DNA of 30,873 nt from a virus: IMG/VR virus record IMGVR_UViG_3300030389_000528, positions 1 to 30,873 of that record. The stretch is one strand, 5' to 3'. Position 1 is the stretch's first letter. Each line of letters starts with the position of its first letter. A program made the translations under genes and the position numbers. Below the pieces are notes generated by a model that saw only the letters and a list, made by a program, of their open reading frames with translations, searched no databases and had not been told where the DNA came from. Positions 1-30,873 of the stretch are shown here, in pieces.

Positions 1-3
1 TGC

Positions 4-32
4 AACATAGAAACACACGCAACCGTAAACAA
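4..32 (-). promoter_or_regulatory. Weak candidate leftward promoter
   Basis: On the minus strand, TTGTTT (27-32) is separated by 17 bases from TATGTT (4-9). Transcription would leave the window at base 1. It could reach the leftward operon beginning near 30809 only if the window ends are joined. The match is modest, so this is a tentative call made because the leftward arm otherwise lacks a visible start signal. Confidence 0.2.
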
Positions 33-99
33 GAATCATGCCAACTTACCTGGTATTACCCTGCTACTTGAGTAGTTATATTGGCACAGAAATTGCTTA

Positions 100-128
100 T
101 GCACTAATATTGTGCAATCTGCACTAAT
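100..128. repeat. TGCACTAAT direct repeats with GTGCA/TGCAC inverted repeat
   Basis: TGCACTAAT occurs at 100-108 and 120-128. Between and within the copies, GTGCA and TGCAC form a 5-bp inverted repeat with a 3-base spacer (112-124), and GCAC/GTGC flank an AT core at 101-115. The arrangement, about 70 bases upstream of the rightward -35 box, resembles an operator or a protein-binding site for DNA packaging. Function is inferred. Confidence 0.4.
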
Positions 129-140
129 GGGGGGAGGGGG
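129..140 (+). other. G-rich tract
   Basis: Six G, one A and five G in a row, followed by GTG-rich sequence. This stands out in an AT-rich genome. It lies directly after the TGCACTAAT repeats and before the terminase promoter. It could be a packaging recognition feature, a structured-DNA element or a pause signal; the sequence alone does not decide. Confidence 0.4.
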
Positions 141-193
141 TGTGCTGTAGTGTTGTATTTATGCTGAACCCGCACAGACACTAAAAAAAGTAG

Positions 194-222
194 TTGACAA
201 ATGAGAAAAAATATGCTAGAAT
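194..222 (+). promoter_or_regulatory. Sigma70-like promoter for the packaging genes
   Basis: TTGACA (194-199), a 17-base spacer and TAGAAT (217-222), with an extended -10 TATGC directly before it. The -35 is a perfect consensus and the spacing is optimal. It lies upstream of the small terminase gene. The block TATGCTAGAAT is nearly identical to the TATGCTATAAT of the promoter at 4100-4128, which supports both as real and as host-RNA-polymerase promoters. Confidence 0.75.
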
Positions 223-361
223 TATGCTTTTGAAGAAAGAGTCTATATAGTCATACTGGACATTTAGGTTCATAGTAATTAATTATTAATAATTATTTAT
301 TATACTTACTACGAACATTATAGCTATATTGATCTATATAATGAGTAATATAGGGAAATCA

Positions 362-838
362 ATGGATATCGAACACTCTCAGAACATTGAGACTGAGTTA
401 GAGAATTCTACTCAAAACTCAATAGAACCAGAGAAGAAGAGAACATATGCTACCAAAGCCAAACAGCTTACTCCAGTAGGGACAAAAGTAAAGAGAAGAC
501 CTGGTAGACCCTCAAAGAAAGAGATGGAGTATGTAGCTCTCAAGACAAAGAGAAAAAAGAGTTCTCTTGTCTCAAAACGAGAAGAGACTCAAAAAATTAG
601 AGAACTTATGGCTAGGATGCTAATTACAAATGGCGATAGAGTTCTCAAAAAGACAATTGACATCGCCATGACGGATGAGCATCCTCATCAAATGGCAGCA
701 TTAAAATTACTAATAGATCGTGCATTACCTGTTTCTGTATTTGAAAAAGATAAGCAACTAAATAAAGGTATAACTATCAACATATCATCAGCAGCAGAAC
801 CGAAACCAGTAGTGATAGAGAATTCTGATGGAACTTGA
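362..838 (+). CDS. terS: Probable terminase small subunit
   Basis: Likely the DNA-recognition subunit of the packaging motor. This is inferred mainly from position: it directly precedes the large terminase and overlaps it by 11 bases. The 158-aa protein has a disordered, charged N-terminus with an AT-hook-like motif RRPGRPSKK (residues about 45-53), suited to binding AT-rich DNA. A helical C-terminal half follows. I chose the ATG at 362 because AGGGA sits 6 bases upstream. An ATG at 341 and a TTG at 329 are in frame but lack a ribosome site. Small terminases diverge quickly, so the family assignment is moderate; a generic DNA-binding protein is the alternative. Confidence 0.65.
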   Translation: MDIEHSQNIETELENSTQNSIEPEKKRTYATKAKQLTPVGTKVKRRPGRPSKKEMEYVALKTKRKKSSLVSKREETQKIRELMARMLITNGDRVLKKTIDIAMTDEHPHQMAALKLLIDRALPVSVFEKDKQLNKGITINISSAAEPKPVVIENSDGT

Positions 839-2081
839 TGTTAAGTTATTATCATGGCAACAAAAGGTATGGAATGACCCTACCAGGTTCAAAGTTGTTG
901 TAGCTGGTAGAAGAACTGGTAAATCCAGGTTAGCAGCATGGTTATTAATTGTTAATGCTCTTCAAACAGAAAAAGGGCATGTGTGGTACATAGCCAACAC
1001 TCAAAGTCAGGCTAGGGATGTAATGTGGTCTACTCTGCTTGATCTGGGTCATCCAGTAGTAGAGTCTAGTCATATTAATAATTTACAGATTAAGTTAATT
1101 AATGGCACAACCATATCATTGAAGGGTGCTGACAGACCTGAGACAATGCGAGGAGTATCTCTCAAGTTTGTTGTGATGGATGAGTACGGTTCTATGAAGT
1201 CAGAGGTATGGGAGACAATTATCAGACCTGCATTAGCTGACCAGAAGGGTTCTGCACTGTTTATAGGTACTCCTTATGGTAGAAATCATTTCTTTGACTT
1301 ATATAACTATGCTAATGACAGCGGAGATGAAGAGTTTAAAGCATGGCATTTTAACTCATTTGATAATGATTTATTAGACCCTAAAGAGATAGAAGCAGCT
1401 AGAAAGTCTATGTCTAGTTATGCTTTTAGACAAGAGTTTATGGCTTCTTTTGAAGCTGCTAGTGGTGGTTTATTCAAAGAAGACTGGATACAGTTTGATG
1501 AAGAAGAACCAGAAAAAGGTAGATGGTATATAGCTTGTGATATTGCAGGATTTTCTGACGTAGCTCATGCTAACACTGCTAGAAAGAAAAGACTAGATCA
1601 AACCGCTATAGCAATAGTAAAAGTAGATGAAGACAGATGGTGGGTTCGTAGTATAGAACATGGTCGCTGGGATATCAAAAAGACTGCTTCCAAGATATTC
1701 CAGGCAGTAACAGACTTCCAACCTCTGTGTGTAGGAATAGAAAAAGGTATTGGTAAAAATGCAGTAATGGGTTACTTGTCAGACATGATGCGTCAATACA
1801 ACACCTACTTTAGAGTAGAAGATGTAACTCATGGAAACAAGAAAAAGATTGATAGGATTACATGGTCACTACAGGGTAGGTTTGAGCATGGTAAAATAAC
1901 TTTAAACAAAGGCTCATGGAATAGTGAGTTCCTAGATCAGTTGCTTCAGTTTCCTAACCCACAGGTACATGATGACCTGATAGACGCACTATCATACATA
2001 GAACAAGTACAGATACCAGAATACAACTTGTATTACGAAGAAGAAGAATATGAACCACTAGACACAGTAACAGGATACTGA
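828..2081 (+). CDS. terL: Terminase large subunit
   Basis: ATPase-nuclease that pumps DNA into the prohead and cuts it. The 417-aa protein has a Walker A loop GRRTGKS at residues 27-33 and a Walker B FVVMDE at 114-119. A coupling-type segment IGTPYGR lies at about 146-152. In the C-terminal RNase H-fold nuclease, Asp238 sits in YIACDIAG and the late acidic cluster DDLIDAL (Asp382, Asp383, Asp386) completes the metal site. The length is normal to short for TerL. The start overlaps the small subunit gene, suggesting translational coupling. Both the ATPase and nuclease motifs look intact, so the call is secure. Confidence 0.96.
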   Translation: MELDVKLLSWQQKVWNDPTRFKVVVAGRRTGKSRLAAWLLIVNALQTEKGHVWYIANTQSQARDVMWSTLLDLGHPVVESSHINNLQIKLINGTTISLKGADRPETMRGVSLKFVVMDEYGSMKSEVWETIIRPALADQKGSALFIGTPYGRNHFFDLYNYANDSGDEEFKAWHFNSFDNDLLDPKEIEAARKSMSSYAFRQEFMASFEAASGGLFKEDWIQFDEEEPEKGRWYIACDIAGFSDVAHANTARKKRLDQTAIAIVKVDEDRWWVRSIEHGRWDIKKTASKIFQAVTDFQPLCVGIEKGIGKNAVMGYLSDMMRQYNTYFRVEDVTHGNKKKIDRITWSLQGRFEHGKITLNKGSWNSEFLDQLLQFPNPQVHDDLIDALSYIEQVQIPEYNLYYEEEEYEPLDTVTGY

Positions 2082-2129
2082 CAAGCATAGAGTAGTATAC
2101 CGTTATGTCTACCACCCTAGGAAAATAAT

Positions 2130-4103
2130 ATGAATAATGAAAGTTACACAGTAAATCCTCTAGTATCATGGGTACTAGGTCAATGTGACCAATGGAAAGT
2201 ACACAGAGATACAAACTACCTTGATAAGTGGCAAGAGTATGAAAGACTCTTCAGAGGCATCTTTGATGCTGCGGATAAAACTAGAGATTCTGAAAGAGCT
2301 AGAATTATTACTCCTGCACTGCAACAAGCAATAGAGTCTCACACAGCAGAGATAGAAGAAGCTGTGTTTGGTAGAGGTGAGAAGTTCTTTGATATTACGG
2401 ATAACCTAGCAGACCCACAGAAGATTGATATTCAGTTAATCCGTAATCAGATGCTTGAGGACTTCAAGAAAGGTAACGTAAGAAAAGCAGTATCTGACAT
2501 CATTTTGTTATCTGCAATCTATGGTAATGGTATTGGTGAGATCATTGTATATGAGAAGAAAGAGCTAATACCGGCTATGCAACCAGTAATAGAGATGGGT
2601 ATTACAGCAGTAGGTGTACAAGAAAAAACAAGGTTCTGTGTAGGACTAAAACCAATCACACCATACAACTTTTTAATAGACCCCTCTGCAAGCAACGTAC
2701 AGGAGGCTCTAGGCTGTGCTATTGAAGAATTGGTATCTATCCATTCTGTAGTATCAGCAATGGAGTCAGGAGTTTATGAGACAGTATCAGACCTATCTCA
2801 GTATGCAATAGAGACTGATTTAGAACCATCACAAGAAGTATCTGACTATCAGGAAAACAGAGTAAAGCTCCTACGATACTACGGACTCATACCAAAGTAT
2901 ATGTTGGATAATCAAGACGACTCAGAGAAGTTTGAAGAAGTATTCAACAAGCAAGCAGATGAGTATGGTACTCAGGCAGCAGATTACAGCGACCTAGTAG
3001 AAGGTATTGTAGTTATAGCAAATGACCAGTATTTACTCAAAGCTGAAGAGTCACCATACATGATGAAAGACAGGCCTATCGTTTCTTTTCAAAATGATAG
3101 TGTTCCTAATCGTTTCTGGGGTCGTGGTATTGCTGAAAAGGGCTATAATATGCAAAAAGCTATTGATGCTCAGGTACGATCACACCTTGACAGCGTGGCA
3201 CTAGCTACAGTACCAATGATGGCTATGGATGCTACCAGATTACCTAGAGGTGCTAGGTTTGAGGTAAAACCTGGTAAGACAATTCTTACTAATGGTAATC
3301 CAGCAGAAATTCTTTATCCTTTTAAGATAGGTTCAGTCGATGGTTCTAATATTAATACTGCTACTTCTTTTATGAATATGTTGCTTATGGCTACAGGAAC
3401 AATAGATAGCTCATCATTACAAGCTATGACTACAGCAGAAGGAGCTGGTTTATCTGTAGCATTGTCATCAATCATAAAGAAAAACAAGAGAACATTGATA
3501 AACTTCCAGGAACAATTCTTGATACCCTTTGTAACCAAGTCTGCACACAGATTTATGCAGTTTGACCCAGAGAGATATCCTGCACAAGACTTTATATTTA
3601 CTCCTTCTAGTAATCTAGGTATCATAGCTAGAGAGCATGAGCAGATGCAGTTTATGAATTTACTGAAAACACTAGGTGCAGAGTCACCAATCGTACCTTT
3701 AGTTTTGTCTGCAATCATAGAAAACTCTAGTTTGAACAACAGAGAGCAGCTAATACAGCAACTACAGCAGATGATGCAACCTAATCCACAGGAAGCACAG
3801 TCACGACAAGCTGCTGTACAGCTACAATTACAGAAAGCACAGCTAGAATTAGCAGATTTACAAGCTGATGTACAGCTAAAACAGGCTAAAGCACAAGGAG
3901 AAGCGGTAGAAACGCAGTTAAAACCTGCTGAAACACAGGCTAAGATAGCTGCTAGTGCTTCTAAGTACTTAGGAGACACTGATGACCCAACAAAAGAGTT
4001 TGAAAGACGTATAAAACTAGCAAATGTGGCTCTAAAAGAGAAAGATATTGATACAAAAGCACGAATTGCAGAATTACAACTACAAGCATCAAGAAATACT
4101 TGA
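2130..4103 (+). CDS. Portal (head-tail connector) protein
   Basis: Forms the ring through which DNA enters and leaves the capsid. Position directly after TerL and upstream of scaffold and capsid genes, and the 657-aa length, fit podovirus portals. The N-terminus is Trp- and Arg-rich, and the middle is mixed alpha/beta. Segments such as RFWGRGIAEKG (about residues 328-338) and the following DAQVRSHLDS helix resemble the portal core. The last 130 or so residues are rich in Gln, Ala and Lys and predict a long helical barrel or coiled coil. AGGA stands a few bases before the ATG. The stop codon overlaps the -35 box of the next promoter. Confidence 0.85.
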   Translation: MNNESYTVNPLVSWVLGQCDQWKVHRDTNYLDKWQEYERLFRGIFDAADKTRDSERARIITPALQQAIESHTAEIEEAVFGRGEKFFDITDNLADPQKIDIQLIRNQMLEDFKKGNVRKAVSDIILLSAIYGNGIGEIIVYEKKELIPAMQPVIEMGITAVGVQEKTRFCVGLKPITPYNFLIDPSASNVQEALGCAIEELVSIHSVVSAMESGVYETVSDLSQYAIETDLEPSQEVSDYQENRVKLLRYYGLIPKYMLDNQDDSEKFEEVFNKQADEYGTQAADYSDLVEGIVVIANDQYLLKAEESPYMMKDRPIVSFQNDSVPNRFWGRGIAEKGYNMQKAIDAQVRSHLDSVALATVPMMAMDATRLPRGARFEVKPGKTILTNGNPAEILYPFKIGSVDGSNINTATSFMNMLLMATGTIDSSSLQAMTTAEGAGLSVALSSIIKKNKRTLINFQEQFLIPFVTKSAHRFMQFDPERYPAQDFIFTPSSNLGIIAREHEQMQFMNLLKTLGAESPIVPLVLSAIIENSSLNNREQLIQQLQQMMQPNPQEAQSRQAAVQLQLQKAQLELADLQADVQLKQAKAQGEAVETQLKPAETQAKIAASASKYLGDTDDPTKEFERRIKLANVALKEKDIDTKARIAELQLQASRNT

Positions 4104-4128
4104 CTTTTACAAAAAAGTATGCTATAAT
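4100..4128 (+). promoter_or_regulatory. Near-consensus extended -10 promoter before scaffold/capsid
   Basis: TTGACT (4100-4105), a 17-base spacer and a perfect TATAAT (4123-4128), with the extended -10 TATGC just upstream. The -35 box contains the portal stop codon TGA (4101-4103). It would drive the small protein, zinc ribbon, scaffold and capsid genes up to the terminator at 6456. This fits the need for many capsid copies per virion. Confidence 0.8.
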
Positions 4129-4157
4129 CACGCATTAATAAAGCAAAAAACGTGCCA

Positions 4158-4415
4158 ATGGATAAAAAATTATTAGATTACTATGATAACCGTTTTGCAA
4201 TGATGTCTTCTAAGGGTTGGAAAGACCTTATGGAAGATGTACAGAAGATGTATGATGAATACAACAGTGTTCAAAACTGTGAAACAAATGAAGAGTTTCA
4301 TTTTGCTAAAGGACAAGTAGATATACTAAAGTATATGTTAGGACTTAAGGATATGTCTGAAAAAGTATATGAAGATTTGTGTGCAGAAGAAGAACAGAGT
4401 TATTCAAACACATAA
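4158..4415 (+). CDS. Small conserved helical phage protein
   Basis: An 85-aa acidic, mainly helical protein of unknown function, located between portal and scaffold. It contains the segment SSKGWKDLMEDVQ and a C-terminal Glu-rich tail. I recognise similar small proteins next to FmdB-like zinc ribbons in marine podoviruses but know no activity for them. The ATG at 4158 is used; a GTG two codons upstream is possible, and neither has a clear ribosome site. The first codon lies about 30 bases after the strong -10 box. Its stop overlaps the next start (TAATG), so the two genes are probably co-translated. Confidence 0.7.
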   Translation: MDKKLLDYYDNRFAMMSSKGWKDLMEDVQKMYDEYNSVQNCETNEEFHFAKGQVDILKYMLGLKDMSEKVYEDLCAEEEQSYSNT

Positions 4416-4675
4416 TGACTAGAAGAATATTTGAGTTTCGATGTAATAATTGTTCTAATGTATTTGAACAATACATTGATGACTCGTTAAAAACAACTAA
4501 ATGCCCTATTTGTGGTTCTGAAGCTACACGCATAATCAGTAAACCAAGAATAGACCTAGATGGTTGTTCAGGTGATTTTCCTACTGCTGCTGACGCATGG
4601 GTTAGACGCAGAGAAAGTCACATGAAGTATGAGAGAAAGATGGGCATAGGTCAAGAGTATAGTAGTATGGGATAA
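4415..4675 (+). CDS. FmdB-like zinc ribbon protein
   Basis: An 86-aa protein with an N-terminal zinc ribbon: two CxxC pairs (Cys10/Cys13 and Cys30/Cys33), the second as CPICG, after an aromatic start RRIFEFRC. This is the pattern of the FmdB regulatory-protein family. The C-terminal half is polar with several Arg and Met residues and no recognised domain. It starts on the stop of the previous gene. A DNA- or RNA-binding or assembly role is possible; the family name says little about its job in phages. Confidence 0.8.
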   Translation: MTRRIFEFRCNNCSNVFEQYIDDSLKTTKCPICGSEATRIISKPRIDLDGCSGDFPTAADAWVRRRESHMKYERKMGIGQEYSSMG

Positions 4676-4733
4676 GGTTAGACCCCCATTTAAAGTGTCT
4701 TTCCTAAAATGTCAACTGACACAGGAGAGTATA

Positions 4734-5495
4734 GTGGCTGAGTTTGTAGAAGAAGTAGAAGATAAGAAAGAAGAACCACAGCAAGAAGAAGTAAAAGCTG
4801 AAGAAGTTAAAAAAGAACCAGAGATTCCTGAGAAGTACAAGGAAAAAACTATTCAAGATGTTATAGCTATGCACCAAGAGGCTGAGAAGTTAATAGGCAG
4901 ACAAGGTACAGAGTTAGGAGAACTTCGTAGAGTTGCTAATTCTTATGTTCAAAGCCAACCGCAAGCAAAGCAAACAGAAGTCAAAGAAACTAGTGATGAT
5001 GATTTTTTTGCTAACCCTAAACAGGCTGTAGACAACGCAATACAAAATCATCCTAAGATTAGAGAAGCAGAACAGCTAACCCTAGAAATGCAAAGGTCGA
5101 AAGCTCTTTCATCACTGAAAGAAAAACACCCAGACTTTACAGAGGTAGTAAAAGATCAAGGGTTTCAAGACTGGATAAGTAATTCTAAAGTAAGAGCAGA
5201 GTTATTTGCTAGGGCTGATCGTAGGTATGATTATGATGCTGCTGATGAGCTTATTTCTACATGGAAAGAAAAGAAACAACTAGGCGGTAAAACTGTAGAA
5301 ATGGAAAAACAAGCTAGATCACAAGACATCAAAAGTGCTACTACAACTGTACCAAGTGGTAGTGGAGAAGCACCATCCAAGAAAATCTTTAGACGTTCTG
5401 ACATACAAAAACTTATTAACAGTGACCCTGCAAAATATGAATCTTTATACCCTGAGATAGTAAAAGCGTATGAAGAGGGAAGAGTAAGAGGGTGA
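4734..5495 (+). CDS. Probable capsid scaffolding protein
   Basis: Probably the internal scaffold that guides capsid assembly and then leaves the head. The call is made from position immediately before the major capsid gene and from composition. The protein has about 253 residues, begins with a run rich in Glu, Lys and Val, and continues as long charged helices. It ends in a short basic region (VRG), as scaffolds commonly do for coat binding. I chose the GTG at 4734 because AGGAG lies 6-7 bases upstream; an upstream in-frame GTG at 4695 lacks such a site. No protease motif is visible, so a scaffold rather than a maturation protease is favoured. Confidence 0.75.
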   Translation: MAEFVEEVEDKKEEPQQEEVKAEEVKKEPEIPEKYKEKTIQDVIAMHQEAEKLIGRQGTELGELRRVANSYVQSQPQAKQTEVKETSDDDFFANPKQAVDNAIQNHPKIREAEQLTLEMQRSKALSSLKEKHPDFTEVVKDQGFQDWISNSKVRAELFARADRRYDYDAADELISTWKEKKQLGGKTVEMEKQARSQDIKSATTTVPSGSGEAPSKKIFRRSDIQKLINSDPAKYESLYPEIVKAYEEGRVRG

Positions 5496-5518
5496 TATTT
5501 TAGAAAAGGAATTTAGAG

Positions 5519-6445
5519 ATGGGTTTAGGAACTAATCATGTAGTTAATTCAGAAGTCAATACCGCAGGTTTTATACCTGAAGTTTGGTCGGATGAAATAA
5601 TCGCTGGTTACAAGAAAAATCTTGTAGCTGCTAACTTAATTAAAACAATGAACATGAAGGGCAAAAAAGGTGATGTAGTTCACTTTCCAGCCCCAGCAAG
5701 AGGTTCAGCTTCAACCAAAGCTGCTGAAACAGAAGTAACTTTAATTCAAGAGTCTGGTTCAGAAAAGACTGTAACAATCAATCAACATTATGAGTATAGC
5801 CGTTTGATTGAAGATTTTGCAGAAGTACAAGCATTGACTTCACTAAGACGTTTTTACACAGACGATGCTGGTTATGCACTAGCTACTAGAGTAGATACAG
5901 ACGTACTTTCTCTAGGTAGACAGTCACAAGCTGGTTCTGGTAGTGCTGCTTATGACAAAGGTTTTCTAGGTGGTGATGGTTCTACATTCTACGTAGCTGC
6001 TAGTAATAACGAAAGTGCTATTACTGATGCAGGGTTTAGAAGAGCTATTCAGCGTCTTGACGATCAAGATGTTCCTATGGATAATCGTAACTTTGTTATC
6101 CCACCTGTAGCTAGAAACGTAATGATGGGTCTATCACGATTCACAGAGCAAGCATTTACAGGTGAGGCTGGTAATGCTAACACCATTAGAAATGGTCAGA
6201 TTGGTGATATATATGGTATTAAAGTGTTTGTATCTACCAATGTAGACACCACTTCTGGTTCTGGCGGTGCTAGAGTATGTTTATTGTTCCATCCTGAGTT
6301 TGGAGTATTGGTTGAGCAACTAGGTGTTCGTGTTCAAACACAATACAAACAAGAGCATTTAGGTACGCTCTTAACTGCTGATACTTTGTATGGTACTGGC
6401 GAATTAAGAGATAAGTCTGCTGTTGCTCTAGTTGTTCCAGCTTAA
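5519..6445 (+). CDS. Major capsid protein
   Basis: Main head protein, presumably with the HK97-type fold. The 308-aa length, the location after scaffold and portal, and the look of the sequence fit podovirus capsids. It has an N-terminal region with FIPEVWSDEIIAGYKKN, a glycine- and serine-rich E-loop region, the central EYSRLIEDFAE helix and a beta-rich C-terminus with IYGIKVFVSTN. AAGGAA precedes the ATG. It sits in a unit bounded by the promoter at 4100 and the terminator at 6456. No slippery site or extended second form is obvious at the 3' end, unlike T7 gp10. Confidence 0.9.
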   Translation: MGLGTNHVVNSEVNTAGFIPEVWSDEIIAGYKKNLVAANLIKTMNMKGKKGDVVHFPAPARGSASTKAAETEVTLIQESGSEKTVTINQHYEYSRLIEDFAEVQALTSLRRFYTDDAGYALATRVDTDVLSLGRQSQAGSGSAAYDKGFLGGDGSTFYVAASNNESAITDAGFRRAIQRLDDQDVPMDNRNFVIPPVARNVMMGLSRFTEQAFTGEAGNANTIRNGQIGDIYGIKVFVSTNVDTTSGSGGARVCLLFHPEFGVLVEQLGVRVQTQYKQEHLGTLLTADTLYGTGELRDKSAVALVVPA

Positions 6446-6455
6446 TTTTAATAAC

Positions 6456-6487
6456 AGGGTTGGCTCTAGCAGTCAACCCTTTTCTTT
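6456..6487 (+). terminator. Rho-independent terminator after the capsid gene
   Basis: AGGGTTG (6456-6462) pairs with CAACCCT (6474-6480). The stem is extended inward by a G-T wobble and two more pairs around a CTAGC loop, and it is followed by TTTTCTTT. It ends the scaffold-capsid unit, probably incompletely, because the following genes have no visible promoter of their own. Confidence 0.8.
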
Positions 6488-6500
6488 ATAAGGATGAATA

Positions 6501-6815
6501 ATGGCTACAGTAAAAAGAGGACAACATAGACAGTTTCAGGGAGCTTTCTCTGATACCTGGACTATTAAAGATACATTTAACTTTGGTTCTATAGCAGATG
6601 GCAATGAAGAAGTTACTGGCGTAACTGTATCAGGTGTTGCATTAGGTGATATGGTATTAGGAGTAGCTTCTAGTATAGATGTTGCAGATTTAGATTTAAC
6701 AGCTAATGTTACTGCTGCAGATCAAGTTACATTTCAACTAAATAACAATACAGGTGGTGCAATAGATTTAGCTACTGCTGAATATACAGCCCTTGTTGGA
6801 AGACCAAACTGGTAA
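6501..6815 (+). CDS. Small beta-rich structural protein (possible head decoration)
   Basis: A 104-aa protein rich in Val, Thr, Gly and Asp with alternating hydrophobic residues, predicting beta strands. It contains repeated TGVTVSGVALGDMVLG-like stretches and ends in GRPNW. It directly follows the capsid gene and has a good ribosome site (AAGGA). It is bracketed by two terminators, so it behaves as a nearly separate transcription unit. Position and fold suggest a head decoration or head-fibre protein. A tail protein is the alternative, and no family is firmly recognised. Confidence 0.65.
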   Translation: MATVKRGQHRQFQGAFSDTWTIKDTFNFGSIADGNEEVTGVTVSGVALGDMVLGVASSIDVADLDLTANVTAADQVTFQLNNNTGGAIDLATAEYTALVGRPNW

Positions 6816-6824
6816 ACATTATAG

Positions 6825-6844
6825 CCCTCTTCGGAGGGTTTTTT
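6825..6844 (+). terminator. Rho-independent terminator with UUCG tetraloop
   Basis: CCCTC (6825-6829) and GGAGG-type complement GAGGG (6834-6838) enclose the very stable TTCG loop, followed by six T (6839-6844). This is a textbook intrinsic terminator, 9 bases after the stop of the preceding gene and 16 bases before the next ATG. Confidence 0.9.
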
Positions 6845-6860
6845 ATGTTAAGGAATAATT

Positions 6861-7406
6861 ATGGCTTTTTTTAGAGGTACAGGCGGTGCAGGTACTGCTA
6901 CATTTGAGCAACTACCTTTAGCTATCAGTGAGGGCGGTACAAGTGCGACTACTGTAGCTTCTGCTAGAGCGTCAATTTTACCTAATTTTTCTGGTAATGC
7001 TACCTTTGTACTTGCAGTAAATTCTACTGCAACTGATGTAGAATTTGTTACAGCACAATCTACTATTAGTTATTCTGATGCTACTGCTAATTTTACAGGA
7101 ATATTACAAGAAGGTGGTAGCAACGTATTAACAAGTGCTGACATTGGTGTGTCAGTAGCTTCTGCTGGAGTTACAGGAGGAGGAGGTGTTAGTTATTCTG
7201 ATGCTACTGCTAATTTTACAGGAGTTTTACAACATAGTGCTAGTAATGTCTTAACACAATCAATGATAGGTGTGTCAGTTCAAGGATATGATGCTGACAT
7301 AGCATTTTTAGATGCTGCTACAGCAAACTTTACAGGAGTGCTACAAGATGGAGGAAGCACAGTTCTAACAGAATCAAGTACGATTGAAGGGGGTACTTAC
7401 TCATGA
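6861..7406 (+). CDS. Repeat-containing tail fibre-like protein
   Basis: A 181-aa protein built of three related units of about 40 residues, each with ATANFTG(I/V)LQ followed by VLT and, in two, IGVSV. The first two are encoded by an identical 35-base stretch. It starts with a glycine-rich region and ends in IEGGTYS, an ending also seen in the protein at 13192-13428. Such beta-rich repeats are typical of trimeric phage fibres or fibre connectors. The stop codon overlaps the next ATG (ATGA). Function as part of a host-recognition fibre is inferred. Confidence 0.65.
   Translation: MAFFRGTGGAGTATFEQLPLAISEGGTSATTVASARASILPNFSGNATFVLAVNSTATDVEFVTAQSTISYSDATANFTGILQEGGSNVLTSADIGVSVASAGVTGGGGVSYSDATANFTGVLQHSASNVLTQSMIGVSVQGYDADIAFLDAATANFTGVLQDGGSTVLTESSTIEGGTYS
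7066..7223 (+). repeat. 35-bp perfect direct repeat inside fibre gene
   Basis: Bases 7066-7100 are repeated exactly at 7189-7223, 123 bases apart; 123 is a multiple of three, so the frame is kept. The repeat encodes the SYSDATANFTG motif. A diverged third copy begins near 7311. Exact identity at DNA level suggests recent duplication or gene conversion. Confidence 0.85.
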
Positions 7407-8230
7407 CAACCATTTTAACTAAAAAGAAAGATTCATCAGGAGCACCAGCTACTGCTGATATTACAAGTGCTACAGGAGGCGCAGAGTTAGCAGTTAATAC
7501 TGCTGATAAAAGATTGTATACAAAAAATAGTAGTAATGTTATTGTAGAAGTAGGTACAAACCCAGCATCATTAAACTTAAATGCAGACCTAACAAATACA
7601 TCAGGTAACTTAGTAGTAGACCCTGCTACTAAAATATTTGAAATAAAAGGTGGCGGTTCTACTGATGGAACAGTTCAACTTAATTGTAGAAGTAACTCAC
7701 ACGGTCAAAAAATAATGTCTCAGCCTCATAGTGAGGCAGTTACTAATGAAATGTTGATGCCTAAAGGAGCTAATTCTACATTAGTATCTGAAATAGGAAC
7801 AGCAACTGTTACCAACAAAACATTAGATGCAATTGTGTCTGTTAGTGCTTCTGGTGCATTAAATATAGGAGGAGCTATAACTGGTTCTTCTACAGTATCA
7901 GATCAAGATGGTAATTTAAGAGATATACCTTTAAGTACAAAAGTATCAGGAGCTTATACCTTAGCTATAGGAGATGCAGGAAATCAAGTCACAGTTAATT
8001 CAGCTAATGTAACAGTTACTGTTCCTACAGGAGTATTTGCAGTAGGTGATATTGTGTCTATTATATCGGTAAACGGATGTACAGCTACATTAGCTTGCAC
8101 TGCTATTAATGCAGTTAAAGCAGGAGATTTAGCAGCAACTGCTTTGCATACCTTAGATGCAAATGGAGTTGCTAGTATCATGTTTAGTTATTCAGCAGAC
8201 TTAGCTGTACTTACTGGGAACATTTCATAA
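7403..8230 (+). CDS. Tail fibre-like structural protein
   Basis: A 275-aa protein rich in Thr, Ser, Ala and Val. Its start, with AELAVNTADKRLYTKNSSN at about residues 28-46, resembles the N-terminal module of many marine phage fibres. The body reads as short beta repeats. The C-terminal third (AYTLAIGDAGNQVTV and onward) looks like a compact beta domain that in related proteins caps a fibre. It overlaps both neighbours by a few bases, forming a fibre operon. I infer a virion host-recognition role; no enzymatic motif is visible. Confidence 0.7.
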   Translation: MTTILTKKKDSSGAPATADITSATGGAELAVNTADKRLYTKNSSNVIVEVGTNPASLNLNADLTNTSGNLVVDPATKIFEIKGGGSTDGTVQLNCRSNSHGQKIMSQPHSEAVTNEMLMPKGANSTLVSEIGTATVTNKTLDAIVSVSASGALNIGGAITGSSTVSDQDGNLRDIPLSTKVSGAYTLAIGDAGNQVTVNSANVTVTVPTGVFAVGDIVSIISVNGCTATLACTAINAVKAGDLAATALHTLDANGVASIMFSYSADLAVLTGNIS

Positions 8231-9156
8231 TGACTGGAATACATCAATTATTATTTTCTAATTTTTCTGTTGTTAGTGCTGCTAATCTTCCTTCTTCTGT
8301 TGACTACTTAGTAGTCGCAGGAGGCGCAGGAGCAGGTGGTGATAGAGGGGGAGGAGGAGGAGCTGGTGGATTTAGAACAAGCACTAGCTTTTCTGTAACA
8401 CAAGGAGCTTCATATACCGTAACCATTGGAGGTGGAGGTACAGGTGGCTCTGGTGACAACAGAGGTCAAAATGGAAATAATTCAGTATTTTCTACAATAA
8501 CCTCCGCAGGGGGAGGTGGTGGAGGATGTTCTGGTTCTGGTTTAAGGGACGGCCTTAATGGAGGTTCTGGAGGAGGTGGTTCACATATTGGAAGTGGTGG
8601 TAATGGGGGTGCAGGTAATACTCCTAGTGCTTCCTCAGATGGTGGTAACGGAGCACCTGCATCTTCAGTTCAAGGATATGCTGGAGGGGCTGGTACAAAT
8701 AACAGAGGGGGTGGTGGTGGTGGTGGAGCTTCTGAAAATGGTTTAGCTTCAAGTGGTGGTACAAAGGGTGACGGAGGAGATGGCTACCAAAGCACTATTG
8801 CTAGTACTTCTGGTAATTACTATGCTGGCGGTGGAGGCGGTGGAAATAATAGTTACTTCGGCAATTTAGATGGCGGTACTGGAGGACAAGGCGGTGGTGG
8901 AAACGGTGCAAACAGTTCTGTAGATGGAACTAATGGTTTAAACGCAACGGTAAATACTGGGGGAGGTGGAGGCGGTGGTAACTTCAATGGTGATGGTGGA
9001 GATGGAGGCTCAGGAATTGTAATTATTGCTTATCCAGACACTTTTGACGATCTCACATCTATAGGGGCAGGTCTTACTTATACATTAGATACATCTTCTC
9101 GTTCAGGTTATAAAATTTATAAATTTACCGCAGGTTCAGACACAATAACTATTTAG
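8230..9156 (+). CDS. Glycine-rich receptor-binding adhesin-like protein
   Basis: A 308-aa protein with a short hydrophobic start, then VDYLVVAGGAG at about residues 25-35. It then runs as a very glycine-rich middle with many runs of four to seven Gly, broken by Asn, Ser and Asp. It ends in a conserved-looking SGIVIIAYPD strand and a C-terminal beta segment. This is the organisation of the phage glycine-rich domain found in distal tail adhesins, where polyglycine helices pack and exposed loops bind the receptor. The start overlaps the previous stop (TAATG). It is a likely determinant of host range. Confidence 0.8.
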   Translation: MTGIHQLLFSNFSVVSAANLPSSVDYLVVAGGAGAGGDRGGGGGAGGFRTSTSFSVTQGASYTVTIGGGGTGGSGDNRGQNGNNSVFSTITSAGGGGGGCSGSGLRDGLNGGSGGGGSHIGSGGNGGAGNTPSASSDGGNGAPASSVQGYAGGAGTNNRGGGGGGGASENGLASSGGTKGDGGDGYQSTIASTSGNYYAGGGGGGNNSYFGNLDGGTGGQGGGGNGANSSVDGTNGLNATVNTGGGGGGGNFNGDGGDGGSGIVIIAYPDTFDDLTSIGAGLTYTLDTSSRSGYKIYKFTAGSDTITI

Positions 9157-9167
9157 GAATTTTTAAC

Positions 9168-9557
9168 ATGGCTCATTATGCTTTTTTAAATTCAGAAAAT
9201 GTAGTAACAGGGGTTATTACAGGCAAAGACGAAACTGATACAACACATAATTGGGAAGAATACTATGGCAATTTTCATAATTGTGTAGTTAAAAGAACGT
9301 CATATAATACAAAAAAAAATCAACATAAAAAAGGTGGTACTCCTTTTCGTGGGAATTACGCAGGTAAAGGTTATACTTACTTTGTAGATCAGGATTTGTT
9401 TATGCCTCCTAAACCATATGCATCTTGGAATATGTCAACAGCCGATGCCACATGGCAAGCACCTAGCGCAATGCCTACTGATGGCGGTATGTACGATTGG
9501 GATGAAGATAATCAAACATGGATTAATCTAGGTGGTTCTAGTGCTGGAGGCGTTTAA
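9168..9557 (+). CDS. Conserved tail-fibre-associated protein
   Basis: A 129-aa protein of a type common in marine phages. It has an N-terminal beta segment beginning AHYAFLNSENVV, then the hallmark FRGNYAGKGYTY and FMPPKPYASW (about residues 60-87). The C-terminal repeat APSAMPTDGGMYDWDED ends in a glycine-rich tail. I recognise the pattern from cyanophage and pelagiphage virion genes, where it lies beside fibre genes. The activity is unknown; a fibre tip, chaperone or attachment role is possible. Confidence 0.75.
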   Translation: MAHYAFLNSENVVTGVITGKDETDTTHNWEEYYGNFHNCVVKRTSYNTKKNQHKKGGTPFRGNYAGKGYTYFVDQDLFMPPKPYASWNMSTADATWQAPSAMPTDGGMYDWDEDNQTWINLGGSSAGGV

Positions 9558-9560
9558 ACG

Positions 9561-9737
9561 ATGAAGACAGAAGAGTTACTAAATGAACTAGATATACGAC
9601 TAACATCACATGAAGCTGTATGTGCAGAAAGGTGGGCTGAGACACTTTCTAAAATAAAAAGACTAGAGAATATATTGATTGGTTGTTTTGGTTCTATTGT
9701 ATTAATACTTATCACTATCATTTTAAAACTAAGCTAA
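9561..9737 (+). CDS. Small single-pass membrane protein
   Basis: A 58-aa protein. The N-terminal 38 residues form a charged amphipathic helix containing LTSHEAVCAERWAETLSKI, and the rest is one membrane helix, ILIGCFGSIVLILITIIL. I recall similar coiled-coil plus C-terminal-helix proteins near structural genes of other marine phages, without a known function. It may be a virion membrane protein or assist lysis. It begins 3 bases after the previous stop. Confidence 0.7.
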   Translation: MKTEELLNELDIRLTSHEAVCAERWAETLSKIKRLENILIGCFGSIVLILITIILKLS

Positions 9738-9747
9738 GGAGAAGTCT

Positions 9748-9876
9748 ATGTACGGCATGATGAAAGGCAAAAAGAAACCAATGAAAAAATCCATGAACGG
9801 TATGGGTAAGAGTTATGGTGGTAAGAAAATGATGGCTAAAAAGCCAATGAAGAAACCAGCTAAGAGGAAAGCATAA
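9748..9876 (+). CDS. Very basic, methionine-rich small protein
   Basis: A 42-aa protein made almost only of Lys, Met, Gly and Ala, with many KK pairs and no acidic residue. AAGGAG lies at 9737-9742, giving a good ribosome site. Its stop overlaps the next start (TAATG). Composition is histone-tail-like and suits nucleic-acid binding or neutralising packaged DNA. The function is unknown. Confidence 0.7.
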   Translation: MYGMMKGKKKPMKKSMNGMGKSYGGKKMMAKKPMKKPAKRKA

Positions 9877-10040
9877 TGCCTGGTTCTAAGCTAAAAAAAG
9901 GTTCTTCTAAAGATGCAATATCTAGTAATATAAAAAAACTTAAAAAAGAAGGATATTCACCACAGCAAAGTGTAGCTATAGCTTTACAAACTGCTGGAAG
10001 AACTAAAAAAACAAAAAAGAAAAGGAGTAAACGTGGCTAA
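9876..10040 (+). CDS. Small basic protein
   Basis: A 54-aa protein. A short polar start is followed by SSNIKKLKKEGYSPQQSVAIALQTAG and a strongly basic tail (Lys, Arg, Thr). The segment with Gly-Tyr-x-Pro-x-Gln resembles small conserved phage proteins of the DUF6496 type; I am not certain of the family. It overlaps the next gene by 8 bases, in another frame. It is probably translated together with the other basic proteins of this cluster. Confidence 0.65.
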   Translation: MPGSKLKKGSSKDAISSNIKKLKKEGYSPQQSVAIALQTAGRTKKTKKKRSKRG

Positions 10041-10218
10041 AGGAGTACCTCACTATTTTAGAGATGGTAAAGAATACAAAGGTAAAATGCACAAAATGCC
10101 TAATGGTGATGCACATTCTGGTGCAACGCATACCAAGTCTAGTAAGAAACTTTATCATTTTAAAGAACTTTCTAAAACAGCACAAAAGAGGGCTAAAAGT
10201 GGCAATAAAAAAGTCTAA
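10033..10218 (+). CDS. Small basic protein with HYFRDGKEY motif
   Basis: A 61-aa basic protein, GTG start at 10033, preceded by AAGGAG. It contains PHYFRDGKEYKG, then MPNGDAHSGATHTKSSKKLYHF and a Lys-rich tail. The middle part is recognisable in short proteins of other phages but has no known function. It overlaps both neighbours in different frames. Confidence 0.65.
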   Translation: MAKGVPHYFRDGKEYKGKMHKMPNGDAHSGATHTKSSKKLYHFKELSKTAQKRAKSGNKKV

Positions 10219-10369
10219 AAAGTCTAAGAAATCTCCTACACCAACTAATAAGGCTTTGTATAGCAGAGTCAAAGCAGAAGCTAAACGTAAGTTTGATGTA
10301 TACCCCTCAGCTTATGCTAATGCTTGGTTAGTGAGAGAATATAAAAAAAGAGGAGGAGGTTACGCATAA
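10199..10369 (+). CDS. Basic protein with YPSAYANAW motif
   Basis: A 56-aa protein, taken from the GTG at 10199. It has a Lys/Ser-rich lead and then the conserved block LYSRVKAEAKRKFDVYPSAY, continuing ANAWLVREYKKRGGG. This block is widespread in phage and some archaeal proteins (I associate it with DUF5872, from memory). Function is unknown; the helical, aromatic and basic content suggests nucleic-acid or capsid interaction. An in-frame opening extends far upstream but overlaps the previous gene entirely, so the later start is preferred. Confidence 0.7.
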   Translation: MAIKKSKKSKKSPTPTNKALYSRVKAEAKRKFDVYPSAYANAWLVREYKKRGGGYA

Positions 10370-10450
10370 ATGGGTTTAGTTATGTTTTTTATAATCGTTG
10401 TTGTGCCTGTAGGAGTTGTTTACTATGTCACTAAAAGAATGGTTTGGTAA
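10370..10450 (+). CDS. Possible 26-aa membrane peptide
   Basis: Starts on the previous stop codon (TAAATG arrangement). It encodes GLVMFFIIVVVPVGVVYYV, one hydrophobic helix, followed by TKRMVW. It contains the ribosome site of the following gene and overlaps it by 26 bases. The clear membrane-helix composition in a chain of coupled genes favours translation, but the size keeps confidence low. Confidence 0.4.
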   Translation: MGLVMFFIIVVVPVGVVYYVTKRMVW

Positions 10451-10712
10451 AGGCAAAAAAGGTGACTGGGTAGATATAGGAGCACCAAAGAAAAAAGGCA
10501 AGTTTCAGCCTTGTGGTCGTAAGTCTACTAAAGACACCAAAAGAGCCTATCCTAAATGTGTTCCTAGGTCTAAAGCCAAGAGTATGACAGAGGCACAAAG
10601 AAAGTCTGCTGTAAGAAGAAAGAGAGCAGCAGGAAATCCAGGAGGTAAACCTACCAATGTAAGAACATTTGCAAGGAAAAAGAATGGTTCAAAAAAAGTA
10701 TCAAAATCCTAA
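10425..10712 (+). CDS. Basic conserved protein with cysteine motif
   Basis: A 95-aa very basic protein. It begins SLKEWFGKGKKGDWVDIGAP, followed by FQPCGRKSTKD, YPKCVPRSKA and a helical region MTEAQRKSAVRRKRAAG, then a Lys-rich tail. The CG(R)K and KCVP pair could hold a metal or a disulphide. In other phages this sequence is adjacent or fused to the YPSAYANAW block, so the two neighbours probably act together. AGGAG precedes the ATG at 10425. The function is unknown. Confidence 0.75.
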   Translation: MSLKEWFGKGKKGDWVDIGAPKKKGKFQPCGRKSTKDTKRAYPKCVPRSKAKSMTEAQRKSAVRRKRAAGNPGGKPTNVRTFARKKNGSKKVSKS

Positions 10713-10938
10713 AGGTGGTCTTAACAAAGCTGGTAGGGCGTATTTTAAAAGAACTACTGGTGCTAACCTAAAACCACCAGTATCTGCTAAGAAGGCAAAG
10801 AAGTCACCTAAAGCAGCAGCTAGGCGAAAAAGTTTCTGTGCCAGGATGCAGGGAATGAAAAAGAAAAGAACAGGTAGTAAAACAGCAAATGACCCTAACA
10901 GTAGGATTAATAAAGCACTTAGAAAGTGGGATTGCTAA
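10684..10938 (+). CDS. Basic conserved protein (KGGLNKAGR type)
   Basis: An 84-aa basic protein. GGLNKAGRAYFKRTTGANLKP at its start and KSFCARMQGMKKKRTG plus NDPNSRINKALRKWDC at its end are blocks seen in small phage proteins (DUF6321-like, from memory). Three Cys/aromatic positions near the C-terminus look conserved. It starts inside the previous gene after AAGGA. Its stop overlaps the start of tail tubular protein A. Role unknown, possibly DNA-associated. Confidence 0.75.
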   Translation: MVQKKYQNPKGGLNKAGRAYFKRTTGANLKPPVSAKKAKKSPKAAARRKSFCARMQGMKKKRTGSKTANDPNSRINKALRKWDC

Positions 10939-11603
10939 TGGCACTAACAACAACATATTTAGATTTAGTAAATGATGTACTAGTAAGGCTTAGAGAAGCT
11001 CAGGTATCTAGTGTATCTCAGAATGGGTATTCTTCTTTGATAGGTGCTTTAGTTAATGATGCTAAAAGAGAAGTAGAAGACGCATGGAACTGGGATGTGC
11101 TAAGAAACACAGTATCATTTACTACACAGCAAGGCACATTTAATTATAATTTAGATGGTGCTAGAAATAAATTTAGAATCATCTCTGCACATAATGATAC
11201 AGAAGATGTATTTTTACGTTATCAGACAACAGCATACTTTATACAAAGTTTATTATTAACTGATACTCCTACACAGGGAGCACCATTGTATTATAATCCT
11301 AATGGTGTAGATGCTGATAGAGACGGACAGATAGACTTGTATCCTATTCCTGATGGTGAGTATATAATAAGGTTTGACTTAGTAATACCAGAACAAGAAC
11401 TAACAACTGATACTGACACCACAGCCATGCAGAAGAATGTAATTACATCTCTTGCATGGGCTAAAGCAATAGAAGAGCGTGGTGAAGATGGAGGTATTAG
11501 TGTATCAAGTCAGTATGCAGTAGCTAAACAGGCTTTAGCAGATGCTATAGCTATAGAAGCTGCTAGAAGACCTGATGAAGAAACTGTGTGGTATCCATCA
11601 TAA
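10938..11603 (+). CDS. Tail tubular protein A-like
   Basis: Likely the adaptor that joins the portal to the tail nozzle, as T7 gp11 does. The 221-aa protein has a helical N-terminus (TTYLDLVNDVLVRLRE), the ALVNDAKREVEDAWNWDVLR helix typical of this family, and a central beta region. A C-terminal helix ends in RRPDEETVWYPS. Position between the small basic genes and the nozzle gene supports this. The ATG at 10938 overlaps the previous stop. Confidence 0.8.
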   Translation: MALTTTYLDLVNDVLVRLREAQVSSVSQNGYSSLIGALVNDAKREVEDAWNWDVLRNTVSFTTQQGTFNYNLDGARNKFRIISAHNDTEDVFLRYQTTAYFIQSLLLTDTPTQGAPLYYNPNGVDADRDGQIDLYPIPDGEYIIRFDLVIPEQELTTDTDTTAMQKNVITSLAWAKAIEERGEDGGISVSSQYAVAKQALADAIAIEAARRPDEETVWYPS

Positions 11604-13192
11604 TGCCTAATAAACCTATACAACCAGTAGCTATAGTATCACCAGGTTTTTTTGGTATTAATACACAAGACTCTGGTGTTACTCTTGACTTGTCATTTAC
11701 ACTAGAAGCAGACAATGCTGTGATTGATAAGTCTGGTAGAATGGCTGCTAGAAAAGGATGGGAGTATCAGACAACTGCTGGTGGTACATCAACACTACCA
11801 GAAGTTTTAATAGAGTTTGACGCATACACAGCTACCAATTCTTATAATATTATTAGTGGTGGTAACAACAACTTATACGAAGGTGAAAGCACTATGTCTG
11901 CTCTCCCTGTATATAATGTAAGTGCTACAGGAACATTAGGTTATAGTATAACAGATAACAACTGGCAGTTTAAACAGGCAGAGTTTGAAAGTGGTCTTAA
12001 CTTTAGTCCACATATGTATGCAGTACAAAAAGGTCATCAACCTTTGGTATATAATAAACTACCAACAGGAAGTTTTGGTTTTAGAAGATTAGTAGATGTT
12101 GGTAATGTTCCTTCTGGGTACGGAGCAACTACGTTTATACCAAATGTAGCATTATCAGCTTTTGGCAGAATGTGGATGGCTGATATAAAAGACGACCCAT
12201 TAACAATATACCACAGTGTATTACTAGATGGTTCAGACTTTACTGGTTCTGGTTCAGGACAGTTAAACTTAGAGAAAGTTGTGCCTGGTGGTGATAAGAT
12301 AACAGCACTAGCTGCACACAACAACTTTCTAGTAATATTTTGTGAACATCATATTGTATTGTATCAAAATGCAGATGATGTAAGTAATATATCATTGAAT
12401 GATGTAATAGTAGGTATAGGATGTATTGCAAGAGATTCTATACAAGTTATAGGTACTGATTTAGTATTTTTATCTGATAGTGGTTTAAGAAGTCTAGGTA
12501 GAACCATACAAGAGAAGTCAGCACCACTAAGAGACTTGTCAAAGAATGTAAGAGATAACTTTCTTGCACTTGTAGCGGTAGAGAATAAAGAAGAGATAAG
12601 AAGTGTATATTATGAAAAAGAAGCATTTTATTTACTAACTTTACCAGGTTCAGGCTTTACTTTTTGTTTTGACGTAAGAGCAACACTACCTGATGGTGCA
12701 TACAGAGTAACCAGATGGGATAGTATAGACCCATCAGCATTAGCAGTTACACATGATAATAGATTACTTATGGGTCAGACTGATGGTATAGCAGAGTATA
12801 AAAACTTTACAGATAATGGCTCTAGTTATGTATTTAGTTATCTATCACCATACCTAGACTTTGGTAGACCTGATATAACAAAAATACCTAAAAAGATTAA
12901 TGTAACAGTTATAGGTGCTATTAATACTACATTAGCTTTAAAGTGGGCTTTTGATTATGAAAATAGTTTTAATAATGCAGAAGTAACAACAAAAGAAGGA
13001 AACATTGCTGAATATGGCACAGCCGAATACAACGTAGCAGAATATTCAGCTTCTGTGTTTATTGATAAACTTAGTACACAGTTGTCAGGAAACGGCAACA
13101 TCTTACAAATAGGTGTAAATGCTTCTATAAATGATAACCCTCTATCATTACAAAAGATAGATATATATTCAGTCTTAGGAAGGACTATATAA
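11603..13192 (+). CDS. Tail tubular protein B-like (tail nozzle)
   Basis: Probably the tail nozzle, equivalent to T7 gp12. It has 529 residues and opens with PIQPVAIVSPGFFGINTQ, a start I recognise from marine podovirus nozzle proteins. The rest is beta-rich and propeller-like, with repeated Asp/Asn/Gly turns. DNLIVIFCEHHIVLYQ-like strands in the middle and a conserved LSPYLDFGRPD near residue 415 are visible. It starts on the stop of protein A (TAATG) and its own stop overlaps the next start. Confidence 0.8.
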   Translation: MPNKPIQPVAIVSPGFFGINTQDSGVTLDLSFTLEADNAVIDKSGRMAARKGWEYQTTAGGTSTLPEVLIEFDAYTATNSYNIISGGNNNLYEGESTMSALPVYNVSATGTLGYSITDNNWQFKQAEFESGLNFSPHMYAVQKGHQPLVYNKLPTGSFGFRRLVDVGNVPSGYGATTFIPNVALSAFGRMWMADIKDDPLTIYHSVLLDGSDFTGSGSGQLNLEKVVPGGDKITALAAHNNFLVIFCEHHIVLYQNADDVSNISLNDVIVGIGCIARDSIQVIGTDLVFLSDSGLRSLGRTIQEKSAPLRDLSKNVRDNFLALVAVENKEEIRSVYYEKEAFYLLTLPGSGFTFCFDVRATLPDGAYRVTRWDSIDPSALAVTHDNRLLMGQTDGIAEYKNFTDNGSSYVFSYLSPYLDFGRPDITKIPKKINVTVIGAINTTLALKWAFDYENSFNNAEVTTKEGNIAEYGTAEYNVAEYSASVFIDKLSTQLSGNGNILQIGVNASINDNPLSLQKIDIYSVLGRTI

Positions 13193-13428
13193 TGAGTAAT
13201 TATTCTAAAATAACTAACTTCGCAGCAAAGGACACATTAAATAGTGGTGATGCAAACAAAGTCGTTAAAGGAACGGAAATTAATACTGAATTTGATAACA
13301 TTGCTACAGCAGTTGCGACAAAAGCTAATTCTGCCTCACCAGAGGTGACAGGCACAGCAACCATTACGAATGTTGTACTATCAGGAACAATGTCTGGTGG
13401 TTCAATAGAAGGAGGGACATACTCGTGA
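13192..13428 (+). CDS. Short fibre-like protein ending in IEGGTYS
   Basis: A 78-aa protein. The start, with GTEINTEFDNIATAVATKAN, is the N-terminal motif of many podovirus tail fibres that anchors a fibre to the tail. A short beta repeat follows and it ends GSIEGGTYS. The same end is found in the fibre protein at 6861-7406. It lies between the nozzle and ejection genes and overlaps both. It may be a fibre anchor whose distal part is supplied by other genes, or a remnant of a longer fibre. Confidence 0.65.
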   Translation: MSNYSKITNFAAKDTLNSGDANKVVKGTEINTEFDNIATAVATKANSASPEVTGTATITNVVLSGTMSGGSIEGGTYS

Positions 13429-15713
13429 GTATCTTAGATGATTACAGAAGATTCCAAGAAGAGCAACGTGCGAAAGGCATAGACCCTTCTGTTGCTCCTA
13501 GACTGACACAATTAGAACAAGATGCAATGAGGTTAGCTGCTACGTCTCCAGAACCCACCAAAGCCCCACCACAGCCCTCTGGAGACGCTAGTAGCCCTCC
13601 TATGCTTGCAGAAACAGCAGAACAGCCACAGGCTCGTATGAAAGCCACAGACAATGTTAAGAAAAAGTTAGAGACACAGTTTAGACAACAGTATGAAAAC
13701 TTAGCTCAGGGTGGTTATCGTTACCAAGGTAAACAAGCAGACTTAGATAAGATATTTAAGATTCAAGCAGAGAACTTTGCTAACGCAGGATTTACTAGTA
13801 TTTATCAAGCAGGAAAAGGTGTAGATGAGCAAGGCAGAGATGTAATTATAAATAAAACTACAGGAGAGCCTTTTAGACTACCTGGAGGTAGTAGAGTAGG
13901 ATTCTTAGAGCCTAGAGGTGATTATACTAGAATGGGATATCAGAGTTCTAATATTGAAGGTATGGTGAACTTTGGTGTTGAGTTTGATGACCAAGGTAAT
14001 CCTATGTATTTTCCTGTATATGAAGACACTTCTAGCGGTATAGGTAAACTACTAGGAACAGTAGCTCCTTTTGCTTTAATGGCAATACCAGGTGTAGGTT
14101 CTTTAGCTTCTAGCTTAGGAGCAACATTTGCTTCAGGTGCAGGTGCAGTAGCACAGAAAGCTATTGGTAATGCAATATTATCAGGAGTAACAACAGGAGT
14201 TATCACTGGTGATGTAGAAAAAGCATTGGTTTCAGGAGCACTTGTTGGAGTTGGTTCTGGTTTATATAATAGTGGAGCATTAGGAGACACTCTTAATGAA
14301 GTTGGTCTTTCAGGAGTTACAGACACTTTTAATATTCCTGTTAGTGAAAGTGCTTTAGGTGCTGACCCATATTCATTAACATCTGCCCCAGAAGCTATAT
14401 CACAAGCACAGATAGATGCACAGCCAGGATTATTTGGTGATGCAGATTTTGCACTACCAACAGAGAACGTATCATTATCAGAAGTAGATTTTTCCCAAAT
14501 ACCAGGTATAGGAGAATCAGCATTAGGTATGCCTGATTTCTCTGTAGCTGATATTCAAACATTACCAGGAGAGACTGTAGTTCCAACATTAGATCAAAGT
14601 GGTTTGCGTGGATTTACATTAGCAGATTTAGAAAAAGGTAGAGTGCCTCTTGAAGATGTTTTTCCAAGTTTAGCACAAGAAGTAGCAACAATAACATCAC
14701 CAGCAGCAGCAACAGGATTGCTAACAGGTCGAGATGTTTTAGAAACTGCTGAAGAAACTGGTATTATAGAAGATATAAAGCAACAACTACCAGAAGGAGT
14801 AAAAGACTTCTTTAGTGATTTAAACATAAAAGAATTAGTAGGTGCTGGTTTTGATATAGCAGCTATAAACAAGATAGCAGATGAGTATAAAAAACAAGGT
14901 GCTAGAACTTATGAAGAAGCACTAAGACTAGGTAGAGAAGCTGGTATAACAGACTTTAAACCATATACTGTTACTACTGGTTTAGGAACTGCTAGAATAA
15001 CTCCTGAAGAGGCAGTAGCTGAAGTTGGTGCAGGTTATGCTCCTATTAGAGAGGCAGCACTAGGAGCTGCTGAAGGTATGATTACAGGACTACCTACAAC
15101 TAGAGAGGAAGCTACAGCACAACAACTAGCAGCTACCAGAGCATTAACTGAGCCATTTAGACAAAGAGAACAAGAAAGAATGTTTAGCACATTAGCACAA
15201 AGAGGTTTGTTAGGTTATGGTCAGACTCTTCCAGGTGTAGACGGTGCTAGAAGAGTTAGTCCAATAGCTGAATCAGTATTATCTGCTCAAGAGGTTGCTA
15301 GAGCACAGGAAGCCTTAGAAGCACAGAGGTTTGGATTGACTGAAGCACAAAGATTAGCTAACTTAGCTACTGGATTAACAGGAGAAGCTAGAGCAATAGA
15401 CACAGCAGCATTAAAACCATTTGAGCAAGCTAGAATGTTAGCAGGTGCTAGAACAGAATTAGCACAACAAACTGCTGGTAGAGCTGCTGAGGCTGGTTTA
15501 GCAGGGCTAAGACTACAACAACAATATGATGTAGATGCTTTGAGAGCACAAGCTGGTGGTTATGGTTTGTTATCTGAAGCAGCTAGAGGAGTTATAGGAG
15601 CACCAACACAGCCTGGTAATGTACCTATGTCACAAAGCGTTATAGATAAAATAGCAGAACAAGTAGCTAAACAAATTGGTAAACAGAATGGATTGTTTGG
15701 ATTCTACGGATAA
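13425..15713 (+). CDS. Internal virion (ejection) protein, 762 aa
   Basis: Likely part of the protein core ejected with DNA to form a channel across the host envelope. Reasons: position after the nozzle gene, size, and composition. The N-terminus is Gln/Pro-rich. Residues about 204-285 are an Ala/Gly-rich hydrophobic stretch with glycine-zipper character. The C-terminal half is long Ala/Gln/Arg-rich helices (EAQRLANLATGLTGEARAI). There is no lytic transglycosylase motif that I can recognise. GTG start, overlapping the previous stop by 4 bases. Confidence 0.65.
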   Translation: MSILDDYRRFQEEQRAKGIDPSVAPRLTQLEQDAMRLAATSPEPTKAPPQPSGDASSPPMLAETAEQPQARMKATDNVKKKLETQFRQQYENLAQGGYRYQGKQADLDKIFKIQAENFANAGFTSIYQAGKGVDEQGRDVIINKTTGEPFRLPGGSRVGFLEPRGDYTRMGYQSSNIEGMVNFGVEFDDQGNPMYFPVYEDTSSGIGKLLGTVAPFALMAIPGVGSLASSLGATFASGAGAVAQKAIGNAILSGVTTGVITGDVEKALVSGALVGVGSGLYNSGALGDTLNEVGLSGVTDTFNIPVSESALGADPYSLTSAPEAISQAQIDAQPGLFGDADFALPTENVSLSEVDFSQIPGIGESALGMPDFSVADIQTLPGETVVPTLDQSGLRGFTLADLEKGRVPLEDVFPSLAQEVATITSPAAATGLLTGRDVLETAEETGIIEDIKQQLPEGVKDFFSDLNIKELVGAGFDIAAINKIADEYKKQGARTYEEALRLGREAGITDFKPYTVTTGLGTARITPEEAVAEVGAGYAPIREAALGAAEGMITGLPTTREEATAQQLAATRALTEPFRQREQERMFSTLAQRGLLGYGQTLPGVDGARRVSPIAESVLSAQEVARAQEALEAQRFGLTEAQRLANLATGLTGEARAIDTAALKPFEQARMLAGARTELAQQTAGRAAEAGLAGLRLQQQYDVDALRAQAGGYGLLSEAARGVIGAPTQPGNVPMSQSVIDKIAEQVAKQIGKQNGLFGFYG

Positions 15714-15722
15714 GGAATAAAT

Positions 15723-16979
15723 ATGGCACAAGAAATAACACAAAGTTTGTTTGGACTAGACGCACCCATGAGAGAACCACAAAGAACTGCTGGTTTGGAA
15801 GGAGTATTACAACGTCTTGAAACTGGTGCAAGTGCTGGTATAAGAAGAGGTTTTGGTCAAAAGACTGCTGTAGAAGCTCAAAAAGAAAAAGTACAAGGTA
15901 TAATACAACAAATGCAACAACAAGGTATTGATATAGCTTCTCCGCAAGGTTTAACAGAATTAGGTAATAGATTTACTTCTGCTGGTTTAACTGGTATGGG
16001 TACAGCTATGATGATGCAGGGAAGAAATCAATTTTTAGCAGAAGAAAAAACTTTAGCTACTATAGCAAAAGAAAGAGAAGCAGCAAGAAAATCAAAAATA
16101 CAGGCTGACAAAGCATTAATAGGAATATCAGACATAGACCCAGAAAAATTTACCACTGAATCTTTACAAGCTTTTTATGAAAATTTAGCGTCTAATAAAA
16201 AAATGAATTATAATTTATTAGTTCCAAAAGCAAAAGATGATTTAGGTTTTTCAAATGCTGCTGAAGAAGGTATCTATAGTAGATTTTTAGAAAATTTTGA
16301 TGGAGATGCTGATTTAGCAGGAAGGGCTTTTTTAGAATATAAATCTAGTTTAAAACAAAACGAAAATAAAGCACTTGTAGCTAAAGAAACAGGTATTAAT
16401 AAGGCAAAAGTAGAACAAGTAGCAAAAAGAGCAAATAAATTAAGTGAAGATGCTATAGCACAAATAGGAGGAATAAGAAAAGCATTAAAATATCGTGATG
16501 CTATAAATTCAGCATTTACAGGTAAGTTTGCTAATATAACATTAGGTGCTGCTGAGTTTGCAGAAGCAGTTGGAATATCTTTAGCAGGAGTTGATGAAAC
16601 TCAATATTTAGACCTTATAAGAAATGAGTTAGCTTTAGGTAGAGTTTCTTTATTAAAAGGTTCTTTGCAAGTAAAAGAATTAGAATTTTTAATAAAAAGT
16701 ATTGGTGACAAAACTTTAACTAAAAATACAATGTTAAATCTTTTTGAAGATAGAATAAAAGAATCAATGGTTACAATGGCTAGAGATTTACTATGGACAA
16801 AATATCAAAGAGAAGGCGGTGACTATGTACAATATGACTTTACAGGAGATGGTAGAAAAGCTCAAAGAATAGCAGATAAAGTATTTAATTATATACAAGC
16901 AAACCCACAGTTAAGTTCTCAACAAATTGAAGAATTAATTGAAACTGCTGTAGAAAGCAAAAAAACTTTTAAAAGGTAG
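15723..16979 (+). CDS. Internal virion (ejection) protein, 418 aa
   Basis: A mainly helical protein, rich in Lys, Ala and Glu. It has an N-terminal region with LETGASAGIRRGFGQKTAVE and a coiled-coil-prone middle. It lies between two other large helical virion proteins in one run, as in T7-like ejectosome clusters. AAGGAA precedes the ATG. No enzymatic motif was recognised; a scaffold or adaptor of the ejection complex is inferred. Confidence 0.6.
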   Translation: MAQEITQSLFGLDAPMREPQRTAGLEGVLQRLETGASAGIRRGFGQKTAVEAQKEKVQGIIQQMQQQGIDIASPQGLTELGNRFTSAGLTGMGTAMMMQGRNQFLAEEKTLATIAKEREAARKSKIQADKALIGISDIDPEKFTTESLQAFYENLASNKKMNYNLLVPKAKDDLGFSNAAEEGIYSRFLENFDGDADLAGRAFLEYKSSLKQNENKALVAKETGINKAKVEQVAKRANKLSEDAIAQIGGIRKALKYRDAINSAFTGKFANITLGAAEFAEAVGISLAGVDETQYLDLIRNELALGRVSLLKGSLQVKELEFLIKSIGDKTLTKNTMLNLFEDRIKESMVTMARDLLWTKYQREGGDYVQYDFTGDGRKAQRIADKVFNYIQANPQLSSQQIEELIETAVESKKTFKR

Positions 16980-16985
16980 ATACTA

Positions 16986-18929
16986 ATGGCTGTTACTGAA
17001 GAAAAATTTAAACAAATACAAGAAGGTTTATTAGGAACTGGAGAGTTACCAGAGCGAATACCTGATGAAGATATTGGTCTTCCTAGAGTTGTAGGTACTG
17101 TTCCTAGACCTAGAACAATAAAAGAAACTTTTGTAGAAGCTATACCTGAATTTGCAGGTATGTTAGGAAGTATTGCTCTTCAAAGAGTACCAGGAGGAGG
17201 TTTAGCTTTAAAATCATTTTTAGGTGCAGGTGCTGGTGGTATGTTTGGTGAAACAATACGGCAAGTAATTACAGGAGAACAAGAAAAATTAGATTCTGAA
17301 CAAAAAATAACTGAAATAACAAGAAGAGGTTTGGAAAATGCTGTTTTAGATGGAGCAGGTAATTTAATATTTTCAGCAGCAGGTTCGGTTTTTAGATTAA
17401 CAGCACAAACATTAAAAGATATGGGGGTTAGTCTTTCAAAAGGTGCTGATGATTTAGAAATAAAACAAGCAGTGCAAAAAATACTGCAAGAACAAGACAT
17501 TCCAACTACCCTTAGTAGGTATCAAGTTACTGGTTCTGCTCTTGATTCTTTATTAGATATAATAGGAAGAGTAGGATTTACTGGTAAAGCAACTTTTGAA
17601 ACTCAAGAAAAATTAATAAATAAAGCTATATCAAGTGAAAGAGATAAAATATTAGATACAGCAAGTTCTACAAGTTTTGCAGATGATGTAGAAATAGGAA
17701 GTGCAATTCAAAAAGTAGTAGAAGAAGGACACGCTGCGTTGTCTAGTGCTGTTTCTCCTTTTTACACAAACTTATCAACAAAAGCTCAGAATGTAACAGT
17801 AAACTTTAACCCAATAAAAAGTAAAGCACAGAAAACATTAAATGATGCTGCTAAAGTATCAGAAAGTAAAGACCCTACTACACAGCTAGGCTCAGAGATA
17901 ACTACTCAATTAAAAAAGATTGCTGACTTAAAAGATGATCTTTCTTTTGCTGATGCTTTTAAAACTGTATCTTTTTTGAAAAAGAAAAAAAGATCTATAG
18001 AAACAGGTATTGGAGGTAAAGGAAACGATTTAATTCCTATTTTATCTGAAAATATAGTAGCCATTGAAAAAGCTATGGATTCTGCTGCTAAAAAATTAGA
18101 CCCTAATTTGTATAATGAATATAGGATGTATTCTAGTAAATATAGAGAAGGCATGGAGGCTTTATTTCCAGAACAATTTGCTAAAATAATATCCAGAGAA
18201 CCTGAAAGAATTGGCGAAGCTATTTATAAAACAGGTAATGTAACTACAGTTCAACAAGCATTTAAAGCTATTGATAAAGCTGTTGAATTAGACCCAAGAA
18301 TACAAGGAGATGTTTTAAAGAACACACTAAGAAGAGGATATTTAGAACAAGCATTAGGAGAAACTGGTTCTGAAGTAAGTTTTAAAAATTTATTAGAATT
18401 AAGTAAAAAAATATCAGGACAGCAAAAACAATTTGGGAGAACATACAATACTATATTAGATGATGAAACTAAGAAAAATGTTAAAACTCTTACAAACATT
18501 GCAAAGGTAGCTTCAAAATCACCTAAGTTTGGTTTTTCACTAATGATTGCAGGGCAACAGGCTTCTGCTATCAGAGATGCTATTAGGTATGCTCCAGCAC
18601 TTGTTGGTGGTGGTACTTATCTTACTAGCGATAATCCTTTTATTAGTGTTTTAGCTGCTGGAGGAACTTTAATGGCTCCTAAAGCTTTAGCAAAAATTGC
18701 TTTAAACTCTGACGCTGTAAATAAACTTGTAAAACTAGAACAATTAGTAAAGAAAAATAAAGGAAGTTATAATGCTGGACATATTGCTTTAGCATTAGAT
18801 ATATTTAGAGATGCTCAAATTGTTCCTGAAGATTTAATATTAGAAACACCTATGGGTCAACCTGTTGCTCCACAAGGTATGTCTACAGATGATTTTGAAG
18901 AAATAAAAAATAAGTTACTAGAAGAATGA
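16986..18929 (+). CDS. Internal virion (ejection) protein, 647 aa
   Basis: The third large protein of the putative ejectosome. Residues about 55-90 are Gly/Ala-rich with possible membrane activity (GGGLALKSFLGAGAGGMFG). The middle is long charged helices. Residues about 516-576 form another hydrophobic Gly/Ala-rich segment that could insert into the membrane. Its stop overlaps the next start (ATGA). A channel-forming role is inferred from position and pattern; I see no peptidoglycan-cleaving motif. Confidence 0.6.
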   Translation: MAVTEEKFKQIQEGLLGTGELPERIPDEDIGLPRVVGTVPRPRTIKETFVEAIPEFAGMLGSIALQRVPGGGLALKSFLGAGAGGMFGETIRQVITGEQEKLDSEQKITEITRRGLENAVLDGAGNLIFSAAGSVFRLTAQTLKDMGVSLSKGADDLEIKQAVQKILQEQDIPTTLSRYQVTGSALDSLLDIIGRVGFTGKATFETQEKLINKAISSERDKILDTASSTSFADDVEIGSAIQKVVEEGHAALSSAVSPFYTNLSTKAQNVTVNFNPIKSKAQKTLNDAAKVSESKDPTTQLGSEITTQLKKIADLKDDLSFADAFKTVSFLKKKKRSIETGIGGKGNDLIPILSENIVAIEKAMDSAAKKLDPNLYNEYRMYSSKYREGMEALFPEQFAKIISREPERIGEAIYKTGNVTTVQQAFKAIDKAVELDPRIQGDVLKNTLRRGYLEQALGETGSEVSFKNLLELSKKISGQQKQFGRTYNTILDDETKKNVKTLTNIAKVASKSPKFGFSLMIAGQQASAIRDAIRYAPALVGGGTYLTSDNPFISVLAAGGTLMAPKALAKIALNSDAVNKLVKLEQLVKKNKGSYNAGHIALALDIFRDAQIVPEDLILETPMGQPVAPQGMSTDDFEEIKNKLLEE

Positions 18930-19426
18930 TCGACCCAATCACAGCTTTGGCTACAGCAAATGCAGTATTTCAGGGTATCAAGACAGCAGTAAATTATGGT
19001 AAAGAAGCTCAAGAGGTATTTTCACAGCTAGGGAAATGGGCTTCTGCGGTAGAAGATGTAAAGTTCTGTCTAACACAGGAAGAAAGTAAGCCATCTATAT
19101 TCAAGAAGATTACTTACAGAAAGTCAGCCACAGCAGAAGCATTTGATGAGCTTGCTGCAAGGCAGAGAATCAAAGAGATGGAAAAGGAACTAAAACATAT
19201 GTTCTACTGGGGTTCATTGCACCATCTTGGTGCAGATGGGTATAAACAGCTAATACAAATCAGACGATCAATACAACGCAAACGAGAAGCACAGGTATAC
19301 CAACAAATCCGCAAACGTAAAGAACTCATTTACAATTCCAGTATGTTATCTATTATAGCTATCATGAGTATGGTTCTATGGTGGTTGATACAATTTTTAA
19401 TTGACTCTGTAAAGGGAATACAATGA
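18926..19426 (+). CDS. Conserved phage protein with C-terminal membrane helix
   Basis: A 166-aa protein. The N-terminal part is helical (DPITALATANAVFQGIKTAV), the middle is basic with RQRIKEMEKELKHMFYWG, and one membrane segment lies near the C-terminus (SIIAIMSMVLWWLIQFLI). It precedes the holin and endolysin genes, overlapping both neighbours by 4 bases. I recall related proteins in marine phages at the border of virion and lysis genes. A role in lysis or as a virion membrane protein is possible. Confidence 0.7.
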   Translation: MIDPITALATANAVFQGIKTAVNYGKEAQEVFSQLGKWASAVEDVKFCLTQEESKPSIFKKITYRKSATAEAFDELAARQRIKEMEKELKHMFYWGSLHHLGADGYKQLIQIRRSIQRKREAQVYQQIRKRKELIYNSSMLSIIAIMSMVLWWLIQFLIDSVKGIQ

Positions 19427-19614
19427 TAGAACTAATACTATCTAGCATGTTGGTAACTGTAGTACCAGATCGTACACAGTTCTACTGCAAGCTAGAATGG
19501 ATAGAAAGAGGACTATGTGTATACTGGTGTGCTAATGAACAAAAAGGGTTTAAATGGTTTGAAGTAGAGTCTGAACAAGGCTGTAAGATACGAAAGAAGT
19601 TTCATTTAACATAA
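19423..19614 (+). CDS. Small exported-looking protein
   Basis: A 63-aa protein with a short hydrophobic N-terminus (IELILSSMLVTVV) that could be a signal peptide or anchor. Four Cys lie in the remaining polar part (CKLEW, CVYWCANE, GCK), which may form disulphides in the periplasm. It overlaps the previous gene by 4 bases and precedes the holin by 9 bases, so it may assist lysis. No family is recognised. Confidence 0.6.
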   Translation: MIELILSSMLVTVVPDRTQFYCKLEWIERGLCVYWCANEQKGFKWFEVESEQGCKIRKKFHLT

Positions 19615-19623
19615 GGAGTCATA

Positions 19624-20061
19624 ATGCTACAACTACTTACTGGTCTGCTTCCTGTGGCAGAGAAGGTTATTGACAGGGTAATACCAGACCCTAAAGCAAA
19701 ACAAGAAGCACTAAAAGAACTAGCTGAACTTGAACAAAAAGGTGAACTAGCTAAGATAGAGGCTGAGTTTGGTGATAAAGATAGTGCTAGAAAACGTGAA
19801 ATGGCTATATCTACTAGTGAAAATAGTCCATGGTTAAATAAAATAATTACTAGTGTACTTGCCCTAGGCATAACTGGTTTAACTTTTAGTTTATTCGCAG
19901 TAATATTATTCTTAGAAGTCACACCTGCAAACAAAGATATATTAATATTTTTACTTGGTAATTTAACAACACTAGTTGGTTTAGTATGTTCTTATTACTT
20001 TGGTAGTTCAGTAGGCAGTAAAGATAAAACAGAAGAAATTAGGGGGTTAATAAAGAAATGA
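19624..20061 (+). CDS. Holin (3TM / GTA-type)
   Basis: Probably the membrane pore that releases the endolysin. The 145-aa protein has an N-terminal amphipathic helix with VIDRVIPDPKAKQEA, a charged helical stretch, and two strong membrane helices at about 74-97 and 106-128. It ends in a charged tail. This is the pattern of the holin family first noted in gene-transfer agents (three helices counting the N-terminal one). It sits just before the peptidase gene, overlapping it by 4 bases, with AAGGAG in front of its start. Confidence 0.75.
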   Translation: MLQLLTGLLPVAEKVIDRVIPDPKAKQEALKELAELEQKGELAKIEAEFGDKDSARKREMAISTSENSPWLNKIITSVLALGITGLTFSLFAVILFLEVTPANKDILIFLLGNLTTLVGLVCSYYFGSSVGSKDKTEEIRGLIKK

Positions 20062-20441
20062 TGGATTGGAACACAAGCACATACTTTTCTATGTACGAGT
20101 TTAAATGCAGCCATACTGGACAATGTGATATGAACCCAAAGTTTATAGATAAGCTCAATGATTTAAGATTAGCTTTTGGTAAGCCTATGAAGATTACATC
20201 AGGTTACAGACACGTTAGCCATCCTATTGAACGAAAGAAAAAAACTCCTGGAGCACATACTACAGGACAAGCTGCGGATATAGCAGTATCAAGAGAAGAT
20301 GCTTTTGATTTACTATCATTAGCATTAACCAAAGGTTTTACTGGAATTGGTATACAACAAAAAGGTTCAGGTAGGTTTATACATTTAGATACTTTAGAAA
20401 ACTCAAAGGATAGACCTAGACCTACTGTGTGGTCGTACTAA
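20058..20441 (+). CDS. M15-family peptidase endolysin
   Basis: Zinc peptidase that cuts peptide cross-links of the cell wall. In this 127-aa protein the family signature is visible: SGYR at 48-51, then His67 and Asp74 in HTTGQAAD (HxxxxxxD), and His109/Asp111 in FIHLDT. A single domain with no separate binding module is usual for the short M15_3 type found in phages. An N-terminal Cys17/Cys23 pair sits in KCSHTGQC. Downstream of the holin, it completes the lysis cassette. The gene end overlaps the end of the convergent DUF1289 gene by 20 bases. Confidence 0.9.
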   Translation: MMDWNTSTYFSMYEFKCSHTGQCDMNPKFIDKLNDLRLAFGKPMKITSGYRHVSHPIERKKKTPGAHTTGQAADIAVSREDAFDLLSLALTKGFTGIGIQQKGSGRFIHLDTLENSKDRPRPTVWSY

Positions 20442-20583
20442 ATAAGGCATTTATTACTTTTTCTTTTTCTGCGTCACTCATAGTTTCCCAATTGCTTATT
20501 TGTTCGACTGTTCTATTACAACCAATACATATATTGTCTTTTAGTTCACAAATACCAATACAGGGTGATTCAATTGTTGTCAT
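20422..20583 (-). CDS. DUF1289-family protein
   Basis: A 53-aa protein on the minus strand, short enough to be missed. It carries CIGIC and CIGC: Cys8, Cys12, Cys19 and Cys22 in the DUF1289 arrangement (SPCxxxC, then CxGCxR). It continues NRTVEQISNWETMSDAEK, also typical. DUF1289 proteins are common in proteobacteria and probably bind a metal or Fe-S cluster; the function is unknown. It is the last gene of the leftward operon. Its start overlaps the stop of the gene upstream (ATGA), and its 3' end runs 20 bases into the endolysin gene. Confidence 0.8.
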   Translation of the reverse strand: MTTIESPCIGICELKDNICIGCNRTVEQISNWETMSDAEKEKVINALFSTTTQ

Positions 20584-20825
20584 TCTCCTAATCCTTTCAA
20601 GCCTAGTTTATCTCTTCTGGCTTGATCTTCTTCAAAGTGTAGAAGCACACACTCCTGCCTAAGTCTCTCCTCAGTCCATTCATACTGTGCCTTAGCTACC
20701 GCAGTACCATCTTTCCTACCAACATCATAAGCTACCTCCCACAGTTTAAATACCTCGTTTGTGCCTTGATACAGTAGAAAATAGCTGGTAATACAACCAA
20801 ATATAAATATGATAATATTTCTCAT
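20580..20825 (-). CDS. Small protein with N-terminal membrane helix
   Basis: An 81-aa protein with an N-terminal membrane helix (IIIFIFGCITSYFLLY), then a charged helix ending in EEDQARRDKLGLKGLGE. The topology, a short anchor and a periplasmic or cytoplasmic coiled region, would suit an i-spanin or a membrane-bound early protein. No spanin lipoprotein partner is evident next to it, so I leave it unassigned. It overlaps both neighbours by 4 bases. Confidence 0.65.
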   Translation of the reverse strand: MRNIIIFIFGCITSYFLLYQGTNEVFKLWEVAYDVGRKDGTAVAKAQYEWTEERLRQECVLLHFEEDQARRDKLGLKGLGE

Positions 20826-21013
20826 TTCTTACCCCACAAGAAACCAAGGTAGATTGGGGTGAATATAGAAAGAACAACTAAAAATTCTTTAAGTGCTATT
20901 TTGTCTTCATCTACAAACTCTCCAAACAACCCTACTACAAACAAGTTTATTAAGAAACTAACATACAATATTAGCAATACATGTCTAAAAATTTTTAATA
21001 CAAAGTCAATCAT
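20822..21013 (-). CDS. Small two-helix membrane protein
   Basis: A 63-aa protein. Two hydrophobic segments (VLLILYVSFLINLFVVGLF and FLVVLSIFTPIYLGFLW) flank a short acidic loop with GEFVDEDK. It ends in a basic GKK. Start and stop overlap the neighbouring genes by 4 bases, so it is co-translated. Function unknown; membrane remodelling or superinfection effects are only possibilities. Confidence 0.65.
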   Translation of the reverse strand: MIDFVLKIFRHVLLILYVSFLINLFVVGLFGEFVDEDKIALKEFLVVLSIFTPIYLGFLWGKK

Positions 21014-21141
21014 AGAGTATCAATATGAACAGTAAGCCTCACTAGAAAGAAATCTATCACTATGTACTTATACCCTTCAACATCACTGGTGTATTCAAAC
21101 CCTACCATCAATCCTGTTATTGGTGTAAATTCGTATCCCAT
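21010..21141 (-). CDS. 43-aa conserved small protein
   Basis: A short gene that starts on the ribonucleotide reductase stop (TAATG) and ends on the next start (ATGA), which strongly suggests it is translated. The protein, beginning GYEFTPITGLMVGFEYTSD, is beta-rich with no known domain. It resembles small genes found beside replication genes in other marine phages. Function unknown. Confidence 0.65.
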   Translation of the reverse strand: MGYEFTPITGLMVGFEYTSDVEGYKYIVIDFFLVRLTVHIDTL

Positions 21142-23033
21142 TATTGTACCTCGCAGCTTCCAGCAGTACAAGCTAATTCCTGTACTCCTTTGACGTTATC
21201 ATCTACCTCAGTCAAGTCTCTCCAACTTATGTTAAGAGGAGTATCACCTTCTAACTTAACATACTCTTCTTTTGTACACTCTTCATATGGAGCTTGTCTA
21301 TAAGAACCACCATCATAAGGTAAGAAGGATATACCGGATATGTCATCAAAGTTCTTCCATACCCATGCTCCTACTTCCATCCACTCTTCTTCCTTGACAC
21401 TGATAGTCACAGATGGTTTGTGTTCACACCAATGCTTTTGATACATCATCCATAACTCAAGATGATCTATAGCTGTTAAGTCATCTCTGACCATAGCACC
21501 TTCAGGAGCTTGTATTGGAAATGAAAATACCACAGTAGAATCAGGCTTCATCACACAGTCTTCTGTATGTACTCCTTTTTCTTTTAAGAAGTTGGAAAGA
21601 GGGTCTTTTTTATCTCCACGCACCCTACGAATATAATAACTAGAATGTCTAGGATGAATACCAGAGGCAGAATCAACAAGCTGAGACACAGTGCCACTAG
21701 GCTTGATACAAGTAATTGCAGTCGATTGAGGGATTCCCAAAAGAACAGATAAGTCAGCGTTTGTTTTAACAGCCACCTGTTTGAGTTCCTCAAGGAGTTG
21801 TTTTGTGTTATCATTTACTTCTCCCATAATTTTATTATCCAGAATACCTGTCAAAGACACTCCTAGCAGTCTTTCTTCTTCTGTGTTCTTCTGCCATATC
21901 TTACGCAAGTATGGAAACTTAGTTAGTGTAGCTTGCCATGTACCTAATATTGTAGCTATCTTTACCTTATCTTTCAGAGTCTGTACTGAATCACCTGCTC
22001 TTATTACCACCTCAGTCAAGTTACAGAACTGGTATGGTCTAAGGATAATCTCACTACAAGGATTTGTACCGAAGTCATAATTAGTATCTCTTCTTTCATT
22101 CTTAGCAGCTTGTCTCTTTGATGCTGCCCTACTGAAGATACCACGCTCTCCTGACTTACTCTCATACAAGCTAGACCATTCCTTCATAAACTGGCTCATA
22201 TCAGGCTTCTCATCGTACATAGCAGAGTTGTTAGCTAATGCTCTTTGTGGGTCATACTGCCACCATGACCCAGACTTACAGGCTCTCATCTTGTCATCTT
22301 CTAAGTCTGATAGAGATATCATAGCTGACCTTCTGACACCACCTACTACCACTACTTCACCTATCTTACACAGGATATCATGACAATCAATTGATGATAA
22401 TTTTCTACCAGCAGCCTGTTTAAATTTGGAGATGCAGAACTCAAATAATTGCTTCAATGGCTCTGCTCCTGATGCTCTACCACCAAAGGTTTTTAATCTA
22501 GCTCCTGCTGGTCTTACTTTGGATAAGTCATACTTAGGTACTTCACCACTATACAATAGGGCTATAAGCTGTCTCAGAGCCTTTGCCCATCCTTCTTTAC
22601 TGTCAGCTACCGCTATGGTAGTCTCAGATTCAAAAAGCTTCTCAGGGACTTCTGGTAGCTTCTCAACATATTTATGCTCTACAGAGAACCCTACACCTGT
22701 ACCGCACAGCAAGATGTACATAGCCTCGTCAAAGGCTTTTACATCATCAATAGGAAGATAAGAACAATTATATCCAGCAGTATTATCTCTATCTAGTGCT
22801 TTACCAGCAGTCATAATAGCCCTCATAGATGGCATAACATCTAGGTTCTCTATTGCTTCCTGTACTTTTAATTTTGTTGGTGTATCTACTACATGACCTA
22901 TTTCTTTTTCTAAATGATTTACCATAAAGTCCATGTATCTCTGAACAGACTCACTCCAATCCTCTCTTCTCTGCTCTTCTTCTAGGTATCTTGCGTAACG
23001 GCTCTTTGCTATAAATTGGCTATATGTATTCAA
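21141..23033 (-). CDS. nrdJ: Class II (B12-dependent) ribonucleotide reductase
   Basis: Makes deoxynucleotides from ribonucleotides using adenosylcobalamin, supplying DNA synthesis. The 630-aa protein is of the monomeric triphosphate-reductase type. Visible catalytic set: Cys90 (NCSYLPID) and Cys337 (FCNLTE) as the redox pair, the radical Cys326 and Glu328 in NPCSEI, and Cys622/Cys627 at the C-terminus for re-reduction. Spacings match the Lactobacillus enzyme (408/419 and 731/736). It is about 110 residues shorter than that enzyme. The start is TTG, overlapping the upstream stop as TTGA. It depends on host cobalamin and a host thioredoxin-like reductant. Confidence 0.93.
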   Translation of the reverse strand: MNTYSQFIAKSRYARYLEEEQRREDWSESVQRYMDFMVNHLEKEIGHVVDTPTKLKVQEAIENLDVMPSMRAIMTAGKALDRDNTAGYNCSYLPIDDVKAFDEAMYILLCGTGVGFSVEHKYVEKLPEVPEKLFESETTIAVADSKEGWAKALRQLIALLYSGEVPKYDLSKVRPAGARLKTFGGRASGAEPLKQLFEFCISKFKQAAGRKLSSIDCHDILCKIGEVVVVGGVRRSAMISLSDLEDDKMRACKSGSWWQYDPQRALANNSAMYDEKPDMSQFMKEWSSLYESKSGERGIFSRAASKRQAAKNERRDTNYDFGTNPCSEIILRPYQFCNLTEVVIRAGDSVQTLKDKVKIATILGTWQATLTKFPYLRKIWQKNTEEERLLGVSLTGILDNKIMGEVNDNTKQLLEELKQVAVKTNADLSVLLGIPQSTAITCIKPSGTVSQLVDSASGIHPRHSSYYIRRVRGDKKDPLSNFLKEKGVHTEDCVMKPDSTVVFSFPIQAPEGAMVRDDLTAIDHLELWMMYQKHWCEHKPSVTISVKEEEWMEVGAWVWKNFDDISGISFLPYDGGSYRQAPYEECTKEEYVKLEGDTPLNISWRDLTEVDDNVKGVQELACTAGSCEVQ

Positions 23034-23188
23034 TCTCTTAACTCCTCTTCTAGTTCGTCTGCTTTCTCTTCTATTCTATCATTGAATCTATCAACGATAT
23101 CTTCTGATGATATATCCAAAACCTCTAACAAGGAAATCTCGTCAAGGTTTTTAAGTCTATCACAAATGTCATGTATTGTCAATGCCAT
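23030..23188 (-). CDS. 52-aa acidic helical protein
   Basis: Starts ALTIHDICDRLKNLDEISLL and continues as an acidic helix ending ELEEELRD. It is short but well supported: GGGGGTA lies upstream as a ribosome site, and its stop (TGA) overlaps the TTG start of the reductase. I recall similar proteins next to DUF3310 genes in marine phages. The function is unknown. Confidence 0.7.
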   Translation of the reverse strand: MALTIHDICDRLKNLDEISLLEVLDISSEDIVDRFNDRIEEKADELEEELRD

Positions 23189-23189
23189 A

Positions 23190-23483
23190 TTACCCCCAAT
23201 TACTACCTTTCGTTTCTTTTAATAATTTAATCATAGCTTTCAAATACCATTCAGCCTTTTCAGCATCTTCTAATGGTTTACCCTTGTGCCACATTCTGCT
23301 AATGTATTTGATTATGTTACCCTGACAATAACTGATAGATTCATACTCTCCTAGTGTATCAACTATGTAATCATAAGTTTCTATTGTTCCTTTGTTGTAG
23401 TGTGCCGGATGGTTTACTTTGTCTTCTAGCTTCATATCTTCCTCATACAAATCGCTGTTATTCTTAGTCATAAAATTATCCAT
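23190..23483 (-). CDS. DUF3310 family protein
   Basis: A 97-aa protein with the family core VNHPAHYNKGTIETYDYI (about residues 23-40) and the helical continuation GNIIKYISRMWHKGK, ending in an AEWYLKAMIKLL helix. DUF3310 proteins occur widely in phages among nucleotide-metabolism and replication genes. A nucleotide-kinase-like role has been suggested but not proven. It overlaps the end of the phosphoesterase gene. Alternative start codons exist at residues 5 and 17. Confidence 0.85.
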   Translation of the reverse strand: MDNFMTKNNSDLYEEDMKLEDKVNHPAHYNKGTIETYDYIVDTLGEYESISYCQGNIIKYISRMWHKGKPLEDAEKAEWYLKAMIKLLKETKGSNWG

Positions 23484-24237
23484 ACTTCTTCCTTAAATAT
23501 TTTAAACTTACAAACATCTCATCAAACTGTCCATCCTGTACATCATGTAATACTACGATACCTCGCCAGTGAGTGTTGCCTTGCACTCCCATGTAATCTT
23601 CATTATGTAGATAACAAGAACCAGCTATGATACAAGTTATGATAGAACCATCTGCTCTTTTGCCATAGGCCACCTGTCTGCCTTGCTGATGGCCTACTAC
23701 GCAACTCTGGTGAGTCTTGTTAACCATTGCTGAAGCAGTACCAATAGGCCTACCCATAACACCACTTACAAGGTAGTGAGAATATACAACCCCATTAATA
23801 CTAACAGTATCAAGGAAATCAAACACCTCCCAACCAGCTTCTGAGTATCTGAGATCATCTGTACCAAGAGTGCCGTCGAGTTTAGAATCTCCTTCGACTG
23901 CTCGCTCAATTCTTTGTTCGTGGTTACCGAGCGTGAGAACCATTCTAGGTCGATATTGTTTCTTCTTGTCTTTTCTGCATTTTGCATTGTATTCCCTCAT
24001 AGGTTCTAATAATATATCCATAGCTTCTCTGGCTGCTTCAATATCATCTTTGTATCTTCTTCCTTCAAACGACTTCTTACCTACATCGTAGGATGATAGT
24101 GATGGCATATCAGCAAAATCACCAATCTGTACGATAACATCAGGTTTCTTATCAACGATATATTTTCCAATCCACTCTAAGTAACTAAGGTCAACGCCTT
24201 TCTTTACTTGTGTATCAGGTATAATTAAATGTTTCAA
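23476..24237 (-). CDS. Metallophosphoesterase
   Basis: A 253-aa calcineurin-like phosphoesterase. Metal-binding motifs seen: Asp8 in IIPDTQ, Asp40/Asp43 in GDFADMPS, Asn105/His106 in LGNHEQR, a later YSHY and GH in VVGHQQG. The first motif is DTQ where the wider family has DxH, a variant I recall from phage members. Substrate unknown; related phage proteins lie, as here, beside nuclease and exonuclease genes, which suggests nucleotide or DNA-end processing. It overlaps both neighbours by a few bases. Confidence 0.85.
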   Translation of the reverse strand: MKHLIIPDTQVKKGVDLSYLEWIGKYIVDKKPDVIVQIGDFADMPSLSSYDVGKKSFEGRRYKDDIEAAREAMDILLEPMREYNAKCRKDKKKQYRPRMVLTLGNHEQRIERAVEGDSKLDGTLGTDDLRYSEAGWEVFDFLDTVSINGVVYSHYLVSGVMGRPIGTASAMVNKTHQSCVVGHQQGRQVAYGKRADGSIITCIIAGSCYLHNEDYMGVQGNTHWRGIVVLHDVQDGQFDEMFVSLKYLRKKYG

Positions 24238-24578
24238 GAGTTAGCCTTTCTTAATAGTTCAAAATAATGTTCAGCCCGAACAACACACAAAGGTATAGAT
24301 CGGTTCTGTTTAACCACAACAACTGGTTCTGCATCACCAGGGCAGTTAGTCTTAGCTTGCTCATAAAAGCCATATACAGCAACTCTAGCCCTGCTTTTAC
24401 ATTCAATAGAAACATTTAACTTCTGCCTCGCTGCTGGTGAAAGTAGGATATCTTCACCACTACAACCCATGATAGTAGATCGTACATCATCACTCGTAAG
24501 GTTGAACTTGTCTATTATTAAGTCTCTGACCCATTGTTGTAGACTTCTTCCTTTGCCTTTTTTGCTGCTTGTCTTCAA
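24234..24578 (-). CDS. PD-(D/E)XK-type nuclease
   Basis: A 114-aa protein. It has the N-terminal GRSLQQWVRDLIIDKF helix, a conserved TIMGCSGEDILLSPAAR, and the nuclease signature Asp43 followed by Glu59-Cys-Lys61 (IECK). Next come a helix and strands with VVVVKQNRSIPLCVVRAEHY. Small nucleases of this kind in podoviruses act as Holliday-junction resolvases or endonucleases (as T7 endonuclease I does), which is inferred here. The first 30 or so residues are encoded within the upstream gene; the 89-base overlap is long but both frames look conserved. Confidence 0.75.
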   Translation of the reverse strand: MKTSSKKGKGRSLQQWVRDLIIDKFNLTSDDVRSTIMGCSGEDILLSPAARQKLNVSIECKSRARVAVYGFYEQAKTNCPGDAEPVVVVKQNRSIPLCVVRAEHYFELLRKANS

Positions 24579-24828
24579 GTTCTATATCCTTTCGTTTTTG
24601 TATCCACTTCTTAGGTATGTGTATCCTACAATTGCTTTGGTCTTGTGATACAGTATTAGCCAGAGTCAAAGCATCTTTGGTTTCATCAACTACAAATCCT
24701 ATACTAGTGCAGTCATGTAACTCTGCTTTTACATTATCGTCCCAACCAGAGTCTGCTACTGCATCCTTCCAATATACCAAAGTTACTCTGGTAGCATCCA
24801 GAGTTCTTCCTTTTTCCTTCGTATCCAT
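24490..24828 (-). CDS. Conserved phage protein of unknown function
   Basis: A 112-aa protein. Its N-terminal 80 residues contain TRVTLVYWKDAVADSGWDD, CTSIGFVVDE and CRIHIPKKWIQK, a beta-rich domain I recognise from marine phage replication regions. The C-terminal 30 residues are basic and Gln-rich and are encoded in the overlap with the nuclease gene. It lies between exonuclease and resolvase-type genes, so a link to DNA replication or recombination is likely. No enzymatic motif. Confidence 0.7.
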   Translation of the reverse strand: MDTKEKGRTLDATRVTLVYWKDAVADSGWDDNVKAELHDCTSIGFVVDETKDALTLANTVSQDQSNCRIHIPKKWIQKRKDIELEDKQQKRQRKKSTTMGQRLNNRQVQPYE

Positions 24829-25463
24829 AACAGTCTTCCTTGTTCTAATAAATAGTCACGATTATATTTGTATACCTCTAACACTGCTCTGTATAAGTCT
24901 TCTTCGTCTTCTAATCCATCAAGTATCTTATCAGCCTTCTTGTCACCAATACCTTTGATACCTGGGATGTTATCTGTCCTATCTCCTGTCAACAACTGCT
25001 TATAAAAATTCTTGATAGCTTCTTCTTCCTTGACATAATACATCTCATTCTTATGAAAGTTGTAGTGCCATCCTCTAAGGTTGTTCAGGTCTTTATCAAT
25101 AGAACAGATAACGTAATCTCTGGGGTCTAGTTTGTATGCTTCGATACCTATGGCATCATCAGCTTCTTGTCCCTCTTGCATTTCAAAGCCCCATGCCTTT
25201 TCCATGTATTCACGCATTAGATCAAAATGCTTTGGCTTTGCTACTCCTAATCTGTGTCCCTTGTACGTCTGTGTCTTTGCTATATCATCTCTATAATTAT
25301 CTCTACCAGTTAGATAACCTCGTGCCTTTTCACAATTTGCATGAATAAACACGAGGTCTTCTAAGTACTCCGCTAGTTTAGCGATAGCGATACGCTCATT
25401 AGAATCCTCACAACCAAATCCAACTCTGTAAGTAAGAATATCGCCATCGACTAAAGCAATCAT
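24783..25463 (-). CDS. 5'-3' exonuclease (FEN/T7 gp6-like)
   Basis: Degrades DNA from 5' ends, removing primers and recycling host DNA. The 226-aa protein shows the FEN metal-binding set: Asp6/Asp8 in LVDGD, Glu100/Asp102/Asp103 in QEADDAIG, Asp123/Asp125 in SIDKDL, and Asp161/Asp164 in GDRTDNIPG. It then has a helix-hairpin-helix DNA-binding motif IKGIGDKKA (about 169-177). It is shorter than bacterial Pol I exonuclease domains but complete. It abuts the SSB-like gene. Confidence 0.93.
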   Translation of the reverse strand: MIALVDGDILTYRVGFGCEDSNERIAIAKLAEYLEDLVFIHANCEKARGYLTGRDNYRDDIAKTQTYKGHRLGVAKPKHFDLMREYMEKAWGFEMQEGQEADDAIGIEAYKLDPRDYVICSIDKDLNNLRGWHYNFHKNEMYYVKEEEAIKNFYKQLLTGDRTDNIPGIKGIGDKKADKILDGLEDEEDLYRAVLEVYKYNRDYLLEQGRLLWIRRKKEELWMLPE

Positions 25464-25874
25464 TTACAACACATCTCCATCACCATCGTCAGCTACACCA
25501 CCCTCGTATACCTGAAGATCATTAATTACCATCTTCTGTAGTGTTGGTGATGTACCCTTACCCATCTTACTCTTCCAATCATAAGAGGATACGATAGCTA
25601 CTCCGCTAGAACCATTACCAATAGCAACATCCTGTAATGACCTACCTTCGAGATCAACAATCTTCAAAGGCATAACACTCCTACAGGTGATAAAGTTACC
25701 CTTCTCGTCACCTTTGTTTCTAGCTTCTACTCCTAAATCATTCTGCAACGCCTCTACAGCAGCGTCAGAGAGTTCACACAAGTCAATCTGATACTTCTCT
25801 GATAGGTTGTTTGGCTTGTTATGAAATGCCCACATAACCTTTGCATTTAACTTAATCGATTGTTTATAGTCCAT
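25464..25874 (-). CDS. Single-stranded DNA-binding protein-like
   Basis: A 136-aa protein likely to coat single-stranded DNA at the fork. It lies between polymerase and exonuclease. The body is beta-rich (OB-fold-like), with KVMWAFHNKPN, then KYQIDLCELSD and the conserved VAIGNGSSGVAIVSSYDW. The C-terminus is an acidic tail (ADDGDGD) with a hydrophobic last residue, as in SSBs that recruit partners. Family match is from memory; a T7 gp2.5-like function is inferred. Confidence 0.8.
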   Translation of the reverse strand: MDYKQSIKLNAKVMWAFHNKPNNLSEKYQIDLCELSDAAVEALQNDLGVEARNKGDEKGNFITCRSVMPLKIVDLEGRSLQDVAIGNGSSGVAIVSSYDWKSKMGKGTSPTLQKMVINDLQVYEGGVADDGDGDVL

Positions 25875-25883
25875 ACATTCTCC

Positions 25884-27527
25884 TTAATGAGTTTGTTTCC
25901 AATTATCACCTACTTTATACTCGCCATCCAAAGGGCAATTTAAACGCAGAGCTTTACCAGCCTCTATAATTGCTTTGACACCGAGTTGCCCCACAAGTTT
26001 CGCCTCTTCCTCCTTAACTTCTAGTTGCCATTCATCATGTACATTAGCTACAAAGTGTGCATCTAATTCATGTAGCTTTATGTACTTATCAAATATCACC
26101 AGAGCCTTTTTCATAACTACTGCACCAGCACCTTGCAGTAAAGTATTTAGTGCTGCGTGTTCTGAACGAATGAATAACCGTCTACCGTCTAGTCCTGGTA
26201 GTGAACCTTTGTTTCTTAAATTCACAGCTATCTTCTCTTTCAGCTTTGCAAGGGCTGGTACGTTTTTCATAAACTTATCTATGATTACTGTTCCGTTTGT
26301 GCCTGTAATACTGCCTATCTTCTTAGCACCTGCGCCATACAGAAAAGCATATATAAAAGTCTTTGCTTTGGCTCTAGTGTCCAGTCCTGCTGCTAACTGG
26401 TTTTTTGTATGAATATCACCATCCACAACCTCCTTTGTATACTCTTCGTCTTCCATGTAATGGGCTAACATTCTTAGCTCCAATCCACTAGCATCAATAC
26501 CGACCAGCTTGTATCCTGAGTCAACAACCCACTGCTCACGACATTTTGAGCCATATTCTGCATGTACTGATGGTACTTGTGCTAGGTTCGGGCTATGGTG
26601 TGTCATACGCCCTGTTACTGCTCCGTTCGTTATGACCTTACCATGAACCCTGTGTTTGTCTGATACAGCTTCAATCCAAGAGGTAACTTGAGAAAGCCGT
26701 TTCTGTAAGAGTAAGTATTCACAGATAAGTTTTGCTTCTGGAATATTAACTCCTCGTAGAACCGATTCATCGACAATGACTGAACCTTTCTCTGTGTACT
26801 TCTTTGGCTTCCATCCAATCCCTTGTAACCTCTTAGATATCTGCTGTCTTGATGCTGGATTAAAGACTTCAATAGAGTCCTTTAGTTGCTTTCCTGTTTT
26901 TTCTGAAACTCGCTTGTGAACAATTGGGCGAAAGGATTCTTGTAGTCTTTCACATATTTCTTCCATTCGTCCTGATAAAACTCCACATAGTCTTTCGCAG
27001 CCTTCGACATCAAGCCTAAAGCCTCTGCTGACTTGTTTGCTGATAACTGAGCAAACTTCATGTTCGAGTTGTACAGATTCTTCATCAAATCCATGACTTT
27101 CTTTCTCCTTTAATAGTTGGTTGTACACTCTTTCTAATACTTTCACATCGTTAATACAATATTCTCTCATTTCTTCTGAGTATTGATCGAACTGGTCAAA
27201 CTCTGTTTTACGGAATCCTAAATCTTCTCCCCAAGCTGCAAGGCTGTGTTTTGTCCTCATGGGGTTCAGCAATCTGCTTAAGACCAGAGTGTCCAAAACC
27301 TGATGTAACTTGATCTTTAGACCCCACACCTTGTTTAGTACTGGGAAGTCGAACGCTATTCCGTTGTGAGCTACTAAGATTTTTCCCCATATCTCTTTCT
27401 TTAGACTTCGTGGTTCTCTGTGGCATTTAATTACTCCGTTTGCGTTTGTTACCACCAGATGTATCTTTTGGTGACACATCGTTGTCTCTATATCCAGGAA
27501 TACAAGGTCTTTCATCTCTCCAATCAT
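25884..27527 (-). CDS. polA: DNA polymerase, family A, with 3'-5' exonuclease
   Basis: Replicative polymerase, 547 aa. The proofreading domain has Exo I Asp12/Glu14 (FLDIETT), Exo II Asn55/Asp60 and Exo III Tyr123/Asp127 (YCIND). The polymerase domain has motif A Asp345 (GIDASGLELR), motif B RAKAKTFIYAFLYGAG with Lys389 and Tyr393, and motif C His497-Asp498-Glu499. Tyr393 aligns with T7 Tyr526 and E. coli Phe762. It is about 150 residues shorter than T7 gp5, and no thioredoxin-binding insert is seen in the thumb. GGAGG lies before the ATG at 27527. Its start overlaps the previous gene by 101 bases. Confidence 0.95.
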   Translation of the reverse strand: MIGEMKDLVFLDIETTMCHQKIHLVVTNANGVIKCHREPRSLKKEIWGKILVAHNGIAFDFPVLNKVWGLKIKLHQVLDTLVLSRLLNPMRTKHSLAAWGEDLGFRKTEFDQFDQYSEEMREYCINDVKVLERVYNQLLKEKESHGFDEESVQLEHEVCSVISKQVSRGFRLDVEGCERLCGVLSGRMEEICERLQESFRPIVHKRVSEKTGKQLKDSIEVFNPASRQQISKRLQGIGWKPKKYTEKGSVIVDESVLRGVNIPEAKLICEYLLLQKRLSQVTSWIEAVSDKHRVHGKVITNGAVTGRMTHHSPNLAQVPSVHAEYGSKCREQWVVDSGYKLVGIDASGLELRMLAHYMEDEEYTKEVVDGDIHTKNQLAAGLDTRAKAKTFIYAFLYGAGAKKIGSITGTNGTVIIDKFMKNVPALAKLKEKIAVNLRNKGSLPGLDGRRLFIRSEHAALNTLLQGAGAVVMKKALVIFDKYIKLHELDAHFVANVHDEWQLEVKEEEAKLVGQLGVKAIIEAGKALRLNCPLDGEYKVGDNWKQTH

Positions 27528-27633
27528 TAGTTCCCTCCAATCTACTCAGAATCGTACCATCATCAAACAATACGTGATACGTCTTTACTCCGTTGTTATT
27601 CTCAGTGACTGATAGACTTATCGGTTTGCTCAT
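27427..27633 (-). CDS. Small conserved protein overlapping the polymerase start
   Basis: A 68-aa protein. SKPISLSVTENNNGVKTYHV and the following LFDDGTILSRLEG form a short beta-domain, then NDWRDERPC and a polar, basic C-terminus. The start at 27633 follows GAGGACAAAA. The last 101 bases overlap the polymerase gene in another frame, where the protein is polar and possibly disordered. No known function. Confidence 0.6.
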   Translation of the reverse strand: MSKPISLSVTENNNGVKTYHVLFDDGTILSRLEGTNDWRDERPCIPGYRDNDVSPKDTSGGNKRKRSN

Positions 27634-27808
27634 TTTTGTCCTCGTTTGTGTCAGTATCTCTTCCACAATACCACAATTCATGGAACTTGTCAACAATTGT
27701 TGTGAGCTTTTGAATTGCTTGTTGTATAAATGTAACATTATTGATTACCCTTACTTGTGTGTTTTCAAGATGCTGTATTCTAGCCTCTAGTTCCTCTAAC
27801 TTAGTCAT
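27602..27808 (-). CDS. Small coiled-coil protein
   Basis: A 68-aa protein, starting at 27808 after GGAG. The N-terminal heptad-rich TKLEELEARIQHLEN, then a helical middle and a polar, acidic tail. It overlaps the next gene by 32 bases and the previous one by 8. The gene contains a candidate minus-strand promoter and a 12-bp palindrome. Function unknown. Confidence 0.6.
   Translation of the reverse strand: MTKLEELEARIQHLENTQVRVINNVTFIQQAIQKLTTIVDKFHELWYCGRDTDTNEDKNEQTDKSISH
27665..27693 (-). promoter_or_regulatory. Candidate promoter before the polymerase gene
   Basis: On the minus strand, a perfect TTGACA (27688-27693), a 17-base spacer and TATTGT (27665-27670), with TGG just before the -10 (extended -10). 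It lies within the small coiled-coil gene, upstream of the 68-aa gene and the DNA polymerase. The 17-base spacing and extended -10 match the other promoters in this genome. Confidence 0.5.
27691..27702. repeat. 12-bp perfect palindrome
   Basis: CAACAATTGTTG reads the same on both strands and adjoins the -35 of the minus-strand promoter at 27665-27693. It may be an operator, but it lies in coding sequence and could be chance. Confidence 0.4.
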
Positions 27809-27986
27809 TTTGATAATCTCCTTCTGGTAAATCAAAATACTTCTGTTTCGCTACTCTCTTGATAAAGTCGTTCATAACGTAAGTGTAGCCTAAATCTGCT
27901 AACTTGTTAGAAAAGTCATTCACACTCATTTCAAGAGTTTCGTTGTAGCATTTTTCAATCAATTGATCGTTCACAATATGACTCAT
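27801..27986 (-). CDS. Small helical protein
   Basis: A 61-aa protein with a mixed-charge helical sequence (SVNDFSNKLADLGYTY, then NDFIKRVAKQKYFDLPEGDY). GGAGAG precedes the ATG, and the stop overlaps the next start. No family is recognised. It belongs to the chain of tiny coupled genes between primase-helicase and polymerase. Confidence 0.6.
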   Translation of the reverse strand: MSHIVNDQLIEKCYNETLEMSVNDFSNKLADLGYTYVMNDFIKRVAKQKYFDLPEGDYQND

Positions 27987-27997
27987 TTTTCTCTCCT

Positions 27998-28141
27998 TTA
28001 AAATAAAAATACAGCTCCTAAATTTATACCTACTGCAAAGCTGGTAATAAAAAATAAAATTAAATTATCACGCTCTAGTTTTTTAACACGTTGTTCTAAC
28101 TCGAACTCCATTTGATAAATGTCTGGCAAATCATGGCTCAT
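27998..28141 (-). CDS. Small membrane-anchored protein
   Basis: A 47-aa protein. The N-terminal half is a charged helix with MEFELEQRVKKLERDN, followed by one membrane helix (LILFFITSFAVGINLGAVFLF). It starts on the previous stop (TAATG). The layout, coil then C-terminal membrane helix, repeats that of the 58-aa protein at 9561. Function unknown. Confidence 0.6.
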   Translation of the reverse strand: MSHDLPDIYQMEFELEQRVKKLERDNLILFFITSFAVGINLGAVFLF

Positions 28142-28227
28142 TACTGCCCCCTTTCAAGTTCTCTAAGTCTTTCATTGTGCTCGTAGTGCTCGTCCAAGTC
28201 TACATCTTCCCAATCAAACTCGTCCAT
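28141..28227 (-). CDS. 28-aa acidic peptide
   Basis: Starts on the primase-helicase stop (TGATG) and ends on the next start (TAATG). It encodes DEFDWEDVDLDEHYEHNERL and a short basic end. The tight coupling on both sides supports translation despite the tiny size. DNA-mimic-like acidity is noted, but no function is known. Confidence 0.45.
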   Translation of the reverse strand: MDEFDWEDVDLDEHYEHNERLRELERGQ

Positions 28228-29882
28228 CACTTTGCCTCCTCTAAATCTTCTTCAAATACTTCATTCATACGTCCAGTGTTACGATCATAATACAGCGCAC
28301 ACGCCTTACCTGTCAATCCTGAATAACGATTTTTTATTACTCTGACTCTGGTAGTGTGTCTTTCCGTTACATCATCAGCTTGACTGTTTCTTTCTAAACC
28401 TAACACTAAGTCACTCAAAGTGCCGATGGCCGCAGAACCTCTGAGCTGTGAAAGCGAAGTTACAGACCCCTCCTCGTGTCCTGTTCCTGTAGGTCTACGC
28501 AAATGTGATACAGCAAACAAAGTGACATCACACTCTTGAACCAACATTCTGAGCCTGGTACAAATTTCATCTAATGCTCTACGTTCATCACCTTGCTGCT
28601 GATCTGAGACCACTATACTTATGTGGTCAAGGAAGATAAATTTACAGTCTAATGCTTTTGCCATGTAACGCACACGATTGATAATATTATCAACGCTAGT
28701 GCTACCAAAAGAATCAAACAAAAACAATCTACCAGTACCAAGGGTAGCATCAAAAGCAACCTGTTTCTCTTCTTGTGTTGCTTCTGTTTCATTCAAGTGT
28801 AAAGGCTTCATTGCGTCCAAACTCATAATCGATAAAGCAGTACGTTTGACTGATTCTTCCAAAAACAACAAACCAATGTTCTCATCAGTAGATTTTAACA
28901 GCTTGTATATAATCTCTCGTAGAAATTGACTCTTACCCAATCCAGAACCAGCCGTAATAACCACCATTTCACTGGAGCGAATACCACCAGTTAAGTCGTT
29001 TAATGACCCATAAGGATAGATAGCAATAGACTTTTGAAGTGGCTCTAATACCAAGGACTTCAAATCTTTACCCTTAACTATTCCGTCTGGCATAAATACC
29101 TGACTAGCCCACCAATCCTCTGTGAAGTGTTTAAACGCTGAGTCTGAAGAGTAATCACAAGCGTCTTTGTAACCCTTCCTCATCTTCATCATTTTTGCTT
29201 TGTTGGGAAATAGTTCTGCACATTCAAGTTGTGCCTTCTGACCTACATCATCATTATCAAAACAGAAAACAATTTGCGTAAAGGATGACAGATATTCATA
29301 GGCATCTTTACATGACTTGATAGCACTGGCACAACCATCACGAACTGAAACAACTGGAAAACGCATATCAGCACTTAGCATTTGACTAGATGCTAGTGCG
29401 TCTAACTCGCCCTCAACAACTGTGATAATTTTTGCACAACCTGCCGGATATACGTCCATTCCAAACAAGGGATTCTTTTTGCCTTCTCCTGACCATCGAA
29501 AACTCTTGTTTTTCCCTCGTATTTTAAAAACGTCTTTACCATACGGATAATAATGCGCTCCATTCAAAGCTATTTTTACCCCATACTTTTCTAGTGTGCT
29601 TTGTTTTATGTTTCTGTCCAATATGCCCTGTGGCTTGAATATAGGCTCGTCAGTAGATTTTTCGCCTTTTGGCATAAGTTGTATTAAGTCAGCAGTAGAA
29701 ACGCCCTGGTGGCCGTCTACTGGCTTTATATCACATTTTAATGACTTATTGCACTTATAGCAGAAATAATAAACACTACCATCGTCTTTTTCATACTCTC
29801 CCACGTTGGAACTACCGGCTTGAGAACACTCTGTTATTTGAGAGCATGAAAGATTTCTTACAAACTTACTTTTAATTTTCAT
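28227..29882 (-). CDS. Primase-helicase (T7 gp4-like)
   Basis: Unwinds DNA at the fork and lays RNA primers. The 551-aa protein has an N-terminal zinc-type region (Cys19, Cys41, Cys44) and a toprim primase domain with VVEGELDAL at 155-163 and FDNDD at 208-212. The RecA-like helicase has Walker A GSGLGKS at 312-318, then FIFLDHISI and a VSHLRRP motif. The zinc motif is degenerate: one of the four ligands expected by comparison with T7 gp4 is Ala. The start at 29882 has AGGA five bases upstream; an ATG four codons earlier is possible. The promoter at 29968-29996 precedes it. Confidence 0.92.
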   Translation of the reverse strand: MKIKSKFVRNLSCSQITECSQAGSSNVGEYEKDDGSVYYFCYKCNKSLKCDIKPVDGHQGVSTADLIQLMPKGEKSTDEPIFKPQGILDRNIKQSTLEKYGVKIALNGAHYYPYGKDVFKIRGKNKSFRWSGEGKKNPLFGMDVYPAGCAKIITVVEGELDALASSQMLSADMRFPVVSVRDGCASAIKSCKDAYEYLSSFTQIVFCFDNDDVGQKAQLECAELFPNKAKMMKMRKGYKDACDYSSDSAFKHFTEDWWASQVFMPDGIVKGKDLKSLVLEPLQKSIAIYPYGSLNDLTGGIRSSEMVVITAGSGLGKSQFLREIIYKLLKSTDENIGLLFLEESVKRTALSIMSLDAMKPLHLNETEATQEEKQVAFDATLGTGRLFLFDSFGSTSVDNIINRVRYMAKALDCKFIFLDHISIVVSDQQQGDERRALDEICTRLRMLVQECDVTLFAVSHLRRPTGTGHEEGSVTSLSQLRGSAAIGTLSDLVLGLERNSQADDVTERHTTRVRVIKNRYSGLTGKACALYYDRNTGRMNEVFEEDLEEAK

Positions 29883-29904
29883 AAAATTCCTCATTATTGA
29901 GAAC

Positions 29905-29973
29905 TACATAGTTATTATAATACATAGTAATAATAATTATAATAATACATAATAATATAATTACTTAGTAATA
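29905..29973. repeat. AT-rich TACATAGTAATA repeats, candidate origin/control region
   Basis: Four related units start at 29905, 29921, 29946 and 29962 (TACATAGTTATTATAA, TACATAGTAATAATAATT and shorter variants), spaced 16, 25 and 16 bases. The region is nearly pure A/T and overlaps the -10 of the primase promoter. A related CATAGTAATTAATTATTAAT lies at 271-290. Such easily melted repeats next to the primase-helicase gene suggest a replication origin or a regulatory site; this is inference. Confidence 0.45.
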
Positions 29974-29996
29974 CCATATTTTTGAACAAATGTAAA
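29968..29996 (-). promoter_or_regulatory. Candidate promoter for primase-helicase
   Basis: On the minus strand, TTTACA (29991-29996), a 17-base spacer and TATTAC (29968-29973), with TGG just before the -10. Same spacing and extended -10 as the other promoters here. It lies about 85 bases before the primase-helicase start, in the AT-rich gap. Confidence 0.5.
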
Positions 29997-30002
29997 TTAT
30001 AC

Positions 30003-30194
30003 TTAAGTATCACTTAGATGTATATTGTCGTTTACTTCCAACACTTCAGAGTCTCCAAAGTAGCCAAAATCATCATCAATCTCTGGCAAAGGCAAGCAAG
30101 ACGCACATAGCTGAACTAGTTCGTTCGTGTTGCTACCTTTTAAAGAATCCTCAAAGTTGGTTAATTCAATGTTGCATGATTTGCACCTAGACAT
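30003..30194 (-). CDS. Small zinc-ribbon-like protein
   Basis: A 63-aa protein with two CxxC pairs (Cys4/Cys7 and Cys30/Cys33), the spacing of a zinc ribbon. The tail is acidic, with EIDDDFGYFGDSE. Short phage proteins beginning RCKSCN are found in several podoviruses, with no proven role. It directly follows the upstream gene (stop then ATG). Confidence 0.7.
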   Translation of the reverse strand: MSRCKSCNIELTNFEDSLKGSNTNELVQLCASCLPLPEIDDDFGYFGDSEVLEVNDNIHLSDT

Positions 30195-30326
30195 TTAAAC
30201 GCCCTCCTCTTCCTCTTTTGTTTTGTAGTAGTTTTCAATTTCTTCCTTCATACCTTCTGGTAAAAAAGGGTAATAGTTGTTGATTAAATTAGCAAAAAAA
30301 TATTCTCTCTCAGTCATTTTATCCAT
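30195..30326 (-). CDS. 43-aa small protein
   Basis: Starts MTERE-like after DK, contains FFANLINNYYPFLPEGMKEE and ends in a Glu-rich tail. GAGGAGAAGT precedes its ATG, a strong ribosome site. Its stop touches the next start. It is the kind of early, Tyr- and acid-rich small protein found near leftward promoters. Function unknown. Confidence 0.6.
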   Translation of the reverse strand: MDKMTEREYFFANLINNYYPFLPEGMKEEIENYYKTKEEEEGV

Positions 30327-30328
30327 GT

Positions 30329-30568
30329 CTACTTCTCCTCGTCCGGTATTATGTTTTTTACATGATTATTAAAAGTAATATATAACATTAAAATTGCTAT
30401 GGTGTAGACCACTAATAGAGTTATTAAACCTCTATCAAGTAGGAAATTAGTGTTCTGTATAGCCTCATACAACACGCCAAATATAAAAGCTGGCAACATA
30501 TAACCTGTAGCAGTCATTAATACATAATAATACGTTTTTAGTTTCTCTTTCATTATTTTAGTTTTCAT
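30329..30568 (-). CDS. Small two-helix membrane protein
   Basis: A 79-aa protein with two membrane segments (YVLMTATGYMLPAFIFGVLY and LITLLVVYTIAILMLYITF), a short polar linker and a charged C-terminus (IIPDEEK). Start at residue 1 or 6. It lies in the early part of the leftward arm. Function unknown; a superinfection-exclusion-type membrane role is only a guess. Confidence 0.6.
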   Translation of the reverse strand: MKTKIMKEKLKTYYYVLMTATGYMLPAFIFGVLYEAIQNTNFLLDRGLITLLVVYTIAILMLYITFNNHVKNIIPDEEK

Positions 30569-30570
30569 TT

Positions 30571-30765
30571 TTATTTCTCCCGAGTAATAGCAACGCCACT
30601 GACTAAAACTTCATTACCTTTAAAGTAATAAGTTTCACCTACATCTAATTTTTCTAATTCTGGTGTTAAGTCTTTATCATATCTACTGAATCTACCAGTT
30701 AATTCTCGTTTAACAATTTGGCTTTTTTCGCAAACTGCATCATAAATTGCAAAAGTTTTTTTCAT
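30571..30765 (-). CDS. Small early protein of unknown function
   Basis: A 64-aa protein with a beta-rich sequence (KTFAIYDAVCEKSQIV, LDVGETYYFKGNEVLVSG). It ends ITREK. A ribosome site (GAGGAG) lies within the preceding leader ORF, which overlaps its start by 4 bases. No family is recognised. It is likely among the first leftward genes expressed. Confidence 0.6.
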   Translation of the reverse strand: MKKTFAIYDAVCEKSQIVKRELTGRFSRYDKDLTPELEKLDVGETYYFKGNEVLVSGVAITREK

Positions 30766-30809
30766 TGTTTCTGCTCCTCAGTTTGTTGAACTTCATAATA
30801 GTTTTCCAT
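30762..30809 (-). CDS. Possible 15-aa leader peptide
   Basis: ENYYEVQQTEEQKQ after the start Met. It ends as ATGA on the next gene. AAGGGA lies 11 bases upstream, rather far. The reading frame contains the next gene's ribosome site, so it could couple translation. Very short, low confidence. Confidence 0.3.
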   Translation of the reverse strand: MENYYEVQQTEEQKQ

Positions 30810-30873
30810 AATTTTATTTCCCTTCAAAGTTTAATTAATTTGATACTACACCCTAACAACTAACAAAGCAAGT

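Follow-up and report, generated by a model that had tools for sequence, protein, structure and literature searches.

In the operator arrays of phage regulators, short dyad-type sites are repeated close to the promoter, at the -10 box and the start site. The primary origin of phage T7 has an A/T-rich cluster that follows phage promoters, and the put elements of HK022 lie behind both early promoters. The T7 cluster is placed at 3761-3821 (PMC12839067). The put elements are described as a set of RNA elements of early phage operons, found downstream of promoters used by host RNA polymerase (PMC9378689).

The region considered here is the leader of a primase operon in the linear IMG/VR virus record IMGVR_UViG_3300030389_000528, which was analysed over its whole length of 30,873 bases (hereafter the window). 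Like the T7 primary origin, it has an A/T-rich cluster, with genes for a T7-like primase-helicase and a DNA polymerase nearby. It differs from that origin in that no phage RNA polymerase was detected in the window, the promoter is of the host type rather than the phage type, and conserved dyad units are present, with related elements at a second operon. As with put, the elements lie downstream of promoters that are predicted to be read by host RNA polymerase, but the leaders of the window showed no significant or covarying structure. The short dyad-type sites of this family at the -10 box or start site resemble phage operator arrays; however, the spacing in the window is irregular, the cognate regulator is only a candidate and the motif has no match in catalogues. 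The primase leader bears no likeness to host origins built of DnaA boxes or iterons (the window has 0 exact DnaA boxes over its full length), whereas the TerS-side block of some relatives does contain DnaA boxes. The arrangement probably belongs to an already known kind, the promoter-proximal control array, and its setting is an uncultured phage family.

Structural genes, portal among them, share the plus strand of the window with TerL and the TerS-position gene, the names portal and capsid coming partly from translations read by eye. Replication genes (primase-helicase, DNA polymerase A and 5'-3' exonuclease) are on the minus strand. About 1-2 kb of small genes link both window ends in relatives; the map is thus closed, and the TerS and primase arms diverge from one control zone, part of which (~1-2 kb) is missing from the window. 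The primase-helicase gene (28227..29882, minus strand) matches phrog_239 (E 1.9e-152), Toprim_2 and DnaB_C. Its reading frame most likely starts with the ATG at 29882, behind the RBS-like GAGGAA read directly from the sequence at 29887..29892 (minus strand). Directly upstream of the primase leader lies a small gene for a zinc-ribbon-like protein (30003..30194, minus strand; CxxC...CxxC), whose cysteines are conserved in 5 of 5 aligned sequences and which had no match in family profile searches. A TerL search of genome_contigs for a hint of the host returned no relative. One mosaic relative (L012 / L026) has a TerL 95% identical to that of the window, with a primase only 65% identical.

The initial annotation had described four repeated units at 16-, 25- and 16-base spacing in A/T-rich DNA, overlapping a promoter next to the primase gene, and all of this was borne out. 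Word matching places four TACATAGTAATA-like units at starts 29905, 29921, 29946 and 29962, the 16/25/16 spacing being without helical regularity. Read on the plus strand, they are unit 1 (TACATAGTTATT, 29905..29916, two mismatches; AACTATGTAGT on the sense strand), unit 2 (TACATAGTAATA, 29921..29932, no mismatches), unit 3 (TACATAATAATA, 29946..29957, one mismatch) and unit 4 (TACTTAGTAATA, 29962..29973, one mismatch), the last of which contains the -10 box. Units 1-3 fall within the predicted leader of the primase mRNA. By the strict exact-unit pattern, the primase leader of the window holds only two exact units. Taken singly, the TACATAGTAATA word is no rarity here (allowing two mismatches, the window has 13 matches vs 8.1 expected), but its clustering is rare: four non-overlapping copies of any 12-mer, with up to two mismatches, fell within a 100-base segment in 1 of 400 dinucleotide shuffles. 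A/T makes up 87% of the stretch 29905-29996, and no 91-mer of the window is richer in A/T than the one that starts at 29916 (0.879). The second richest starts at 262 (0.835), in the TerS leader within the other control region. The related sequence reported from that region is also present as CATAGTAAT at 271-279, although there its orientation to the direction in which the operon is transcribed is the opposite one.

A family promoter model was derived from 17 TerS-side promoters, taken from relatives and the window. It detects three sites in the window, at 194-222 (+), 4100-4128 (+) and 29996-29968 (-). The last of these is the predicted primase-operon promoter (29968..29996, minus strand), which matches the host type and has a family-type extended -10, with -35 TTTACA at 29996-29991 and -10 TATTAC at 29973-29968. 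Its score is 16.1 vs a best of 11.1 in six shuffles. This site differs from the one proposed by a generic scan (TATACA 30024 / TATAAT 29996), which was dropped since the matching spacer end AAAAATATG of the family-model site is found also in L012 and in TerS promoters. The TerS/TerL-arm promoter (194..222, plus strand; TTGACA-N17-TAGAAT) scores 37.4, being itself in the training set of the model. It is followed by the TerS leader (223..345, plus strand), in which sequence matching locates CTATATAG (243-250) as well as CATAGTAAT. The strong site at 4100-4128 (score 34.2) is found at the portal gene's 3' end and has similarly placed counterparts in many relatives.

Conservation of the units in relatives, which the initial annotation had proposed as a check, was examined in an alignment of the window with 10 relatives whose primases are 79-93% identical, taken from 17 loci. 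The alignment leaves out L008 (leader as printed the same as that of L007), L012 (too divergent), L014 (no leader) and L015-L018 (primase 32%, upstream DNA unrelated); the leaders of L003 and L004 included in it are identical. Each of the 10 relatives retains all four units in place, and 7 of the 10 have a longer middle gap. The promoter is nearly invariant, with TTTACATTT (TATACATTT in two relatives), AAAATATG and TATTAC conserved. In nine close relatives, promoter and leader are 90-97% identical to the window vs 76-87% for the first 600 bases of the primase gene, the upstream gene being 67-91% identical. The same is seen in the more distant L012 (promoter and leader 74% vs primase 64%). The exact 36-base leader pattern gave 0 matches in viral_contigs.

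Beyond the clade of the window, only the promoter, the unit type and the position persist. Several distant lineages have units of the CTA-N2-TAG type in their primase-operon leaders, where the start of the unit is usually only a few bases from the -10 box; TerS leaders contain such units too. In L084 (TerL 65%), L099 (TerL 67%) and the kin of the latter (L102, L105, L108 and L110), CTANNTAG units begin 1-3 bases past a promoter whose last bases are TACCCT, TTACCCT or TTACTCT and which is located where the zinc-ribbon-like gene, or the gene in the corresponding position, ends. In L102, L105, L108, L110 and L084, these promoters are of the TTGAC-N18-TANNNT type, and the first unit comes 1-3 bases after the -10 box. 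Similar words follow the upstream gene in L129, L131 and L132. Clusters of at least three exact units in 130 bases were found only in primase leaders of the window clade, in the TerS leader of L076 and beside the upstream gene in L084 and L099, in 868 kb from which near-duplicates had been removed and in which some contigs are counted twice; the same 868 kb, shuffled once, had 0 clusters. Of 47 promoters, 11 have a CTANNTAG whose start is no more than 20 bases from the -10 box vs 0.30 expected, as do 6 of 42 after removal of the five promoters that had been found via their units. At the level of the family, repeated dyad sites thus keep a fixed place with respect to promoters. The 11 include the TerS promoter of the window but not its primase promoter, the first unit of which is degenerate. 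ACATAGT/ACTATGT occurs in 8 of 26 leaders, in both arms, vs a mean of 1.1 and a maximum of 5 in 300 shuffles. Leaders that come from the same phage or clade (L012 twice, L085 twice, L070 with L071) are not wholly independent of one another. In a post-hoc best-word test, which is a weak one, 4 of 200 shuffles reached the observed value.

Primase leaders of distant relatives were inspected at 19 of the 35 fetched loci. No unit clusters were seen near the primase in lineages L033, L043 and L058 and in the L089 type (seven loci), and no unit in the DNA upstream in L107 (1666 bases) and L109 (493 bases). The isolates nearest by primase, HTVC103P, HTVC104P and HTVC115P (47% for HTVC115P), likewise have no unit clusters near this gene. 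The cultured pelagiphage HTVC115P (L100) has an extremely A/T-rich stretch (0.923) without units at 1633-2036, before its operon of ssDNA-binding protein and primase.

With moderate confidence, the region is regarded as a protein-binding control region of the primase operon, consisting of a promoter and a leader with an array of CTA-N2-TAG-type sites. The units are real and conserved and probably have a regulatory role. Transcription control is favoured by the start of the units at the -10 box, by their presence at TerS promoters and by the enrichment of ACATAGT/ACTATGT in leaders of both arms. A DNA-binding protein would occupy the CTA-N2-TAG-type sites and would block or time host RNA polymerase at the primase-operon promoter. 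The same protein would act likewise in the divergent TerS arm, at some of its promoters, and would thereby co-ordinate replication genes with packaging genes. Candidates for the binding protein are the zinc-ribbon-like protein encoded upstream and the TerS-position protein (window 362-838) with its AT-hook-like GRP motifs. By a strict pattern these motifs are found in 33 of 39 TerS-position ORFs, the misses being the protein of the window (which does carry RRPGRPSKK), that of L047 (RGRPPK) and truncated ORFs. Pfam AT_hook scores 16.9 bits in the TerS-position protein of L096, just under the cut-off of 17.4, and was not found in that of the window. It is a long shot that one phage-encoded regulator reads the CTA-N2-TAG code at promoters of both divergent arms in this large uncultured family, and that it may be the AT-hook-bearing TerS-position protein. 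If this were true, binding of that protein to its own leader and to the primase leader would switch the genome from copying, with the primase operon off, to packaging.

The initial annotation had taken 29905-29996 for a candidate replication origin, started as in many T7-like phages by transcription through easily melted repeats. In such an origin or unwinding element, a transcript of host RNA polymerase would prime synthesis and the adjacent primase-helicase would load, in the manner of the T7 primary origin but with the host polymerase. The placing of A/T-rich DNA between a promoter, which it directly follows, and a T7-like primase-helicase gene would suit this, as would the position of the A/T-richest 91-mer, the strong constraint across ~114 bases and an A/T content near the top in the leaders of 7 of 9 lineages tested. 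However, this origin was not established and is considered unlikely. PF00940 RNA polymerase had 0 matches in the window, which is short of ~1-2 kb, and in 11 related records, several of them fragments; the sole match was in the distant L018 contig. GC skew, which had been proposed as a check, does not flip at the site (0.197 in the upstream genes and 0.205 in the primase on the sense strand), although this evidence is weak since skew is confounded with gene strand. GTC is absent from both strands of 29897-29996. Many lineages lack the units, and the recurrence of the unit type near several other family promoters, including those of TerS, is more in line with transcription control than with a single origin. 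A literature search with strict terms found no match, which does not show absence from print, and the part of PMC12753301 available contains nothing on origins.

A block of DnaA boxes or iterons is, moreover, located elsewhere. Upstream of TerS, relatives have a G-rich run and, ~30 bases on, a motif like TACCYGCYTAGATACAAAAAA. In the window, the corresponding block (1..190, unstranded, cut by the contig end) contains TCATGCCA at 36-43, the G-run at 129-140 and the conserved AACCCGCACAGACACTAAAAAAA within 163-190. The G-run with its ACAAAAAA-type block is deeply conserved and flanked by lineage-specific iterons or exact DnaA boxes; copies of TCATGCCA beside it number up to three in the clade of the window and five in L096. 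Exact DnaA boxes adjoin the G-run in L057, L070, L071, L072, L085, L088 and L089, i.e., in 7 of 26 loci, L088 and L089 being close kin. In these 26 loci, hand-picked for a visible G-run from 47 representatives of 74, 16 exact boxes lie in 11.3 kb around the G-run vs 5 in 243 kb elsewhere. In L085, the boxes and a unit-bearing leader are ~3 kb apart, which points to separate jobs. The TerS-side block is a better candidate for an origin or packaging site than the primase leader; it adjoins the terminase genes, so a packaging site is equally possible. The origin reading of the primase leader is unproven, and an origin is less likely there than at the other control region. The control region of the replication operon is now told apart from this likelier origin or packaging block, and each can be tested separately. 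The analysis also provides a concrete control-site motif and a promoter consensus for an uncultured phage family with T7-like replication genes in which a T7-type RNA polymerase was undetected.

The leader could instead act as RNA: a hairpin at the 5' end would shield the mRNA, control its translation or keep host RNA polymerase from terminating, similar to HK022 put though not as a member of that class. This is also doubtful. Leaders do follow promoters of both arms, and some fold far better than shuffles, namely the TerS leaders of L053 (z -4.3), L062 (-3.2), L063 (-4.8) and L088 (-4.4) and the primase leaders of L012 (z -3.0) and L110 (z -3.1). The complementarity of TerS leaders within their own arm also exceeds that in between-leader controls (0 of 5000 permutations, 22 leaders). 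However, the leaders of the window fold no better than shuffles (z -0.6, -1.0 and -0.3), and 44 predicted pairs in 11 sequences of close relatives show 0 compensatory changes. Primase leaders (n=8) favour direct repeats (p 0.0002) over complementary arms (p 0.07) against between-leader controls, the direct-repeat and complementarity tests both being inflated by local composition. In the repeat test, the primase leader of the window is unremarkable (direct rank 11 of 30, stem rank 8 of 30). An Rfam scan of the window found no family and a tRNA scan nothing. The TerS leaders of the distant L053, L062, L063 and L088 form long hairpins, unlike those of the window.

It is very improbable that the units are chance words in an A/T-rich spacer, kept by recent descent only: the single word is not rare and the leader of the window is A/T-rich enough to yield such words easily, but four-copy clusters hardly arise in local shuffles, the leader is more conserved than the flanking genes, and distant relatives that are less A/T-rich have the unit type in the same position.
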